Assembly: GCA_009780315.1 (NCBI GenBank)
Contig: WRAH01000004.1
Span: 62,001 to 126,000 of the forward strand
DNA length: 64,000 nucleotides
Direction: 5' to 3'
Source of the DNA: Defluviitaleaceae bacterium
GTDB lineage: Bacteria; Bacillota; Clostridia; Lachnospirales; WQUN01
Shown here: positions 1-64,000 of the stretch, piece by piece
Numbering within the stretch: position 1 is the first letter of the stretch
Layout: every line of letters begins with the position of its first letter
Translations under genes and position numbers: made by a program
Notes under the pieces: model-generated
What the model saw: only the letters and a program-made list of their open reading frames with translations
What the model was told of the DNA's origin: nothing
Database searches by the model: none

Positions 1-104
1 TGTCTTATTTCATAGAAGCATATAAAATTATTTTCACTTGCACTTGTTTCAACATCACCTCCTTGCTCGTCAACCTCGCCTATGTTTAGTGGAGTTGTTT
101 TCAT
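1..104 (-). CDS. Partial unidentified gene, 5' end, runs off the left edge
   Basis: A frame on the minus strand starts with ATG at 104 and stays open for 34 codons to the edge of the window, where it is cut. The peptide begins MKTTPLNIGEVDEQGGD and looks like ordinary soluble protein. There is no convincing ribosome binding site before the ATG, and an AAGGAGGTGATG sequence at about 50-60 lies inside the frame. The piece is too short to name a family, and a chance open frame of this length is quite possible in AT-rich DNA. Confidence 0.35.
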   Translation of the reverse strand, partial: MKTTPLNIGEVDEQGGDVETSASENNFICFYEIR

Positions 105-339
105 TTACGGAAGCCTACATTTCTTTCTTTTAGGCTTTGTGCTGATATATGTAATTTCATCATGGGAGTATAATAATTGTCAAGCACAAAATACTAAACG
201 GAGGCAATCTTATAATCGCTTTTTAATTGCTCATTTACTTTGTGATACGCTTTATCAGTCATCATTTTAGGTTACGGTTGATGAATGAGGAAAGCGATGG
301 GGCGCGTGCTTTGTGAAAAAATCTTTCAAAAAAATACAA
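105..339. other. Left-edge intergenic stretch without a convincing gene
   Basis: I see no supported gene here. A TTGACA on the minus strand (complement of 178-183) could be the -35 box of a promoter for the partial gene at the edge, but no good -10 box follows at 17 bases. Two short frames in this stretch are discussed under rejected items. Confidence 0.4.
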
Positions 340-374
340 AAACACCCGAAGAGGGTAAGTCTCTTCGGGTGTTT
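340..374 (-). terminator. Rho-independent terminator of the lipoprotein gene at 482-2917
   Basis: A perfect 14-base-pair stem (AAACACCCGAAGAG at 340-353 with its complement at 361-374) encloses a 7-base loop. Read on the minus strand it is followed by a T-rich run, about 110 bases after the lipoprotein stop codon. Confidence 0.85.
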
Positions 375-481
375 GAATAAAACATAGCATCGTAAAAACA
401 AAACAGTAAAAGTGACTTGCAAATCTTAATGTTTTTGGTAATTTGTAAGGTTCTAAACTTGGATTACTTCATTCTTTATCT

Positions 482-2917
482 TTATCCCACCTTCATAGCT
501 TCAACAAACCTAAACAAGCGTGACTCGGTGTTGTATTCATGAGTAATCATTGTATTTGTATCAGGCGTTGTAATTACTTGTGTAAAAACTTCGCCGACAG
601 CATCTAGCATAATATGCATCAAAATATTATCTTCCGTGTTTTCAAATGAGACAGTGCCTATATCCCAAAAACGCCAGACATCATTTCCTAAGTATTCTCT
701 TGGAACACCCTGAAAGTCCTCTGCCGCAGGCGGCATTTCCCATGTAGAGCGGGTGGACATCTTGAAGACATCACCTTCGATAATCATTAAAACCTCTGAT
801 GGCAACCCACCGCTATAAATCCACATGCCGTTCATGTCATGTAAAATGCCGTCATGTAGACTGGGTCTGTCAAAAATAATATATTGCCCAACATCTCTGC
901 GTCCCCAACCATATGCCCCCATGTTAAAAGATGCAAAAGATGCAGGGATAAATACTCTGCCGTCAACCATAGTCGGAATATTGATAACATCAGGACGCAT
1001 CTCGCCGATGACTTGCACACCTACCGTAACGACAATTACTTCATCACTTCGTGTCATCGTCACGCTTTGTGTTTGTCCATCCCATTCAACCTCAAAACCT
1101 AAAGCTTCTGCTACAATGCGCAGTGGAAGCATGTATTGGTTTACTTCAACGTCATCAAACATTGCCACAGGGCTTTCTTGCTCTTCACCTCTATAAAGAT
1201 AGGTTGTGCTATTAAGATTGAACACAAGCAAGGGTGTCCTCTCAAGCAAATCAGTATTAAAGAGTGATGAATTAAATGGAAAGGCTGGGTCAAAGTTTGG
1301 CACATAAGGTGCATCAATTCCTGCCTTCATACTCCGTATCACGGTAAAAGCTTCATTTATTGTGATATTGCCAGTATTACTTAAAAACTCAAAAGAAAGC
1401 TCTTTTTCTAAATATTCAACAATAGCAAAAGCATCTCTAAAAACCAAAACAGGTGTCCAATCCTTTGGCGCACTCCCTAAGCTTGCGTCCCATTGATGCC
1501 CTTGCACAAAGTCAAATACTATGTCTCTGCCCAATATCTGTCTCACTATGCCTTCGGCAGATTCTTTATTTAGCATGGCATCATGTATACTTAAAATCCA
1601 GCCCGCTTCTATCATCATCCATGTTTCGGCAGAAATAAATGCTTCAAAATCGTCAACAGCAAAATCATATTCAGGTAAGACACTTTGTAATAATGTAACA
1701 AAATCACCTAATACAATTGCTACATTACCAAAATTGCTTTTAACCATAGCATCTACAGCATCTTTCTGTTCTTGTGTGAAAACATGGTTAAATTCGGGTA
1801 AATCACTTTCTTCAAAATGGTCTAAAAGTAGTTGAAGCGGATTTGTAATTTCTTGTGTGAACCTTATTTGCCAATCAAACCTGTCAATGTATCTATCCAG
1901 TAAAAAACCCGCCAAAGAGCCTATAATATACGCTTCACGAACAGCTCCTACAGATTGTGTCCACCAAGTTCCTTCTCTGTGGTATCTCGCTATAAAGCTA
2001 AAAGCGGCGTGCAGGTCTTCATCTGTTTTAATTTGCTCAGGATAAGCGGCAAAAAGCGTACCAGCTACATCAAACCATTGTGTTATACCTTCTGCTGTGT
2101 CGAAATGGCGTGTGACAAGATAATCTTCATTATGATACTTTTGATAATGTCTAAAAGATGATAAAACCTTTAGCACATAGCTAATATCATCAGGGCTTGC
2201 AAGGGCATCAAGCAGTTGTTCAATTATTAAAGCCCGCATTAACCTCGCTTCTGTGTCCAAGGGGCGGTCTGCTCTAGTTGGTATTGGCGATGTGTATTCA
2301 AATGTAGCACCTTCTATGTGGGCATGTCCTGCACCATGCAAAAGCATGGACATATGCTCTACGTTGCCACGTCCGATTTGTTCTCGTCTTCTGTTTATAT
2401 CTGTTTCAGCAGAGCCTTCACTCATGTTGATAAAACTATAAAAGCCTGTGTTATCTTCAAAAAACGTGCCATACTCTTGAAACCAAAATGCAGAGCCATC
2501 GTCAAAATCGTGATAAGGTCTTTGGGTTGATATTTCTTGTCTTGTTAGCTCCCTAAATGTTCCATCGGGATAAATAAACCAAAATTGCTCTCTGTTATTG
2601 TAATTTCCAATAACAGCAGACATATTGACCATAATGTTGCCCACCCATAAATAAGGCGCAATTTGATTATATGTTGCAAGCTGACGAGCAAAAGCAGCTA
2701 TATACTCCTCTTCTGTTTGCGGTAAGGCATTGTATTCCATACCAATGTTAAAGCTTCGGCCTAAATCTATTGCTATGCGGTTTTGCTGTTTGGTTGACTC
2801 CCTTCCATAAGCTCTCTGCTCTAAATATCCGCTGTTGGTGGCTGTATCATAAGCACAAGCAGAAAAAAGCAAAGCTCCAAAAACAGCAAAAGCACAAATT
2901 ACCAGTCTTTTTCTCAT
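482..2917 (-). CDS. Large lipoprotein: degenerate zincin-like domain plus copper-amine-oxidase-N-like domain
   Basis: The protein has 811 residues from the ATG at 2917, which follows a GAAGGTGG ribosome site; a GTG 12 bases upstream lies inside that site and is unlikely. It opens with a lipoprotein signal (MRKRLVICAF, lipobox LFSAC, cysteine about residue 21), so it should be anchored outside the membrane. Around residues 194-240 the pattern HGAGH followed by LDTEARLMRALIIE resembles gluzincin metallopeptidases (HExxH plus a downstream Glu), but the catalytic Glu of HExxH is Gly here, suggesting loss of peptidase activity. Residues about 570-690 (MLPLRIVAEALGFEVEWD) match the N-terminal domain of copper amine oxidases, common in clostridial surface proteins and probably a wall-binding module. 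It lies 56 bases behind the NapH-like gene on the same strand and may share its transcript. The function is unknown. Confidence 0.75.
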   Translation of the reverse strand: MRKRLVICAFAVFGALLFSACAYDTATNSGYLEQRAYGRESTKQQNRIAIDLGRSFNIGMEYNALPQTEEEYIAAFARQLATYNQIAPYLWVGNIMVNMSAVIGNYNNREQFWFIYPDGTFRELTRQEISTQRPYHDFDDGSAFWFQEYGTFFEDNTGFYSFINMSEGSAETDINRRREQIGRGNVEHMSMLLHGAGHAHIEGATFEYTSPIPTRADRPLDTEARLMRALIIEQLLDALASPDDISYVLKVLSSFRHYQKYHNEDYLVTRHFDTAEGITQWFDVAGTLFAAYPEQIKTDEDLHAAFSFIARYHREGTWWTQSVGAVREAYIIGSLAGFLLDRYIDRFDWQIRFTQEITNPLQLLLDHFEESDLPEFNHVFTQEQKDAVDAMVKSNFGNVAIVLGDFVTLLQSVLPEYDFAVDDFEAFISAETWMMIEAGWILSIHDAMLNKESAEGIVRQILGRDIVFDFVQGHQWDASLGSAPKDWTPVLVFRDAFAIVEYLEKELSFEFLSNTGNITINEAFTVIRSMKAGIDAPYVPNFDPAFPFNSSLFNTDLLERTPLLVFNLNSTTYLYRGEEQESPVAMFDDVEVNQYMLPLRIVAEALGFEVEWDGQTQSVTMTRSDEVIVVTVGVQVIGEMRPDVINIPTMVDGRVFIPASFASFNMGAYGWGRRDVGQYIIFDRPSLHDGILHDMNGMWIYSGGLPSEVLMIIEGDVFKMSTRSTWEMPPAAEDFQGVPREYLGNDVWRFWDIGTVSFENTEDNILMHIMLDAVGEVFTQVITTPDTNTMITHEYNTESRLFRFVEAMKVG

Positions 2918-2973
2918 GTTAAAATCCACCTTCGTGTTTGCGGAGTATATTTTATTCTGGCTAACGCTGCATT

Positions 2974-3831
2974 TTATTTACCTTTAAGTTTAAAGCCAGA
3001 GGTGATTGCACCAAACTTGCAGGCCTTTTTACAGTCACCACAGCGTATACATTCGGGATGGTTCGTTTGGGTATATGGGCTTATGTTCATTTCACAGGCC
3101 TTGTTACACACTTTGCAATCTACACATTTTTCCTTGGAAACACGGTACCTGAACAATGAAACCTTATTGAACATAGCGTATATCGCACCAAGGGGGCAAA
3201 TGTATTTACAGAATGGACGAAAAATGACTATGGACAGCAAAACAATAAAAATCAAAATGCCTAGCTTCCAGAAAAACAGAACGCCAATAACACCTTGCAT
3301 CCATGGATTCAGCGTTATAAGCGGCAAACCAGCCATTAATGTACCAGCGGGACAAATGTATTTGCAAAACCACGGGATACCTATTCCAGCTGCAGTTGTG
3401 GCAAATAATGGCAACGCAAGCACAAAAATCAATAGAATTGCATACTTTAAGTACCTCAGTTGCTTATCAAAGGGAAAGGTTTTTATTTTCTTCACAAAGG
3501 GAATTTTGTGAAGTAGGTCTTGTAATAGCCCAAATGGGCAAAGGAAGCCACAAACAAGGCGACCGAACAAGCCCCCAACCAGTAACAGAAAGCCAAATAC
3601 ATAGAACGAGAAGTTGTAGCGCGCACTACTCATTACAGCCTGTAAAGAGCCGATAGGACAAGAACCAAACGCACCAGGGCATGAATAGCAATTCAAGCCC
3701 GGAACGCAAATGGATTTTAACCGCCCTGTGTAAATCCTACCTTGAAGAAAACCGGGTAGATAGCCATTGGTAAGCAGTGTCCATCCAACCTGTACACTTC
3801 TCCTAAAACTTATTCTTTTAGCCAAGACCAA
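2974..3831 (-). CDS. NapH/MauN-type membrane iron-sulfur protein
   Basis: This is a 285-residue polytopic membrane protein with paired cysteine motifs in membrane-adjacent loops (CYSCPG, CGFLCPFG, CKYICPAG, CKYICPLG) and two C-terminal 4Fe-4S motifs of the form CxxCxxCxxxC (CVDCKVCNKAC, CIRCGDCKKAC). Proteins of this type carry electrons across or along the cytoplasmic membrane. The start appears to be TTG at 3831, which overlaps the end of the small CXXC gene by 14 bases and has GGAG just upstream. The order TlpA-like thioredoxin, CXXC peptide, NapH-like protein points to a joint role in extracytoplasmic thiol redox or electron transfer. The exact electron donor and acceptor cannot be read from sequence. 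Confidence 0.88.
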   Translation of the reverse strand: MVLAKRISFRRSVQVGWTLLTNGYLPGFLQGRIYTGRLKSICVPGLNCYSCPGAFGSCPIGSLQAVMSSARYNFSFYVFGFLLLVGGLFGRLVCGFLCPFGLLQDLLHKIPFVKKIKTFPFDKQLRYLKYAILLIFVLALPLFATTAAGIGIPWFCKYICPAGTLMAGLPLITLNPWMQGVIGVLFFWKLGILIFIVLLSIVIFRPFCKYICPLGAIYAMFNKVSLFRYRVSKEKCVDCKVCNKACEMNISPYTQTNHPECIRCGDCKKACKFGAITSGFKLKGK

Positions 3832-3970
3832 TACACTCCAGACATATGTTAGTTGAACGCGTCAGTATAAGGGCTACCTCTTCCCTGAAAATCCCTAACA
3901 ATAGAAAGATGACACCGAAAACCAACAACAAAATACGCACCCACAATGTTTTATCTCTAATAATATCCAT
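3818..3970 (-). CDS. Small CXXC-motif membrane peptide (CD1871A-like)
   Basis: A 50-residue frame starts with ATG at 3970, four bases after the TlpA-like stop, and overlaps the NapH-like start by 14 bases. It has one hydrophobic segment (VRILLLVFGVIFLLLGIF, about residues 11-28) and ends NICLECIGLG, a CxxC just before the C-terminus. This matches the short CXXC membrane peptides known in Clostridia as the CD1871A family, usually found between exactly these two neighbours. The gene is easily missed because of its size. Its precise role is unknown; a thiol relay or metal-binding partner of the neighbouring redox proteins is an inference. Confidence 0.85.
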   Translation of the reverse strand: MDIIRDKTLWVRILLLVFGVIFLLLGIFREEVALILTRSTNICLECIGLG

Positions 3971-3974
3971 GGCA

Positions 3975-4526
3975 CTACTCATCGGCTAACAGGCCATTAA
4001 GTAGACCACTCCACTCATTGAAGTTTGAAGCACCCACTTTGTGGTACACGATTTCGCCATTTGAATTGAGTACATATGTCGTTGGTAAGAATGGAACATG
4101 GTCGTTAATATAGTTCAAGATTAGACTATCTGGCACAAAGGCGCGGAAGTCAGGTGCAACTTCAAGCAGTGAAAATGCGTGATTTATGGATTCATCATCG
4201 CGAGAACCGTCTTCAAAGTGTACTGCATCGAACATAAACCCAATAACCTCTACGCCTCGGTTTCCATATTCTTCAGTAACACGTTGCAAAACAGGCAATT
4301 CGCTTACACATGGCCCACACCACGTTGCCCAAAATTTAACAACAGTAAGATTATTGTCCATAAACTCAGCAGGGGTAATTGTTTCAGAACCGTTAAGAGA
4401 TGCGGTTACGAAATCACCAAATGAATTAGGTGTACCTACTTCATAGAGACTTTGTGAATCTCCACAACCAGACACCAACATCACGGCAAATAATGCCGCA
4501 ACAAACAACATAACTTTTTTCTTCAT
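3975..4526 (-). CDS. TlpA-family thiol-disulfide lipoprotein
   Basis: The protein has 183 residues from the ATG at 4526; an upstream ATG at 4541 overlaps the TGGAGG ribosome site and is rejected. It has a lipoprotein signal (MKKKVMLFVAALFAVML, lipobox VSGC) and a thioredoxin fold with the active site WATWCGPC and the cis-proline region FLPTTYV. TlpA/ResA proteins reduce or exchange disulfides outside the membrane. It is the first gene of the cluster with the CXXC peptide and the NapH-like protein, which could supply its electrons. The upstream regulator gene ends at a terminator, so this cluster should have its own promoter between about 4530 and 4690; I do not see a clear -35/-10 pair there. 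Confidence 0.9.
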   Translation of the reverse strand: MKKKVMLFVAALFAVMLVSGCGDSQSLYEVGTPNSFGDFVTASLNGSETITPAEFMDNNLTVVKFWATWCGPCVSELPVLQRVTEEYGNRGVEVIGFMFDAVHFEDGSRDDESINHAFSLLEVAPDFRAFVPDSLILNYINDHVPFLPTTYVLNSNGEIVYHKVGASNFNEWSGLLNGLLADE

Positions 4527-4687
4527 GATACATTCCTCCATTTAATTTTTCTTGTTTTAATAATATCATAAAAAATTGGTTGCCACTAAGCGCATCAAGG
4601 GGGTATATTTTCTTGATGTAGCGTTTTTTTATTTTTTCGATATTCCTTTGATATATAACCTCATTATTGAAAATATTGGAAAACAAT

Positions 4688-4726
4688 AAAAAAGTGTCAC
4701 CTTTTTTCAAAGTAGACACTTTTTTA
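4688..4726. terminator. Hairpin terminator after the LuxR/LAL-type regulator gene
   Basis: AAAAAAGTGTC (4688-4698) and GACACTTTTTT (4715-4725) form a stem flanked by A and T runs, so it could work on either strand. It begins directly after the stop codon of the regulator gene on the minus strand. Confidence 0.75.
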
Positions 4727-7192
4727 TTACGTCAGCAAACCTATTGCTTTTGTCTTTGATACCGCATCTATTGCGTTTGACACTTCAAGCTTACTATAAA
4801 TCAGTACAATACGAGAGCGTAGAGCTTCTGATTTTATCCCCAGAGTATTTGTTATCTCCTTGTAGCTTTTACCTTCACAAAGCAAAGCTATTACCTCTTT
4901 TTGTTTATCTGTGAATTTTAAGGAAGCTTGTTTTTCTGATTCATTTATCAGTTTGTCACTTATGCTATCTCTAGTTTCAAGGTATAACATCTTGATAAAG
5001 CTGATAAGCTGTTCATCTTCTCCCCCACGTAGCTCAATACGTTTTTTTAGCTTATATAGCATACTGGCAAGGACAGAGCCTTCATTTGTAAATATTTGTA
5101 CATATCCATAAGGATGAGCCGCACGAGCCGCATTTTCCAAACACTCAAATGCTTCATTTTGAAACCTTCGCTTCTTTATCCAGTAGGCAGTTGCCATTAA
5201 AACCTGTGCTTCAATAATATCCAACACCCTATTATAAGCATTGGCAATTTTTAGAATTTTTCTTAGTAAAACAAGGGCAGAATCGTATTTTCCAGTCGTT
5301 ATAAATGCTCTGCATGTAGTAAAGTCAGCATACATGCTCCACAAGGTTGGGCTATCTATGCTTTGTTTTTTAATCCAGTTCTCCGCAATTACTTTGCAAC
5401 CCTTAGTAAATTTGCGGCGTATAATAAGTGCGTTAAAGTTATTGCTCAGATGATACGCTCTATCTTCTTCAATCATCTTTGATATAGACTCTATCACTGC
5501 GGTTGCTTCTTCTGACTCTTCAATCGAATCTAACACATAAACAAAAATAGACATTGCACAGAATTTTGCTTCTGACGTAAAATGATTTCTCATTTCTGTA
5601 ATTGATTCTAAGGCATACTTATGCGCCCTTTCTAGTTGTCCCTGTTCGTAATACAGACCCGCAAGTATTGAGTTCACTTGCATTTGAGTTTCATCGCGAA
5701 ATAACCAACTACCTACTTTTGTCATTAAAACATTAAAATTTTCAGATGCATCGGAAATGACCATATCTGAAAAATCAGTTTGGCCACGGTGAACCAACGG
5801 CATATGAAAAGATAGGCTCCATTTTGGAGTGGTATATTCAGGCTTAGTAAGCTGTTCGCTTATCCCATTTATAATTTGGATTAAAGATTTGCGAAAATCA
5901 AATAAATTCATAAAGAAAACGCTATAAACACGTTCAGGGCATCTGGCATAAAACGAATCCATATACAAAACAGCATTTTCTACATCGCCTTCGGCAAAAG
6001 TAAACCAAGCTATCAGATAGATTAGCCTCGGATATTTTTCGGCAGTAGCAACCACTTCAGGGTGCTTTATTATGGGTAAGAGTCTTTCGATAGAAAAATA
6101 ATTATGGTCTGAAACTTTTAGCAGTTCAAAACACTTTTTTATGCCATCATGATTTTTACATCTTATAAAGCAATCAATGGCACTATAGAAATTATTTTTA
6201 GATAAATGCCAATACCCTTCTTTTTCTATAAGAGATTGTAAAAATTCCTCTCCATGTTTTTGAGCCATTTCCGTAAGAAATTGTTGAAATAGATGGTGAT
6301 AGCGATAAGACTCCTTTTGCAGTCGAGTAATAAAAGCTCCCTTTTGCACAAGCTCTTCGAGAAATTTATCGCTGTCATCCAATCCTGTTAGTGCATTGCA
6401 CAAAGAAGGTATAAGCTCACGCAAGTTTGCTGTACAAATCATAAAGTTGTGTGTTTTTTCGTCCCACTTTTCCCATATGTTTATTTGAATGAAGTCGCCC
6501 AAATAATTATATATTTGTTCAGACAATTCTCCATCGGACAATAAATAAGCCTTAATCCCAATCGCCCAACCATGAGTCTGCCTGTTAATCTCCTCGGCTT
6601 GCTTGTTTGTGATTTGACCGCCCCGCTTTCTATACAGAGCCATTATATCCTTATTGTTAAAAAGTAGCTGCTCTGCATTGACACGACCAACCTGACCTTT
6701 TAACCATAATTCTGAAAGACCATGTGGCAAATCGTGACGGCTAATCAAAATAACTTGAAAATTCTTTGGCAAACGCTTAATGAAAATAAGCATAAGTTTT
6801 AAGACTGCATCACTATGAATAAGGTGTACATCATCTATAGCAAGCACTGCTTGCTCTTTCTTGGAAAGGGCAGATATGGCACGTGCGGAAAATTTATCTG
6901 GGGCGTGTTGGAAAGACTCATGAGAAACAATATCAACAAGGATTTGGTTTTGAGGTTGACAGTCACAGAGTGCCTTGCAAAATCGTTCGCAAAAGTACGA
7001 GGGATTATTGTCAATTTCATCTATATAATAAATGGCGTTTGCGTAGTCGCCTTTCCCCAGCCATTGGGTTACGGCTACCGTTTTGCCATAGCCAGCAGGT
7101 GCGCATACTGCAACAACTTGATAGTTTTTAAGCTCATTAAAAATATGGTTAAGACTGTGTCTTTTTACAATAAGATTGCTAGTATTGTCCAT
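4727..7192 (-). CDS. Large ATP-binding LuxR-family regulator (MalT/LAL type)
   Basis: The 821-residue protein has the layout of LAL/MalT regulators: an N-terminal STAND-type NTPase with Walker A APAGYGKT (about residues 32-39) and Walker B-like LAIDDVHLIH (about 117-126), a long helical repeat region, and a C-terminal LuxR-type helix-turn-helix (about 755-815, FTDKQKEVIALLCEGKSYKE). Such proteins couple an inducer and ATP to oligomerisation and transcription activation. The ATG at 7192 is preceded by ACGAGGT. The gene lies 56 bases behind pcrA on the same strand and ends at a strong terminator, so its target may be elsewhere or the redox cluster just downstream. The inducer is unknown. Confidence 0.85.
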   Translation of the reverse strand: MDNTSNLIVKRHSLNHIFNELKNYQVVAVCAPAGYGKTVAVTQWLGKGDYANAIYYIDEIDNNPSYFCERFCKALCDCQPQNQILVDIVSHESFQHAPDKFSARAISALSKKEQAVLAIDDVHLIHSDAVLKLMLIFIKRLPKNFQVILISRHDLPHGLSELWLKGQVGRVNAEQLLFNNKDIMALYRKRGGQITNKQAEEINRQTHGWAIGIKAYLLSDGELSEQIYNYLGDFIQINIWEKWDEKTHNFMICTANLRELIPSLCNALTGLDDSDKFLEELVQKGAFITRLQKESYRYHHLFQQFLTEMAQKHGEEFLQSLIEKEGYWHLSKNNFYSAIDCFIRCKNHDGIKKCFELLKVSDHNYFSIERLLPIIKHPEVVATAEKYPRLIYLIAWFTFAEGDVENAVLYMDSFYARCPERVYSVFFMNLFDFRKSLIQIINGISEQLTKPEYTTPKWSLSFHMPLVHRGQTDFSDMVISDASENFNVLMTKVGSWLFRDETQMQVNSILAGLYYEQGQLERAHKYALESITEMRNHFTSEAKFCAMSIFVYVLDSIEESEEATAVIESISKMIEEDRAYHLSNNFNALIIRRKFTKGCKVIAENWIKKQSIDSPTLWSMYADFTTCRAFITTGKYDSALVLLRKILKIANAYNRVLDIIEAQVLMATAYWIKKRRFQNEAFECLENAARAAHPYGYVQIFTNEGSVLASMLYKLKKRIELRGGEDEQLISFIKMLYLETRDSISDKLINESEKQASLKFTDKQKEVIALLCEGKSYKEITNTLGIKSEALRSRIVLIYSKLEVSNAIDAVSKTKAIGLLT

Positions 7193-7248
7193 ACAAATAC
7201 CTCGTTTAGTTTTGTTTCTTTCGGAGTGTATGTCATGTTGTTGAAAAA

Positions 7249-9462
7249 TTATAATTTTGTTAATTTTAAAAAATGTGCCATAAATTTTTTCCGCCCTGCG
7301 GTTAAAAACTGAATGGTTACTTCATAATCTGCCCCTGCAGGCTCTATTGCCATAATTTGTCCTTGCCCATATTTGGCGTTATTTATTTTGTCGCCTACTT
7401 TGTAATTTGGCAGATTAGTTTTTGTGGGTATTGGACGGGTTGGTGAGGCTTTGGGCATTTGGAAGGCTGGCTTTGGCTTTTGATGAGATACTGGGCTTGA
7501 CATCATTGGTCTTTGGGCATTTTCTCTTGGTTTACCATAGGCATTGACAGGGATTATACATTCCTTTGGGACTTCTGCCAAAAATCTACTAGGGGCATTT
7601 CTTGCAATATGGTCGAAGCGGCGGCGGCTTATTGCGTGGGAAATATATAGTACTTTACGGGCGCGAGTAAAACCTACATAACATAAACGGCGTTCTTCTT
7701 CCATTTCGTGGTCTTGCCCACTGTCTATACTGCGGGATGATGGGAATAGATTGTCTTCAAAACCCACCATAAAAACAGAATTAAACTCAAGTCCTTTTGC
7801 ACTATGCAATGTCATGAGTGCCACAGCATTGGCATCTTCTTGATAATTGTCAATGTCTGCAACAAGTGCTACATCTTCTAAAAATTTTGCAAGAGACGTA
7901 TCTTCAGATTCATTTTCAAATGCACGAGCTTTTGCCAATAATTCTTTTATGTTGGCTTCCCGTTCTTCACCTTCAGGTGTGCCATCTACTATGGCTGACA
8001 AATAGTCTGTGTCGTCTAAAATTTTTCGGATAAGGTCTGCCACAGAATGTTCTGCGGTATAGTCTGCACATTCTGCCATATAATCAGCAAATTTTTTTAC
8101 ATCTACTGCTTTTTTACCAAGCCCCGAGACTTGGTCAGCATGGGTTATTGCATGGTAAAAAGTCGTACCCGTTTCTATGGCGTGGACTTGGATTTTATTG
8201 ATTGTTGCCGCACCAATGCCACGGCGGGGGACATTGATAATACGCAGGAAAGCCATATCATCTGCGGGGTTGTTTATGGCTTTGAGGTATGACAAGATAT
8301 CCTTAATTTCCATATGTTCATAGAAGCGTGTACCGCCAAAAATACGATACGGAATGCCAGCCATGACAAGCTGGTCTTCCACACCGCGAGATTGGGCATT
8401 GGTACGGTAGAGAATGGCAAAATCGTTAAGACTTGCACCTTGACGGACTTCTTCGGAAATAGTGCGGGCTACAAATGCGCCCTCGTCACGTTCATCTACA
8501 GAAGTATATAAACGAATTTGCTGGCCCTTACCATTTTCCGTCCACAGACGTTTGGATGCACGGGATTCATTGATGGAAATGACAGCATTTGCCGCATCCA
8601 GAATGGTTTGAGATGAACGGTAATTTTGCTCTAGTTTAACCACCGCTGCACCGGGGTAGTCTGTCTCAAAACGCAAAATATTTTTAATATCTGCCCCTCG
8701 CCAGCCATATATACTTTGGTCATCATCACCAACCACGCATAAATTTTGTGCATATCCAGAAATTAGCCGCACAAGTTCATATTGGGCATGGTTTGTGTCT
8801 TGGTATTCGTCAACCATGACATAGCGAAAGCGGTTTTGATATTTCTGTCGGATGTCCTCATGGTTTTTAAGCAGTTCTACTGTTTGAAAAATGATATCGT
8901 CAAAATCCAGCGCATTGCTTGCCTTTAATCGGTCTTGATACATGGCATAAACATCTGCAATATTACTTTCTCTAAAGTTTCCAGCCACAAGACGCTCATA
9001 ATCTCTAGGGGATATAAGCTCATTTTTTTGCCCACTTATAACCTGTTGTACATACTTCACAGGATAATGTGTATCGCTTAAATTTTTATCTTTTATACAT
9101 TCTTTTAAAAGCCGTGTTGTATCTGCGGTGTCGTAGATTGAAAAGGCACGGTCGTAGCCCAAGGCTTCAATTTCTCGGCGTAAAATTCTTGTGCAAGCCG
9201 CGTGGAAAGTACTAACCCATACTTGTTCACCAAGGGGCGTAATGGCTGTGATACGCTCACGCATTTCCTTTGCCGCCTTGTTGGTGAATGTAATGGCTAT
9301 CATATGATAGGGGTCGATACCCTCATTGATAAGATGGGCTACGCGGTATGTAAGTACTCGCGTTTTTCCTGACCCTGCACCTGCAAAAATAAGCAGAGGG
9401 CCATCTTTGTGTAAAGCGGCTTTTTGTTGAGATGGATTGAGTTGCCCTATGATATTTCTCAT
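7249..9462 (-). CDS. pcrA: ATP-dependent DNA helicase, UvrD/PcrA family
   Basis: A superfamily 1 DNA helicase of 737 residues. All canonical motifs are visible: Walker A AGAGSGKTRVL, VDEYQDTN, VVGDDDQSIYGWRGAD, LEQNYRSSQTIL, LMTLHSAKGLEF and CYVGFTRAR. The C-terminus has the PcrA-type tail (NLPNYKVGDKINNAKYGQG), which in relatives contacts RNA polymerase. PcrA unwinds DNA in repair, rolling-circle replication and clearing of transcription complexes. The ATG at 9462 overlaps the stop of the PHP gene by four bases (ATGA), so the two are translationally coupled; longer upstream extensions would lie inside that gene. Confidence 0.95.
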   Translation of the reverse strand: MRNIIGQLNPSQQKAALHKDGPLLIFAGAGSGKTRVLTYRVAHLINEGIDPYHMIAITFTNKAAKEMRERITAITPLGEQVWVSTFHAACTRILRREIEALGYDRAFSIYDTADTTRLLKECIKDKNLSDTHYPVKYVQQVISGQKNELISPRDYERLVAGNFRESNIADVYAMYQDRLKASNALDFDDIIFQTVELLKNHEDIRQKYQNRFRYVMVDEYQDTNHAQYELVRLISGYAQNLCVVGDDDQSIYGWRGADIKNILRFETDYPGAAVVKLEQNYRSSQTILDAANAVISINESRASKRLWTENGKGQQIRLYTSVDERDEGAFVARTISEEVRQGASLNDFAILYRTNAQSRGVEDQLVMAGIPYRIFGGTRFYEHMEIKDILSYLKAINNPADDMAFLRIINVPRRGIGAATINKIQVHAIETGTTFYHAITHADQVSGLGKKAVDVKKFADYMAECADYTAEHSVADLIRKILDDTDYLSAIVDGTPEGEEREANIKELLAKARAFENESEDTSLAKFLEDVALVADIDNYQEDANAVALMTLHSAKGLEFNSVFMVGFEDNLFPSSRSIDSGQDHEMEEERRLCYVGFTRARKVLYISHAISRRRFDHIARNAPSRFLAEVPKECIIPVNAYGKPRENAQRPMMSSPVSHQKPKPAFQMPKASPTRPIPTKTNLPNYKVGDKINNAKYGQGQIMAIEPAGADYEVTIQFLTAGRKKFMAHFLKLTKL

Positions 9463-10184
9463 GATGAGCGTCTCCTTGCTATTGCAGCTTGGAAACGTTC
9501 TGCACATGTATTTAACACAAGGGATTCTGGCATGTCCACAGCTTCTATGACTGCTTTTGCATGGTCAAAACTACCCACTAAAGTGTGAAAGTGTGCATCA
9601 GATGAAGCCAGCACAGGCACTTTGTATCGTTTACATAAATTAAGCAGGTCTATAAAAATTCCATCACCTTGATAGCGGAGGAAACCCGGCTTTAAAGAAT
9701 TATTATTTATTTCAATAATAATATTTGTTTTTGCCGCAGAAGAAACAACGGCTTCAATATCAATTTCAAAACAGACATCACAAGGATGCCCTAAAATATG
9801 CATACTAGGGTTGTTTTCCATTGCAGAGATGATGGCTTGTGTGTGCGTCATGTTATCTGACGGTGACATAACGCCACCATGTAAAGAAGCAATGACGAAA
9901 TCCATTTTTTCTAAGAGACTGCCTGGAATATCAAGTTTTCCATTTGCATTTAAAATATTGCATTCCGCACCTTTTAATATGCGTACCCCATGAATATAAT
10001 CGGGTAGAATCCACAAATTACGAAAGTGGTTTAAATCTGCGCCACCTGACATGGCTGGCCCATGGTCTGATATGCCAATGTGTGTCAGTCCAATTTCAGC
10101 TGCATGTGCCGCGTTTTCACTGATTGTGCTATATGCATGTCCACTATTGATTGTGTGACAATGTACGTCTAAGATAAATTGCAT
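9459..10184 (-). CDS. PHP-domain phosphatase (YcdX-like)
   Basis: The 241-residue protein is a single PHP domain with the metal-ligand motifs DVHCHT near the N-terminus, GISDHG (about residues 37-42), a central ASLHGG, HILGHPCD and the late SSDAHFH. YcdX-like PHP proteins are trinuclear-metal phosphatases. The start ATG at 10184 follows GGAG. It overlaps pcrA by four bases and is transcribed away from the endonuclease III fusion. The substrate cannot be predicted. Confidence 0.88.
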   Translation of the reverse strand: MQFILDVHCHTINSGHAYSTISENAAHAAEIGLTHIGISDHGPAMSGGADLNHFRNLWILPDYIHGVRILKGAECNILNANGKLDIPGSLLEKMDFVIASLHGGVMSPSDNMTHTQAIISAMENNPSMHILGHPCDVCFEIDIEAVVSSAAKTNIIIEINNNSLKPGFLRYQGDGIFIDLLNLCKRYKVPVLASSDAHFHTLVGSFDHAKAVIEAVDMPESLVLNTCAERFQAAIARRRSS

Positions 10185-10282
10185 ATTTAGATTGCTCCTT
10201 GCTGGAAAATGTCCTTGGATTCATGTATTATATCCTGTACAAGCCCAGCGGTCTAGGGCGTGTTTGTGAAGGGGATATAGAT

Positions 10283-11269
10283 ATGCATAATAATTTTGAC
10301 TCTCATGGTTTTTTTGAAGCAGTCATTCAGCAAGATACAGACAAATTGCGAACATTTTTTGAGCCAACAGCGGTTATCCAGTGGGAAGATACCAATGAAG
10401 TTCTTACTGTTGACGAATATCTCCGTGCTAACTGCGAATATCCAGGGGATTGGCGAGGGGAACTCAAAAGAATGACTATCCTTAAAAATGATGATACAGA
10501 TATCGTCACAGTATCAAAAATAGAAAGCTCGGAGGGCTTGGCTTTTCATGTGACATCGTTTTTTACCCTTAGCTCTAACCATTTAATCAATCAGCTTGTA
10601 GAATATTTCAGTGACATTGGTGAACCGCCCCAGTGGCGAAAAAACATGGTAAAAGGTTCCCGCGTCTTGGAAATACTGAATAGATTATACCCATATGATG
10701 GCGTATGTTTTTTAAATTATGAAACACCATGGCAATTATTATTCGCCACGATTTTAAGTGCCCAGTGTACAGACGACCGTGTGAATCAAGTAACAGAAAA
10801 GTTATTTGCAGATTTTCCAACCCTTGAAGCCTTTGCAACGGCAGATATTTCAAAACTGGAAAAAGGTGTACATCAAACAGGATTTTATCGTGCAAAAGCA
10901 CGCCACTTACAAACCAGTGCGCAAAAACTTTTGGCTGAACACGGCGGAGCATTACCCTCTGATATCCCATCCCTTACGGCACTATCTGGTGTAGGGCGTA
11001 AAACGGCAAATGTTGTGCGTGGGCATATCTTTAAAATTCCAAGTATTGTAGTGGACACCCATGTCATGCGTGTGACACAAAAATTAGGATTAACCACAAA
11101 TACCGACCCTGAAAAAATTGAATATGACCTGATGAAAATTTTACCATCTACCCACTGGATTCAATACAACCAGCAAATTATTACACACGGTCGCCAAGTG
11201 TGCATTGCACGAAACCCTAAATGCAACATATGCGAACTACGGAAGGAATGCGAACATGGACATAAATAA
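10283..11269 (+). CDS. nth: Endonuclease III with an N-terminal NTF2-like domain (fusion)
   Basis: From the ATG at 10283 (preceded by GAAGGGG) the protein has 328 residues. Residues from about 125 onward are a standard endonuclease III: helix-hairpin-helix LSGVGRKTANVV with the catalytic Lys, VDTHVMRV with the catalytic Asp, and a C-terminal 4Fe-4S motif C-x6-C-x2-C-x5-C (CIARNPKCNICELRKEC). It excises oxidised pyrimidines and nicks the abasic site. The first ~120 residues resemble an NTF2/SnoaL-like fold, ending in EYFSDIGEPPQWR, a typical end of stand-alone small NTF2-like proteins. Endonuclease III is normally about 210 residues, so the N-terminal domain is an unusual addition. There is no stop or frameshift at the junction; an internal ATG near 10648 lacks a good ribosome site. 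The 3' end overlaps the next gene by 14 bases. Confidence 0.9.
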   Translation: MHNNFDSHGFFEAVIQQDTDKLRTFFEPTAVIQWEDTNEVLTVDEYLRANCEYPGDWRGELKRMTILKNDDTDIVTVSKIESSEGLAFHVTSFFTLSSNHLINQLVEYFSDIGEPPQWRKNMVKGSRVLEILNRLYPYDGVCFLNYETPWQLLFATILSAQCTDDRVNQVTEKLFADFPTLEAFATADISKLEKGVHQTGFYRAKARHLQTSAQKLLAEHGGALPSDIPSLTALSGVGRKTANVVRGHIFKIPSIVVDTHVMRVTQKLGLTTNTDPEKIEYDLMKILPSTHWIQYNQQIITHGRQVCIARNPKCNICELRKECEHGHK

Positions 11270-12098
11270 TACGCCCCGTACTTTTATAAAAGAAATTTGC
11301 GCTGAAGAAGGCTATCATTTTGAAGGTTTGTCTCAAGGATATGTATTGTGCATTACAAAAGATGGTATTTCTCGTCACATTTTTGGGCCATATTGGGATT
11401 TAAACAGTGCCGCCGCAGACCGTATCGCTTGCGACAAAACCGCTTGTTCTACCTTGCTTCAAAACAATAATATTCCTGCAATTGAACATGCGCTTTTGTA
11501 TAATCCGTTATTTTTAGGTGAATGGGCGGATGAAGAAGGAGTGCTTTCACGGGCCTTACGTTACTTTGAAAAACACAACCGCAAATTAGTCATAAAACCT
11601 AACAAAGGCACAAAAGGCGAAGATGTGTACTACTGTGACACAATTCACGGGCTGGAGTGTGCCATTCAATCTATTTTTAAAATTCATCCAGACGCGGCAT
11701 TAAGTCCTTATGTAGAAATAAAAACAGAATATCGCGTGTTTTACTTAAACGGTAAATCTCACTTTGCTTATGGCAAAAAAAAAGGTAAGAGCTGGCAACA
11801 CAATCTCTCTCAAGGTGCAACAGCATTTGAGATTCCTCCAAATTCTGAACAAAATAAAAAGCGGCTTGCCGATTTAGAAAATTTAGCAGACCGTGCTGCA
11901 AAATGCATTGGTATAAACTTTGCAACCATTGATATTGCAGAGTCAACCAGTGGTGAACGCGCCATTATGGAAATAAACTCTGGCATTCAAGCCCGTCTGC
12001 TGGTTGACCAGCATCCCCATTTGCGGCATACAGTGAAAAAAATCTACAGTGCGGCTATTAAGGCAATGTTTACAGTAAAATATAATGAAATGATTTAA
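11256..12098 (+). CDS. ATP-grasp ligase-like protein
   Basis: The start ATG at 11256 follows GAAGGAA and lies within the last codons of the nth fusion, giving a 280-residue protein. It has ATP-grasp signatures: KLVIKPNKGTKGEDV (ATP-lysine and glycine-rich loop), TEYRVFYLNGK and the metal-binding end IMEINSGIQ. This pattern is closest to RimK, cyanophycin-synthetase and GshF-type enzymes, which join carboxylates to amines through an acyl phosphate. The substrate is not evident. The overlap with nth implies co-translation, but no functional link is known to me. Confidence 0.75.
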   Translation: MDINNTPRTFIKEICAEEGYHFEGLSQGYVLCITKDGISRHIFGPYWDLNSAAADRIACDKTACSTLLQNNNIPAIEHALLYNPLFLGEWADEEGVLSRALRYFEKHNRKLVIKPNKGTKGEDVYYCDTIHGLECAIQSIFKIHPDAALSPYVEIKTEYRVFYLNGKSHFAYGKKKGKSWQHNLSQGATAFEIPPNSEQNKKRLADLENLADRAAKCIGINFATIDIAESTSGERAIMEINSGIQARLLVDQHPHLRHTVKKIYSAAIKAMFTVKYNEMI

Positions 12099-12105
12099 TT
12101 ATAAT

Positions 12106-12144
12106 AAAAAAAGTGCTAGGCTTCTGGTTGCCTAGCACTTTTTT
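12106..12144. terminator. Bidirectional terminator between the ATP-grasp gene and the repressor gene
   Basis: GTGCTAGGC (12113-12121) pairs with GCCTAGCAC (12130-12138), flanked by A7 and T6 runs, so it can stop transcripts from both sides. The stop codon of the MntR-like gene (12116-12118) and its last six or seven codons lie inside the hairpin. Confidence 0.9.
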
Positions 12145-12499
12145 CATAGAAATTTTTAATGCATTCAAAAGTTGTTTCGCTTATATTATGTTCTATTTTG
12201 CAAGCATCGGCATAGGCTGTGTCTTCGTCAACGCCAATATGCATAAGTACCGCAGATAAAACAGTATGCCGCTCATGAATACGAATGGCAATTTCCGCAC
12301 CTTTTTCCGTCAGGTGAATACATCGGTCATTATCCATCGTCACATATCCATTGTCACGAAATTGTTTCATGATTATGCTAATTGTAGGTTTAGCAAAATT
12401 AAAATGATTGGCAATGTCTACAGACCTAACTCTGCTATTCTTTTTTTGAAGCACCAAAATTGCCTCTAAGTAATCTTCGGCAGATGCTTTAATTTTCAT
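12116..12499 (-). CDS. DtxR/MntR-family metal-dependent repressor
   Basis: The 127-residue protein has the DtxR/MntR form: an N-terminal winged helix (EDYLEAILVLQ, then VDIANHFNFAKPTISIIMK, about residues 8-48) followed by a helical metal-binding and dimerisation domain with conserved His and Glu residues (ERHTVLSAVLMHIGVDE, CKIEHNIS). These repressors bind DNA when loaded with Mn(II) or Fe(II). It lacks the SH3-like third domain of DtxR, as MntR does. The gene is seven bases behind the GTPase gene and is the last gene of the vWA-tubulin-GTPase operon, so it may autoregulate that operon or simply ride on it. The tail of the gene lies within the terminator hairpin. Confidence 0.88.
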   Translation of the reverse strand: MKIKASAEDYLEAILVLQKKNSRVRSVDIANHFNFAKPTISIIMKQFRDNGYVTMDNDRCIHLTEKGAEIAIRIHERHTVLSAVLMHIGVDEDTAYADACKIEHNISETTFECIKNFYEKSARQPEA

Positions 12500-12506
12500 G
12501 CTACAC

Positions 12507-13919
12507 CTACTTTCTCATAAAAAATGTAAGGATACGTCTCCAAATGGGTACATGTTTTTGTGGGGCTGCTTGTATGCTGGGATATTGTGTTTGCAATGTC
12601 TCAGCCATATGAAGTGTATACCGATTATTTTCATGTTTATATAATAACTGATTTCGCATAAGAATCCAATAAAAAGCTTCTTTAACGCGAAAAGGCTGAA
12701 GCGGGCCGTCAATATATCCTTTTTCAATGGTTTCATTGGTGATAGGGTCACTGATTTGCTCCACAGTGGGTTTTTTACCAAGACTTGATACAGCAAAACA
12801 GCTTACTACTTTAAAGCAACCTAATGCATTGTTTAAAATACCATCCTCACCAAGATAAGAAACCAGCTCACGCACCTCTTGATTAAGCCCTTTGACACTG
12901 GGCATATTCAGCGCACCTTTATGGTTTTCACCATCCAAGATATTTTGTATACGATTTTCAGGTTTATTGTCAAAAAAATCAAAGCGGGCATAACTAAATA
13001 AGTCTGACTTTGAAAGGACAAGTGCCATAGGAATGAGACTTTTTTCACGGTCAAAACCAAGAAAGTAATTATAAAGTGTATTGAAAATGCTTTGATTAGA
13101 ATTTTCTTCTGGGATAGCATCAATCAGTGCAGCATCAGAGAAGCGGAATAAATCAGATAATCGGGCAAAATTGGTAGGGTCAACAAGAAAAATCAGTCCT
13201 GATGAATCTTTAATATTAAAACCATTTTGGCGAATCCCAGAATCGTCCCGCAAATCCTCTCCTGCGATATCATAAAAAATCAAATCAATCGTATTTTCTT
13301 TTATTATACCTTCTTCATTCTTATATTGATACCAAAAGTTAAATGCATAAGGCGGAATCTTCTTACGCTTGGTTGAATTGATTAACTGATGGTCTTTTAA
13401 AAGGGGCTTTTGATATGTTTCGTAAAAATTATCACGGACATTTTTATCTCCAATAAAAGTTAATTTTGAAACAAAATCAGAATTATTCTCAAGCTCTGCA
13501 ATAAGCATAGTCAAAAACACCGACTTGCCAGAACGGGCATCACCTAAAATGGAAATAAGCAGTGTATCTCTCATACCAAAGCCAATAGGTAAATCATTAT
13601 GACAATGAGGACACAGCCGCTTTGCTGATGTTATTTTTTTGCCAGACGGGGGGTGATAGGTGATTTCATGGGCAAAGCCATATTTCCCTATGGCTTCCTG
13701 AGAAAAAGAAACTGCGTCATTGTCTGCCACCTCAACAGCTAAAAACTGCATAGATTTTTCTTTGGCTTCCTTTTTGTCTAATTGTAAAACTTCTACATAG
13801 TAATCAAATAGTTTTTCATCAAATTTCTTATCTTTTGACAGTCTAAAATCCGCTTCATGGGGATGAAAACGGTGGCAGCAAAACGGACAAATGACATAGT
13901 TTTGTTTTTTTTCAAACAT
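12507..13919 (-). CDS. Zinc-ribbon TRAFAC-like GTPase (DO-GTPase type), copy 1
   Basis: From the ATG at 13919 (after GAGGT; a TTG upstream is less likely) the protein has 470 residues. It starts with a split zinc ribbon (C11xxC14 and C103xxC106, separated by about 90 residues), then a P-loop GTPase core: GDARSGKS (126-133), switch-II-like DIAGE (217-221), SSGLIFLVDP (239-248) and SKSD (303-306) in the place of NKxD. Every one of these has a counterpart in the protein at 24008-25264, so the two are paralogues. The family resembles the DO-GTPase/TRAFAC-clade GTPases known from NTP-dependent multi-gene systems. It follows the tubulin-like gene, the 604-residue protein and a small beta-rich protein in one operon. 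GTP rather than ATP binding is inferred. Confidence 0.8.
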   Translation of the reverse strand: MFEKKQNYVICPFCCHRFHPHEADFRLSKDKKFDEKLFDYYVEVLQLDKKEAKEKSMQFLAVEVADNDAVSFSQEAIGKYGFAHEITYHPPSGKKITSAKRLCPHCHNDLPIGFGMRDTLLISILGDARSGKSVFLTMLIAELENNSDFVSKLTFIGDKNVRDNFYETYQKPLLKDHQLINSTKRKKIPPYAFNFWYQYKNEEGIIKENTIDLIFYDIAGEDLRDDSGIRQNGFNIKDSSGLIFLVDPTNFARLSDLFRFSDAALIDAIPEENSNQSIFNTLYNYFLGFDREKSLIPMALVLSKSDLFSYARFDFFDNKPENRIQNILDGENHKGALNMPSVKGLNQEVRELVSYLGEDGILNNALGCFKVVSCFAVSSLGKKPTVEQISDPITNETIEKGYIDGPLQPFRVKEAFYWILMRNQLLYKHENNRYTLHMAETLQTQYPSIQAAPQKHVPIWRRILTFFMRK

Positions 13920-13938
13920 GTATGTGTACCTCAATGTT

Positions 13939-14556
13939 TTAATGACTGCAAATATCTAAAAGATGGGTATATCCATCGTCAAGTATAAATTTTACAACAT
14001 GATTTTTCTTAATATAAAAGTGTGCTGCCCCTGCCATAACATGTGTGTCAAGGGGATACTTGCCTAATACACGTCCATTTTCATAAATTACATATTTTAA
14101 AACATGACTAATCAACGAAACTTGTGATACATCTGACGAATTTACGCGTACAGTCACTTTTTGAAACTGACTAAATAATAGAGGCTTATAAATCACTTGA
14201 GCCGTTACTTTTGTTTTTTTATAAAACCAATCTGTAACATACACAGGGCGATATGCTTCAATAAATTTATCCTCAGTAAAGTATGCAGGGCAAAGCAAAA
14301 ATCTCCGCTTCTCATCTGAAATATTTGCTGTAAACTGAGATGCTAAATCCCGTGTGATAACTTCATGGGGCTGATGTGTTAATATTTCCTGAGTCAGTGT
14401 TGGATTGTCTTGGATTTCAAATACTAACATAAGCTTTACCTTTTTATTAGACGGCCATTCCCACGTTATAATAGCCGTGTTATTGTCTTGTTTCCAATCA
14501 ATTTGTCTCAGTGCCATATGGGGGTCATTATTTTCAATTAGCCTATACTTTTTCAT
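13939..14556 (-). CDS. Small probably beta-rich protein of the tubulin/GTPase operon
   Basis: I do not recognise this 205-residue protein. It has no signal or membrane segment. The alternating hydrophobic pattern (NNTAIITWEWPSNKKVKLML, then KVTAQVIYKPLL, KVTVRVNSS) suggests a beta sandwich, perhaps two Ig- or Fn3-like domains. It overlaps the previous gene by four bases (ATGA) and sits just upstream of GTPase copy 1. The protein at 23453-24001 has the same position before GTPase copy 2, similar length and some matching landmarks (a Trp-containing early strand and a CP-hydrophobic motif, LLCPAY here and YICPF there). An adaptor for the GTPases is the natural guess. Confidence 0.7.
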   Translation of the reverse strand: MKKYRLIENNDPHMALRQIDWKQDNNTAIITWEWPSNKKVKLMLVFEIQDNPTLTQEILTHQPHEVITRDLASQFTANISDEKRRFLLCPAYFTEDKFIEAYRPVYVTDWFYKKTKVTAQVIYKPLLFSQFQKVTVRVNSSDVSQVSLISHVLKYVIYENGRVLGKYPLDTHVMAGAAHFYIKKNHVVKFILDDGYTHLLDICSH

Positions 14557-16367
14557 AATGTATAATAAAAATCCTCCACATTAAAAGAACCAGCGTGATA
14601 TAAAATGGCTACACAGTTGGCATTTGCTTTGGCAAAGAGATTCATGCGCCCAAATCCTCGTCCTTCATAATATTTTTTTACATCTTCCCCGTAAGCTTTT
14701 GGCATAAATAGATTGGCTTCAGTGTATAAACCAGTATATCCGACTTTTAAACGGACACTATAAAATTTGTTTTTTAATGCCCATTCGCCAAGTGTAACGG
14801 CTTTATTTCCACTCCCATCAAGAGCCATAAAGTCATTTAAAATGTCTTCGATAGACTGATTAAAGTGAGGCATAATGTGTTCATCTACATATTTTTCAAG
14901 ATAGATAATATAGTCACTTAATTTATTTTTGCTTAAATAAGTGGTCATTTTCTTGGAAATCTTTGCAAGTTCACTTTGGTGATTCAATGCATAGTCGTTA
15001 AATTTCTGTCTAAAATAATGTTCTGCATTTTTTGTAAACATAGAAAAAACATCTGTAAGTTGACATATATCTTTTTCATATGACTTTGCAATATCATTTA
15101 TCTTGTCAAGATAGTTTTGTAATTTGTGATGTAAGTTTTTTATGATTTCTTGATATTGTGTTGTGCCGCTTGCTTTTTCACGCAAATATTCAAGTTCTAT
15201 ACGTTTATTGATATAGACCGATGCAAGCTCATAATGCCATAAATCTTGTTTAACCAGCAAGGATAATCGTCTTTTGGCTGAATTTTTTGTGAAGTTGGGT
15301 ACTTCATTCATCCAATGCTGATGCTGTGCTTCTGCATTGCTAAGTCCATTAACTTCCATAGACTGGTTTATATTTTTAGCAAAAAATCCATCTTCACTTG
15401 TATAACGTAACAAGTCGAATAAATTATGTCCTTCAATTGATATTTTTGCTTTATTTTCAATGGGCTGTTTTATATTTTTTTGCTCATCTAATATGCTTTC
15501 CAGTCTAAGCCCAAAAAGTCTTGATATCCATTGTTGGCGTGTTAATGTATCATTACGGCTTACTTTGGGAATGGCTAAACCGTATAGATATGCTAGGCTT
15601 GGTACAGGTGCTTTTGGCATTTCGGATAGTGTTGGAATGATTCCTATTGACGACTCTGACGGCTCATGTTCAACAGGTTTATTTTTTCCATAATAGAGTA
15701 GTTCCGTGATTATCAAGGCTTTTAATGCATTTTGAGGCAATGTTAATATTGTACTTGAAGCAGTTAAAAAACATCCTTTTCCTGCTGTACAATTTTCTAA
15801 AAAAAAGAACTCATTGTATCGAGATGCATCTGGGTCTGCTGTATAAAAATCTGATTCGCAGTCTTTGAAGAGTGTCAAAAGGGCAATAGTTTGGGCAATA
15901 TCACTACTTGAAATGAGGGTGTTCATGCTTGTCAAATTTGACAACATGTAGCTTCGTTGGATTTCTTCTGCCTTTATCAATTCAACAACTTCTCTGCGAA
16001 TTTTACTATCTTCAAGAAAATTTGTATCATTTAAAAGACAATAAATATCCGTTAAAACGCCGGCAGGATAGAGGGCGTAAAGGTATTTTTCCATGGTCTT
16101 TTTAATCAGGGGCAGTTTTATTCCATGTTCATCTGTACGCAAAATATAATTGCATCGCACAATGTCGGAATTTCCTATATTTTCGCTCATCAATTCCCGC
16201 CAAATACGTTCTATTTCTGCCTTTAGCACAACCTCATTTACTTTATTTGCTATGAGAATATGCTTTGTACCTTCAACATAATGATGAAGGGTCATTGAAA
16301 GTACTGGTAAAAAATCTTCACAACCAATGAGTATAAAAATAACAGGTATGTTGACCCGACTGCTCAT
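14553..16367 (-). CDS. Unknown 604-residue partner of the tubulin-like protein
   Basis: I do not recognise the family. The protein has 604 residues with no signal or clear membrane segment. The N-terminus (IPVIFILIGCEDFLPVLSM) looks like the first strand of an alpha/beta domain but has no complete P-loop; the middle and C-terminal parts (about residues 370-540) are helix-rich with heptad-like charged stretches (IELEYLREKASG, LEKYVDEHI), and the last 70 residues are more beta-like. It overlaps both neighbours by ATGA, immediately after the tubulin-like gene, so it is translated stoichiometrically with it. A regulator, nucleator or cargo adaptor of the tubulin-like polymer is an inference only. 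Confidence 0.75.
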   Translation of the reverse strand: MSSRVNIPVIFILIGCEDFLPVLSMTLHHYVEGTKHILIANKVNEVVLKAEIERIWRELMSENIGNSDIVRCNYILRTDEHGIKLPLIKKTMEKYLYALYPAGVLTDIYCLLNDTNFLEDSKIRREVVELIKAEEIQRSYMLSNLTSMNTLISSSDIAQTIALLTLFKDCESDFYTADPDASRYNEFFFLENCTAGKGCFLTASSTILTLPQNALKALIITELLYYGKNKPVEHEPSESSIGIIPTLSEMPKAPVPSLAYLYGLAIPKVSRNDTLTRQQWISRLFGLRLESILDEQKNIKQPIENKAKISIEGHNLFDLLRYTSEDGFFAKNINQSMEVNGLSNAEAQHQHWMNEVPNFTKNSAKRRLSLLVKQDLWHYELASVYINKRIELEYLREKASGTTQYQEIIKNLHHKLQNYLDKINDIAKSYEKDICQLTDVFSMFTKNAEHYFRQKFNDYALNHQSELAKISKKMTTYLSKNKLSDYIIYLEKYVDEHIMPHFNQSIEDILNDFMALDGSGNKAVTLGEWALKNKFYSVRLKVGYTGLYTEANLFMPKAYGEDVKKYYEGRGFGRMNLFAKANANCVAILYHAGSFNVEDFYYTL

Positions 16368-19300
16368 GATAGGATTTTTTTCTCTTGAATAAATACTTCA
16401 AGCATGGTGCGGTAGAAAACTTTTTTAAGCATTCCATCGCGCTCACTGTTAAAGCTTGTGTTTAGCTGTTCAAGTTTTTCTTTGTAGATTGTAATATAAT
16501 CATCTATGATTTCAATGATTACTTTAAATTGCTCGTCAGTGAGACGATTTTCTTCTTCTTGTGCGCGTTTTTGCAAGAAGGAAGACATATCATCATCTAA
16601 ATCCACATAGGCTTGAAAAACATCGTACTCTACATATTGCTCAGTGATATTTTGTAGTGTATATAAAATTTCATGTTTATCATCTAATCTATAATGATAA
16701 GACTTTCGGCTTTTTGTAATGACCCCCATGTACATCATTTGCGCAAAATGACTGTACTTTACCTCATTGCTATCTATTTTTGCTAAGGCTTTTATAAAGT
16801 GATTGATGTCTTCCCGAAGCCTTACCTCATGGGTAACACATTCACATAAACGGGGCATGTAAATAAATACACCTTTGGCGTACTCTATATCAGGAATATT
16901 TGTTTCCGGCAAAAACTCTGTATCAAAAAGTGGGTGGGCATAGGCGGCTCGTGCTGGATTTGTTATAAATGCTTTCAATTCGTTCATTGCGGCTCGTGCT
17001 TGGGTAGCGTTGAAGGTTTTTTCGTTAATGCCTTCTTCGATATGGGCAAAATGTTCTGATAAATTTACAGGGTCGCCAACATAACCAATAAAAGAACGTG
17101 TGCGTTCATCTAATCGAATAATACCATAATCTAACCCTTGGTCAAAAAGCTCCCTGAGACGGGTGTTTTTTGTACGTTCGCGGGTATTTTCATAGTCATT
17201 TGTCCATAATTTATCATAGTTGGGGGAGGGGAGATTACGCCAATTGCGTGTAGGGCTTTCATACAAATGTAAGCCTGCAATTTTATTGAGCGATGCTTCA
17301 TATACCGTTTCATATTCTACAAGTTCTTTATAGCAGTAAAGTGCCACAGCAATTTTTAAATTTAGTGTGTAAAGTCTATTATTCATACGGCTGTATTTAA
17401 TATTTGCAGTCCGTCCAGATGATGCCATTTGCTTTGCTACACGGTGAACTTGCGGTGCGTTTGAAGGTACTGATAAATAGGCATAGGGCGGGAAGATAAT
17501 GTGCAGCCCATTTGGGATATTATTGATAGGGAACATGACTTTTGCATTTTCCTGTAAGTTGCTAAGTTTTTTGTTCATGTATTCTTCAAAACTAATTTCT
17601 TTGCTTTTTGCTATCATTAAACTGTAGTAATCAAAAGATTTGTAAACTACACTTTGGAATTGATGTGCTATAAATGCATTAAAGTTATCAACAATCTTAT
17701 GCTCATGGATTGACCAACTGGGATTTTCTATCATGTCTTTTAATAACCGTTTAAGTGATAATTTGAAATCAAGTGCCTTTGCAGCTTCATTATCTCTCAT
17801 AAAAATCTCACAAAACTCCCGCGCTTCTACGAGGTCACGAGTAAATGTGTTTTCTTTATTTTGTACATTGTCCGCATTTTTAAATTTGTCAAAGAGTTCT
17901 TTAAAAGTACTAAGCAATTCACAGTGGGTGTCAATCGTTTGTTCAAAAAAGTGATTTAACATATTTAAAATAGATTCATAAATACGGTCAATTGCGTCAT
18001 ACATAAGATTTTTTCCACAGGCATGAAAATATGCTTCACTTTTTTGAACAATGTGAGATGCAATAGATTTTTTACCTATGCTTAAAATAGTTTTATGCAA
18101 TAGTTTTGTCATGGACTCTTGGCGATTGATTTCCATTGCGGCAATATTATCCCGATGCTCCCGCTTTTGCTGAATATCACGTTTTCTAATGGTGTGAATT
18201 ATGCTGGGAAGTGATGATTCGTATAAGTCGGACAGTAGACGCATGGTATAAAATGGGCCACTGTCTAAATCGGAAAAATTTTGGCATAGTAAATTGTTTG
18301 TGTCTAGTAGCATATTTGTAAAGTCACTGATAATTTTTTCTGCTGTGGTATTGTAATGGTCACGTAGGCGGCTTAATTCACGCTTTACTGCATCTTCAAT
18401 AATTTCTGGGCGTTGTTGAAGTACGATGTGGTCATATTGCTTAAAATGTCTAGGCTTGGGTTTATCAACTGAAATAAGTTCTTCTAAAGAGGGCAAATCA
18501 ATCTTAAAAGCTTCTAAAATTTGTTGTGAATCTTCAAATGTAGGAGATTTTTCCCTGAGAGACTCTAACTCACTAAACATCTTAGATGTCAAAAAGTTAA
18601 GTAAATAATCAACAGGCAAAGACGCACTGGATGCACCCACTGCATTATATATATAATTTACTGGTTGTTTTTGCTGGTGGGTCATTAAAAAAGCTGCACG
18701 ATTATTTTCAATGTTAGAGAGGTATGAGCTTATGGTATAACTCTGTCCATCAATCACTTCTTCACTGGCAATAAAATTTATAATGATTTCAGCAGCTACG
18801 CTCATGCAATAGTTTTTTGCCGCTGGCATCAATTTACCGCTTTCATCTTTTGCACTAATAAGGTGGCAAAGGTCATATGGGGGCTCATTAGACTTAATTT
18901 CTAAATCAGCATATGTCTGCTCAAATAAGTCTCCATTACGCTCAATATTCATAAGGTAATCAAGTTCTTTTAATGCCGCAAAACCATTGGCTTTGATATT
19001 CAATGCCGCAGAGCCATCTATCATGCTGTCAGCAAGGGTGACATCAGGTAGAAATACCATGCCAATATTTTCAGCTTCAAAACCTTTTTGTTCAGCGATT
19101 TTTCTTATGATATAGGGAACATCAATGAAAATACCACTGCCTGTTCCACCGGCACATCCTGCAAGAATAAATACATATAAAAGGTCATTTGATTTACGCC
19201 CTATGGTTAGGCGGTTTATTTTTTCTGTCAACATGCTAATAACACGATGGCTATTGATTGTAAGCAGTAACCGTCCTGCTTGCCGAATGCCGCCTGCACC

Positions 19301-19723
19301 ATGTTTTACTTGCTGGAGCCGCAAGTTTCCAGCAATCCAGTTTTGGGTTGGTTCTTTGAAAACTGTGTCACGGTTTCTATAAATGGATGTTAAGTTTGAA
19401 TTATCTAAAAGCAGAAACTCATCATCGGTAAAAGATGTATTTCTATAACTTAAATTAGTCATACTGTCATCGGAGTCAATAGCCATGTATTCCACTTGGT
19501 TTGGCTTGTCTAGTTTGCGCCCACTTTCAGAAATACCTAGTTTAAACTGGCGATGGATTGCACGTTTTACACGGATTAAAGCCTCTGCACCAGTACCTCC
19601 TAGACCTATCATTAAAATAGGTTTATCAATGGTAGATGTTCGTATTTCTGGGCTGGATATACCTCCGCCGTATTCACTGTCCAGCGCGTGTAGTTCCGTC
19701 TTTATTTCTGCCGATAACTTCAT
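16364..19723 (-). CDS. Large tubulin/FtsZ-like GTPase-domain protein
   Basis: From the ATG at 19723 (AGGGG upstream, 13 bases after the vWA stop) the protein has 1119 residues. The N-terminal third is tubulin-like: a first glycine loop IGLGGTGAEAL (residues 39-49) and the tubulin/FtsZ signature AGCAGGTGSG (188-197), equivalent to the GGGTGSG/GGGTGTG T4 loop that holds the nucleotide phosphates. Such proteins correspond to the Tubulin-like (Tubulin_2) family rather than to cell-division FtsZ, which is about 400 residues. The remaining ~750 residues are mostly helical and unrecognised. It is cytosolic, with no membrane segment. Polymerisation is possible but not shown by sequence. It shares the operon with a membrane vWA protein upstream and a GTPase downstream. 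Confidence 0.85.
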   Translation of the reverse strand: MKLSAEIKTELHALDSEYGGGISSPEIRTSTIDKPILMIGLGGTGAEALIRVKRAIHRQFKLGISESGRKLDKPNQVEYMAIDSDDSMTNLSYRNTSFTDDEFLLLDNSNLTSIYRNRDTVFKEPTQNWIAGNLRLQQVKHGAGGIRQAGRLLLTINSHRVISMLTEKINRLTIGRKSNDLLYVFILAGCAGGTGSGIFIDVPYIIRKIAEQKGFEAENIGMVFLPDVTLADSMIDGSAALNIKANGFAALKELDYLMNIERNGDLFEQTYADLEIKSNEPPYDLCHLISAKDESGKLMPAAKNYCMSVAAEIIINFIASEEVIDGQSYTISSYLSNIENNRAAFLMTHQQKQPVNYIYNAVGASSASLPVDYLLNFLTSKMFSELESLREKSPTFEDSQQILEAFKIDLPSLEELISVDKPKPRHFKQYDHIVLQQRPEIIEDAVKRELSRLRDHYNTTAEKIISDFTNMLLDTNNLLCQNFSDLDSGPFYTMRLLSDLYESSLPSIIHTIRKRDIQQKREHRDNIAAMEINRQESMTKLLHKTILSIGKKSIASHIVQKSEAYFHACGKNLMYDAIDRIYESILNMLNHFFEQTIDTHCELLSTFKELFDKFKNADNVQNKENTFTRDLVEAREFCEIFMRDNEAAKALDFKLSLKRLLKDMIENPSWSIHEHKIVDNFNAFIAHQFQSVVYKSFDYYSLMIAKSKEISFEEYMNKKLSNLQENAKVMFPINNIPNGLHIIFPPYAYLSVPSNAPQVHRVAKQMASSGRTANIKYSRMNNRLYTLNLKIAVALYCYKELVEYETVYEASLNKIAGLHLYESPTRNWRNLPSPNYDKLWTNDYENTRERTKNTRLRELFDQGLDYGIIRLDERTRSFIGYVGDPVNLSEHFAHIEEGINEKTFNATQARAAMNELKAFITNPARAAYAHPLFDTEFLPETNIPDIEYAKGVFIYMPRLCECVTHEVRLREDINHFIKALAKIDSNEVKYSHFAQMMYMGVITKSRKSYHYRLDDKHEILYTLQNITEQYVEYDVFQAYVDLDDDMSSFLQKRAQEEENRLTDEQFKVIIEIIDDYITIYKEKLEQLNTSFNSERDGMLKKVFYRTMLEVFIQEKKILS

Positions 19724-19736
19724 TGATTCACAGCCC

Positions 19737-21656
19737 CTAATCTTCATATGCTCTATAAGTTGTTTCAATTTTAGCGTATTCTCCTGGAACTAAAAATACA
19801 AGTGAACACTCGCTTGCCCATAAGAACTTCTTTTTAGATTTGATATTTCCAGCATCATCTGATATTTGACACCTTGTCCCTTTGTTTATCACTTGGATGA
19901 CTGGCTGTTGTCCTTGCATACTTGGTTGAAAATAAATATCCCCAAGAGGAATGCCTGATGAAATAAATTTTTTTGACTTTTGCCCTAGACTATTATTTAA
20001 AAATTCTGTAAAAGATATTTGTCCTACAAAAGTACTTAAATCAGGGGTTTCAAGGGATGTATACTTTCCATCAGAAAGCAATGCACGAATTTCTAAATGA
20101 CCTGTAAAAATACGTTGACGCGTTTGTCTTAATGTAAATACACGAAGAAGTAACACTGCAATAACCAAAGCCATAGCAACGCCAATGAGTATAAAAACTA
20201 TGGAATTTATACCTGAGTCAATTGGATAGACCAATGGCACAGGTGTTATTTCTGGTGTGGGTGCTTCCATCGGCTCGGGTGTTAGGTCAATTGCTTCTTC
20301 TGATTCAGCTGTCAAAGCTTCAAGCATGGCTGGGTCATAATTGATTGTCAAAAAGGTTGTTGTTTGCTCGAATCCAGAGTGGGTTACACGAATACTTATG
20401 CGTACATCTTGCATTGGAGTGGGAATAAAATCTAGTGAAAATATTGCGCCGTCATGATACATCTGGAGTGTTTCAATAAGGTTCATGTCCATGTCATAAA
20501 CAAATAATTCTGCCACTGCCTCGTCAAAAATTGCACCCATTTGTTGAGGGGGCAAATCTGCTTGAAACATAGCTTGTACAATAATAGGATTTGAAGGATT
20601 AAACAGTGGGCTGGTGTTTCCTGGTTGTTCGATATTTGCCCATACACTCACGTTATAGTTGTAAATTAGGTTTACTGTAATGCGGTCTTCAGGCAAGCCT
20701 TGGACGCTTAATAGCCACTCGCCTATCATAGGCTCTAGTACTTTAATCATAGAGTATCGGTTGGCATAAGTAAGGGTATATGCTTCTCCATCAAAAAAGA
20801 CTTCTTGTCCTGATGGGTCAAAAAGGCGTACATTTGTGATGGGGCGTGACGAAAGCATGATAATATTCGCTTCAGAAACAAAAGCACTGGGTATGGGAAT
20901 GAGTACATCTGTATAAGTTTCACCATCAGCTACAATGGTGGCTATTTCAGTAATTGACGAACGAATATGACTTGCAAAAATTTCATTGAAAATTTGAGGC
21001 AATGATGCGGCTTCATCTGCAATATAATATCTTGCACCTGTACGATTCGCTATATTTTGTAAAAATTCAATATGCAATGTGCCATCATGATTAAGCCCAA
21101 TGGTATAAATAGGGGCTATATTGCCAACAGCGTTTATTGCCCATTCTGCGTCTTCATAGGAAATTTCTATATTACGCCCATGCCAGCCATGGGGAATATC
21201 AATTCTGCCGTCGGTAAACAAGATAATCATAGGACTGTTTCCAGAGATAGGGTCATTTAAAATCATTTCAGCCGCAGTATGCAAAGCAAGACCAATATCT
21301 GTCCAGCCATGGTATACAAAGCGGTTAATGGTTTGGCGAATATCGTCTCTTATCGCAGGGTCATTGATGGGTGTTAATGGCATGACCGTGTGTAAAGTGC
21401 CTGAAAACCCAACAATGCCAATACGCGAATTGCGCGTTTCCATCATATTCATAAACAAAGTGGCTGCTTCAAGTGCAATACGTTCTGGGTCTGCTGTACG
21501 CATTGACCCACTGGTGTCAATGACTAAAATAACATCTATGCCTTCATTGGGTTCAATGGTCAAAGGGTCTGCATAGATTTGATTTGCAGAAATAGTTGTG
21601 AAAATGAAAACGGAAATCAATAGCAACCATTGTAAAACCCATTGCTTTTTAATCAT
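19737..21656 (-). CDS. Membrane-anchored vWA-domain protein, first gene of the operon
   Basis: The ATG at 21656 follows AAAGGAG; the protein has 639 residues. A signal peptide (WVLQWLLLISVFIFTTIS) is followed by a vWA domain (about 38-230) with an intact MIDAS: DTSGSMR, the Thr in GWTDIG, and LFTDGR. Then come beta-rich segments, an acidic Pro/Glu linker, a single membrane helix (about 484-508) and a ~130-residue C-terminal part that should be cytosolic. The tail may be FHA-like, judged only from its predicted strands. The topology puts a metal-dependent ligand-binding domain outside and a small beta domain inside, next to the tubulin-like and GTPase proteins encoded just downstream. A shorter relative is encoded at 36920-37885. 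Confidence 0.88.
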   Translation of the reverse strand: MIKKQWVLQWLLLISVFIFTTISANQIYADPLTIEPNEGIDVILVIDTSGSMRTADPERIALEAATLFMNMMETRNSRIGIVGFSGTLHTVMPLTPINDPAIRDDIRQTINRFVYHGWTDIGLALHTAAEMILNDPISGNSPMIILFTDGRIDIPHGWHGRNIEISYEDAEWAINAVGNIAPIYTIGLNHDGTLHIEFLQNIANRTGARYYIADEAASLPQIFNEIFASHIRSSITEIATIVADGETYTDVLIPIPSAFVSEANIIMLSSRPITNVRLFDPSGQEVFFDGEAYTLTYANRYSMIKVLEPMIGEWLLSVQGLPEDRITVNLIYNYNVSVWANIEQPGNTSPLFNPSNPIIVQAMFQADLPPQQMGAIFDEAVAELFVYDMDMNLIETLQMYHDGAIFSLDFIPTPMQDVRISIRVTHSGFEQTTTFLTINYDPAMLEALTAESEEAIDLTPEPMEAPTPEITPVPLVYPIDSGINSIVFILIGVAMALVIAVLLLRVFTLRQTRQRIFTGHLEIRALLSDGKYTSLETPDLSTFVGQISFTEFLNNSLGQKSKKFISSGIPLGDIYFQPSMQGQQPVIQVINKGTRCQISDDAGNIKSKKKFLWASECSLVFLVPGEYAKIETTYRAYED

Positions 21657-21719
21657 CAACCATCGTCTCCTTTAAGGTTTATCATAAATATATGCAAATA
21701 TTCCAAATTTACCTAAATC

Positions 21720-21748
21720 ATTTTAATATGTTTCTAAGGCTTTGTCTA
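21720..21748 (-). promoter_or_regulatory. Sigma-A-type promoter of the vWA-tubulin-GTPase operon
   Basis: On the minus strand TAGACA (complement of 21743-21748) and TAAAAT (complement of 21720-21725) are separated by exactly 17 bases; each box matches consensus at five of six positions. They lie about 65 bases before the start codon of the vWA gene. Confidence 0.65.
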
Positions 21749-21769
21749 GGTGTTTTCTTTGATTTTTTC

Positions 21770-21796
21770 TTGACAATCCGTCTTAAAATGTATAAA
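21770..21796 (+). promoter_or_regulatory. Probable promoter of asnS
   Basis: A perfect TTGACA (21770-21775) is followed by TATAAA at 21791-21796 (15-base spacer) or TAAAGT at 21793-21798 (17-base spacer). The start codon is at 21859. I see no T-box specifier or antiterminator structure in the short leader. Confidence 0.55.
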
Positions 21797-21858
21797 GTAT
21801 CGAGAAATACGCGAGAGTGGAATAAAAAAGCTTATCGGCTGTGAAAGGAACATTTAAA

Positions 21859-23268
21859 ATGTATACTAAACTAAAAGACCTGTATCGCTCCACAGACAAA
21901 TTTTTGAACAAAGATGTAACCGTTGGCGGATGGATTCGCACTTCGCGCAATAATAAAAATTTAGGCTTCATTGAATTAAATGACGGTAGCTTTTTCCGTT
22001 CTGTTCAAATTGTTTTTGAAGATGATTTAAATATTGAATCAAATGGTGCATTAATATTTGAAGATGCTACAAAGCTTGGCGTAGGTGCGTGTATAACAAT
22101 AAAAGGGCGTGTGGTGGAAAGCCCTGGCGCAAAGCAGCCTTTTGAAATAAAGGCTGACGCAATTTTGCTTGAAGGTGCTTGTGCTACAGACTATCCATTG
22201 CAAAAGAAGCGTCATGGCTTTGAATTTTTGCGTACAATCGCTCATTTGCGTCCCCGTACAAATACTTTTGCGGCAGTATTTCGTGTGCGGTCAATAGCGT
22301 CTCATGCATTGCATGAGTTTTTTCAGAAGCGTAATTTCGTTTATGTACACACCCCCATTTTTACAGGAAGTGATTGCGAAGGTGGCGGCGAAATGTTCCG
22401 CGTTACAACATTACCTATGGACAATGTTCCTAAAACCCAAGAAGGGCATATTGATTATAATGAAGACTTCTTTGGAAAAGAAGCACATTTAACAGTAAGC
22501 GGTCAGCTTTCTGTAGAGCCGTTTTGCCTATCTATGCGTGACGTATATACTTTTGGTCCAACCTTTAGGGCTGAACCATCAAATACAACCACCCATGCCG
22601 CAGAGTTTTGGATGTTGGAACCTGAAATGGCATTTGCAGATTTAGATAATTACCTTGAAACTGCTGAAGCCATGCTGAAATACGTCATAAAATATGTCAT
22701 GGAACATGCCCCTGAAGAAATGGCTTTTTTTGATGAATGGATTGAAAAAGGGCTTTTAACCAGACTTCAAGCTTTAGTTGATTCAGATTTCGCCCGTTGT
22801 TCTTATACAGAGGCTGTTGAAATTTTGCAAAAGTCAAATAAGCAATTTGAGTATCCTGTAAAATGGGGTATTGATTTGCAAACAGAACACGAGCGTTATC
22901 TTTGTGATGAAGTGTACAAAGGCCCTGTATATTTAACTGACTATCCACGGGACATCAAAGCATTTTATATGCGTGTAAATGATGATGGAAAAACTGTAGC
23001 CGCCGCAGATTTACTTGTACCTGGGGTAGGTGAGCTTATTGGCGGAAGCCAGCGGGAAGAGCGTCTTGATATACTAGAAGAAAGCATTAAAAAATTCGGG
23101 CTAAAGCCCGAAGATTATGATTGGTATACTGATTTGCGTCGCTTTGGCGGCGTAAAACATGCAGGATTTGGACTTGGCTTTGAGAGATTGCTTATGTATA
23201 TCACAGGTATGAAAAATATCCGTGATGTTATTCCATATCCAAGAACCATTGGGCAGATGACATTTTAA
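21859..23268 (+). CDS. asnS: Asparaginyl-tRNA synthetase
   Basis: A class II aminoacyl-tRNA synthetase of 469 residues that charges tRNA-Asn. It has the N-terminal OB-fold anticodon-binding domain ([21 protein letters not shown]) and a class II catalytic core (motif 2 [13 protein letters not shown], motif 3 [12 protein letters not shown]). The ATG at 21859 follows AAAGGAA; a GTG at 21841 is upstream of that ribosome site and rejected. The gene sits between the two opposed operons of the tubulin/GTPase system, with its own promoter and terminator, so it is probably a bystander. Confidence 0.96.
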
Positions 23269-23273
23269 GATTC

Positions 23274-23311
23274 ACGTCATTTCGTATTTAATACGAAATG
23301 GCGTTTCTTTT
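23274..23311 (+). terminator. Terminator of asnS
   Basis: ACGTCATTTCGTATT pairs with AATACGAAATGGCGT (two G-T type pairs), followed by TTTCTTTTA. It begins six bases after the asnS stop codon. Confidence 0.85.
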
Positions 23312-23402
23312 ATTGTTCCTCCTTTTTTCATATTGTTTAATGCGTTTATCATGTTTGCAAAAAAATACGAATTGAAGCGAATGTATGTTTCCATGCATAA
23401 AG

Positions 23403-23430
23403 TTAGTGTTTTTATGATACTATGTACAAT
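23403..23430 (+). promoter_or_regulatory. Possible promoter of the second GTPase operon
   Basis: TACAAT (23425-23430) is a fair -10 box, with TTAGTG 16 bases upstream as a weak -35 box. It lies 22 bases before the GTG start of the first gene. A shifted choice using TGATACTAT as an extended -10 element is also possible. Confidence 0.35.
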
Positions 23431-23452
23431 AGACATATGAGAGGCGTGGTAT

Positions 23453-24001
23453 GTGGGACATATAAAATGCCGCGAAACAGGCGAAAATATCTGCTTAACA
23501 TTTAACTGGCAAAGTGGAATTGAGCAGGTCTACATCTTTGTTGTACAAGGCAATTGTAATAATTTTGATGTGAATAAAACCAGTTTATCTGACGGTAGAT
23601 TATTTACACTTCAAGAATATAAAAAACGGGGGGGCTGTGTAATTCCCAAAAAGCCAGGGGTTTTTACATATTATATTTGCCCGTTCCTGCGAGAAAATGT
23701 TGATGATATTTTTGCTGATGAACAAATGCAAATAACACATACAAGCCGTATAAATATTGATTTTGTCATTCAGGAGAAAATCAGACGGCATAAAATTTAT
23801 GAAATTAGCATCGTTGCAGACTATCCTGTGGCGCGGGGTGTCTTAAAATATATAAAAGAACCAATAGGTGTGGAGTATACTTTTAGCGAGATTTCTGAAA
23901 AAAATCAACCGATTACATGGATTGTGCGGACTGAAATGAATGAAAATTTAAAATTATTTATAGATGAAGCATTTGTTGATTTATACAATTTAAGGGGTTA
24001 A
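23453..24001 (+). CDS. Small probably beta-rich protein, first gene of the second GTPase operon
   Basis: I do not recognise this 182-residue protein. It starts with GTG at 23453 after GAGG. It has no signal peptide or membrane helix; the pattern (GENICLTFNWQSGIEQVYIF, VFTYYICPFL, RINIDFVIQ) suggests beta strands. It lies six bases upstream of GTPase copy 2, just as the 205-residue protein at 13939-14556 lies upstream of GTPase copy 1, and the two may be diverged copies of one adaptor. Confidence 0.65.
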   Translation: MGHIKCRETGENICLTFNWQSGIEQVYIFVVQGNCNNFDVNKTSLSDGRLFTLQEYKKRGGCVIPKKPGVFTYYICPFLRENVDDIFADEQMQITHTSRINIDFVIQEKIRRHKIYEISIVADYPVARGVLKYIKEPIGVEYTFSEISEKNQPITWIVRTEMNENLKLFIDEAFVDLYNLRG

Positions 24002-24007
24002 ATAAAT

Positions 24008-25264
24008 ATGGGATTATTTTGGCGTAAAAAAGCCGCAGTAGAGCAGGAAAAAATGGATAAGACCCACGAAATAGTATGTTTACACTGCTTTAGAAACTTC
24101 ACATCTGACAGGGTAATGTTTAGAGCATTAGAAAGCCTTGATGTAGAAGGATATCGAGCGCAATATGATCAAATTTTAGATGACTACCGCACCCGTTTTC
24201 ATATGGACACCGCAGGGGAATTGCCCGTTGCCCTAGACCCAGATGAATTTGGTGAAGCAAACAAGGGGTATCATCGTGGTATTTTATCATCTTTGAAAGA
24301 TGATTATGGTAATCTCACTACGCGGCGGATTTGTCCATTTTGCCACAATGAATTGCCTCAAAGTGCAGGATTTGCGCCAAGTACGATTATTTCTGTAGTA
24401 GGGGCATCTCAGTCTGGCAAGTCTGTATATCTTACCAGTCTCATTCACACATTAAAAACAGTGACACCACGTAATTTCCCTATTTTTTGTACGCCAATTA
24501 ACAATGAAATGGGGCGGAAGTTTAAGTATGAATATGAAGACCCTCTCATTGAAAACGGAATGCTTCTTGACCCTACACAAAAGGAAAAGCAACAAGAGCC
24601 TTTTATTTTCACATTTTCATTTTCTGATGAAACTAAGCCTGAGATAAATATTGCGTTTTTTGATGTTGCCGGTGAAGGTATGATTGACACAGGTTATATG
24701 GATATTTATGCATCCCATATTCGTAATTCTTCAGGTATTTTATTTTTGGTTGACCCCTTACAATTTCGTTCTATTGGACGGAAAATTTTGCTTAAAAATA
24801 ATCTAAACTATGAACTCAGATTTGCTGATGAACCTACAGAAGTGCTTAGTGGCTTAGTGGAAGATTATATTTATAAGCAGGGTGGGGGCGTTTCTAATAT
24901 TCCTACTGGGATTGTGCTTACTAAAACAGATTTACTGGAAGCCTTATGTGATAGTGGTGAATATATAAAGGCAGAGAGTCACTTTTTTCAGAATTACACA
25001 CATAGTGGATTTTTTAATATGTCTGAGTTTTATCATATTGATGGTGAAGTAGACGGATTTATTGCAGATATAGACCCGAATTTTCGTAATGCACTGAAAC
25101 GTCGTTTTTCTAATCTTGGATTTTTTGCTGTGTCTGCCCTTGGGACACAACCTGAAGGACAGAGGGTAGCGTCATTTACGCCAATACGTGTAGATGAGCC
25201 GTTTCTGTGGCTTCTCCATCAGCTTGGGTATATTGATGGCGGAACATCTCCGAAATATTCATGA
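24008..25264 (+). CDS. Zinc-ribbon TRAFAC-like GTPase (DO-GTPase type), copy 2
   Basis: The 418-residue protein repeats the plan of copy 1: split zinc ribbon (C24xxC27 and C109xxC112), P-loop GASQSGKS (132-139), DVAGE (219-223), SSGILFLVDP (241-250) and TKTD (305-308). The ~80 residues between the zinc knuckles are rich in charged residues. It is probably a soluble, nucleotide-switch protein. Upstream is a small beta-rich protein and downstream, overlapping by four bases, a GAP1-like protein; that pairing is what leads me to the DO-GTPase/GAP1 type of system. It diverges enough from copy 1 to suggest that the two have separate roles. Confidence 0.82.
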   Translation: MGLFWRKKAAVEQEKMDKTHEIVCLHCFRNFTSDRVMFRALESLDVEGYRAQYDQILDDYRTRFHMDTAGELPVALDPDEFGEANKGYHRGILSSLKDDYGNLTTRRICPFCHNELPQSAGFAPSTIISVVGASQSGKSVYLTSLIHTLKTVTPRNFPIFCTPINNEMGRKFKYEYEDPLIENGMLLDPTQKEKQQEPFIFTFSFSDETKPEINIAFFDVAGEGMIDTGYMDIYASHIRNSSGILFLVDPLQFRSIGRKILLKNNLNYELRFADEPTEVLSGLVEDYIYKQGGGVSNIPTGIVLTKTDLLEALCDSGEYIKAESHFFQNYTHSGFFNMSEFYHIDGEVDGFIADIDPNFRNALKRRFSNLGFFAVSALGTQPEGQRVASFTPIRVDEPFLWLLHQLGYIDGGTSPKYS

Positions 25265-26394
25265 TAGAGCAACAGTTTTATACACGGGAAAGACGGGGGC
25301 TTTTTCGTCATTCAGAAGGGTATGACAGTATTGCTAAGTCAGAAGGGCTAACAGATAGTTTTGTGAAAGAAAAAATACATCCATATTGTACTTATACGCC
25401 GCCTGTATCAAAATCATTGACCCTTGTAAATTATTCATGTGGACGGATGTTATTTGGACAATCTGCTTATGTTCCTTCTGATTTTACTGGGCAAAGGTCT
25501 ACTTTTTTTTCTCATAATTATGTGATTCCCCCAGAAAGTATTTCAGCATTGTTAGGTGATATACATTGTTTATTGTCAACACGATTTGAAGTTGATTATG
25601 ATATCATACAAGGCAAAGTATTGAAAAATTTGGATGCTTTGCCTCGTGGAGATTCGTTTATGAAGCTAATCGTAAATGAAAGCACAATGACGAAGACAAT
25701 AGAATGTATTTGCTTATCTATCAATCGTGCCAAAAAGACTTATGTTGTTGTTCCTGTGAATACGGACAAAATGCATGATTATGTATGTAATTTCCTTGTT
25801 ACACTGTATCAGCGATTACCCGAGGCAATTAAACACCAATTAGGCTTTTGTACCTTTGCCCGTGAACTTGATAAAAGGAAGGGAGTTCATCTAGTATTTC
25901 TAGAATCAAAAACCGCTCGCATAGGGGATTTACGCTTTGATGGGGATTTTTTAGTACATATTAACAGTGATTTTGAAAATAATAATTTTGAAGATACTTG
26001 TCATGGTGATATATCTGCGTATTTATATCAGCGAATTTTAGATACAAAGATTGAGCAATTTTTCACTGAAGTCGGTTTTTGGCGTGTACGTTTGCCATTT
26101 TGCTGTGATATAATCAATACAGCAGCACATGATTGGTTAAATAAAAATTTAGATAAGCTTACTATTGCTCAAATTATGGCGATTCCTATACAATTTATTA
26201 AACATGGTTTAAGTGGCGAAATACCTTCAATTTATATCATACTTTCTATTTTAAAGTATATTGTTACAGCACCAAGTCAGCATATTGACATGAAGTATCT
26301 TTTAGGAAGCTACTTTTTAAGTTCTGCAAATTATGATAGAATTGTGAAAAATTTGTATCGTCTTGGCATAGGTAGCATGAAAGGAATTGATTAA
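25261..26394 (+). CDS. GAP1-like GTPase-associated protein
   Basis: The 377-residue protein begins MIEQQFYTRERRGLFRHSEG and continues with GLTDSF, FTGQRSTFFSHNYVIP. To my knowledge this is the pattern of the N-terminal domain of GTPase-associated protein 1 (GAP1-N2 type), which in other Firmicutes starts with a QQxYTRER motif. Those proteins are often longer, with middle and C-terminal domains; here only about 110 residues follow the recognisable part, with no membrane segment, so it may be a short version. The ATG overlaps the stop of GTPase copy 2 (ATGA) and the stop abuts the next start, indicating tight co-expression. Whether it activates GTP hydrolysis is unknown despite the name. Confidence 0.7.
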   Translation: MIEQQFYTRERRGLFRHSEGYDSIAKSEGLTDSFVKEKIHPYCTYTPPVSKSLTLVNYSCGRMLFGQSAYVPSDFTGQRSTFFSHNYVIPPESISALLGDIHCLLSTRFEVDYDIIQGKVLKNLDALPRGDSFMKLIVNESTMTKTIECICLSINRAKKTYVVVPVNTDKMHDYVCNFLVTLYQRLPEAIKHQLGFCTFARELDKRKGVHLVFLESKTARIGDLRFDGDFLVHINSDFENNNFEDTCHGDISAYLYQRILDTKIEQFFTEVGFWRVRLPFCCDIINTAAHDWLNKNLDKLTIAQIMAIPIQFIKHGLSGEIPSIYIILSILKYIVTAPSQHIDMKYLLGSYFLSSANYDRIVKNLYRLGIGSMKGID

Positions 26395-27270
26395 ATGGGT
26401 ATAGTACAATCAACTTTTGACTGGGTAGGAGAACTTTATACAAGATTATTTGCCGATTGGCTTCATATTCATTTTTTAATTCGTACAGTTTTATTGCTTT
26501 TAATTTTATGGCTTATTATTTTTTTAGCAGCCCAGGTTTTTAGATACGTACTTCTGCCGCTGGGTATGATGTTCTATTATCATGTTATTTTTCGCCTATG
26601 GAATTACTTATTTATTGAAACACCGCAGGAGTGGTTGTATTTGCGGTATCACTCAAAGGACAAGCCATACAATGTAGATTTATACGCTGGGCTTTGCGAT
26701 AAAGTCAAAAAAAATCGTACAATTTTGTTACATGCTAAATTTAATGGAATGGTTGTTCGCACAAGACGTTTTGCAAATCAGTTAATGATGATTTGCCTTA
26801 TAGCAATTACACTTTGGGTTTCGGCATTTGGTTTACATCAAGAATATGCTGCACCAACATTATTAATCATTGATGATAGTATGCAATCTCAAGAAGATTT
26901 ATATGAGGAAGAAGCTGACTATGAATACGGCATATGGGGTATCCATTATGATGAAGTGTCTGATGTGGAATCTAATGCTGATGAATATGCTATGTATACT
27001 GCTGGTATCATTAACCCTGCTGAATGGGTAACTGGCTCAAATATAATCTTAACATTAACCGAGTACGGAATCCAAGGTGCAAGAATACGTAATGGCGCAG
27101 GTATTGCAGGGAATACAGTCATAGAAATGCTTTGGGAAGATGCCGAATTAGTTTATTTACATGTGTTTGATCCTGATGAATATGTAAGCAATTTATATTG
27201 GTTATGGGTTCGCACCCCAAGTGGTACAGAAGGGTATATTAGTAGTCAATTGGTTGAAGTTTTAGGATAA
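26395..27270 (+). CDS. Three-pass membrane protein with a C-terminal SH3b-like domain
   Basis: The 291-residue protein has two adjacent membrane helices (about residues 28-50 and 52-70), a basic loop (KKNRTILLHAK, VVRTRRFANQ), and a third helix (about 128-148). The positive-inside rule puts the basic loop in the cytoplasm and the C-terminus outside. There an acidic, Tyr-rich linker is followed by a domain (about 215-291, ARIRNGAGIAGNTVIEML, then WVRTPSGTEGYISSQLVEV) with the form of bacterial SH3b domains, which often bind peptidoglycan. It starts directly after the GAP1-like stop and closes the operon, so it could tether the GTPase system to the envelope. Confidence 0.78.
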   Translation: MGIVQSTFDWVGELYTRLFADWLHIHFLIRTVLLLLILWLIIFLAAQVFRYVLLPLGMMFYYHVIFRLWNYLFIETPQEWLYLRYHSKDKPYNVDLYAGLCDKVKKNRTILLHAKFNGMVVRTRRFANQLMMICLIAITLWVSAFGLHQEYAAPTLLIIDDSMQSQEDLYEEEADYEYGIWGIHYDEVSDVESNADEYAMYTAGIINPAEWVTGSNIILTLTEYGIQGARIRNGAGIAGNTVIEMLWEDAELVYLHVFDPDEYVSNLYWLWVRTPSGTEGYISSQLVEVLG

Positions 27271-27307
27271 AAAAACCGTGTGAAAGATTTTTCACACGGT
27301 TTTTTTT
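27270..27307. terminator. Shared terminator between the second GTPase operon and the ATP synthase operon
   Basis: AAAAAACCGTGTGAAA and TTTCACACGGTTTTTT form a long stem with a 4-base loop. A and T runs on both sides let it act on both converging operons. Confidence 0.92.
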
Positions 27308-27731
27308 ATTGTTTTTCTGCCAATTCAAGTTGAATCTTACAGCGGCGAAAATCGTCACGATAGCTACTTTTTTCTAAAATATTATCAGTTTCACTTACTT
27401 TACGTTCTAATGTCTCTAAGGTTTTTGTAACTTCATCAACTTTTATATCCTCTGGCCACTGGGCAGAATCAGATAAAACAGTTACAACATCATTATTGAC
27501 ATGCGCTATTCCACCCATGACAGCCATATGAACTTCCTTATCTTCATCAAAGACACGGAGAATGCCTAAGTCTAATACCATAGAGCAGGGGACACGCCCA
27601 GGCAAAACACCAAGTTCACCTGTAGTACACCGTAAAATAACCATGTCCACATTTTTTCTATATTTATAAGGGCTCTTAGTCGTGGCCTGAGTTGGCGCGA
27701 TTACACGCAGTTCAATCTTTTTATCAGCCAT
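27306..27731 (-). CDS. atpC: F1Fo ATP synthase epsilon subunit
   Basis: The 141-residue protein is the epsilon subunit of the central stalk, with the N-terminal beta sandwich (TTGELGVLPGRVP, MAVMGGIAHVNNDVVTVLSD) and a C-terminal helical hairpin that in relatives inhibits ATP hydrolysis. It has a slightly extended N-terminus. The ATG at 27731 follows AGGGGTG. It is the last gene of the atp operon, ten bases behind atpD. Confidence 0.93.
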   Translation of the reverse strand: MADKKIELRVIAPTQATTKSPYKYRKNVDMVILRCTTGELGVLPGRVPCSMVLDLGILRVFDEDKEVHMAVMGGIAHVNNDVVTVLSDSAQWPEDIKVDEVTKTLETLERKVSETDNILEKSSYRDDFRRCKIQLELAEKQ

Positions 27732-27740
27732 GTGTCACCC

Positions 27741-29189
<1,449 letters not shown>

Positions 29190-30176
29190 TTATTTTAGCG
29201 CGTTTGCGCCACTTACAATTTCGGTAATTTCTTGTGTGATAATACTTTGACGTTGCCTATTGAACATTAGAGTTAAATTTTCAATAATATCGCCGGCGTT
29301 TTTCGTCGCAGAATCCATGCTAGTCATTCTCGCAGCTTGTTCGCACAGAGCCGATGATGCCAATGCTGCATGGATAAACATACATAAATACCATGGAACA
29401 ACGGCACGCAAAACTTCATCAATGCCCGGTTCATATTCAATATTTAAGTTTAACTCACTTGAAGGTTTTGCAGTTGGGCGAGAAAAAAAGCCTAAGTCTT
29501 CCCAAGTTTCATCCTCATGTAAGTCTGTACCAACAACTCTGCGTAAATATGCAGGGTCTATAGGCAAAACTTTTCTAATAATCGGTTCAAGGTTTAAAAC
29601 TGTATGAAATTGAGTGTACACTAAATACACTTCGTCAATCATCCACGCTTTATTATCATTTCGTGTTTCATACATTTTTACAAGTTGGTCAGCAACATTT
29701 TTTGCATCAGCAAAAGTCGGGTCATCTTCAAATGCTGAAAATTCACGAAGATTAGCACCGCGTCGTTTAAAATAATCGCGCCCTTTACTGCCCAAAGGAA
29801 TAATAATGGGGTTAATATGATTTGCTTTTGCGTGTTTCATCAGCTCTTTGCATACAGCAGTATTATATCCGCCACATAACCCGCGATTACTGGTAATCAA
29901 TACATAAGCCGCATTTCGCGCTGGTGGTTCTGCTATCTTATTTTCCTCAGAAAATGCTATAAAAGGACGCTCAAAACTTTCCATAGCGTATGGGTCAATA
30001 TCATTTACCGTGTTGTATACCACATCAAAAGTAGCTTGTACAGGTTTACCCACTGCGGCTAAAGCAGCACGCGCTCTTTGCAATTTAGAGGTAGCAACAA
30101 GATTCATTGCCTTGGTGATTTGCGATATATTTTTTACAGTCATGCGTCTGCGTTTTATCGCCTTCATTGAGGGCAT
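29190..30176 (-). CDS. atpG: F1Fo ATP synthase gamma subunit
   Basis: The 328-residue rotor shaft protein has the N-terminal helix MKAIKRRRMTVKNISQITKA, the conserved TSNRGLCGGYN, and the C-terminal helix NRQRQSIITQEITEIVSGA. It is somewhat longer than the usual ~290 residues because of an insertion around residues 210-250 (LHEDETWEDLGFFSRP). The ATG at 30176 follows AAGGAGGT. It couples ion flow in Fo to conformational change in F1. Confidence 0.96.
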   Translation of the reverse strand: MPSMKAIKRRRMTVKNISQITKAMNLVATSKLQRARAALAAVGKPVQATFDVVYNTVNDIDPYAMESFERPFIAFSEENKIAEPPARNAAYVLITSNRGLCGGYNTAVCKELMKHAKANHINPIIIPLGSKGRDYFKRRGANLREFSAFEDDPTFADAKNVADQLVKMYETRNDNKAWMIDEVYLVYTQFHTVLNLEPIIRKVLPIDPAYLRRVVGTDLHEDETWEDLGFFSRPTAKPSSELNLNIEYEPGIDEVLRAVVPWYLCMFIHAALASSALCEQAARMTSMDSATKNAGDIIENLTLMFNRQRQSIITQEITEIVSGANALK

Positions 30177-30190
30177 AAGCTACCTCCTTA

Positions 30191-31735
30191 CTATAAAGTT
30201 GCTTTAAAATCAATAATTGCTTGTTCAATGGCTTTACCAAGTTCTTTGCTGATTGCTTTTTCTGTACGAATCTTAGAAAGAATATCATCATGATTGTTTT
30301 CAAAAAACTTCAGGAAGTCAGATTCAACTGCTTGAACTTTTTCTACAGGTATATCAGAAAAATGCCTTTTTGTTACAGCATAGAATATGATAACTTGTTG
30401 CTCAACTGATAATGGGTTATTTTGCGGTTGCTTTAAAATTTCAACAATGCGTCGCCCTTGGTCAAGACGCTCTAAAGTATCTTTGGTTAAGTCAGAACCA
30501 AATTGAGCAAAAGACTCTAATTCACGAAATTGAGCAAGTTCTAAGCGAAGTGGTCCAGCAATCACCTTCATGGCTTTAATTTGTGCTGCACCACCTACAC
30601 GGGATACAGAAAGACCAGGGTTAATCGCCGGACGAATACCTTTATTAAATGAATCAGATTCAAGGAAAATCTGTCCATCAGTAATTGAAATAACGTTTGT
30701 TGGAATATATGCTGATATATCACCAGCTTGTGTTTCAATAATGGGCAAAGCAGTAAGTGTTCCACCGCCACGCTCTTTTGATAAACAAGCAGCACGTTCT
30801 AATAAACGTGAGTGCAAATAGAATACATCACCCGGATAAGCTTCACGCCCAGGTGGACGCCGAAGCAAAAGGCTTAATGCACGGTACGCAACAGCATGTT
30901 TAGACAGGTCGTCATAGACAACAAGAACATCTTTGCCTTCTTCCATCCACTCTTCGCCAATTGCACAACCAGCATATGGTGCAATATATTGCATAGGTGC
31001 AGTATCGCTGGCGTTTGCACTGACGATACATGTATATTCCATTGCACCTGCATCTTCAAGGGTGCGAGCAACGCGAGCCACTGTAGATGCTTTTTGTCCA
31101 ATAGCAACATAAACACAATAAACCCTTGTATCTTTTTCACCAGCTTTAGGTTCGCCTAGCTTTTTATTAAGCTTTGCCTGATTGATAATGGTGTCAATTG
31201 CAATAGCTGTTTTCCCTGTTTGACGATCACCAATAATAAGTTCACGCTGACCGCGTCCAATTGGAATCATGGCATCAATAGCCTTAATTCCAGTTTGTAA
31301 TGGAATATTTACCTCATAACGCTCAATTACACCCGGAGCAATACGCTCTACAACTCTTGTTTTTGTTGAGTTTATCGGGCCCTTGTTGTCCACAGGATGT
31401 CCTGTCGGGTCTACGACCCTTCCAAGAAGTGCGTCACCAACGGGAACCTCTGCAATGCGACCGGTGCGTTTTACAGGGTCACCTTCACTAATATGGTTAT
31501 CTGCACCAAGCAGCACTGCACCAATACTGTCCTCATCAAGATTTAGAGCAATGCCGAACAATTCGCCAGGAAACTCTAAAAGCTCGCCGCTCATGGCATT
31601 ATTTAAACCGAAAACACGGGCAATACCATCACCAACGTGAATAACGCTTCCTGCTTCAGCCACATCCATTTTAGAGGAATATGATTTAATCTGTTGCTTG
31701 ATAATGGAGCTTACTTCATCTGGCCTAAGAATCAT
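30191..31735 (-). CDS. atpA: F1Fo ATP synthase alpha subunit
   Basis: The 514-residue non-catalytic nucleotide-binding subunit has the P-loop [13 protein letters not shown] and the family signature [13 protein letters not shown]. The ATG at 31735 follows AGGGAG; a more upstream ATG at 31756 overlaps that site and is rejected. It forms the alternating alpha/beta ring of F1 with atpD. Confidence 0.97.
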
Positions 31736-31768
31736 TCGTTTGCTCCCTCTTTTCAATGAAATTTAAAA

Positions 31769-32320
31769 TCAAACAGTTTCTACTTTAGAATGTTTGATAC
31801 TGTCTTTCATGTCTTTCAACATGCTTCTTACCGTTCGGTCAAGAAAATAACCATCAACATGAATGCTTATGCCTGCAATAACCGTAGGGTCTATTACAAC
31901 CGTAATGTCTACAACTTTTCCTAGTTTTCTAGTTAAAATTGCAGTAAGTTGTGCTGCCTGACCATCACTTAAAGGCACGGCAGAAACAACACGTGCAGTG
32001 GTTTGATTGCGGTGGACTTTTATCATTTCCACAAGTTTTGTAAGGGCAGGCAAAAGATAAGCTTCACGATTCTTGGCTATAACCAATTTCATAAAACCCA
32101 GGAGGTCTTGATGTACGAACTCCCCAAAAGCTTTGAGTAAAAAAGTTTGTTTTTCATCAGCAGTAATTCGCGGATGAGTAAGGATGCGAATTGCATCTTC
32201 ATCTTTTAAGGTGTCGCATAAAAATTGCGATTGCTCCAGATATTCGTTTAGCAAGCCGCTTTCTTTGGATATTTCAAATAAAGCAGTAGCATAACGGATG
32301 CCTAAATCAGCCACGCTCAT
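31769..32320 (-). CDS. atpH: F1Fo ATP synthase delta subunit
   Basis: The 183-residue peripheral-stalk protein has the family start YATALFEISKESG and the C-terminal signature VVIDPTVIAGISIHVDG. Delta links the b subunits to the top of F1. It sits between atpF and atpA in the standard order, with a normal length. Confidence 0.94.
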   Translation of the reverse strand: MSVADLGIRYATALFEISKESGLLNEYLEQSQFLCDTLKDEDAIRILTHPRITADEKQTFLLKAFGEFVHQDLLGFMKLVIAKNREAYLLPALTKLVEMIKVHRNQTTARVVSAVPLSDGQAAQLTAILTRKLGKVVDITVVIDPTVIAGISIHVDGYFLDRTVRSMLKDMKDSIKHSKVETV

Positions 32321-32334
32321 GACCTCCTAAAAAC

Positions 32335-32919
32335 CTATATTGCCACTGCATCTGCTTTAAAAGCTGTTGTTGCTTCAAGCTCTTCCATGGCTTCGGTAAA
32401 TAATTTGTCGTGCGCACTTTTGTCAATACTTGTTGAAATCAAACGCGCTGCCATGTCTGTTGAAATATCAACAATGGCATTCACCACAGCACTCTTCATT
32501 TGCGCTGTTTCCATTGCAATATCTTTTGAAGCGCGTGCTTTAATATCTTGAGCATCAGCTTTCGCTTCATCTAAGATTTGATGGCGTTTTTCGTTTGCCT
32601 GCTTGCGAGCGTCATCTAAAATAGAAACACGCTCTTTTTCAATTTCACTTACCTTTTGCTCATACTCAGCTTTGAGTTCTTGCGCAGATAAATTGTTGGC
32701 AGCAGCACTGGCAAGGTCGTTTTCAATACGTTCTGCACGGGCAGCAAGCACTTTTTTAACTGGCTTGTATAGCAACCAAGTAAGGAATGCGGCAACAAGG
32801 ATAAAGTTAAACATATTCATTCCAGCGTCAATAAATGTTTGAGCATCCAAGCTAAACAAAGACCGCCCTGTTTCAAAAATATCCGTTGTTGTTGCTAAAA
32901 AAAACAATTGAGGATTCAA
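32335..32919 (-). CDS. atpF: F1Fo ATP synthase b subunit
   Basis: The 194-residue stator protein has one N-terminal membrane helix (FNFILVAAFLTWLLYKPVKK, about residues 37-56) and a long charged coiled coil (LKAEYEQKVSEIEKERVSIL). The start is TTG at 32919, well placed after AGGAGAGG. The N-terminus before the membrane helix is about 30 residues longer than usual. Confidence 0.94.
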   Translation of the reverse strand: MNPQLFFLATTTDIFETGRSLFSLDAQTFIDAGMNMFNFILVAAFLTWLLYKPVKKVLAARAERIENDLASAAANNLSAQELKAEYEQKVSEIEKERVSILDDARKQANEKRHQILDEAKADAQDIKARASKDIAMETAQMKSAVVNAIVDISTDMAARLISTSIDKSAHDKLFTEAMEELEATTAFKADAVAI

Positions 32920-32938
32920 GTAAATCGTCCTCTCCTAA

Positions 32939-33202
32939 TTAACCAATAAATGAAAGAAGTGGGTTAGCGAAAAGAATAATAATTGCGATAACCAAACCAT
33001 AAACACCAGATGTTTCTGCGAAAGCACAACCAATAATCATGGTAGTCGTAATAGAACCTTTTGCTTCTGGTTGGCGCGCGATTCCCTCAACCGCGGCAGA
33101 TGCAACTTTTCCTTGACCAAGTGTGGTAAGGATACCGTTTAATAGTGCGATAGCCGCCGCAATGTGTGCGATAGCTACAGCGAAACCCATAGGATCATGC
33201 AT
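32939..33202 (-). CDS. atpE: F1Fo ATP synthase c subunit, with a sodium-type ion site
   Basis: The 87-residue protein is a two-helix rotor-ring subunit with the polar loop ARQPEAKG. The ion-binding residues match those of sodium-translocating c rings (Ilyobacter/Propionigenium type): Gln in helix 1 (TTLGQG), Glu plus Thr in helix 2 ([13 protein letters not shown]), and the conserved Tyr four positions later. Proton-type rings usually lack the Gln and the Ser/Thr after Glu. This suggests that the enzyme uses sodium, an inference from sequence only. The ATG at 33202 follows AGGAGGAATC. Confidence 0.96.
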
Positions 33203-33255
33203 ATTATGATTCCTCCTAGAAAATTTTTTATCTATATTAGCTTATTGCGTGTACT

Positions 33256-33948
33256 TTATTCCTCAGCCGCTAAACCAACAAAAGTTATGCTAAGCATTAT
33301 GAAAATAAAGGCTTGTAACGCACCAGCCGCAAGATCGAAATACATGTGCAAAAATGCAGGGAAAACAAATTGTAAAGCAAGTGGAGCCATTCCGTACAAT
33401 AAGGATAATAAAATCATACCGCCTAAAACATTACCAAAAAGACGAAAACTAAGCGCAATAGGTTTTGCAATCTCACCCATGATATTGATTGGGGCAAAGA
33501 GGAAAACAGGTTCAAGAAAAATACTTTTTAAATATGCCTTTGGGCGATTTTTAAGCCCAGCAAATTGGAATAATACAAAAGAAGAAACTGCTAATGGTAA
33601 AGTCATTCCCCAATCAGCAGTGGGTGGTCTAATACCCACGATTCCAATTAAATTTGACAAAATAAGAAAAGCAAACAAGGAGAAAAACCAAGGCATAAGG
33701 AAAGCCATTTTTTCACCGGCATTACCCTTATATAGTTTTTCAAAGGCATCAACAGCCATTTCCAAGACATTTTGTAGCCCGGAAGGTTTTTTTGAAGCAT
33801 CCCAATTCCGTGACTTTATGCGGACAATGATGGCAAACACAAGAAGTATCGCCATGACAATCCACGTTGAACGTGTTGTGTCGGTAATTAAAAGGTAGAT
33901 ATTGTCTGTGATGTTTAATCTTGCAAAAACGCGTATGGCAAATTCCAC
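33256..33948 (-). CDS. atpB: F1Fo ATP synthase a subunit
   Basis: The 230-residue polytopic membrane protein forms the ion half-channels next to the c ring. The essential stator arginine lies in PIALSFRLFGNVLGG. The start is GTG at 33948 after AAAGGTGGG. It is normal in length and place (between subunit I and atpE). Confidence 0.95.
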   Translation of the reverse strand: MEFAIRVFARLNITDNIYLLITDTTRSTWIVMAILLVFAIIVRIKSRNWDASKKPSGLQNVLEMAVDAFEKLYKGNAGEKMAFLMPWFFSLFAFLILSNLIGIVGIRPPTADWGMTLPLAVSSFVLFQFAGLKNRPKAYLKSIFLEPVFLFAPINIMGEIAKPIALSFRLFGNVLGGMILLSLLYGMAPLALQFVFPAFLHMYFDLAAGALQAFIFIMLSITFVGLAAEE

Positions 33949-33963
33949 ACTATTCCCACCTTT

Positions 33964-34473
33964 TTATTTTTTTTCTATATCTTTTTTGGCTAAAGCATTT
34001 ATTTCATCAATTGCATCTTGTGTTGAACTTGATTTCGTCGTCAGAGAACTTGTTAAAGCTTCAGTATGCTCATCTTTTGGCACAAAATACTGCATGGAAT
34101 AAGACGCAATAGGCATTGATATAATCAAAGCGATAGCTAGTCCTATTAAATTCACATGACCTGCTTGATGTAAAAAGCCACCTGCAACAAGTACAAAAAG
34201 CGTTAACATCAAACGTAAAAAATATTGAGACTTCATATGCGCTGTGGCGGCATAAGCTTCTAATGTGATTGCTCTGGTTACACTTTTTTTGAGCCAAATA
34301 ACCTTGATTATATTAACTCCACTGCCCATTGTTACGCCAATGATAAAAGGAATAATCCCTGAAACATTATCATTAAATAAATAAAATCCAATACCACTAA
34401 TGGCAATTAAAACGGAAACTGCAACAATGACCATCATCATTTTATTGGCGATATTATTAGCGGAAAAATCCAT
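33964..34473 (-). CDS. atpI: ATP synthase subunit I-like membrane protein (AtpI family)
   Basis: The 169-residue protein has four hydrophobic segments (VIVAVSVLIAISGIGFYL; IIPFIIGVTMGSGVNII; LMLTLFVLVAGGFL; LIGLAIALIISMPIASY) and a charged C-terminal tail. Position between the AtpZ-like gene and atpB marks it as the divergent AtpI-family protein, implicated in c-ring assembly and Mg/Ca uptake in other species. Sequence conservation in this family is low, so the assignment rests mainly on context and topology. Confidence 0.8.
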   Translation of the reverse strand: MDFSANNIANKMMMVIVAVSVLIAISGIGFYLFNDNVSGIIPFIIGVTMGSGVNIIKVIWLKKSVTRAITLEAYAATAHMKSQYFLRLMLTLFVLVAGGFLHQAGHVNLIGLAIALIISMPIASYSMQYFVPKDEHTEALTSSLTTKSSSTQDAIDEINALAKKDIEKK

Positions 34474-34482
34474 ATATTGCCC

Positions 34483-34752
34483 CTAAAATTTCTTGGCTAC
34501 GTCAATAATGCCTTTAAATGACGCTAAACAACCAAGCAATAAGAATATAATCAACAACCAAGGTGATGTGTCAAGCCAATTGTCCAAAAATCTCCCCAGA
34601 AAAACACCTGCAAATATACAGCCAATGACTGTAAATGCAATTTGTGTCATCATAGCCATTGCACGACCAATGGTGCGTTTTTCTTTTCTAGTAAAACTGC
34701 CAAGGGAATGCTTTTCCTTGGAAACTTCATTTGATTTGGTTGTGTCGTCCAC
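34483..34752 (-). CDS. atpZ: AtpZ/AtpI-type small membrane protein, first gene of the atp operon
   Basis: The 89-residue protein has two membrane helices (MMTQIAFTVIGCIFAGVFLG and WLLIIFLLLGCLASF) separated by RFLDNWLDTSP, the typical pattern of AtpZ (F0F1-ATPase subunit) proteins. The start is GTG at 34752. It lies ten bases before the AtpI-like gene, and its promoter is about 50 bases upstream. Confidence 0.85.
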   Translation of the reverse strand: MDDTTKSNEVSKEKHSLGSFTRKEKRTIGRAMAMMTQIAFTVIGCIFAGVFLGRFLDNWLDTSPWLLIIFLLLGCLASFKGIIDVAKKF

Positions 34753-34799
34753 GAGTCACCCCAAATTTCAAATATGCTTTGTCTCACACATCTTATTTA

Positions 34800-34829
34800 A
34801 TGTTAACACGATGTCTAAGTTTATGTCAA
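34800..34829 (-). promoter_or_regulatory. Promoter of the ATP synthase operon
   Basis: On the minus strand a perfect TTGACA (complement of 34824-34829) is followed after 18 bases by TAACAT (complement of 34800-34805). It starts only nine bases after the sigF stop codon and precedes the AtpZ-like start at 34752. Confidence 0.65.
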
Positions 34830-34837
34830 ATATTTTT

Positions 34838-35560
34838 TTATTCTTCGGTTAATGCAGATTTTAATGATTGCAATACCTTTTTTTCAATGCGTGATACTTG
34901 GACTTGCGACACACCAATTGCTTTTGCAACTTCCATTTGGGTTTTATCTTGGAAATACCGCAAAATAATGACCTGTCTTTCTTTGGGTTTTAACCGCTCT
35001 ATCAATTGTTTTAATGCGAGTATGTTTATTGTTTGCTCGCTGTCATCGCTTGTGCGCGCCACTTTATCAATGAGAAATATGGGACTTCCATCACCCTGAT
35101 AAATTGTGGTATGAAGAGACTCCACATCAAGTCCTGCCTCCATTGCAATCAATAATTCATCTGTTTCTGCGCCAACCTCTTCTGCAAGCTCACTGATTGT
35201 AGGCTGCCGTCCTAATTTTGCTGTAAGCATTTCTGTAGCATATCTTGCTTTGGTTGCCATTTCTTTCATTGGACGTGAAACTTTTATCATTCCATCATCT
35301 CTCAGAAATCGTTTAATTTCGCCAATTATCATAGGAATAGCATAAGTGGAAAACTTCACTTCAAAGGATGCATCAAATTTTCGAATGCATTTTAGTAAGC
35401 CAATGGCACCAATTTGATATAGGTCGTCTGGCTCATATCCTCGTTTGGCAAATTTTTTCACTACTGACCAAATTAAGCCGCTATTTTCTTTTATAAGCTG
35501 TTCGGCTGCGTTATTATCCCCCTCTTGGGCGCGGGCGATTAAAGCAAGGGTTTCATTCAT
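34838..35560 (-). CDS. sigF: Sporulation sigma factor F
   Basis: The 240-residue sigma-70-family protein has region 2 (YQIGAIGLLKCIRKFDASFEV region, about 47-75), region 3, and region 4 with a C-terminal helix-turn-helix (QMEVAKAIGVSQVQVSRIEKK). Its place directly after spoIIAB, overlapping by ATGA, identifies it as sigma F (SpoIIAC), the first forespore-specific sigma factor. It is held inactive by SpoIIAB until forespore formation. Confidence 0.95.
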   Translation of the reverse strand: MNETLALIARAQEGDNNAAEQLIKENSGLIWSVVKKFAKRGYEPDDLYQIGAIGLLKCIRKFDASFEVKFSTYAIPMIIGEIKRFLRDDGMIKVSRPMKEMATKARYATEMLTAKLGRQPTISELAEEVGAETDELLIAMEAGLDVESLHTTIYQGDGSPIFLIDKVARTSDDSEQTINILALKQLIERLKPKERQVIILRYFQDKTQMEVAKAIGVSQVQVSRIEKKVLQSLKSALTEE

Positions 35561-35997
35561 TCTGGATTTACCTCTGCCGGACTAAGCTTTCTTGTCATAG
35601 TCACAGTTGTACCAACCCCCAAGTTTGATTTGATTTCTACTGTATCCATAAAAGATTCCATTACAGTAAAGCCCAGCCCAGAACGCTCCATATCAGGCTT
35701 TGTTGTAAATAGCGGTTCTTTAGCAGTTTCGATATCTTCTATGCCGACACCATGGTCTGAAATTTTTATCGTTAAATGACGTTCTTTGATAGAAATTTCC
35801 ATGGTTACAACGCCGTAAGTGCCTGCATAACCATGAATTATTGCGTTCGTTACTGCTTCTGAAACAGCAGTTTTTATATCTGTTATATCCCCAATGGTTA
35901 CATCATAAGGTGTTAGAAAGCCTGCTGTAACTACCCTTGCCAGCGATGCATTTTCAGACTTTGCATCCATATCAAGTTTTATTTGATTATCATTCAT
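35557..35997 (-). CDS. spoIIAB: Anti-sigma F factor and SpoIIAA kinase
   Basis: The 146-residue GHKL-type ATPase/kinase has the N box EAVTNAIIHGY, G1 box SDHGVGIED and G2 box RSGLGFTVM. SpoIIAB binds and blocks sigma F, and phosphorylates SpoIIAA on a serine. The ATG at 35997 is one base after the spoIIAA stop, with its ribosome site (TAGGAGG) inside the end of spoIIAA. Confidence 0.95.
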   Translation of the reverse strand: MNDNQIKLDMDAKSENASLARVVTAGFLTPYDVTIGDITDIKTAVSEAVTNAIIHGYAGTYGVVTMEISIKERHLTIKISDHGVGIEDIETAKEPLFTTKPDMERSGLGFTVMESFMDTVEIKSNLGVGTTVTMTRKLSPAEVNPE

Positions 35998-35998
35998 C

Positions 35999-36343
35999 TT
36001 AGTTTCCTCCTAACCTTGCTAATGCATTTTGTGTGGTGTCTTCTCGTAAAACTATTTTTGCAAGTCCTGATAGTTCAAATAGTCGTGTAATAGAAGCATT
36101 CATTTCGGCAAGTACTAGCTTTCCACCACGTTTTTCCGCATTTTTATAGCGTCCAATAATCATGCCAATGCCTGATGAATCCATGAAACTCACTTCTGCC
36201 ATGTTTAATAAAATATGGCGGCAAGAGGATTTGTCAAAAGCCGCATCTATTTGCGTGCGTATGCGTTCGGCTTGATGATAGTCAAGCTCACCGCTTAAAT
36301 TGGCTACGAGTATACGACCTTGTATGTCGATGTGTTGTGTCAT
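35999..36343 (-). CDS. spoIIAA: Anti-sigma F factor antagonist
   Basis: The 114-residue STAS-domain protein has the phosphorylation site motif FMDSSGIGMIIGRYK. Unphosphorylated SpoIIAA frees sigma F from SpoIIAB. The ATG at 36343 follows AAGGGG; a longer version from 36391 would overlap the promoter region and lacks a ribosome site. I looked for a sigma-H promoter upstream and did not find a clear one. Confidence 0.94.
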   Translation of the reverse strand: MTQHIDIQGRILVANLSGELDYHQAERIRTQIDAAFDKSSCRHILLNMAEVSFMDSSGIGMIIGRYKNAEKRGGKLVLAEMNASITRLFELSGLAKIVLREDTTQNALARLGGN

Positions 36344-36433
36344 AAAAATACCCCTTCCATCATTTCCTAAAAATGTAATATGTGATATCATAATGAAAAA
36401 TTCTTAGACATGCAATAGTTTTAGCAATTTTTG

Positions 36434-36442
36434 TGTTATACT
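36434..36442 (+). promoter_or_regulatory. Extended -10 promoter element before the bactofilin gene
   Basis: TGT followed by TATACT (36437-36442) fits an extended -10 element, 30 bases before the start codon at 36472. No good -35 box is visible, as is usual for extended -10 promoters. Confidence 0.45.
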
Positions 36443-36471
36443 AGTGTGCATATTTGAAAGAGGTGTTTGAA

Positions 36472-36945
36472 ATGTTCTTCAAAAAGTCCAATGCCACCAC
36501 CCATGACTTAGACACACCAAATACAGTGATTGGTAAGGGAATGTATTTGGAATCGGCGCGGCTTTCTGGTCATGAATCCGTTAGAATTGATGGCATTTAC
36601 AAAGGTCAAATAGACATAGAGGGTTCTCTTGTACTTGGTGATGAAGGTTCTGTCACAGGTGATATTCGTGCAAATTATTTTCTTGTTGCAGGAGAAGTGG
36701 TTGGAAACATCTACTGCACTTCACAATTACATTTCGCTTCAACAGCCAAAGTTTTTGGTGATGTACAATCACCTTCTTTGATTGTGGATGAAGGTGCCCA
36801 AGTGTCAGGAAAATATACCATCACCAAACCCAATGAAATTTCAGAATCCACGTCAACCCTTGCAAATATGCAAGAAGAACGACCAAGACTTATTGATAAT
36901 AAAGAGAGCAATGTGACCGATGAGCAAACCATGTGGACAGATTAA
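36472..36945 (+). CDS. Bactofilin
   Basis: The 157-residue protein is a single bactofilin domain: an N-terminal tail (FFKKSNATTHD), then repeated beta-helix turns (TVIGKGMYLESARLSG, VRIDGIYKGQIDIEG, SVTGDIRANYFLVAGEVVGN). Bactofilins form nucleotide-free, membrane-associated filaments that position wall or envelope proteins. The ATG at 36472 follows AAAGAGGTG; a TTG at 36454 precedes that site. Its end overlaps the following vWA gene by 26 bases, an arrangement that ties expression of filament and membrane protein together. Confidence 0.92.
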   Translation: MFFKKSNATTHDLDTPNTVIGKGMYLESARLSGHESVRIDGIYKGQIDIEGSLVLGDEGSVTGDIRANYFLVAGEVVGNIYCTSQLHFASTAKVFGDVQSPSLIVDEGAQVSGKYTITKPNEISESTSTLANMQEERPRLIDNKESNVTDEQTMWTD

Positions 36946-37885
36946 AAATTTTATAATATGGCTAACCGTACTGGCTTTAGCTGTGATTTTTTCTGCTGTA
37001 GTTTTTGCACAAGCGTATCCAGAAGATGATGTTTTAACAGTGTTGTTGCCCCCCATTGATGTCGTTTTGCTTATTGATGTAAGCGGTTCTATGCGTTTTA
37101 CTGACCCTAATCGTGCCGCGCTTTCTGGTGCGGGGGATTTTATTGAAATGTTAACGATTGGGCAATCACGGGTTGGTGTTGTTGGGTTTTCTGGGCAAAT
37201 ACAATATTACTTACCCTTCCGTTTACTGGAAGATGAGTATGCTGTGGCAGAATTGCGCGAAGAAATCACACAATTTCAGTATGTGGGCTTTACTGATATT
37301 GGTGCTGCCCTTTTAGCTGCCGCAGAAACAATGTATACTGCGGAAAATTTGCAAAATCCGATGATTCTTCTCATGTCAGATGGATGGATTCAAATAAGCC
37401 CTCATGTGGCACGAAGGGCTGAAGATTCTTTTGCAGATGTGGAAATTGCTTTGGATATTTTAGAAAGAAACATTCCCGTATACACTGTTGGGCTACAAAA
37501 CCCTCATGGTGGTGTAGATGAAGCACTTTTAGAAATGATTGCAGTACGAAGCAATGCCCACGCTCAATTTACACAGGATGCAGATGAGCTTCCTTCGATT
37601 TTTATTTCTATTTTGGAAGCCCATGCCGCAACAATTCCTGAGCCAGAACCAGAAATTGATGAACCAGAAGCCATTGAAATTGAAGAAGTGCCAGAATATG
37701 AAGAAGCATATGCGTATGTGTTGTATGAGGCATATGAATACGAGATGCTTGATGAATATGAACCACTAGAAGATTATGAGCCGATTCAAGAGCGTAGTAA
37801 TGTTTTGTATGTAGTAGCAATTTTCACAGGCTTGTTGGCAGCAATAAGCACAACAAGATTGATTAGAGCGGTGATTATGAAATAA
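36920..37885 (+). CDS. Membrane vWA-domain protein coupled to bactofilin
   Basis: The 321-residue protein has an N-terminal signal/anchor (FIIWLTVLALAVIFSAVVFAQ), a vWA domain with intact MIDAS (DVSGSMR, FTDIG, LMSDGW), a strongly acidic Tyr/Glu-rich linker (about residues 240-290) and a C-terminal membrane helix (VLYVVAIFTGLLAAI). It lacks the cytosolic tail domain of the vWA protein at 19737-21656 but shares its vWA core closely: both read D-x-SGSMR, then G-(I/V)-VGFSG, then TDIG-x-AL. The start ATG lies inside the bactofilin gene. A surface protein positioned by bactofilin filaments is the likely reading. Confidence 0.88.
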   Translation: MSKPCGQIKNFIIWLTVLALAVIFSAVVFAQAYPEDDVLTVLLPPIDVVLLIDVSGSMRFTDPNRAALSGAGDFIEMLTIGQSRVGVVGFSGQIQYYLPFRLLEDEYAVAELREEITQFQYVGFTDIGAALLAAAETMYTAENLQNPMILLMSDGWIQISPHVARRAEDSFADVEIALDILERNIPVYTVGLQNPHGGVDEALLEMIAVRSNAHAQFTQDADELPSIFISILEAHAATIPEPEPEIDEPEAIEIEEVPEYEEAYAYVLYEAYEYEMLDEYEPLEDYEPIQERSNVLYVVAIFTGLLAAISTTRLIRAVIMK

Positions 37886-37920
37886 TAACACCCATTACCG
37901 TGAAAGGAAATAAATTCAAA

Positions 37921-38901
37921 ATGAGCAAACAAGAAGACCAAATATATTATGGCGGACAAGCCGTAATGGAAGGCATTTTAATGCGCGGTACAAAAGCTTA
38001 TGCAATGGCAGTGCGCCGTCCAAATGGTGAAATTGCAATGATAGAGAAGCCAATTTCAACCATAACCCAGCGGTATCCATTTTTGAAATGGCCGCTTATT
38101 CGTGGTGTTGTTGCGCTTTGTAGCTCAATGGCACTAGGTTTTAGTGCGCTTTCTCAATCTGCGGATATTGCAATGGAAGATGAAACACCGCCAACCTCAT
38201 CCTTTGAAAAATTTTTGGCAGACAAACTTGGTGACAAAGTGAACGATATTTTAAAAATATTTGCAATGATTATTGCAGTTGTTATTGCGATTGGTTTGTT
38301 TATGTTGCTTCCTGCCTTTTTAGGCTCACTCCTTCCCATACATGCGGCATGGACTGGCATTATTGAAGGGCTTATTCGCATTACAATTTTTGTAAGCTAT
38401 ATATTCATCGTTTCACGTTCAAAGGATATTCAACGTGTTTTTCAATATCATGGCGCGGAACATAAAGCAATAAATTGTCATGAAGCAAATTTATCTTTGA
38501 CGGCTGAAAATGTAGCAAGCTGTAATCGTTTGCACAAGCGTTGCGGTACAAGTTTTATGCTGGTTGTAATGGTTGTCACGATGCTTTTATTTATGATTAT
38601 TCAAGTGGATGGAATTTGGCTAAGATTTGCTTCACGGATTCTTCTTTTGCCTGTCATTGCTGGAATTTCTTATGAGGTCAGCGTAAAATGGGCAGGACGG
38701 CACGATAATTTTTTTGTTAATATAATCACTGCCCCAGGAATGCTCATGCAACGTCTCACCACAGGTGAACCAGATGAAGGGCAAATTGAAATTGCCATAA
38801 CCGCGTTAAATAAATGTCTTGAGCAAGAAAACCCAATAAAACTGCCTGAAGTTGAATTTGAAGCAGTTGGTAATTTAAAAGTTGAGGGGAAAAAAGAGTG
38901 A
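37921..38901 (+). CDS. YqhQ-like DUF1385 membrane protein
   Basis: The 326-residue protein matches DUF1385/YqhQ: YYGGQAVMEGILMRG near the N-terminus, several membrane helices, and FQYHGAEHKAINCHE in the middle. YqhQ is a conserved membrane protein of Firmicutes without a firmly established function. The ATG at 37921 follows AAAGGAA; the GTG at 37900 is upstream of that site. It overlaps prmC by four bases, the usual neighbour order yqhQ/prmC/prfA in Clostridia. Confidence 0.92.
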   Translation: MSKQEDQIYYGGQAVMEGILMRGTKAYAMAVRRPNGEIAMIEKPISTITQRYPFLKWPLIRGVVALCSSMALGFSALSQSADIAMEDETPPTSSFEKFLADKLGDKVNDILKIFAMIIAVVIAIGLFMLLPAFLGSLLPIHAAWTGIIEGLIRITIFVSYIFIVSRSKDIQRVFQYHGAEHKAINCHEANLSLTAENVASCNRLHKRCGTSFMLVVMVVTMLLFMIIQVDGIWLRFASRILLLPVIAGISYEVSVKWAGRHDNFFVNIITAPGMLMQRLTTGEPDEGQIEIAITALNKCLEQENPIKLPEVEFEAVGNLKVEGKKE

Positions 38902-39722
38902 CCCTGTCCGAAGCATTAAAAAGCGGTACAGAAAAGGTAGGACGGCGTGACGCAATGTTATTGCTTTCGTATATAACAGGCAATGATGAGTCTTGGATAA
39001 TGATTCATGGTGATGAAGCGATTAAACCATCTCATTACACAATGTATTTGGCTGACTTAGAGCGGTACTATAATGGTGAACCCATGCAATATATACTTGG
39101 CAAATGGGCTTTCATGGGGATAGAGTTTAATGTGGATAAACGTGCTTTAATTCCACGGTCAGAAACAGAACTGTTGGTTGAAGAAGCTTTAAAGTTTATT
39201 CAATATTCACAAAAACCCCTTATCAATGTATTGGATATTTGTACAGGAACAGGGTGCATAGCCTTATCAATTGCATGTTTAACCGAGGCTAAAACAACAA
39301 AGATAACGGCTGTTGATATATCTTCAGATGCGTTATCTCTTGCGAAAGAAAATGCCGAAAAATTGAATATTCCACCAAGTCATGTGAAGTTTATCAAGTC
39401 TGACTTAGCTGATGTAATAATCAATCAAAAATTTGATGTCATCATTTCTAACCCACCATATATCTTGCATGAAGATATAGCCACACTTTCCCAAACAGTA
39501 CGTGATTTTGAGCCGCACCTAGCCTTAGATGGAGGAAAAGATGGGATGGATATATACCGAAGGTTAATTCCGCAAAGTTTTGAATTGCTCAATAATGGTG
39601 GTATGTTATTGCTGGAAATAGGGCCTGTAGCGGTTGTGAATTTAATGGCAGATTTTAAAGAGATAAAAATTATCCAGGATTATGCAGGTTTAGAGCGCAT
39701 AGTCACAGGTGTAAAGATTTAA
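38898..39722 (+). CDS. prmC: Release factor glutamine methyltransferase
   Basis: The 274-residue SAM-dependent methyltransferase has ALIPRSETELLVEE, the SAM-binding LDICTGTGCIAL and the catalytic NPPY motif (ISNPPYI). PrmC methylates the GGQ glutamine of release factors; prfA follows directly. The start is GTG at 38898, overlapping the upstream gene (GTGA). Confidence 0.95.
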   Translation: MTLSEALKSGTEKVGRRDAMLLLSYITGNDESWIMIHGDEAIKPSHYTMYLADLERYYNGEPMQYILGKWAFMGIEFNVDKRALIPRSETELLVEEALKFIQYSQKPLINVLDICTGTGCIALSIACLTEAKTTKITAVDISSDALSLAKENAEKLNIPPSHVKFIKSDLADVIINQKFDVIISNPPYILHEDIATLSQTVRDFEPHLALDGGKDGMDIYRRLIPQSFELLNNGGMLLLEIGPVAVVNLMADFKEIKIIQDYAGLERIVTGVKI

Positions 39723-39761
39723 AAATGATTAGTATACAATTATCGAAGGAGCATGTGAAAA

Positions 39762-40829
39762 ATGTTTGACAGATTAGATGAGCTAGAAACAAAATTTTCA
39801 GAACTATCTGAAACCATTAGTGACCCAGAAGTCATTGCTGACACAAACCGTTGGCGTGGTTTGATGAAGGAGCATAGTGACCTCACGCCTGTGATAGATG
39901 CTTATCGTGAATATAAGCGTTTACGTGACCAAGTAGACGATGCAAAAATGTTGTTGAATGAAGAATCAGACGAAGACCTGCGCCAGCTTGCAAAAGAAGA
40001 AGTAAAAGAAGGTACAGATGCCCTTGAAAAAATTAGCGAAGCGTTAAAAATTCTTTTGCTCCCCAAAGACCCTAATGATGAAAAGAATGTAATCGTGGAA
40101 ATTCGCGGCGGTGCGGGAGGGGATGAAGCCGCTTTATTTGCATCCAACCTATACCGTATGTATGGTTTATATGCCGAACGTCGCCGCTGGAAAACAGAAA
40201 TCATGAGTTTTAATGAAAATGGAATTGGTGGTTTTAAAGAAGTTTCTTTCATGATTCAAGGGCGCGGAGCATATTCTCGTTTAAAGTATGAAAGCGGTGT
40301 TCACCGTGTTCAACGTGTACCTGCAACGGAATCCAGCGGACGTATTCATACATCTACCGTCACTGTGGCAGTGCTTCCCGAAGCGGAAGATTTAGATGTA
40401 AACCTAAATATGGCAGATGTGCGTGTGGATATATACCGCTCGTCTGGAAATGGTGGGCAAAGTGTAAATACTACAGACTCTGCTGTTCGTGTAACGCACA
40501 TGCCGTCAGGCATTGTGGTTGCTTGCCAAGATGAAAAATCACAATTAAAAAATAAGGATAAGGCGTTAAAAATTCTTCGTGCGCGTTTATATGATATGGA
40601 ACAAGAGCGTTTGCATTCAGAGTTAAGCGCAGAACGCCGTAGCCAAATTGGTACAGGTGACCGTAGTGAGCGTATTCGCACATATAATTATCCTCAAAGC
40701 CGTGTGACAGACCATCGTATTGGATTGACTTTGCATAAACTCGATGCGGTGCTTAATGGCGACTTGGACGAAATATTAGATACATGTATCACCCATGACC
40801 AAGCTAAAAAATTACAAGGAGAAGGGTAA
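39762..40829 (+). CDS. prfA: Peptide chain release factor 1
   Basis: The 355-residue protein reads UAA/UAG stop codons. It has the class I release factor signatures [13 protein letters not shown], the tRNA-mimic region with [14 protein letters not shown] (the PxT tripeptide type of RF1), and the catalytic GGQ ([19 protein letters not shown]). The ATG at 39762 follows AAGGAGC. It is placed behind prmC, its modifying enzyme. Confidence 0.97.
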
Positions 40830-40869
40830 AATAACAACCCTTTACCATTATAGAAGGAGATTTTTTATT

Positions 40870-42099
40870 ATGACAGAGGCAAAGTTGAAAAAGTATGCAG
40901 AGCTTTTAGTTCGTGCAGGCGGAAATGTACAAAAAGGGCAACTGGTGGTCATTAACGTAGACGTAAATGATGCCCGATTTGGACGGATGGTGCGTGATTG
41001 TGCCTATGACGCAGGTGCATCCGAAGTATTTATCATTTGGGAAGATGATAGCTCTGTTCGTGAACGGTATCTTCGTGCAGATTCATCTGTTTTTGATACT
41101 TTTCCAGAATGGACAGTAGAGCGATTCCGTCATTTTGATGAAAGCGGTGCGGTGTATCTTCGTATCACTTCATCTGACCCTGGCTTGCTTGCAGGCACAG
41201 ACCCTGACCGTAGAATGCGCGCAGCAAAAGCAGCGTCTATTGCAACAAAACCACATGCAAAACTGATGATGGACGGCACACTGCGTTGGTCTGTTTGTGC
41301 AGTGCCGTCTCCAGCATGGGCAAAGACAGTTTTCCCTGATTTAACAGAAGAACAAGGGATGGAACGTCTGTGGGAAAGTATCTTAAAAGGCGCAAGAGCT
41401 GACGGTGAAGACCCTATTGCAGACTGGAAAGCACATAAGCAGAGTTTTGTAAAAAAAGTGGAATATCTCAATAAAAAACAATTCACATCACTTCGTTTGA
41501 CAACAGGGCTTGGTACAGATTTGACCATTGGCTTGGTAAAAAATCATCGCTGGGTTGGTGGTGGTGGAAAAACCAAGGATGGTGTAGAAACCTTCCCAAA
41601 CTTACCTACAGAAGAAGTATTCACAATGCCTGACCGTAATAAAGCAAATGGAAAAGTTGTGGCATCTATGCCACTAGCGTATAACGGAAACCTTATTGAA
41701 GATATTATAATCGAATTTAAAGACGGACGCGTCACCAATTATTCTGCCAGTAAGAATGAAGAATCTCTTAAAAATATGATTGAAATGGATGAAGGCGCAC
41801 ATCGCCTTGGTGAAGTTGCCCTTGTTGCAAACTCATCCCCAATCAGCCAAATGGGAATCCTTTTCTATAACACTCTCTTTGACGAAAATGCATCCGCTCA
41901 CTTGGCATTGGGTCGCGCTTACCCTAAAAATATTGAAGGCGGCGGAGAAATGACAACAGAAGCATTAACAGCCGCAGGTGGCAATGATTCTTTAATCCAC
42001 GTTGACTTTATGTTTGGCACAGCAGATTTGCGCGTAATCGGCATTGACGAAAATGGTAATGAAACAGTCTTTTTTGACAAAGGTGAGTTTGTATTTTAA
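40870..42099 (+). CDS. M29-family metallo-aminopeptidase
   Basis: The 409-residue protein matches the thermophilic aminopeptidase family M29 (AmpS/aminopeptidase T/PepS): KYAELLVRAGGNVQKGQ at the start, FPNLPTEEVFTMPD with a metal ligand, and DEGAHRLGEVALV, HLALGRAYP and HVDFMFGT at the end. These are cytosolic, cobalt- or zinc-dependent exopeptidases. The ATG at 40870 follows GAAGGAG; an upstream in-frame ATG at 40795 lies inside prfA. It ends at a hairpin shared with the ogt gene. Confidence 0.93.
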   Translation: MTEAKLKKYAELLVRAGGNVQKGQLVVINVDVNDARFGRMVRDCAYDAGASEVFIIWEDDSSVRERYLRADSSVFDTFPEWTVERFRHFDESGAVYLRITSSDPGLLAGTDPDRRMRAAKAASIATKPHAKLMMDGTLRWSVCAVPSPAWAKTVFPDLTEEQGMERLWESILKGARADGEDPIADWKAHKQSFVKKVEYLNKKQFTSLRLTTGLGTDLTIGLVKNHRWVGGGGKTKDGVETFPNLPTEEVFTMPDRNKANGKVVASMPLAYNGNLIEDIIIEFKDGRVTNYSASKNEESLKNMIEMDEGAHRLGEVALVANSSPISQMGILFYNTLFDENASAHLALGRAYPKNIEGGGEMTTEALTAAGGNDSLIHVDFMFGTADLRVIGIDENGNETVFFDKGEFVF

Positions 42100-42106
42100 A
42101 TAAAAC

Positions 42107-42154
42107 AAGACCCATAAAGTCAAGGTGCAATAAAGCTTTGATTTTATGGGTCTT
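42107..42154 (-). terminator. Terminator between the M29 aminopeptidase and ogt genes
   Basis: A 17-base-pair stem (42107-42123 with 42138-42154, one G-T type pair) and 14-base loop. On the minus strand it is followed by TTTTATTT, so it best fits termination of ogt; it may also stop the plus-strand transcript. Confidence 0.75.
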
Positions 42155-42160
42155 AATGAT

Positions 42161-42643
42161 TTACATACTACGTTTTTCAAGTGCTAATAAAAACTCCTTA
42201 TTTGGCAATCCGCCGCCATATCCTGTTAATTTCCCACTTGCACCAATGACACGATGACAAGGGACAATAATGTTAATAGGATTATGATGATTCGCCCCAC
42301 CAACTGCGCGGCTTGCTTTTGGGTTGCCTATTTTTATTGCAAGCTCCTTGTAGTTAATCGTTTCGCCATATGGAATAGTTATCAATGCTTTCCACACATG
42401 TATTCGGAAATCTGTGCCAATTAACTTCATTGGCACAGTAAATTCCCGTAAGTTTCCTTGGAAATAACTTTCTAATTCGCTGATACATTGCTTCATTACA
42501 GCAGTATTGTCAATATCATCTTCAATTGGTGCGATAAGTGCTTTGGGCGCATCATCCATTGTAAAATTTATGCCAATAATCTTTCCGTTGTGTGCTGTAA
42601 TAAGAAGTTTACCAATAGGTGATTCATATTCTAACGTAGCCAT
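42161..42643 (-). CDS. ogt: Methylated-DNA-protein-cysteine methyltransferase
   Basis: The 160-residue repair protein transfers alkyl groups from O6-methylguanine to its own cysteine in the NIIVPCHRVIG motif; the DNA-binding helix region is SRAVGGANHHNPINI. The length is normal for Ogt/MGMT. It lies three bases behind the TldE-like gene on the minus strand and probably shares its transcript. Confidence 0.95.
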   Translation of the reverse strand: MATLEYESPIGKLLITAHNGKIIGINFTMDDAPKALIAPIEDDIDNTAVMKQCISELESYFQGNLREFTVPMKLIGTDFRIHVWKALITIPYGETINYKELAIKIGNPKASRAVGGANHHNPINIIVPCHRVIGASGKLTGYGGGLPNKEFLLALEKRSM

Positions 42644-42646
42644 TGA

Positions 42647-43990
42647 CTATAACCCCGCAACGCGCAAGCCGCTTGTCAAAATTGAGGGCATTCCGATTTT
42701 TTTTACAAATCTCAAGTCGCTGCCGACTTCATCAATGTTTTTTAACATTTCATAGAAATTTCCTGCAATAGTAATCTGCTCTACTGGTTTAATAATTTTA
42801 CCGCCCTCAACTAAAAATCCATCAGCTGAAAAGGAAAAATCACCACTCACATCATTTGTACCAGAATGTAATCCAGCAAGTTCTGTAATAATTAGTCCTT
42901 TTTCAAGCCCTGTAACAAGTTCATCATATGACTTTTTGCCGGGCACAAGATAAAAGTTTGTGCAAGATGTTTCAATAGCACCGCCATAACCTACTTTAGA
43001 AGCATTGCCTGTAGATTGAACACCATCTTTTTCTGCAGATTTTGTGTTGTAAAGCAACTGCTTTAACACACCGTTTTCAATAATGGCTTTGTTTTGCGTT
43101 GCTACACCTTCTGCATCAAAAGGGGAACTAAATAAATTAAGGTCAGTCACCCCATCGTCACGAATGGTGATGTTAGATGCAGCAATCACTTCACCCAATT
43201 TCTCTTTAGTTAACATGGAGAATCCTTTTTGCCCTTTTTCTGCCATGAAAATACTAGAAAACACGCCAAAAACATCTCGTGCTGTTTCATCGTTAAAAAT
43301 AATCGGATATTCGCCTGTGGGAATAGCCTCTGCATTAAGGTAGCTAATGGCTTTATCTACAGCCTTTTGACCTACAGCTTTATAGTCAAAATCTTTAAAA
43401 TCCCGTCCAATCCATATTTCCGTTCCGCTCTTTGTTTCTCCATTTTCTTCTGCACGGACAATAACATATGCTGTTGCAAAATTCATTTTTTTAGAAAGAT
43501 GAAGTCCATGAGAATTTGCAATTGCCACCCGTGACTCTGTCGTGGCAACAGTGCAATAGTCTGCCATTTTTATACGTGGGTCAAGGTCTGTTACATACTT
43601 ATCCATTGCCAAAGCCCATTGGATTTTTTGTGCTGCATCAATATCGTTAAGGGCAGGGTTATAATTATTAACTTCTGGATATTTGTCATCACCAGTATAC
43701 AATTTTTCCATATCTTCATCTTCGATAATTGTCGCATTGCCAATGGCGTTTTCAAGCAATGGTGTAATACAGTGGATATTCATGTTCTCGCTGTAGGCAT
43801 ATCCCATTTTACCCTCATAGGTTCCTCTAAAACCTACGCCTTCAGTACTGGAATTTTTATATTCGGAAATTTCCCCTTTAAATACTCTAACAGAAAATCC
43901 ATCCTCGGCAGAATAAAATAACTCATAATCGCTAAAGCCTTTGGCTTTGGCTTGAGCAAAAACTTCCTCTTTAAAGGCTTCAAATGTCAT
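42647..43990 (-). CDS. tldE: TldE/PmbA-family protein, pair 1
   Basis: The 447-residue protein has the PmbA/TldE plan (DGFSVRVFKGEISEYKNS at the N-terminus; C-terminal GDFSFSADGFLVEGGKIIKP and TIAGNFYEMLKNI). TldE is the non-catalytic partner of TldD in a heterodimeric protease that degrades unfolded peptides and matures some peptide products. The start is directly after the TldD stop, with its ribosome site GGGAGGT in the end of tldD. A second TldD/TldE pair is at 54061-56791. Confidence 0.92.
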   Translation of the reverse strand: MTFEAFKEEVFAQAKAKGFSDYELFYSAEDGFSVRVFKGEISEYKNSSTEGVGFRGTYEGKMGYAYSENMNIHCITPLLENAIGNATIIEDEDMEKLYTGDDKYPEVNNYNPALNDIDAAQKIQWALAMDKYVTDLDPRIKMADYCTVATTESRVAIANSHGLHLSKKMNFATAYVIVRAEENGETKSGTEIWIGRDFKDFDYKAVGQKAVDKAISYLNAEAIPTGEYPIIFNDETARDVFGVFSSIFMAEKGQKGFSMLTKEKLGEVIAASNITIRDDGVTDLNLFSSPFDAEGVATQNKAIIENGVLKQLLYNTKSAEKDGVQSTGNASKVGYGGAIETSCTNFYLVPGKKSYDELVTGLEKGLIITELAGLHSGTNDVSGDFSFSADGFLVEGGKIIKPVEQITIAGNFYEMLKNIDEVGSDLRFVKKIGMPSILTSGLRVAGL

Positions 43991-45391
43991 TTACTTTCTA
44001 CCTCCCACTGTTAACTCTTTAATACGAATCATTGGTTGACCAACATCTGTTGGTATTGCCCCGCTAATGCTTCCGCACATGCCTTGACCTGGTGCAAAAT
44101 TATCTGCCACACGGTCGATATCCATAAGCACATCATTGCCTTTGCCTATCAATGTTGCGCCGCGCACAGGTTCGGCAATCTTGCCGTTGCGTATCATATA
44201 ACCTTCAAGCACAGCAAAGTTAAATTGACCTGACGCAGGGTCTACAGAGCCGCCGCCCATTTTTGCAGCATACAAACCATATTCTGTATCTCCAATGATT
44301 TCTTCGGTCTTATCTTTTCCGGCAAGGATATACGTGTTGGTCATACGGGAAGTAGGGGCAAAACGATAGTTTTGACGGCGGCCGCTTCCTGTGGAGGGTA
44401 CGCCCATTTTTAGCCCGTTTAAATAATCAACAAGGTATGATTTTAATATACCGTTTTCAATTAAAACATTGCGGCGTGATGGTGTTCCTTCATCGTCAAT
44501 GTTTATACTGCCCCATACCCCAGGAAGGGTTCCGTCATCAATAGCGTTTACGCATGGTGCGGCAATAAGTTCACCTATTTTTCCGCAGAAAGTTGATGCG
44601 CCTTTGGCAACAGCAGTGGCTTCCAAACTATGGGCGCAAGCTTCATGGAAAAGCACGCCGCCGAAGCCATTGTCAATGATGACTGGCATACGTCCGCCGG
44701 GGGCAAAGTCAGCCTTTATCATAGTCGTGGCAATTTTTGCTGAATTTCTACCAAGTTCGGACATGTCTAAACTTTCAATAAACTCAAATCCACCCTTTGC
44801 GCCAGGTGCAAAATATCCTGTTTGCTTCTCATTACCTTCTGACGCAACCGTTTCTATGAAAATACGTGTGCGCACACGTGAATCTTCAGCCCAAACCCCA
44901 TTGGAATTGGCAACAAACATATTTTGTGCAACATGAGAATATGTGTTGGATGTTTGTGTCACAAGAGGGTCAAATGCATATGCCGCATCTGATGCTATTC
45001 TAAGCTGCTCGACAATTGCTTTTTTGCCGACTTTTTCAGGGGGTGTAATTACCTTGTCTGCAAATTTTAAACGCTCACTTCGGTCAAGTGTGATTACACT
45101 TTTTAGTGAGCCTTGTTCTTTTGCTCCAGCTTTTACTGCTTGTGCAGATTCTTTTGCCAGTTTTAATAGGCTTTCACGAGATGTATTATTAGTAAAAGCA
45201 TAAACCGCGCCTGTGCCTTGAATAATGCGCAGTCCAAGTCCATAATCAATACCCCAAGTTGCCTTGTCCACTTGTCCATTGGTCATCTCAATCATGTCTT
45301 TAGTGGTATTTTCTACAAAAATCTCAGCCAAGTCGCCGCCAGTAGACAGCGCGGCTGTTAAAACATCGTACACTAATTGCTTGTCTAACAA
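43991..45391 (-). CDS. tldD: TldD-family metalloprotease, pair 1
   Basis: The 466-residue protein has the TldD metal motif HExxxH (LFHEACAHSLEA) and conserved RMTNTYIL and GGGSVDPASGQFNF segments. It is the catalytic subunit with the downstream TldE. The start is TTG at 45391 after AGGAGG. It forms a two- or three-gene operon with tldE and ogt. Confidence 0.94.
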   Translation of the reverse strand: MLDKQLVYDVLTAALSTGGDLAEIFVENTTKDMIEMTNGQVDKATWGIDYGLGLRIIQGTGAVYAFTNNTSRESLLKLAKESAQAVKAGAKEQGSLKSVITLDRSERLKFADKVITPPEKVGKKAIVEQLRIASDAAYAFDPLVTQTSNTYSHVAQNMFVANSNGVWAEDSRVRTRIFIETVASEGNEKQTGYFAPGAKGGFEFIESLDMSELGRNSAKIATTMIKADFAPGGRMPVIIDNGFGGVLFHEACAHSLEATAVAKGASTFCGKIGELIAAPCVNAIDDGTLPGVWGSINIDDEGTPSRRNVLIENGILKSYLVDYLNGLKMGVPSTGSGRRQNYRFAPTSRMTNTYILAGKDKTEEIIGDTEYGLYAAKMGGGSVDPASGQFNFAVLEGYMIRNGKIAEPVRGATLIGKGNDVLMDIDRVADNFAPGQGMCGSISGAIPTDVGQPMIRIKELTVGGRK

Positions 45392-45559
45392 CGCTAAAAC
45401 CTCCTTTTTTATGAATCAGTCTAATATTACCAAAACATTACGAAAGAATGCAAACTTTTTAAGCAAAATTTTTATATTTAACATCTTTACATATGGCTCA
45501 ATTTTGTTTATAGTTTTCTTAACTGACATTTTCTTAGTGTCACGAAGGGAGAAATATAT

Positions 45560-46450
45560 ATGAACGCAAATTATGTAATCGTAGTAGATTCAACAACTGA
45601 CTTGCCTCCCGCCAAAGCGGAAGCATTGGGGATTGAAGTTATCCCATATATTTTCACAATGGATGGCAAAGAATATTACAATCACTTAGATTATCGTGAT
45701 TTATCTGTGAAAGATTTTTACAATGCATTACGTGCAGGTAAAACAGCATCTACAACACAAGTCACAATTCACCGCTATATGGAATCATGGGAACCATTTT
45801 TGAAAGAAGGCAAAGATGTTCTATATATGTGCCTTTCTTCTGCACTAAGCAAAAGCTATGACCAAAGTGTACTTGCTGCCCGTGAAGCTGCCGAAGCTTA
45901 CCCAGATCGTAAAGTCATTACAATAGACACCAAGTCTGCATCACTGGGGCAGGGGCTTTTGGCACAATATGCTTCAAAAGCACGCGCCGAAGGCAAGTCT
46001 CTTGAAGAAAATGCTGCGTATATGAATGAAATTATCCCACGTGTTCAGCATTGGGTCATGGCTGATGACTTACATCATTTACGTCGGGGCGGGCGTGTTT
46101 CTGGTGCGTCTGCCTTTATTGGAACAATGCTAAGTGTCAAACCCATTCTTACTATACTTTCTGACGGGAAACTTGCGCCTATCCATAAGGTACGTGGACG
46201 TAATAAAGCATTGGCGTACTTTTTAGATAATATGACTGAAATAGGTTTGAATCCCAAAGACCAACCCATTTTCATAGCACATAGTGATGTACCTGAATTT
46301 GCAGAGCAACTTAAAACCATGGTTGCAGAAAAATTTGGTATAAAAGATTTTGTAATCAATGAAATTGGTCCAGTCATTGGTGCGCATACAGGCCCAGGCA
46401 CAATTGCGCTAGTGTATATAGGTGGCAAAGAACGTCCGAAAGGAAACTAA
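45560..46450 (+). CDS. DegV-family fatty-acid-binding protein
   Basis: The 296-residue protein has the DegV form: VVDSTTDLPP at the N-terminus, STTQVTIHRYME, RRGGRVSGASAFIGTMLSVKPIL, and the end IGPVIGAHTGPGTIALVY. DegV/FakB proteins present fatty acids, in some species to the kinase FakA. No FakA gene is next to it here. The ATG follows GAAGGGAG. It is divergent from tldD. Confidence 0.93.
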   Translation: MNANYVIVVDSTTDLPPAKAEALGIEVIPYIFTMDGKEYYNHLDYRDLSVKDFYNALRAGKTASTTQVTIHRYMESWEPFLKEGKDVLYMCLSSALSKSYDQSVLAAREAAEAYPDRKVITIDTKSASLGQGLLAQYASKARAEGKSLEENAAYMNEIIPRVQHWVMADDLHHLRRGGRVSGASAFIGTMLSVKPILTILSDGKLAPIHKVRGRNKALAYFLDNMTEIGLNPKDQPIFIAHSDVPEFAEQLKTMVAEKFGIKDFVINEIGPVIGAHTGPGTIALVYIGGKERPKGN

Positions 46451-46491
46451 TATATTACAGGCTGTAAAAGGCTGAAAGGAAATACAGTAAA

Positions 46492-47481
46492 ATGTCCTTA
46501 AAAATAAAAAATGCAATTCTTCATATTCTTCGCAATGATGGTCGTCCATCGGTTTTTTCTGAGGTGGAACTGGATATTGATAGCGAAATATGCGAAGCAT
46601 TTATACAAAAACATGTAAAAAAACTTATCAACAATCCTGCCGTACGTACAGCTCACTTTAATCCAGAGGTTGAGCTGTACGGTCATCTTGGCGCATATCA
46701 AGCAGGTAATAAATATTTTAAAGAAACTACATTGGCGTTTGCTCAAAAGATGGACACGCTGATGAACCGTTTTACCCAAATTCCGCCATGCGATATGTTG
46801 ATTGCAAGGGTAAGCCACAAAAGCGGTGAATATATTGCCGTGCTTTTGTTAAACTATCAGGAAGTATATGCACACAAAACAAAAGATTCAGATAATCAAC
46901 TGACCACCTGCAATGCACTTCCATTTAGTTCAGGAAAAGTAGAATATGCCGCTCTGATTGGTTTAGAAGGGGCGCAAATGCCCATAAGCTTAATAGAAAA
47001 GCCTGCGACAATTGACGGCAATAGTGTACTTTACTTTTCCGAACATTTCCTTGAGTGTGAAACCTCACCTTCAAAAAAGGAACAAGCGGTTTTAATCAAT
47101 GAAATAACAACAGAGTTTGTGGATGAATACTTTGCCCGTGACCCGGTTGTTTCTGCAAAAATAAAAACTGCGATGCTGGTTGAAGCTGATGCCGAAGAAG
47201 GTTTTATTTCTATGGATAATGTAGCTGCCCAAGCATTTGAAGGACAAGAAGCCCATAAAAGCCAGTACATAAGCACCTTACGAGATGCTGGCGTACAGGC
47301 AGACCTTCCCCTTGGACAACGTGTGGTTAAACAACAATTTTCTACCCATCGTATAAAAGGCGAAAATGGTGTAGAAATTCGTTTTCCTGCTGAACTGGCT
47401 GTAGAAGATGATTCAATAGAATTTACAACCCATTCAGACGGTACAGTGTCTGTGCTTATTAAAAATTTACGAATGGTGTAA
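46492..47481 (+). CDS. Nucleoid-associated protein of the NdpA/YejK family
   Basis: The 329-residue protein has the form of the 37-kDa nucleoid-associated family: an N-terminal KNAILHILRNDG and later RFTQIPPCDMLIAR, EYIAVLLLNYQE. E. coli YejK is found on the nucleoid; in Clostridia homologues are common but uncharacterised. The C-terminal half has the family's mixed charged pattern and ends with FTTHSDGTVSVLIKNL. It is 41 bases behind degV and may be co-transcribed. Confidence 0.82.
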   Translation: MSLKIKNAILHILRNDGRPSVFSEVELDIDSEICEAFIQKHVKKLINNPAVRTAHFNPEVELYGHLGAYQAGNKYFKETTLAFAQKMDTLMNRFTQIPPCDMLIARVSHKSGEYIAVLLLNYQEVYAHKTKDSDNQLTTCNALPFSSGKVEYAALIGLEGAQMPISLIEKPATIDGNSVLYFSEHFLECETSPSKKEQAVLINEITTEFVDEYFARDPVVSAKIKTAMLVEADAEEGFISMDNVAAQAFEGQEAHKSQYISTLRDAGVQADLPLGQRVVKQQFSTHRIKGENGVEIRFPAELAVEDDSIEFTTHSDGTVSVLIKNLRMV

Positions 47482-47498
47482 TATCCCAGGGAGATTGT

Positions 47499-47720
47499 AT
47501 GTATCCAATAGCTGAACAATTTAAAAATGGCACACTAACAAAACCAATCTATAAAAAAACTGAGTTTTTTCAAGGTGGATTTTTTGCCATACAGGAAAGA
47601 TTTAAAAAAAGCATGTCCTCATTTCCAAGTGCATATCAAGAGTTTCAAAATCGCACCAGTGCAATGGAAGATAATACCAGGATATTACAGACTATGTGGG
47701 ATTATATTAAGATTGTTTGA
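47499..47720 (+). CDS. Small hypothetical protein
   Basis: A 73-residue frame starting with ATG at 47499, with AGGGAG upstream and 17 bases behind the nucleoid-protein gene. The peptide has no membrane segment and no motif that I recognise; it has aromatic residues early (TEFFQGGFFAIQERF) and is probably helical later. The spacing, ribosome site and the hairpin just after its stop suggest a real gene. Confidence 0.6.
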   Translation: MYPIAEQFKNGTLTKPIYKKTEFFQGGFFAIQERFKKSMSSFPSAYQEFQNRTSAMEDNTRILQTMWDYIKIV

Positions 47721-47721
47721 A

Positions 47722-47755
47722 AACACTGCAATGGGCATTTTGCCCTTGCGGTGTT
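47722..47755 (+). terminator. Hairpin after the small hypothetical gene
   Basis: AACACTGCAATGGGCA and TGCCCTTGCGGTGTT form a strong stem with a TTT loop and one bulge, two bases after the stop at 47720. The following T run is weak (GGGTAGTTTTA), so termination may be partial and the prepilin peptidase gene could be read through. Confidence 0.5.
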
Positions 47756-47789
47756 GGGTAGTTTTACATAGATATTAAAGGTGAAATAT

Positions 47790-48557
47790 ATGAATGCACT
47801 AACCATGATAATGATAATTGTCTTAACTATGCTTGGGGCAAGTGTGGGTAGTTTTTTAAATGTAGTTGCTTTGCGGCGTTCTAAAGAGGAGGGGTTTTTA
47901 ACAGGTAGGTCTTGCTGTATGGCTTGTGGGTGTACGCTTATTTGGCATGACCTTATTCCTGTGATTAGCTGGTTTATACTATTTGGCAAGTGTAGGGCAT
48001 GTAAGGTTAGAATCTCACTGCGTTATGTACTTATAGAGATTATTACTGGCTTTGTTTTTGCGTTGGTATTTATTGTCTTTGGATTTGCAATGATGACGCT
48101 TTTAACTCTTGCTGTAGTTATGATTTTATTGGCTATTTCACTGATTGATTTAAGCACTATGGAAATTCCTAATGGGCTTAACATGATGCTTGTCCCATTG
48201 GCAATAGCTGCTATTTGGATTTGGTCTGACATTGGGCTTGCTTCTCGTGGATTAGGATTTTTTGTGGTTAGTTTTCCTATGCTCATTGTTACGATGATTA
48301 TAGACAGGGCATTTGGTGGTGGCGATATTAAACTTATGGCAGTTTGTGGATTTTTACTTGGCTGGCAAAATGCATTGCTGGCATTTTTTATAGCAATATT
48401 ACTTGGTGGCGGCTGGGCAATTTATCTTATCGTGACCCACAAACGTAAAAAGGGAGAACATATGGTTTTTGGGCCGGCATTATGTATTGGTGTTCTTTTA
48501 GCTATACTATATGGAGAACATATATTGGCTTGGTATTTAGGTTTATTATTTTTTTAG
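47790..48557 (+). CDS. Prepilin peptidase, A24 family
   Basis: From the ATG at 47790 (after AAAGGTG; a GTG at 47781 is inside that site) the protein has 255 residues. It has the N-terminal CxxC pairs of type 4 prepilin peptidases (CCMACGC and CRACKVRISLRYVLIE), several membrane helices, and the catalytic aspartates in LIDLSTMEIPN and FGGGDIKLM. It cleaves and N-methylates type IV pilin-like signal peptides at the membrane. No pilin or secretion gene is near it in this window. Confidence 0.92.
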   Translation: MNALTMIMIIVLTMLGASVGSFLNVVALRRSKEEGFLTGRSCCMACGCTLIWHDLIPVISWFILFGKCRACKVRISLRYVLIEIITGFVFALVFIVFGFAMMTLLTLAVVMILLAISLIDLSTMEIPNGLNMMLVPLAIAAIWIWSDIGLASRGLGFFVVSFPMLIVTMIIDRAFGGGDIKLMAVCGFLLGWQNALLAFFIAILLGGGWAIYLIVTHKRKKGEHMVFGPALCIGVLLAILYGEHILAWYLGLLFF

Positions 48558-48584
48558 GATTCATTTAAAAATACACCAAACATT

Positions 48585-49046
48585 TTATGATGATTGGCCT
48601 CTAAACTGCTTAAAAAATTTGGACATTAGCCCAGAACATTCTTCTTCACATACACCTTGAATAACTTTGACACGATGGTTAAATTTTGGTTCATTGAGTA
48701 TATCTAAAATTGAACCGGCACAACCAGCTTTTGTACTTTTTGCGCCATAAACAACGATAGGTATTCGGGCTTGCACAATTGCACCTGCACACATGGGACA
48801 TGGTTCTAATGTAACATAAAGGTGGCAGTTTTCTAATCGCCAATCACCTATGGCTTCGCAAGCTTGATTTATGGCTATCATTTCTGCGTGATATAAAACA
48901 TTTTTACGCGCCACCCTTTCATTGGCAGCGCGTCCTATAATTTGCCCATCATGTACAATGATACATCCAATGGGTACTTCATTATTGTCAAAGGCTTTAC
49001 GGGCTTCTTCTAAAGCCTTTGACATATAGTAAGCATTATCATACAT
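48585..49046 (-). CDS. tadA: tRNA-specific adenosine deaminase
   Basis: The 153-residue zinc enzyme converts adenosine 34 of tRNA-Arg(ACG) to inosine. It has the metal and catalytic motifs HAEMIAI and PCPMCAGAI, and the family end VYGAKSTKAGCAGS. It is four bases behind guaB on the minus strand. Confidence 0.95.
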   Translation of the reverse strand: MYDNAYYMSKALEEARKAFDNNEVPIGCIIVHDGQIIGRAANERVARKNVLYHAEMIAINQACEAIGDWRLENCHLYVTLEPCPMCAGAIVQARIPIVVYGAKSTKAGCAGSILDILNEPKFNHRVKVIQGVCEEECSGLMSKFFKQFRGQSS

Positions 49047-49050
49047 ATTA

Positions 49051-50544
49051 TTACGTCCTCTGTGTATCCTTTAGTTGAACATCATGTGCGCCGCCCTCTA
49101 TGAGGCTAGACTGTGATACGCGGGTTAAACGGGCTTTGTTTTGAAATTCAGGAATTGAAAGCGCACCACAATTACACATGCTGGCTTTGATTTTGTTTAA
49201 AGTGATGGCTAAATTATCACGTAAGCTTCCTGCATAGGGGACATATGCGTCTACGCCTTCCTCAAAAGGCAATCCTCCTGTACCCTCATAACGCTGCCAA
49301 TTGCGGGCGCGTTCTGTGCCTTCACCCCAATATTCTTTCATGTAATTGCCGCCAATCATAACACGGTTTGTGGGGCTTTCATCAAAACGGGCAAAGTATC
49401 TGCCTTGCATACAGAAATCTGCACCCATAGCAAGGGCAAGGGTTATATGATAGTCTTGCACAATGCCGCCATCAGAGCAAAGGGGGATGTATATGCCCGT
49501 TTCTTGGAAATATGCATTGCGGGCTTTGGCTACTTCTTGTACGGCAGTGGCTTGTCCACGTCCAATACCTTTGGCTTCGCGGGTGATACAGATAGCTCCG
49601 CCACCAATGCCTATTTTAATAAAATCCGCACCATTTTCTGCAAGGAAACGGAAGCCTTCAGCACACACCACATTGCCTGCGCCAATTTTAACTGTATCAC
49701 CATAGTTTTTACGCACAAAGTCCAGTACACGTTTCTGCCATTCGGTAAAACCTTCTGACGAATCAATACATAGTATATCTGCGCCTGCTTCCACTAATGC
49801 AGGGATGCGTTCTTCATAATCATGCGTATTGATACCTGCGCCTACGAGATAGCGTTTTGCATCATCAAAAAGGGCAAGCTTGTTTTCTTTTCTGGAAGAA
49901 TAGTCTTTGCGGAAAACAAAAGCAGCTAATCGCCCGTCTTTGCTTACTACAGGCAAAGCATTTAATTTATTATCCCAGAGGATATCATTACATTGGCTAA
50001 GTGTTGCGCCTTCTTGTGCGCAAACAAGTTTTTCTAAAGGCACCATAAATGATGACACCAGTGTAGTCGTTTCCATTCGGGTTACACGATAGTCTTTACC
50101 TGTGACTATGCCAAGAAACTTTCCATTTTCTGTCCCATCTGCTGTGACTGCCACAGTAGAATGACCTGTCTTTGCTTTCAGGGCAAGAATATCTGCTAAG
50201 GTTTGGTCAGGGTGAACATTTGATGTACTTACTACAAATCCCGCTTTATGATTTTTAACCTTACGCACCATTGTCCCTTGGCTTTCGATAGATTGAGATG
50301 CATAAATAAAAGAAATTCCGCCTTCTTTCGCAAGGGCAATAGACATCTTATCATCAGATACTGATTGCATAATTGCTGAAACCAACGGAATTTTCAAATG
50401 AAGTACAGGCTTATTGCCACGTGTAAATTTGACTAGAGGTGTTTCAAGTGAAACATTTGCTGAAACGCATTCGGCAGAAGAATATCCTGGGACGAGTAAA
50501 TATTCGCTAAACGTACGTGATTCTTGCTCGTAAAAAATAGCCAT
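49051..50544 (-). CDS. guaB: IMP dehydrogenase
   Basis: The 497-residue protein is the clostridial form of IMP dehydrogenase, with two CBS domains inserted ([24 protein letters not shown] region) and the catalytic cysteine loop [20 protein letters not shown]. It converts IMP to XMP in guanine nucleotide synthesis. The start ATG is preceded by AAGGAGGT. It stands after rplA, where rplJ and rplL would usually be, behind a terminator. Confidence 0.95.
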
Positions 50545-50567
50545 ACAATAAATACCTCCTTATAACA

Positions 50568-50600
50568 AACCTCCAAAAATCGCTTGGATTCTTGGAGGTT
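50568..50600 (-). terminator. Terminator after rplA
   Basis: AACCTCCAA and TTGGAGGTT form a stem on the minus strand with a 15-base loop that can pair further; a T-containing tail follows. It lies nine bases after the rplA stop and before the guaB start. The GGAGG-like sequence within it is not in position to act as the guaB ribosome site. Confidence 0.6.
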
Positions 50601-50609
50601 ATGCACTAA

Positions 50610-51305
50610 TTATTCGCTGACACGCAATGGATTTACTTTTACACCTGGGCCCATGGTGCTGGCTAGGGTAACACTTTTTAGGTAAGTTCCTTTTGCGGCA
50701 GAAGGTTTTGCTTTTATTACAGCTGTCATAAGCGTTTGGAAGTTTTCGGTTAGTTTTTCTGTACCGAAGGAGACTTTCCCAATTGGCAAGTGCATGATAT
50801 TACCTTTGTCTAGGCGGTATTCAATTTTACCTGCTTTGATATCAGTAATGGCTTTGGTTACATCAGCAGTTACAGTACCCGCTTTAGGGTTTGGCATAAG
50901 ACCTTTTGGCCCTAGCACTTTACCAATGCGCCCAACAACCGCCATCATGTCTGGTGTTGCAACAACTACGTCAAATTCAAACCAGTTTTCGCCTTGGATT
51001 TTCGCTACGAGTTCTTCGGCACCAACAAAATCTGCACCAGCTTTTTCAGCTTCGGTTGCCTTGTCGCCTTTGGCAAAGACAAGTACACGTACTGCGCGCC
51101 CTGTACCATGAGGAAGTACTACCGCACCCCGAACCTGTTGGTCTGCATGACGAGAATCTACACCTAAGCGAATGTGTGCCTCAACCATAGAATCAAACTT
51201 TGTAATACTTGTTTTTTGTACAAGCTCAATGGCTTCATTTACATCATATAAATTTTGAGCCTCTATTAGTTTAGCGGCTTCTATATATTTTTTTCCACGT
51301 TTCAT
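50610..51305 (-). CDS. rplA: Ribosomal protein L1
   Basis: The 231-residue L1 protein binds 23S rRNA at the L1 stalk and often its own mRNA. It has [28 protein letters not shown] and the family signature [21 protein letters not shown]. It is the last gene of rpmG-secE-nusG-rplK-rplA here. Confidence 0.97.
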
Positions 51306-51317
51306 ATTTTAGCCCTC

Positions 51318-51746
51318 CTACTCTTGCACGACAATGCCCATGCTTCTAGCTGTTCCAGCTATCATGCGCATTGCCGCGTCAACGTCGGCGGCGTTGAGGT
51401 CGGTCATTTTAAGTTCTGCAATTTTTTGTACTTCTGCTTTAGAAATAGTTGCTACTTTTACACCTGGCCCTGGTGCGCCTGCGGCTTTATCCAACTTGCA
51501 AGCTTTTTTTAGAAGCACAGCAGCTGGCGGCGTTTTTGTGATAAAAGAAAAACTTTTATCTTGATAAACAGTAACCACTACAGGAATAATCATACCTGCT
51601 TCATTTTTTGTACGCTCATTGAATTCTTTACAGAATCCCATCATATTCAGCCCGTGCTGACCAAGTGCTGGCCCAACCGGTGGGGCTGGAGTCGCTTTTC
51701 CGGCCTCAATCTGCAATTTTACATAGGCCGTGATTTTCTTTGCCAT
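51318..51746 (-). CDS. rplK: Ribosomal protein L11
   Basis: The 142-residue L11 protein has [18 protein letters not shown] and the C-terminal [12 protein letters not shown]. It forms the GTPase-associated centre with L10 and 23S rRNA. It is normal in length and lies 12 bases before rplA. Confidence 0.97.
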
Positions 51747-51802
51747 TTACTTTCCTCCTAGGTGGTGTTTACGGATTATAAAATCCTCCCACATGATTCA
51801 AT

Positions 51803-51817
51803 GCCGCTTTTGGCGGC
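51803..51817 (-). promoter_or_regulatory. Short hairpin in the nusG-rplK spacer
   Basis: GCCGC and GCGGC form a 5-base-pair stem in the 90-base spacer before rplK, where L1 autoregulatory sites occur in other bacteria. The match to an L1 target cannot be established by eye. In the plus direction it is followed by TTTTT, but no plus-strand gene ends here. Confidence 0.3.
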
Positions 51818-51836
51818 GTTTTTAAAGGGTTAGTGC

Positions 51837-52355
51837 TTACATACGTTGAAGCACATGATAGTCCACTTCCACTTGAGTTTCACGTCCGAAAACACTCAAA
51901 GCGATGGAGACAGTTTTCTTTTGATGGTTAATGTCTTTTACATTTCCAACAGAACCTTCAAATGGACCATTGGTGATTCTTACAAGTTCGCCAATGTCAA
52001 TATCAAGTTCAAAGTCTGGCACTTCAATACCCATGCCCACAATTTCTTCGTCGGTAAGGGGTACAGGTTTGGACGCTGGCCCTACAAAGCTTGTTACACC
52101 GCGGGTATTACGCACAATAAACCAAGTATCATCTGTTAAAATCATTTTAATTAGAACATAACCTGGGTAAACTTTGCGCTGAACAGATTTTTTCTGCCCA
52201 TTTTTAACTTCAATGACATCTTGAATAGGAACAACCACCTGCTCAAAAACATCATGCATTCCACGGTTTTCAATGATTTTTTCGATGTTGGCTTTAACCT
52301 TGTTCTCATAACCTGAATAGGTATGAACAACATACCATCTGGATTCCTCTGGCAT
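51837..52355 (-). CDS. nusG: Transcription elongation/termination factor NusG
   Basis: The 172-residue protein has the NGN domain (WYVVHTYSGYENKVKANIEK, VRNTRGVTSFVG) and a C-terminal KOW domain (VRITNGPFEGSVGNVKDI). NusG binds RNA polymerase and links it to Rho or the ribosome. It is nine bases behind secE. Confidence 0.97.
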   Translation of the reverse strand: MPEESRWYVVHTYSGYENKVKANIEKIIENRGMHDVFEQVVVPIQDVIEVKNGQKKSVQRKVYPGYVLIKMILTDDTWFIVRNTRGVTSFVGPASKPVPLTDEEIVGMGIEVPDFELDIDIGELVRITNGPFEGSVGNVKDINHQKKTVSIALSVFGRETQVEVDYHVLQRM

Positions 52356-52363
52356 AATGCCTC

Positions 52364-52594
52364 CTAGTAAACTAGGCTGACAAACCAGCCAAAAAGTACA
52401 CCAAACGCGCCATCAGTTAGTGCGATATACGCCCCAAAAATCAGCGAAATAGCTACTACCGTAACAGTGTGTTTGATAAGTGTCTCCCGCGAAGGCCACA
52501 CGATTTTCTTAAACTCTGCACGATAGGTTTGGAACAGCCTTTTTAGGGCATTGCTGTTGCCCTCATCGGCTTTTTTTGTTTTTTTCTCATCCAT
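52364..52594 (-). CDS. secE: Preprotein translocase subunit SecE
   Basis: The 76-residue protein has the SecE core EFKKIVWPSRETLIKHTVTV followed by one membrane helix (VVAISLIFGAYIALTDGAF). It stabilises SecY in the translocon. The gene lies 15 bases behind rpmG in the conserved order. Confidence 0.95.
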   Translation of the reverse strand: MDEKKTKKADEGNSNALKRLFQTYRAEFKKIVWPSRETLIKHTVTVVAISLIFGAYIALTDGAFGVLFGWFVSLVY

Positions 52595-52609
52595 AATTTA
52601 GAAATCTCC

Positions 52610-52759
52610 TTACTTCGTTTCCCGGTGCGCAGTGTGCTTGTTGCAGAAACGGCAGTATTTCTTCGTTTCCATACGGTCTGGATGGTTTTTCTTTTCTTTT
52701 GTGGTGTTGTAGTTGCGTTGCTTGCAATCTGTGCAAGCTAGGGTAATTTTTGCACGCAT
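52610..52759 (-). CDS. rpmG: Ribosomal protein L33
   Basis: A 49-residue frame starts with ATG at 52759 (AGAGAGGG upstream) and reads [18 protein letters not shown], then [17 protein letters not shown]. The two CxxC pairs (C9/C12 and C36/C39) make it the zinc-binding form of L33. It is the first gene of the secE-nusG-rplK-rplA operon. A longer open frame overlaps it in another register but is not the gene. Confidence 0.95.
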
Positions 52760-52881
52760 CTTTATTCCCTCTCTTCAATGCAAAACGCGCAAAGTGCGTT
52801 TGTGCTACATCTTAAAACGCCAAGAAATCATAAGTCAATTTCCTTGACATTAAAAAGACACCACCTTGGATGTCCAAGAGA

Positions 52882-52910
52882 ATATTATCATCTTTCTAAG
52901 AAAATGTCAA
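52882..52910 (-). promoter_or_regulatory. Strong sigma-A promoter for rpmG-secE-nusG-rplK-rplA
   Basis: On the minus strand a perfect TTGACA (complement of 52905-52910) is followed after exactly 17 bases by TAATAT (complement of 52882-52887). It is about 120 bases before rpmG. The palindrome CTTGGA-TG-TCCAAG (52865-52878) lies at the expected transcription start. Confidence 0.8.
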
Positions 52911-52981
52911 ATTTATGTTGCTTGTTTTCTTTGATAGTGGTTAAATATATGCAACTATATCTTAAAGGAGCTGTTTTTGCT

Positions 52982-54007
52982 ATGAAGAAAATCGTAACAT
53001 TTGGCGAAATCATGTTGCGTCTAGCCCCTCCGGGGTATGAAAGATTTACACAATGCAATACCCTTGGCGCAACGTATGGCGGCGGTGAGGCTAATGTGGC
53101 TGTATCCTTATCAAACTATGGTTTTGATGCGGCATTTGTAACAAAATTGCCAAAACATGAAATGGGTCAAAGTGCAGTCAATTCTCTACGCCGCTATGGT
53201 GTTGATACAAACAAAATTGTGCGTGGCGGCGACCGCGTAGGCATTTATTTTTTAGAAAAAGGCTCTAATCAACGTCCCTCAAAAGTGGTGTATGACCGTG
53301 CAAACTCTGCAATTGCCATGGCTAAACCAGAAGATTTTGACTGGAATGCGATTCTTGATGGCGTAGATTGGTTTCACTTTACAGGTATCACCCCTGCACT
53401 TGGGCAGACAGTCGCAGACATTTGCTTAGATGCACTAAAAGCCTGTAAAGATAAAGGTATCACTACAAGTTGCGACCTTAACTATCGCAAAAACTTATGG
53501 ACAAAGGCAGAAGCTAAGGAAACCATGTCAAAACTTATGCCATATGTAAACCTATGCATTGCCAATGAAGAAGACGCTTCCGATGTTTTCGGCATTACTT
53601 CTGATGGAACAGACGTGACTAGCGGACATCTTAATCATGACGGATATAAGTCTGTAGCACGTCAATTAGTAGAAAAATTCGGCTTTAAGCATGTGGCGAT
53701 TACATTAAGAGAATCTCACTCAGCCAATCACAATGACTGGTCTGCTATGCTTTATGACGGAAAAGATGCAATTTTCTCCCGTAAATATGAAATTAAAAAC
53801 ATTGTTGACCGTGTTGGCGGTGGTGACAGTTTTGGCGGTGGGTTAATTTATGGATTTCTTTCTGGAAAAGACTTACAAGGTGCTTTAGAATTTGCAGTGG
53901 CTGCATCATGTCTAAAACATACCATCGAAGGTGATTTTAACTTAGTTAGCGTAGCAGAAGTGACAAACCTACTAGGCGGAGATGGTAGCGGGCGCGTTCA
54001 ACGATAA
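52982..54007 (+). CDS. kdgK: PfkB-family sugar kinase, probably 2-keto-3-deoxygluconate kinase
   Basis: From the ATG at 52982 (AAAGGAG upstream) the protein has 341 residues. It has PfkB motifs TFGEIMLRLAPPG at the start, GGGEANVAVSLSNYG, and the catalytic end RVGGGDSFGGGLIYG with the base Asp. The N-terminal pattern (GERF-like YERFTQ) fits 2-keto-3-deoxygluconate kinases, which phosphorylate KDG in uronate catabolism. The usual aldolase partner is not adjacent, so the substrate stays uncertain. Confidence 0.85.
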   Translation: MKKIVTFGEIMLRLAPPGYERFTQCNTLGATYGGGEANVAVSLSNYGFDAAFVTKLPKHEMGQSAVNSLRRYGVDTNKIVRGGDRVGIYFLEKGSNQRPSKVVYDRANSAIAMAKPEDFDWNAILDGVDWFHFTGITPALGQTVADICLDALKACKDKGITTSCDLNYRKNLWTKAEAKETMSKLMPYVNLCIANEEDASDVFGITSDGTDVTSGHLNHDGYKSVARQLVEKFGFKHVAITLRESHSANHNDWSAMLYDGKDAIFSRKYEIKNIVDRVGGGDSFGGGLIYGFLSGKDLQGALEFAVAASCLKHTIEGDFNLVSVAEVTNLLGGDGSGRVQR

Positions 54008-54060
54008 AATGTGCTGTGCAAAGGAAAATATATTAAACCACATTGAGATGGAGGTGCAAC

Positions 54061-55497
54061 ATGAAGGATTTGATTCAGTCCGCTATGGATTATGCAAAAT
54101 CTCTTGATGTTGATTATGCTGATATTCGGTATAAGGATATTTTAAAAGAAGATATTAGCGTTGAAAATTCACAACTTACAGAGACATCAAACAGTCGCAG
54201 TCAAGGTTACGGTGTGCGTGTATATGTAGATGGTGCAATGGGTTTTGCCGCGTCAAGTGATATGACGCAAATGAATGAAACAGTAAAAAAAGCCTATGAA
54301 ATAGCCCGTACAAGTTTAACGCTTTTAAAAGAAAAGGTGCAATTAGACAAAAAAGAAGCGGTGCAAGCCACACATGAAACACCTGTGGTGAAAGACCCTT
54401 TTGCTATTCCTTTTGCAGAAAAACTTGCACTACTTATGGAGTGCGACAAAAATATGCGTGGGACAGAAGGTGTGACACGCACCCTGTCAAGTCTTATGTT
54501 TCGCAAAGATGATGTGATTTTTGCAGATACAGACGGTTCATATATTGACCAAAAATTCTGTCAATCAGGCGCGGTGTTGGAAGCCACAGCCATTTCCGAC
54601 ACAGACACTCAAGAGCGTAGTTTTACTGATTTAAAGCGTGCAGGATATGAAACCATTTTAAATATGAATCTTATAAAGCTTGCCGCAACATTGGGTAAAG
54701 AAGCAGTAGCGCTTCTTCATGCAGAAGATTGCCCAAGTGGTGAATTTGATGTGATTCTTATGCCGCGTCAAATGTTCTTGCAAATTCATGAAAGTGTGGG
54801 ACACCCAACAGAACTCGACCGTATTCTTGGAAGCGAAGCTGCATTTGCAGGGCGTTCTTTTGTAGAAACAGAAAACCTTACAACGAAGCCCTTAACCTAT
54901 GGTTCAGAACATGTGACGATTGTTGCAGATGCAACATGTCCATTGGGTCTGGGAACCTTTGCCTATGATGATGAAGGTGTAGCAGGGCAAAATGTTACAC
55001 TCATTGATAAGGGAAAATTCGTGGGGCTTCAAACATCACGTGACAACGCATCAAAAATCGGACAAAATTCAAGCGGCGGCGGGCTTTCTGATGGCTGGCG
55101 AAATCTGCCTATTGTCCGTATGACAAATATCAATTTATTGCCTGGAGATTTTACACTGGATACGCTTATTGCTGGTATCGAATATGGTTTTGTTTTCGAC
55201 CAAAATAAGAGTTGGAGTATTGATGATTTGCGTGTCAACTTCCAATTTGCCTGTGAAATTGCACGAGAAGTAAAGGACGGAAAACTGACAGGACGTGTAT
55301 TTAAAAACCCAATTTATGCGGGAAAAACTACAGATTTTTGGGCCAGTTGTGATGGTACTGCAAACAAGGATTTTTGGGAGATTATTGGCACACCAAACTG
55401 CGGCAAAGGGCAACCTATGCAAATTATGCGCGTAAGCCATGGTTCATCGCCCACAAGATTTAGAAAAGTGAAAGTAGGTGTTGACCATGTTGAATAA
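54061..55497 (+). CDS. TldD-family metalloprotease, pair 2
   Basis: From the ATG at 54061 (GGAGGTG upstream) the protein has 478 residues. It has the metal motif HExxxH in QIHESVGHPTELDR and the C-terminal GRVFKNPIYAGKTTDFW. It is a TldD-family protein of a different subgroup from the one at 43991-45391 and is paired with a TldE-like protein that overlaps its end by 11 bases. The substrates are unknown. Confidence 0.92.
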   Translation: MKDLIQSAMDYAKSLDVDYADIRYKDILKEDISVENSQLTETSNSRSQGYGVRVYVDGAMGFAASSDMTQMNETVKKAYEIARTSLTLLKEKVQLDKKEAVQATHETPVVKDPFAIPFAEKLALLMECDKNMRGTEGVTRTLSSLMFRKDDVIFADTDGSYIDQKFCQSGAVLEATAISDTDTQERSFTDLKRAGYETILNMNLIKLAATLGKEAVALLHAEDCPSGEFDVILMPRQMFLQIHESVGHPTELDRILGSEAAFAGRSFVETENLTTKPLTYGSEHVTIVADATCPLGLGTFAYDDEGVAGQNVTLIDKGKFVGLQTSRDNASKIGQNSSGGGLSDGWRNLPIVRMTNINLLPGDFTLDTLIAGIEYGFVFDQNKSWSIDDLRVNFQFACEIAREVKDGKLTGRVFKNPIYAGKTTDFWASCDGTANKDFWEIIGTPNCGKGQPMQIMRVSHGSSPTRFRKVKVGVDHVE

Positions 55498-56791
55498 AGA
55501 AGCGGCACGCAACATTATTGAAAAAACAATGGCGCATGTGAATTATTATGCCATGGCGTGGCTTTCTGATAGTGAACAAAACACCACACGCTTTGCAAAT
55601 TCTGAAATAAGCCAAAACGTCTCTATTTCTGGCACTTCTTTGTCACTTAGAGTATATGACGGCAAGAAATCTGCTTCATGCTCTACAAATGTGCTGACAG
55701 ACGAGGGCTTGAAAAAGTTAGTACAAGATGCAGAAAATCTTTTGCAATTCGTCCCTGACGGTGAATTTGAAGCGTTCCCATTTCCAGATGAGCCAGTGCA
55801 AGAAAGTCAAAATGGGGATATTTTATTCAACGCCTTTGGTACGGAGTCGCGTGCAAAATTTATCAAAGACGGCATGGCAGTGATAGAGTCTGGATTCACT
55901 GCGGCTGGTGCATTAAATTTTAATCGTCAAGTGATTGCCATTGGTAATAGCAAGGGATGTTTCCGCTACACCGCTTATGATTGTGTGACTTTTAACATCG
56001 TAGTCACTCATGAAGATGGTTCAGCCGGTGCAGGTGAGTGTATTTCTTATACTTCTGTACCAGATATTCTAGGTTGCTTTAAAAAGGCACAATCCACGTC
56101 AAAAGCTGCACGAAATGCTGTCAGTCCAGAACTTGGTGCGCATACAGTCGTGCTTTCACCGGTCGCTTTTGCAGACCTTATTAACTTTGTATGCTGGATG
56201 ATGAGTGCCAAAGCCGTTGATGATGGCGCAAGCTTTGCAAAAGGTAAGCTTGGGCAAAAAGTTTTTGGTGAAAATTTAACTATTCGAGACGAAGTCGGTC
56301 ATCCAGAACTACGTCCATGGTTTTTTGACATTGACGCAAACCCACGTAAACCAGTTACGCTTATTGACAAGGGTGTTGTTTCATCTTATCTGTACGATAA
56401 TGTAACGGCAGCAAGGCATAAAGTGCCTTCAACTGGTCATTCTGTAGGCAGTGGCGAAGGTGGATATGCTGAAAATCTTGTGATTGAAGCGGGCAATAAG
56501 TCTATGGATGAAATCATATCTTCCACTAAAAAGGGCATATATATCAATGAGTTTCATTACACAAATTTTGTAAACCCGCGCAATTTGCAACTGACTGGCT
56601 TGACACGAAATGGTACATTTCTCATTGAAGACGGTAAAATAACAAAGCCAATGGCAACTGTACGTTTTACAGAAAGTATGTTGGATGCCTTTTGTAATAT
56701 TACAGCCATATCCAGCGAACGTGAACTTGTAGGCGGTGCGCTTGTACCTGGTGTAAAAATTGAAACTTTCCACTTTACAAGCAAACCATAA
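55487..56791 (+). CDS. TldE/PmbA-family protein, pair 2
   Basis: The 434-residue protein starts at the ATG at 55487, inside the end of the TldD-like gene, with AGGTG upstream; a GTG at 55478 in the same frame is an alternative. It has TldE landmarks (ENLVIEAGNKSMDEIISSTKKG, and NLQLTGLTRNGTFLIEDGKI) and no HExxxH. It should form the heterodimer with the upstream protein. Confidence 0.9.
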   Translation: MLNKEAARNIIEKTMAHVNYYAMAWLSDSEQNTTRFANSEISQNVSISGTSLSLRVYDGKKSASCSTNVLTDEGLKKLVQDAENLLQFVPDGEFEAFPFPDEPVQESQNGDILFNAFGTESRAKFIKDGMAVIESGFTAAGALNFNRQVIAIGNSKGCFRYTAYDCVTFNIVVTHEDGSAGAGECISYTSVPDILGCFKKAQSTSKAARNAVSPELGAHTVVLSPVAFADLINFVCWMMSAKAVDDGASFAKGKLGQKVFGENLTIRDEVGHPELRPWFFDIDANPRKPVTLIDKGVVSSYLYDNVTAARHKVPSTGHSVGSGEGGYAENLVIEAGNKSMDEIISSTKKGIYINEFHYTNFVNPRNLQLTGLTRNGTFLIEDGKITKPMATVRFTESMLDAFCNITAISSERELVGGALVPGVKIETFHFTSKP

Positions 56792-56803
56792 GGCGGTATT
56801 TCG

Positions 56804-57925
56804 TTGAAGAAATTATTATTAACACTGGTATTTATCATTATCATAGGGGTAGTTCCTGTTTTGGGGGACTACTCTTATTATGATGAAGATAATGGCGATG
56901 AGATTTGGTACATTGCCGCATCAGCACTTGTTATGGATGCAATAACTGGAGAAATCCTATATGAACGTGATGGTTTTACACCACGTTATCCTGCGAGTAT
57001 TACAAAAGTGATGACATCGTTGCTTGTACTTGAACATATTGAAGATTTATCTGCACCATTAACATTTTCGGCTCATGCCATTGACATTCCCTATTATGCA
57101 TCACGGATGTGGGTGGTTGAAGGTGAAACCATTACTGTGCTTGAAGGTTTATATGGAAATATGTTGCCGTCGGGCAATGAAGTGTCACGTGCTTTGGCAG
57201 AACTTGTTTCTGGTAGTGTGCCAGATTTTGTTGCGCTTATGAATCGCCGTGCAGTTGAACTTGGCGCATATCACACAAATTTTGTAAACCCCTGCGGGCT
57301 TCCTGGTCATGGGCAATTTACAACGGCGTATGATATTTCGCTGATTATGCGCGAAGCCATTAGACATCCTATATTTGTAGACATTATATCCACAGCATAT
57401 TTTAATATTGCACCAACAGCATTTAGTCCAGATGGACGGACGATTCGCAATACAAACCGTATGATTCGTCCAGCAGAGGACGAGTTTAATGAATATGTAA
57501 TCGGCGGCAAAACTGGCTTCACTAATGCTGCCCAGCACACCCTTGTTACTTATGCCCAGCGCGGCGATTATACTTTTATTATAGCCACATTATTCGCACC
57601 TCACTGGCGATATACTTTTGCAGATACTGCCGCACTAATTGACCATGCCTATGAAATAATGCAGGAAAGAGCAATAGCAGAAGCAGAGGCATATCAGCCA
57701 GAAGCAGAAGAGGAAATATATGAGCCTGTTTACATTGAAGCATATGATGATGAAATTGAAACATATATCGAAGCATATGATGAAGTAATAGAAATTTTTT
57801 TACAACAAAACCCCAATGACCTGTCTGATACAGAAGCTTTTACTGTCGCAGTAATGTCTTTGGGGCTAGTGGCTATTGCATTATTATTTATTTGGTGGTT
57901 TTGGAAAAAAGTTTCTATCAGATAA
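56804..57925 (+). CDS. D-alanyl-D-alanine carboxypeptidase (DacF-like)
   Basis: The 373-residue protein has a signal peptide (MKKLLLTLVFIIIIGVVPVLG), the penicillin-binding motifs SxxK (PASITKVMTS), SxN (MLPSGNEVS) and KTG (IGGKTGFTN), and a C-terminal membrane helix (VAVMSLGLVAIALLFIWWFW). It trims D-Ala from peptidoglycan stem peptides outside the membrane; relatives include the forespore enzyme DacF. The start is TTG at 56804 after AAGGCGG. Between domain and anchor is an acidic Tyr/Glu-rich linker (IEAYDDEIETYIEAYDE) in place of the usual amphipathic anchor. It directly abuts the convergent GH18 gene with no spacer. Confidence 0.93.
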   Translation: MKKLLLTLVFIIIIGVVPVLGDYSYYDEDNGDEIWYIAASALVMDAITGEILYERDGFTPRYPASITKVMTSLLVLEHIEDLSAPLTFSAHAIDIPYYASRMWVVEGETITVLEGLYGNMLPSGNEVSRALAELVSGSVPDFVALMNRRAVELGAYHTNFVNPCGLPGHGQFTTAYDISLIMREAIRHPIFVDIISTAYFNIAPTAFSPDGRTIRNTNRMIRPAEDEFNEYVIGGKTGFTNAAQHTLVTYAQRGDYTFIIATLFAPHWRYTFADTAALIDHAYEIMQERAIAEAEAYQPEAEEEIYEPVYIEAYDDEIETYIEAYDEVIEIFLQQNPNDLSDTEAFTVAVMSLGLVAIALLFIWWFWKKVSIR

Positions 57926-58894
57926 TTATTTTGTTATGGATTTTAAAAGCGTACTTTTATCATCATCATGGGAATATTCCCAAAACATTATACCTCCAAG
58001 CCCATTGTCCTTTACATATTTCATTTTTGCAGTGAGAGAACGTGGGTTGTCAAATGAAATAAATTCTCGTGTTGTTGGGTCATATGCATAGGCGGCTTCG
58101 GCTTTGTTGTCATATTTTAAGCCGCTTATTTCTATGCGTTTTAGTGTATTAGGGTATCCGCCATCTATAAAGTCAGGTGCGCTGTTTACTTTAGAGCCTA
58201 TTCCATCTACATTTTTGTATACTCTGGCGTAAAAAGCCGCACCCAATATAATCTGGGAACGCGCAACGCCAGCATTTTCATAAAGTTTAGCAACACTATG
58301 CCCAGTCATTTTACACGCTTCAGTAGGAAATAGAGCAGTATGATGACTCACTTTATCCCAAGGGCATAAGTCATAGGTCATTAGATTGATAAAATCCATA
58401 AACTTCATCAATTTATCAATTTCAAGGTTATCTATACATTTTTGTGTTCCACCAGCTGCCATAGATAGAATTTTATCCTTGCCGAGTTTTTGCCGAATAA
58501 GCTCAATAAGCATTGTATAGTTCGCTCTATCACTTGGGGATGCTTCTATCCCTGCAATATCGTCTCCTGGGTATTCCCAGTCCATATCAATGCCATCAAA
58601 TCCATAGTTCAGCGCAATATCTACAAGGGATTGAGCCAGCAGCTCACGTCCTTCTACAGTTGCAACTGCGGGAGAAAATCCCCCAGCTCCCCAGCCTCCA
58701 ACACTAAGTACTACTTTTAGATGTCCTTTGTTGCGTATGAAGTTGTAAATCATTTCCTTGTTTCTCCAATGGTCTATACTGCCTTTTCCGTCCTTTACTA
58801 ATGCAAAGGCGAAATTAACGTGAGTAAGCCGTTCTGCATCGCCGTCTCTAAGTCCAGTAAAAATGGACTCGTTTATATATGCGGAAATAATCAT
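57926..58894 (-). CDS. Glycoside hydrolase family 18 protein (chitinase-like)
   Basis: The 322-residue protein has the GH18 active-site motif FDGIDMDWEYPG with the catalytic Glu, a LKVVLSVGGWG strand, and MTYDLCPWDK. It has no signal peptide, starting MIISAYINESIFTG, so it either acts inside the cell or leaves by another route. Short GH18 proteins of spore-formers are sometimes spore-cortex or coat-associated, but nothing here proves that. The stop abuts the carboxypeptidase stop on the other strand. Confidence 0.9.
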   Translation of the reverse strand: MIISAYINESIFTGLRDGDAERLTHVNFAFALVKDGKGSIDHWRNKEMIYNFIRNKGHLKVVLSVGGWGAGGFSPAVATVEGRELLAQSLVDIALNYGFDGIDMDWEYPGDDIAGIEASPSDRANYTMLIELIRQKLGKDKILSMAAGGTQKCIDNLEIDKLMKFMDFINLMTYDLCPWDKVSHHTALFPTEACKMTGHSVAKLYENAGVARSQIILGAAFYARVYKNVDGIGSKVNSAPDFIDGGYPNTLKRIEISGLKYDNKAEAAYAYDPTTREFISFDNPRSLTAKMKYVKDNGLGGIMFWEYSHDDDKSTLLKSITK

Positions 58895-59015
58895 GGATTA
58901 CACCAACCTTTTCATTATGCGTGTTGCGTTCACTCATCTTAAATAACTTTCTCAAATATTGCAACCAATCAAATAAAAAAGCCGTCTGTATATTTGAGAT
59001 GGAAAGGAGTTGAAA

Positions 59016-59087
59016 GTGTTAATAATAAAAAACGGTGTTGAGAATAGGAGCATAGAAAAAGATATAATAGATTTTAAGCACGTTTAG
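59016..59087 (+). CDS. Possible 23-codon leader ORF before the penicillin-acylase gene
   Basis: GTG at 59016, with GGAAAGGAG at the right distance upstream, opens 23 codons (MLIIKNGVENRSIEKDIIDF and three more) before a stop at 59087. The good ribosome site is the only argument; it may be a leader peptide, a remnant, or chance. Confidence 0.25.
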   Translation: MLIIKNGVENRSIEKDIIDFKHV

Positions 59088-59134
59088 AGCGTTTGACAGA
59101 CATCATTATGGAAAAAAGACAAAGAGGATGGCAT

Positions 59135-61492
59135 ATGAAAAAGAAAAAAGGAATCATTAAAAAAATAGTCATTGGTGTACTTATTATTATTTTTGCCGTA
59201 GCTTTAGCTGGATGGCTTTTCTTAAACCATTTTATACACCGTGGTCTACCTCAAATTACAGGTGAATTACAATTAGCTGGTCTTATAGAAGCTGTTACAG
59301 TAACCCGTGATGAATTTGGCGTGGCTCATATTGCTGCGGTAAATGAGCAAGACCTATTTATGGCACAGGGTTTTATTCATGCACAAGATAGATTATTTCA
59401 AATGGATTTAGGACGTAGGCAGGCCAGCGGAAGGCTCTCTGAAGTATTCGGAGCGATGGCTGTCAGTCAGGATATGTATTTTCACACATTATTATTGAAA
59501 CATTATGCTGAAGCATCTTTTGCAGTGCAGTCCGATGAAACAATTGAAATTCTAACCTGGTACGCTGCAGGGGTGAATGCATTTATTGAACAAGCCATTG
59601 CAAATAATAATCTCCCCGTCGAATTTCATATACTGGGTTATCAGCCAGAGCCATGGACAGTTTATGATAGTTTAACCTTTGCGAAATTCAAGGCTTACGA
59701 CCTTGCAGGACATTGGGAAGGGCAGGCTTTTCGTGGGTATTTGTTGCAAAATTTTGAGGAAGCCCAAGCGTTTGAGCTTTTCCCAAGTTATCCTGATGGT
59801 GCGCCTTATGTGATAAATCCGACAGATTTAAACTTATCAAGTTTGTTTAGATATATTATGTTACCTGATGAACATAATGGTAGCAACAATTGGGTGCTAG
59901 ATGGCAGCATGACTGCGTCTGGTATGCCAATGCTTTCAGATGACCCTCACTTAGCACTGGGTACGCCATCAATTTGGTATCACAACCACTTACGAGGTGG
60001 CAGATTTCATGTTAATGGTGTTTCTATTGCTGGAGTTCCTGGTATTGTTCTTGGGCATAACCCGTATATTGCATGGGGTGTTACGAACACAGGGCCTGAT
60101 GTACAAGATTTATTTATCGAGCGGCGAAACCCAGAGAATCCCCATCAGTTCTTATTCGATGGAGAATGGCTGGATGCTACAGTATTGCAGAAACGGATTT
60201 ATGTTGATGGTGCAGACCCTATTGATTTCGAAGTAGTTATTACTAGAAATGGGCCTATTATCAGTGAACTTGCGAATTTTAACGAGGCGGGTTATGCACT
60301 TTCACTTCGTTGGACAGCACATGCCCCAACGGCAGAGTTGGATGCCATTTTAGGTTTTAACCGTGCAAGGAACTGGGAAGAATTTAGTGTCGCAGGGGCG
60401 GCTTTAATCGCACCCGCTCAAAATTTCGTGTTTGCAGCAATGGATGGTACTATCGCCTTTAAGGTGATAGGGCAAATTCCAATTCGTGCAAACGGGCGGA
60501 TTCCATATACACCTGTTCCGGGCTGGATAGATGATTATGGCTGGGTAGGTTTTATACCTTATGAGCAGATGCCCACAGTCGTTAATCCTGTAGATGGTTT
60601 TATAGCAAGCGCCAATAATAAGGTAGTTGGTGACGATTATCCATTTTTCATCACTAATCAATGGGCACAGCCTTATCGTCAAATGCGAATTATTGAGCTT
60701 TTGTATGGACGTGAAAATTTAACAGTAGAAGATATGATTGCAATTCAAATAGACAATAAAAATTTAGAAGCCGTAGAGTTTTTACAAGCAATGCTTTCTG
60801 TGTTGGAGAGACGAGTGCTTTCTGCCCGTGCTGAAGAGGCAATCAACCATTTAAGTACTTGGGATTACTTTGATGAAGTAGATAGAACTGGTGCGACGAT
60901 TTTCAATACTTGGATGCGTGAAATTCAATCTTATTTATTCCAAGAGGCAATTTCAGAAGATATGTGGCCTTTGTTTCGCAGACGCGCCAGTTTTGTTAAC
61001 GAACTGTTTAGACGCAACCTAAATGGTGAACATGTTATTTGGATAGAAGAAAACGGCGGTATGGAACATGTACTAGAAGCGACTCTTGAAAACACTCTTG
61101 TAGAGTTAGAATCCATGCTTGGGCGTAATATGAACCATTGGGAATGGGGAAATTTTCATCAGGTGGCATTTCGTCATCCTTTAAGTAACGTATCACCCCT
61201 TCATATTCTATTTAACCCACGGGACAGAATAGCTACACCGGGCAGCGGTGTAACTGTAAATCAAGCAGCTTTTGCCCGAGACGGGCTAACAACCAATGGC
61301 GCAGGCTGGCGATTTGTCATTGATTTAGGTGATACAAATACATCTCACATGATTGTAGCCCCAGGCAATAGCGGTCATCCGAGAAGCCCTTTTTATCATA
61401 ATAATATTGACCTGTGGATAGAAGGCGGTCTTTATGAAACAAGCCTAAATATACCAAATGGGTATGTACTAGTGCTTAGACCCGAGCAGTAA
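59135..61492 (+). CDS. Penicillin-acylase-family Ntn hydrolase, membrane-anchored
   Basis: From the ATG at 59135 (AGAGG upstream) the protein has 785 residues. It starts with a basic stretch and membrane helix (KKIVIGVLIIIFAVALAGWLF), then the alpha-chain region (VTRDEFGVAHIAAVNEQDLFMAQGF) and, at about residue 250, GSNNWVLDGS, where the Ser becomes the catalytic N-terminus of the beta chain after self-cleavage. The tail has DLGDTNTSHMIVAPGNSGHP. Relatives cleave amide side chains of penicillin, acyl-homoserine lactones or other acylated compounds. The natural substrate is unknown. It has its own leader region after the divergent GH18 gene. Confidence 0.93.
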   Translation: MKKKKGIIKKIVIGVLIIIFAVALAGWLFLNHFIHRGLPQITGELQLAGLIEAVTVTRDEFGVAHIAAVNEQDLFMAQGFIHAQDRLFQMDLGRRQASGRLSEVFGAMAVSQDMYFHTLLLKHYAEASFAVQSDETIEILTWYAAGVNAFIEQAIANNNLPVEFHILGYQPEPWTVYDSLTFAKFKAYDLAGHWEGQAFRGYLLQNFEEAQAFELFPSYPDGAPYVINPTDLNLSSLFRYIMLPDEHNGSNNWVLDGSMTASGMPMLSDDPHLALGTPSIWYHNHLRGGRFHVNGVSIAGVPGIVLGHNPYIAWGVTNTGPDVQDLFIERRNPENPHQFLFDGEWLDATVLQKRIYVDGADPIDFEVVITRNGPIISELANFNEAGYALSLRWTAHAPTAELDAILGFNRARNWEEFSVAGAALIAPAQNFVFAAMDGTIAFKVIGQIPIRANGRIPYTPVPGWIDDYGWVGFIPYEQMPTVVNPVDGFIASANNKVVGDDYPFFITNQWAQPYRQMRIIELLYGRENLTVEDMIAIQIDNKNLEAVEFLQAMLSVLERRVLSARAEEAINHLSTWDYFDEVDRTGATIFNTWMREIQSYLFQEAISEDMWPLFRRRASFVNELFRRNLNGEHVIWIEENGGMEHVLEATLENTLVELESMLGRNMNHWEWGNFHQVAFRHPLSNVSPLHILFNPRDRIATPGSGVTVNQAAFARDGLTTNGAGWRFVIDLGDTNTSHMIVAPGNSGHPRSPFYHNNIDLWIEGGLYETSLNIPNGYVLVLRPEQ

Positions 61493-61537
61493 CAGCGTCG
61501 TTTGATTGATTTTCATAGTAAAAATATAGTGAGATAT

Positions 61538-61580
61538 TTCGTGTGGTAATTACAGCGCAAAAATCTAATTACCACACGAA
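61538..61580. terminator. Long perfect hairpin between the convergent acylase and malQ genes
   Basis: A perfect 15-base-pair stem (TTCGTGTGGTAATTA at 61538-61552 with its complement at 61566-61580) and a 13-base loop, located between convergent genes. There is no strong T run on either side, so it may act as a bidirectional terminator or as an mRNA end stabiliser. Confidence 0.65.
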
Positions 61581-61607
61581 TAAACCACTGTTTTTATGAC
61601 TCAATTG

Positions 61608-63176
61608 TTATTTATTGGACAGTATTGGAAAAGAGCTTCTATCAAATAAATCAGATAAATAAGCCAATCTTTCCGCATAATCGGGTAAAAGCATGTCTTG
61701 TGTATAGCGGAATTTCCACCAGCCACTGGCAATGCCGGGGGAGTTCATGCGGTCATTTTCTCCAAGTCCCATAATGTCTTGAATAGGCACAATGGCGAAA
61801 ACGGCAGTGGTAGAAAATGCAAGACGAATTAAATCCCAATGCACATCATCACCACTGACATTGAGATAACGACGAAGATGGTCGCGTTCTGTATCGCTTG
61901 CGCTGTCATACCAGCCCCGTGTGGTATTATTGTCATGAGTACCAGAATATACAACAGTTAAGCTATCTTCATAGCAGTGAGGGATATGAGGTGAGTGTTC
62001 GTTTGCATCAAATGCAAATTGAAGCACCCGCATACCAGGAAGGTTTTGGCTTAAACGAAGCGCAGTAACTTTTTCTGTGATAATACCCAAGTCTTCTGCA
62101 ATGATTGGCAAGCTGCCAAGTTGCTTTTTAAGGGCAGTAAAGAATGCTTTTCCAGGACCTTTTTTCCATTTGCCATTCACTGCGGTTTCTTCACCAGAAG
62201 GCACTGCCCAATAATCTTCAAATCCACGGAAGTGGTCTATTCGCACAATATCCACCATGGATAATACAGCCGATATTCGCTTGCACCACCATGCGAAGTC
62301 GGTTTTTTTGTGGGCGTTCCAATCATAGAGTGGATTCCCCCAAAGCTGTCCCGTTTCGCTAAAATAATCTGGCGGAACACCAGCAACAGCTGTGGGATTA
62401 TTATTCTTGTCTAGTTGGTAGAGTTCAGGTGATGCCCAAACATCAGCAGAATCACCTGCAACAAATATAGGAATATCTCCAATAATTTGAATTTTTGCTT
62501 TATTGGCATAGGCTTTAAGCGTGTCCCATTGGCGGAAAAATTCGCACTGTAGAAATTTGCAAAAGTCTATTTCATCAGAAAGTCTTGCCGCTATTTCTGC
62601 CAAGGCTTTAGGTTCGCGTTTTGCCAAAGCTTCGGGCCAGCTATTCCATACCGCTCCATAATAATAATCTTTGTTTTCAAGAGGACATTCCATATCATTT
62701 TTACGTGCTTCAATAAAATGTCCTTTGATTGCCACAAAGAGCGCGTAATCATCCAGCCAATCTTTATTGGCTTTGCAAAATTTCGTAAAATGTGTTTTTT
62801 GTGCTGTTGTGGCTTTCAATTTAAAATGCGCATACGCTTTTTTTAACAAACTCATTTTATAAGTGATAACTGGCCCAAAATCTACAACACGAGGGTCAAA
62901 TTGTGGTATGTCAAGTAAATCATCATTGGTAAGCCAACCTTGTTCTTTTAAGATATCAGGACTTATGAGATAGTGATTACCTGCAAATGACGAAAAACTT
63001 TGATATGGTGAATCACCATAACCAGTTGGTCCAAGGGGTAATACTTGCCATAGACTCTGTTTGGCAGCTTTCAAAAAATTTATAAATGCATACGCCCCTG
63101 CACCTAAATCACCCATTCCATAACGGGATGGAAAAGATGTCGGATGCACCAGCACCCCACTTGCTCTCTCAAACAT
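61608..63176 (-). CDS. malQ: 4-alpha-glucanotransferase (amylomaltase)
   Basis: The 522-residue GH77 protein has ERASGVLVHPTSFPSRYG at the start, VRIDHFRGFEDYWAVP with the catalytic Asp, IIAEDLGIIT with the acid/base Glu and YSGTHDNNTTRGW with the third conserved Asp. It transfers alpha-1,4-glucan segments in maltodextrin and glycogen metabolism. The ATG at 63176 is better spaced from AAAGGGG than the ATG at 63185. Confidence 0.96.
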   Translation of the reverse strand: MFERASGVLVHPTSFPSRYGMGDLGAGAYAFINFLKAAKQSLWQVLPLGPTGYGDSPYQSFSSFAGNHYLISPDILKEQGWLTNDDLLDIPQFDPRVVDFGPVITYKMSLLKKAYAHFKLKATTAQKTHFTKFCKANKDWLDDYALFVAIKGHFIEARKNDMECPLENKDYYYGAVWNSWPEALAKREPKALAEIAARLSDEIDFCKFLQCEFFRQWDTLKAYANKAKIQIIGDIPIFVAGDSADVWASPELYQLDKNNNPTAVAGVPPDYFSETGQLWGNPLYDWNAHKKTDFAWWCKRISAVLSMVDIVRIDHFRGFEDYWAVPSGEETAVNGKWKKGPGKAFFTALKKQLGSLPIIAEDLGIITEKVTALRLSQNLPGMRVLQFAFDANEHSPHIPHCYEDSLTVVYSGTHDNNTTRGWYDSASDTERDHLRRYLNVSGDDVHWDLIRLAFSTTAVFAIVPIQDIMGLGENDRMNSPGIASGWWKFRYTQDMLLPDYAERLAYLSDLFDRSSFPILSNK

Positions 63177-63285
63177 ATTTAGCATTCCCCTTTCAATATT
63201 TGTATTGCGGTCATATTAAAAATCACCCTTTGCATGGATTTATTCCGAGAAATTTTACCATGACAATGAGCTTAGGGCAAGTTAT

Positions 63286-63313
63286 CACATAAATTCTTGT
63301 CCAGCATACTATG
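63286..63313 (+). promoter_or_regulatory. Possible mother-cell sporulation promoter (sigma K type) of the coat gene
   Basis: CACA (63286-63289) as a -35 element with the core AC, and CATACTAT (63305-63312) as a -10 element with a 16-base spacer from AC, fit the sigma-K/sigma-E type (AC, CATAnnnTA; last position is G, not A). It is about 40 bases before the CotD-like start. This suits late mother-cell expression. Confidence 0.4.
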
Positions 63314-63349
63314 TAATCAAGCACTATCCACTACAAGGAGGATTTGAAA

Positions 63350-63739
63350 ATGCATTGCGAATCAAGATGTGACCGCCCATGCGGAGAGCCTCACGTACCA
63401 ATAGCCCATCGTCAGTTCGATTGCGGCAAGACCCAACAAGTTTTACCACACTGTCATGTGGTAAGACATCAGCACGACATTATCAATGACTATGATGTCA
63501 TTCACGAGCATGACTATAACTACTATGATGTAGTGCGTCAGCGCGAAGTCGTGCGTCACAATGATTTTACAAACCATCAGCCAGACTATTGCTGTGGACA
63601 TGGTTCTCATCATGGTTACGCCCCATATGATGGCTACGGTGAAATGGTAATGCCTATGCCCGTACGCCCCATGATGCCCTCAACATCTCCAATGTGTATG
63701 CGGGGCAACCGTAATTATAGCTTCTTTGGTAGACGCTAA
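63350..63739 (+). CDS. CotD-like spore coat protein
   Basis: From the ATG at 63350 (AAGGAGGA upstream; a TTG at 63344 is less likely) the protein has 129 residues. It is rich in His, Tyr, Asp and Cys, with a small hydrophobic content: VPIAHRQFDCGKTQQ, VLPHCHVVRHQHDIINDY, then a Gly/His-rich CCGHGSHHGY and a Met/Pro-rich end. The early part resembles CotD of Bacillus (VPxIHPxH pattern), an inner spore coat protein. There is no signal peptide, as expected for a mother-cell coat component. The short upstream promoter also fits. Confidence 0.75.
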   Translation: MHCESRCDRPCGEPHVPIAHRQFDCGKTQQVLPHCHVVRHQHDIINDYDVIHEHDYNYYDVVRQREVVRHNDFTNHQPDYCCGHGSHHGYAPYDGYGEMVMPMPVRPMMPSTSPMCMRGNRNYSFFGRR

Positions 63740-63801
63740 GATGAGTATAATCCCTTTGGGATTCTGCTTAACAAATTAGGAATGCAATTTTCTAACATGA
63801 A

Positions 63802-63843
63802 AAAAATCCACCTGTGTACAATGTCTGCACAGGTGGATTTTTA
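63802..63843 (+). terminator. Terminator downstream of the coat protein gene
   Basis: AAAAATCCACCTGTG and CACAGGTGGATTTTT form a 15-base-pair stem with a 12-base loop, followed by T-rich DNA. It lies about 60 bases after the coat gene stop. Confidence 0.85.
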
Positions 63844-63855
63844 TATTTATACGAA

Positions 63856-63884
63856 GGTGCAAAAAGAAATTCACTTTTTGCACC
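63856..63884. repeat. Perfect 11-bp inverted repeat, second hairpin of the right-end group
   Basis: GGTGCAAAAAG (63856-63866) and CTTTTTGCACC (63874-63884) are perfect complements around a 7-base spacer. No open frame crosses it that I can support. Confidence 0.85.
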
Positions 63885-63896
63885 GGCTGGCGGTTG

Positions 63897-63947
63897 CGCG
63901 GAAGCAGAAACTTCAGATGATTTTTGGTAGAAGTTTCTGCTTCCGCG
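63897..63947. repeat. Perfect 18-bp inverted repeat, third hairpin of the right-end group
   Basis: The arms 63897-63914 (CGCGGAAGCAGAAACTTC) and 63930-63947 are perfectly complementary around a 15-base spacer. No T run follows, so it is not a typical terminator. It may be a terminator of a gene outside the window, a small mobile repeat or an RNA structure. Confidence 0.85.
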
Positions 63948-64000
63948 TATAAGTTATATCTAGCGGGTTCCGAAAAGCCTGTCCCCTGCGTCACCAAGAC

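Follow-up and report, generated by a model that had tools for sequence, protein, structure and literature searches.

The window, i.e., the whole stretch of 64,000 nucleotides that was analysed, carries two operons separated by asnS (Table 1). Operon A lies on the minus strand in the order vWA, TUB1, P604, P205, DOG1 and an MntR-like gene, and all six of the packed open reading frames listed in a preliminary description of this DNA are present. With the TUB1 start placed at the internal ATG used in its homologues, a gap of 13 nucleotides separates vWA from TUB1; TUB1/P604 and P604/P205 overlap by ATGA, and P205-DOG1 and DOG1-MntR-like are separated by 4 and 7 nucleotides, respectively. Operon B, composed of p182, DOG2, GAP1 and p291 on the plus strand (positions 23453 to 27270), lies beyond asnS and outside the region covered by the preliminary description. 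It was found by a profile search for GAP1-N2 (PF20013), which gave a match at position 25261 of the window, and it is the key to the identity of operon A.

Table 1. Features of operons A and B, in window coordinates
Feature	Position	Strand	Basis
Operon A intrinsic terminator	12098..12142	-	Fold of -20.3 kcal/mol, z -7.27, then T run
MntR/DtxR-family regulator	12116..12499	-	PF02742, 6e-15; PF01325, 9e-9
DOG1, DO-GTPase2 with N-terminal zinc-ribbon Cys pairs	12507..13934	-	PF19993, E 1e-7
P205, predicted tandem FNIII-fold protein, 205 aa	13939..14556	-	Predicted model with Foldseek/VIA-align
P604, predicted pseudo-tubulin, 604 aa	14553..16367	-	AlphaFold2 model with VIA-align fold comparison
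TUB1, Tubulin_2/FtsZl1 family	16364..19768 (homologues' start: internal ATG, 19723)	-	PF13809, E 1.5e-61
vWA protein	19737..21659 (alternative start 21656)	-	PF13519, 5e-16; PF00092, 1e-15
Operon A promoter (probable), TAGACA-17-TAAAAT	21720..21748	-	10/12-match pair recurring in homologous loci
p182, second FNIII-like component	23453..24001	+	hhalign with the P205 family
DOG2, second DO-GTPase2 (GASQSGKS, DVAGE, TKTD)	24008..25264	+	PF19993, 1.2e-6
GAP1, GAP1-N2 and GAP1-M	25261..26394	+	PF20013, 8.4e-29; PF20014, 3.4e-7
p291, membrane protein	26395..27270	+	TM scan: two hydrophobic segments
Operon B terminator	27269..27306	+	17-pair stem with T tail

The single terminator proposed for the end of operon A is strong and is followed by a T run. 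The sigma-A promoter proposed upstream of vWA is a more mixed case: in a local scan its hexamers do no better than chance (44 sites against an expectation of 46), but a -35/-10 pair matching at 10 of 12 positions with 17-nucleotide spacing recurs in 8 of the 10 homologous loci compared, 61 to 113 bases ahead of the vWA gene, mostly as TAGACA followed by TAnAAT-type boxes. Because of this recurrence, the operon A promoter is probably real. Upstream of it, at about 21765 to 21780 on the minus strand, stands the block TTGTCAAnAAAAA, which is shared with locus L048, also upstream of vWA; it is conserved between both genomes of the genus and is a possible regulator site.

The MIDAS motif of the vWA protein (DTSGS) is intact. 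A transmembrane scan gives a signal or transmembrane segment at residues ~7 to 25 and a transmembrane segment at ~487 to 505, which places the vWA domain outside the cell and leaves a cytoplasmic tail of ~135 residues. TUB1 carries a PF13809 domain with the GGTG(S/T/G)G loop typical of Tubulin_2 proteins; the loop reads GGTGSG, intact as the preliminary description had it, and is kept in 14 of 14 aligned TUB proteins. By sequence, the Tubulin_2 profile matched no solved structure, and a search of viral contigs returned no TUB relatives.

The P-loop of the DOG1 GTPase, likewise described as intact, reads GDARSGKS and is accompanied by a Walker B motif with glutamate (DIAGE) and by SKSD, with CPxC pairs at residues 16 and 108; an alignment of 13 homologues also underlies the assignment of DOG1 as a zinc-ribbon DO-GTPase. 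DOG1 and DOG2 are related (hhalign, 100%, E = 7e-41), and both have the traits of TRAFAC-type DO-GTPases, i.e., CPxC/CxHC pairs, GxxxxGKS, D[IV]AGE and [ST]KxD, with PF19993 scores over the cut-off. The GAP1 gene directly follows DOG2 and lies 3.6 kb from operon A, which holds no GAP1 gene of its own. The GAP1 protein is short, with no match to GAP1-C, and the typical extension was not detected. The C-terminus of p291 is weakly SH3-like (SH3_3, E = 0.1, below the cut-off).

P604 and P205 have no family in Pfam, NCBIfam, PADLOC or PHROGs. The preliminary description called P205 a beta-rich protein; its identity can be recognised from its predicted fold. The P205 model (pLDDT 87) finds mostly tandem FNIII proteins as its best Foldseek matches (E = 2e-5) and aligns to tandem FNIII with a Z-score of ~9 in VIA-align; a Pfam sequence search found no FNIII match. 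P205 is thus predicted to be a tandem FNIII protein, and p182 is related to the P205 family by hhalign (E = 8e-7 and 1.8e-8).

P604, listed earlier as an unknown protein, has a fold that is predicted to be that of tubulin. The AlphaFold2 model, which is of moderate confidence (pLDDT 75, pTM 0.55), takes the alternating strand-helix order of the tubulin N domain, S1-H1 to S6-H7, followed by an insert with a long helix or coiled coil (residues 377 to 440) and then by C-terminal strands. In VIA-align, run on Foldseek candidates, the model superposes on tubulin/CetZ with a Z-score of 17.2 (259 aligned residues, rmsd 3.5), and all 50 of the 50 matches listed belong to the tubulin superfamily (Z = 15.7 to 17.2, 251 to 271 aligned residues), with aligned ranges extending to the C-terminal strands at residues 600 to 604. 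Foldseek alone is weak, with a best E of 0.04 and none below 0.001, and has FtsZ entries among its top matches. By sequence, hhalign gives no signal between P604 and TUB; the resemblance is seen by fold comparison only. A profile search of the PDB returned only weak matches, of which most fell on coiled coils or other helical regions, and a structure search of BFVD found nothing convincing. The S4-T4-H4 site of P604 is without the glycine loop (e.g., CLLNDTNFLEDS), and a loop of the form G[GS]TG[GSA]G occurs in 0 of 15 members. From the tubulin-fold model and this missing loop, P604 is predicted to be a pseudo-tubulin, i.e., a protein with the fold of tubulin in which the GTP-binding loop has been lost. 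Two other assignments were rejected: P604 is not GAP1 (hhalign probability 0.2; the actual GAP1 lies across asnS), and a match to PF10589 (NADH_4Fe-4S, E = 0.017) in a single member is attributed to chance similarity within the helical part.

Conservation was followed in Defluviitaleaceae metagenome-assembled genomes, whose isolate names we take to denote termite-gut samples. The exact order vWA-TUB1-P604-P205-DOG1 is found in 15 of 38 genomes of the family, in five genera, a count that includes a few loci in which an end gene is cut by a contig edge. The comparison of gene order in related Clostridia that the preliminary description called for therefore comes out in its favour, and so does its view of a dedicated multi-gene machine that combines a nucleotide-dependent tubulin-family protein with a switch GTPase and with a vWA protein that faces outward. 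P604 was not found outside the family in a search of 295 genomes of the order. GAP1-N2 is present in 15 of 15 genomes with P604, compared with 7 of 23 without it (Fisher p = 2e-5, in a test that ignores kinship). In most relatives the contig that carries operon A is not the one that carries operon B, and the case for their joint action therefore rests on this co-occurrence. In the window asnS adjoins both operons; it adjoins operon A in genome G030 and operon B, with three genes between, in G028. These positions suggest an older linkage of the two operons. Within the genus, identity is 55% for P604 and 64% for P205, whereas TUB1 and DOG1 reach 77-78% and AsnS 88%; that P604 and P205 evolve faster than the tubulin and the DO-GTPase fits recognition parts.

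The origin of the two-operon layout is illuminated by relatives in which the components form a single cluster. Loci L119 and L129 carry vWA-TUB2-X-vWA2-FNIII-like-DOG2-GAP1, and L130 has the same order from TUB2 onward; the genomes concerned are G005, from the same family, and G062 and G203, from the same order. In G005 p291 follows GAP1, and in G203 the stretch examined does not reach the vWA gene. TUB1 and TUB2 form two separate clades with 99-100% support. X is related to P604 by profile (E = 4.7e-10, with more X sequences added), and the G-G-T-G loop is found in 0 of 3 X proteins. In a profile matrix of eleven families, clear relations are confined to P604, X and T2dn (encoded after TUB2 in three relatives), P205 and p182, and DOG1 and DOG2; the remaining pairs are negative, and even the highest of them, X against TUB, has a probability of 9.5%. 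In the genome studied here, TUB2 stands alone on contig C44 (L003:5757-9140), and a predicted pseudo-tubulin of the X type (493 aa) stands alone on contig C8 (L179:6617-8098). Sixteen of the 38 genomes have X, and nearly all of these have TUB2 as well; X is the apparent partner type of TUB2. The multi-TM vWA2 protein is present in all three single-cluster loci; in our genome no orthologue with strong support was found, the matches being generic vWA matches (one at 36920 to 37885). On the reading that fits best, the tubulin half of the system was duplicated to give operon A, which has its own DO-GTPase and FNIII gene and no GAP1.

Several further arrangements were observed around these families. 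On C44, TUB2 is divergent from a gene that reads, from its sequence, as N-acetylmuramoyl-L-alanine amidase-like. A bactofilin gene overlaps a vWA-protein gene in the window (36454 to 37885, plus strand), and this vWA protein has an N-terminal signal and a C-terminal transmembrane segment; it is a possible cytoskeleton/vWA pair, and its vWA protein is a candidate for vWA2. Genome G018 has TUB2 with no DO-GTPase2 or GAP1-N2 match. A third type of vWA-Tubulin_2 pair, at L080:4319-9934 and L081:4491-10283 (G022, G019), is ~26% identical to TUB2 and falls outside the TUB1 and TUB2 clades. In G037 (L070:4474-13674) a vWA gene is followed by two tandem Tubulin_2 genes, and no GAP1-N2 match was found in that genome.

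The preliminary description held that the full set matches no characterised pathway. This is not supported: the set corresponds to two computational predictions, and the hallmark GAP1 is encoded just across asnS. Kaur et al. 2020 (PMC7159879) predicted "double-GTPase" systems with GAP1-N2, for which they argue conflict with intruders. The firmicute tubulin theme outlined there comprises a DO-GTPase, GAP1-N2, an FNIII protein, two tubulin genes with a C-terminal coiled coil and two vWA genes, one of which encodes several transmembrane helices and an extracellular vWA domain. Our genome shares with this theme the paired zinc-ribbon DO-GTPase paralogues, GAP1-N2/M, an FNIII protein, tubulin-domain proteins, an exported vWA protein and a TM-type membrane partner, and the relatives at L119 and L129 carry the set as one cluster. 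The two coiled-coil tubulin genes of the theme would correspond to TUB1, by Pfam, and P604, by its predicted fold and the helix at 377 to 440; the main text of Kaur et al. does not show whether their second tubulin is equivalent to P604 or X. In contrast to the theme as outlined, the cluster falls into two parts on either side of asnS, a second tubulin and a second pseudo-tubulin are dispersed, GAP1 is short with C domain and extension undetected, no convincing multi-TM vWA2 was found in the genome, and operon A has its own DO-GTPase and no GAP1.

The FtsZl1/vWA/GTPase operons of Makarova and Koonin 2010 (PMC2875224), for which membrane remodelling was predicted, are alike in the N-terminal FtsZ-like domain with an intact T4 glycine loop in a protein of ~1100 aa, in a vWA protein with MIDAS, and in a diverged GTPase with a Cys-rich domain. 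Unlike them, our system has a tubulin-fold partner without a GTP loop, an FNIII protein and GAP1, none of which is reported in the available text of that paper, and it lacks at its own locus the OmpA and protein kinase genes described there. α/β-Tubulin and other two-tubulin systems offer an analogy only, in that two tubulin-fold subunits are encoded together, one with the glycine loop; in P604, however, the loop is lost altogether and a large helical insert is present, and its pairing with TUB1 is our proposal. Our literature search found no experiment on members of the GAP1-N2/tubulin class and no functional study of a whole system. The sole Tubulin_2 protein with mutant data that it returned is Sll0445 of Synechocystis: when sll0445 is disrupted, phototaxis is impaired, and Sll0445 fractionates together with proteins of pilus assembly (PMC9880817).

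Sequence establishes what the components are, how their genes are ordered, that they co-occur and which of them carry signals of membrane topology. Operon A is, we think, probably one half of a duplicated and split GAP1-N2/DO-GTPase/tubulin system that flanks asnS. The system is most likely an envelope-tethered, GTPase-gated tubulin assembly that would act in stress or conflict. The zinc-ribbon DO-GTPases DOG1 and DOG2 would form a paired switch with GAP1 as its readout, and the FNIII proteins, together with the extracellular vWA domain, may detect a signal from a peptide, the envelope or an intruder. Once switching has occurred, TUB1 in its GTP-bound state and the loop-less P604 would assemble into a membrane-tethered filament or scaffold, held by the cytoplasmic tails of the vWA protein and p291, and the output would be an envelope or stress response of the conflict type. 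A stricter form of this model, in which TUB1-P604 and TUB2-X are obligate active/pseudo-tubulin heteropolymers, each with one subunit without a GTP site, gated by DO-GTPase and GAP1 and anchored at the envelope, is put forward only tentatively.

The same parts could instead serve a constitutive envelope machine for membrane remodelling, motility, shape or wall, in which a tubulin-pair scaffold is anchored by the vWA protein and p291 and conflict plays no role. The prediction for the FtsZl1 operons and the phototaxis and pilus data on Sll0445 speak for such a machine, as do the vertical-looking TUB1 clade, the strict gene order, the absence of viral copies and a PADLOC search that gave only generic winged-helix matches to MntR; the operon is, however, patchy in genus g12 (7 of 10 genomes), and its FNIII and pseudo-tubulin parts evolve fast, both unusual for a core shape machine. 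We regard this reading as rather unlikely. It is less probable still that P604 is only a Rossmann-like or coiled-coil adaptor whose tubulin match reflects generic α/β resemblance. Its lack of tubulin similarity by Pfam, PDB profile search and hhalign, with no Foldseek E below 0.001, would suit an adaptor, but the exclusively tubulin-superfamily matches in the VIA-align list, which reach the C-terminal end, and the S1-H1 to S6-H7 order argue against it.

The preliminary description also counted a metal-dependent repressor as part of the system, from which a metal-homeostasis machine could be read. The MntR-like gene does adjoin DOG1 here, and it also adjoins the operon in G030 and G024, standing after DOG1 in both genomes of the genus (G030 included) and before vWA in G024. 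These 3 of 15 genomes are all, and beside the other 12 operons MntR is absent; its orthologues (63-75% identity) occupy unlinked sites with no common neighbour, as judged by the size and strand of the neighbours. The gene that begins 1-3 bases after DOG1 in G012, G013, G023 and G024 encodes an identified hybrid histidine kinase in two of these genomes and a homologue of it in the other two (such kinases stand at L054:1947-3596 and, with Hpt, at L060:12802-15840). Because MntR occurs in so few operons and histidine kinases occur in others, the regulator slot is variable, and MntR is accessory and not core. As the locus also has no transporter or metal-binding core gene, a metal-homeostasis machine is highly improbable.

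Operon A is real and conserved. It represents a new variant, split and duplicated, of a system that is known from computation and is uncharacterised. Tubulin/GTPase operons have been predicted twice, in 2010 and 2020, and the most useful new point is a cryptic tubulin without a GTP loop, by predicted fold, encoded beside an active one. As a loop-less tubulin, P604 would give the active tubulin a testable partner, and the split layout, in which tubulin, pseudo-tubulin, FNIII protein and DO-GTPase are paired and GAP1 is unpaired, narrows the likely switch logic.
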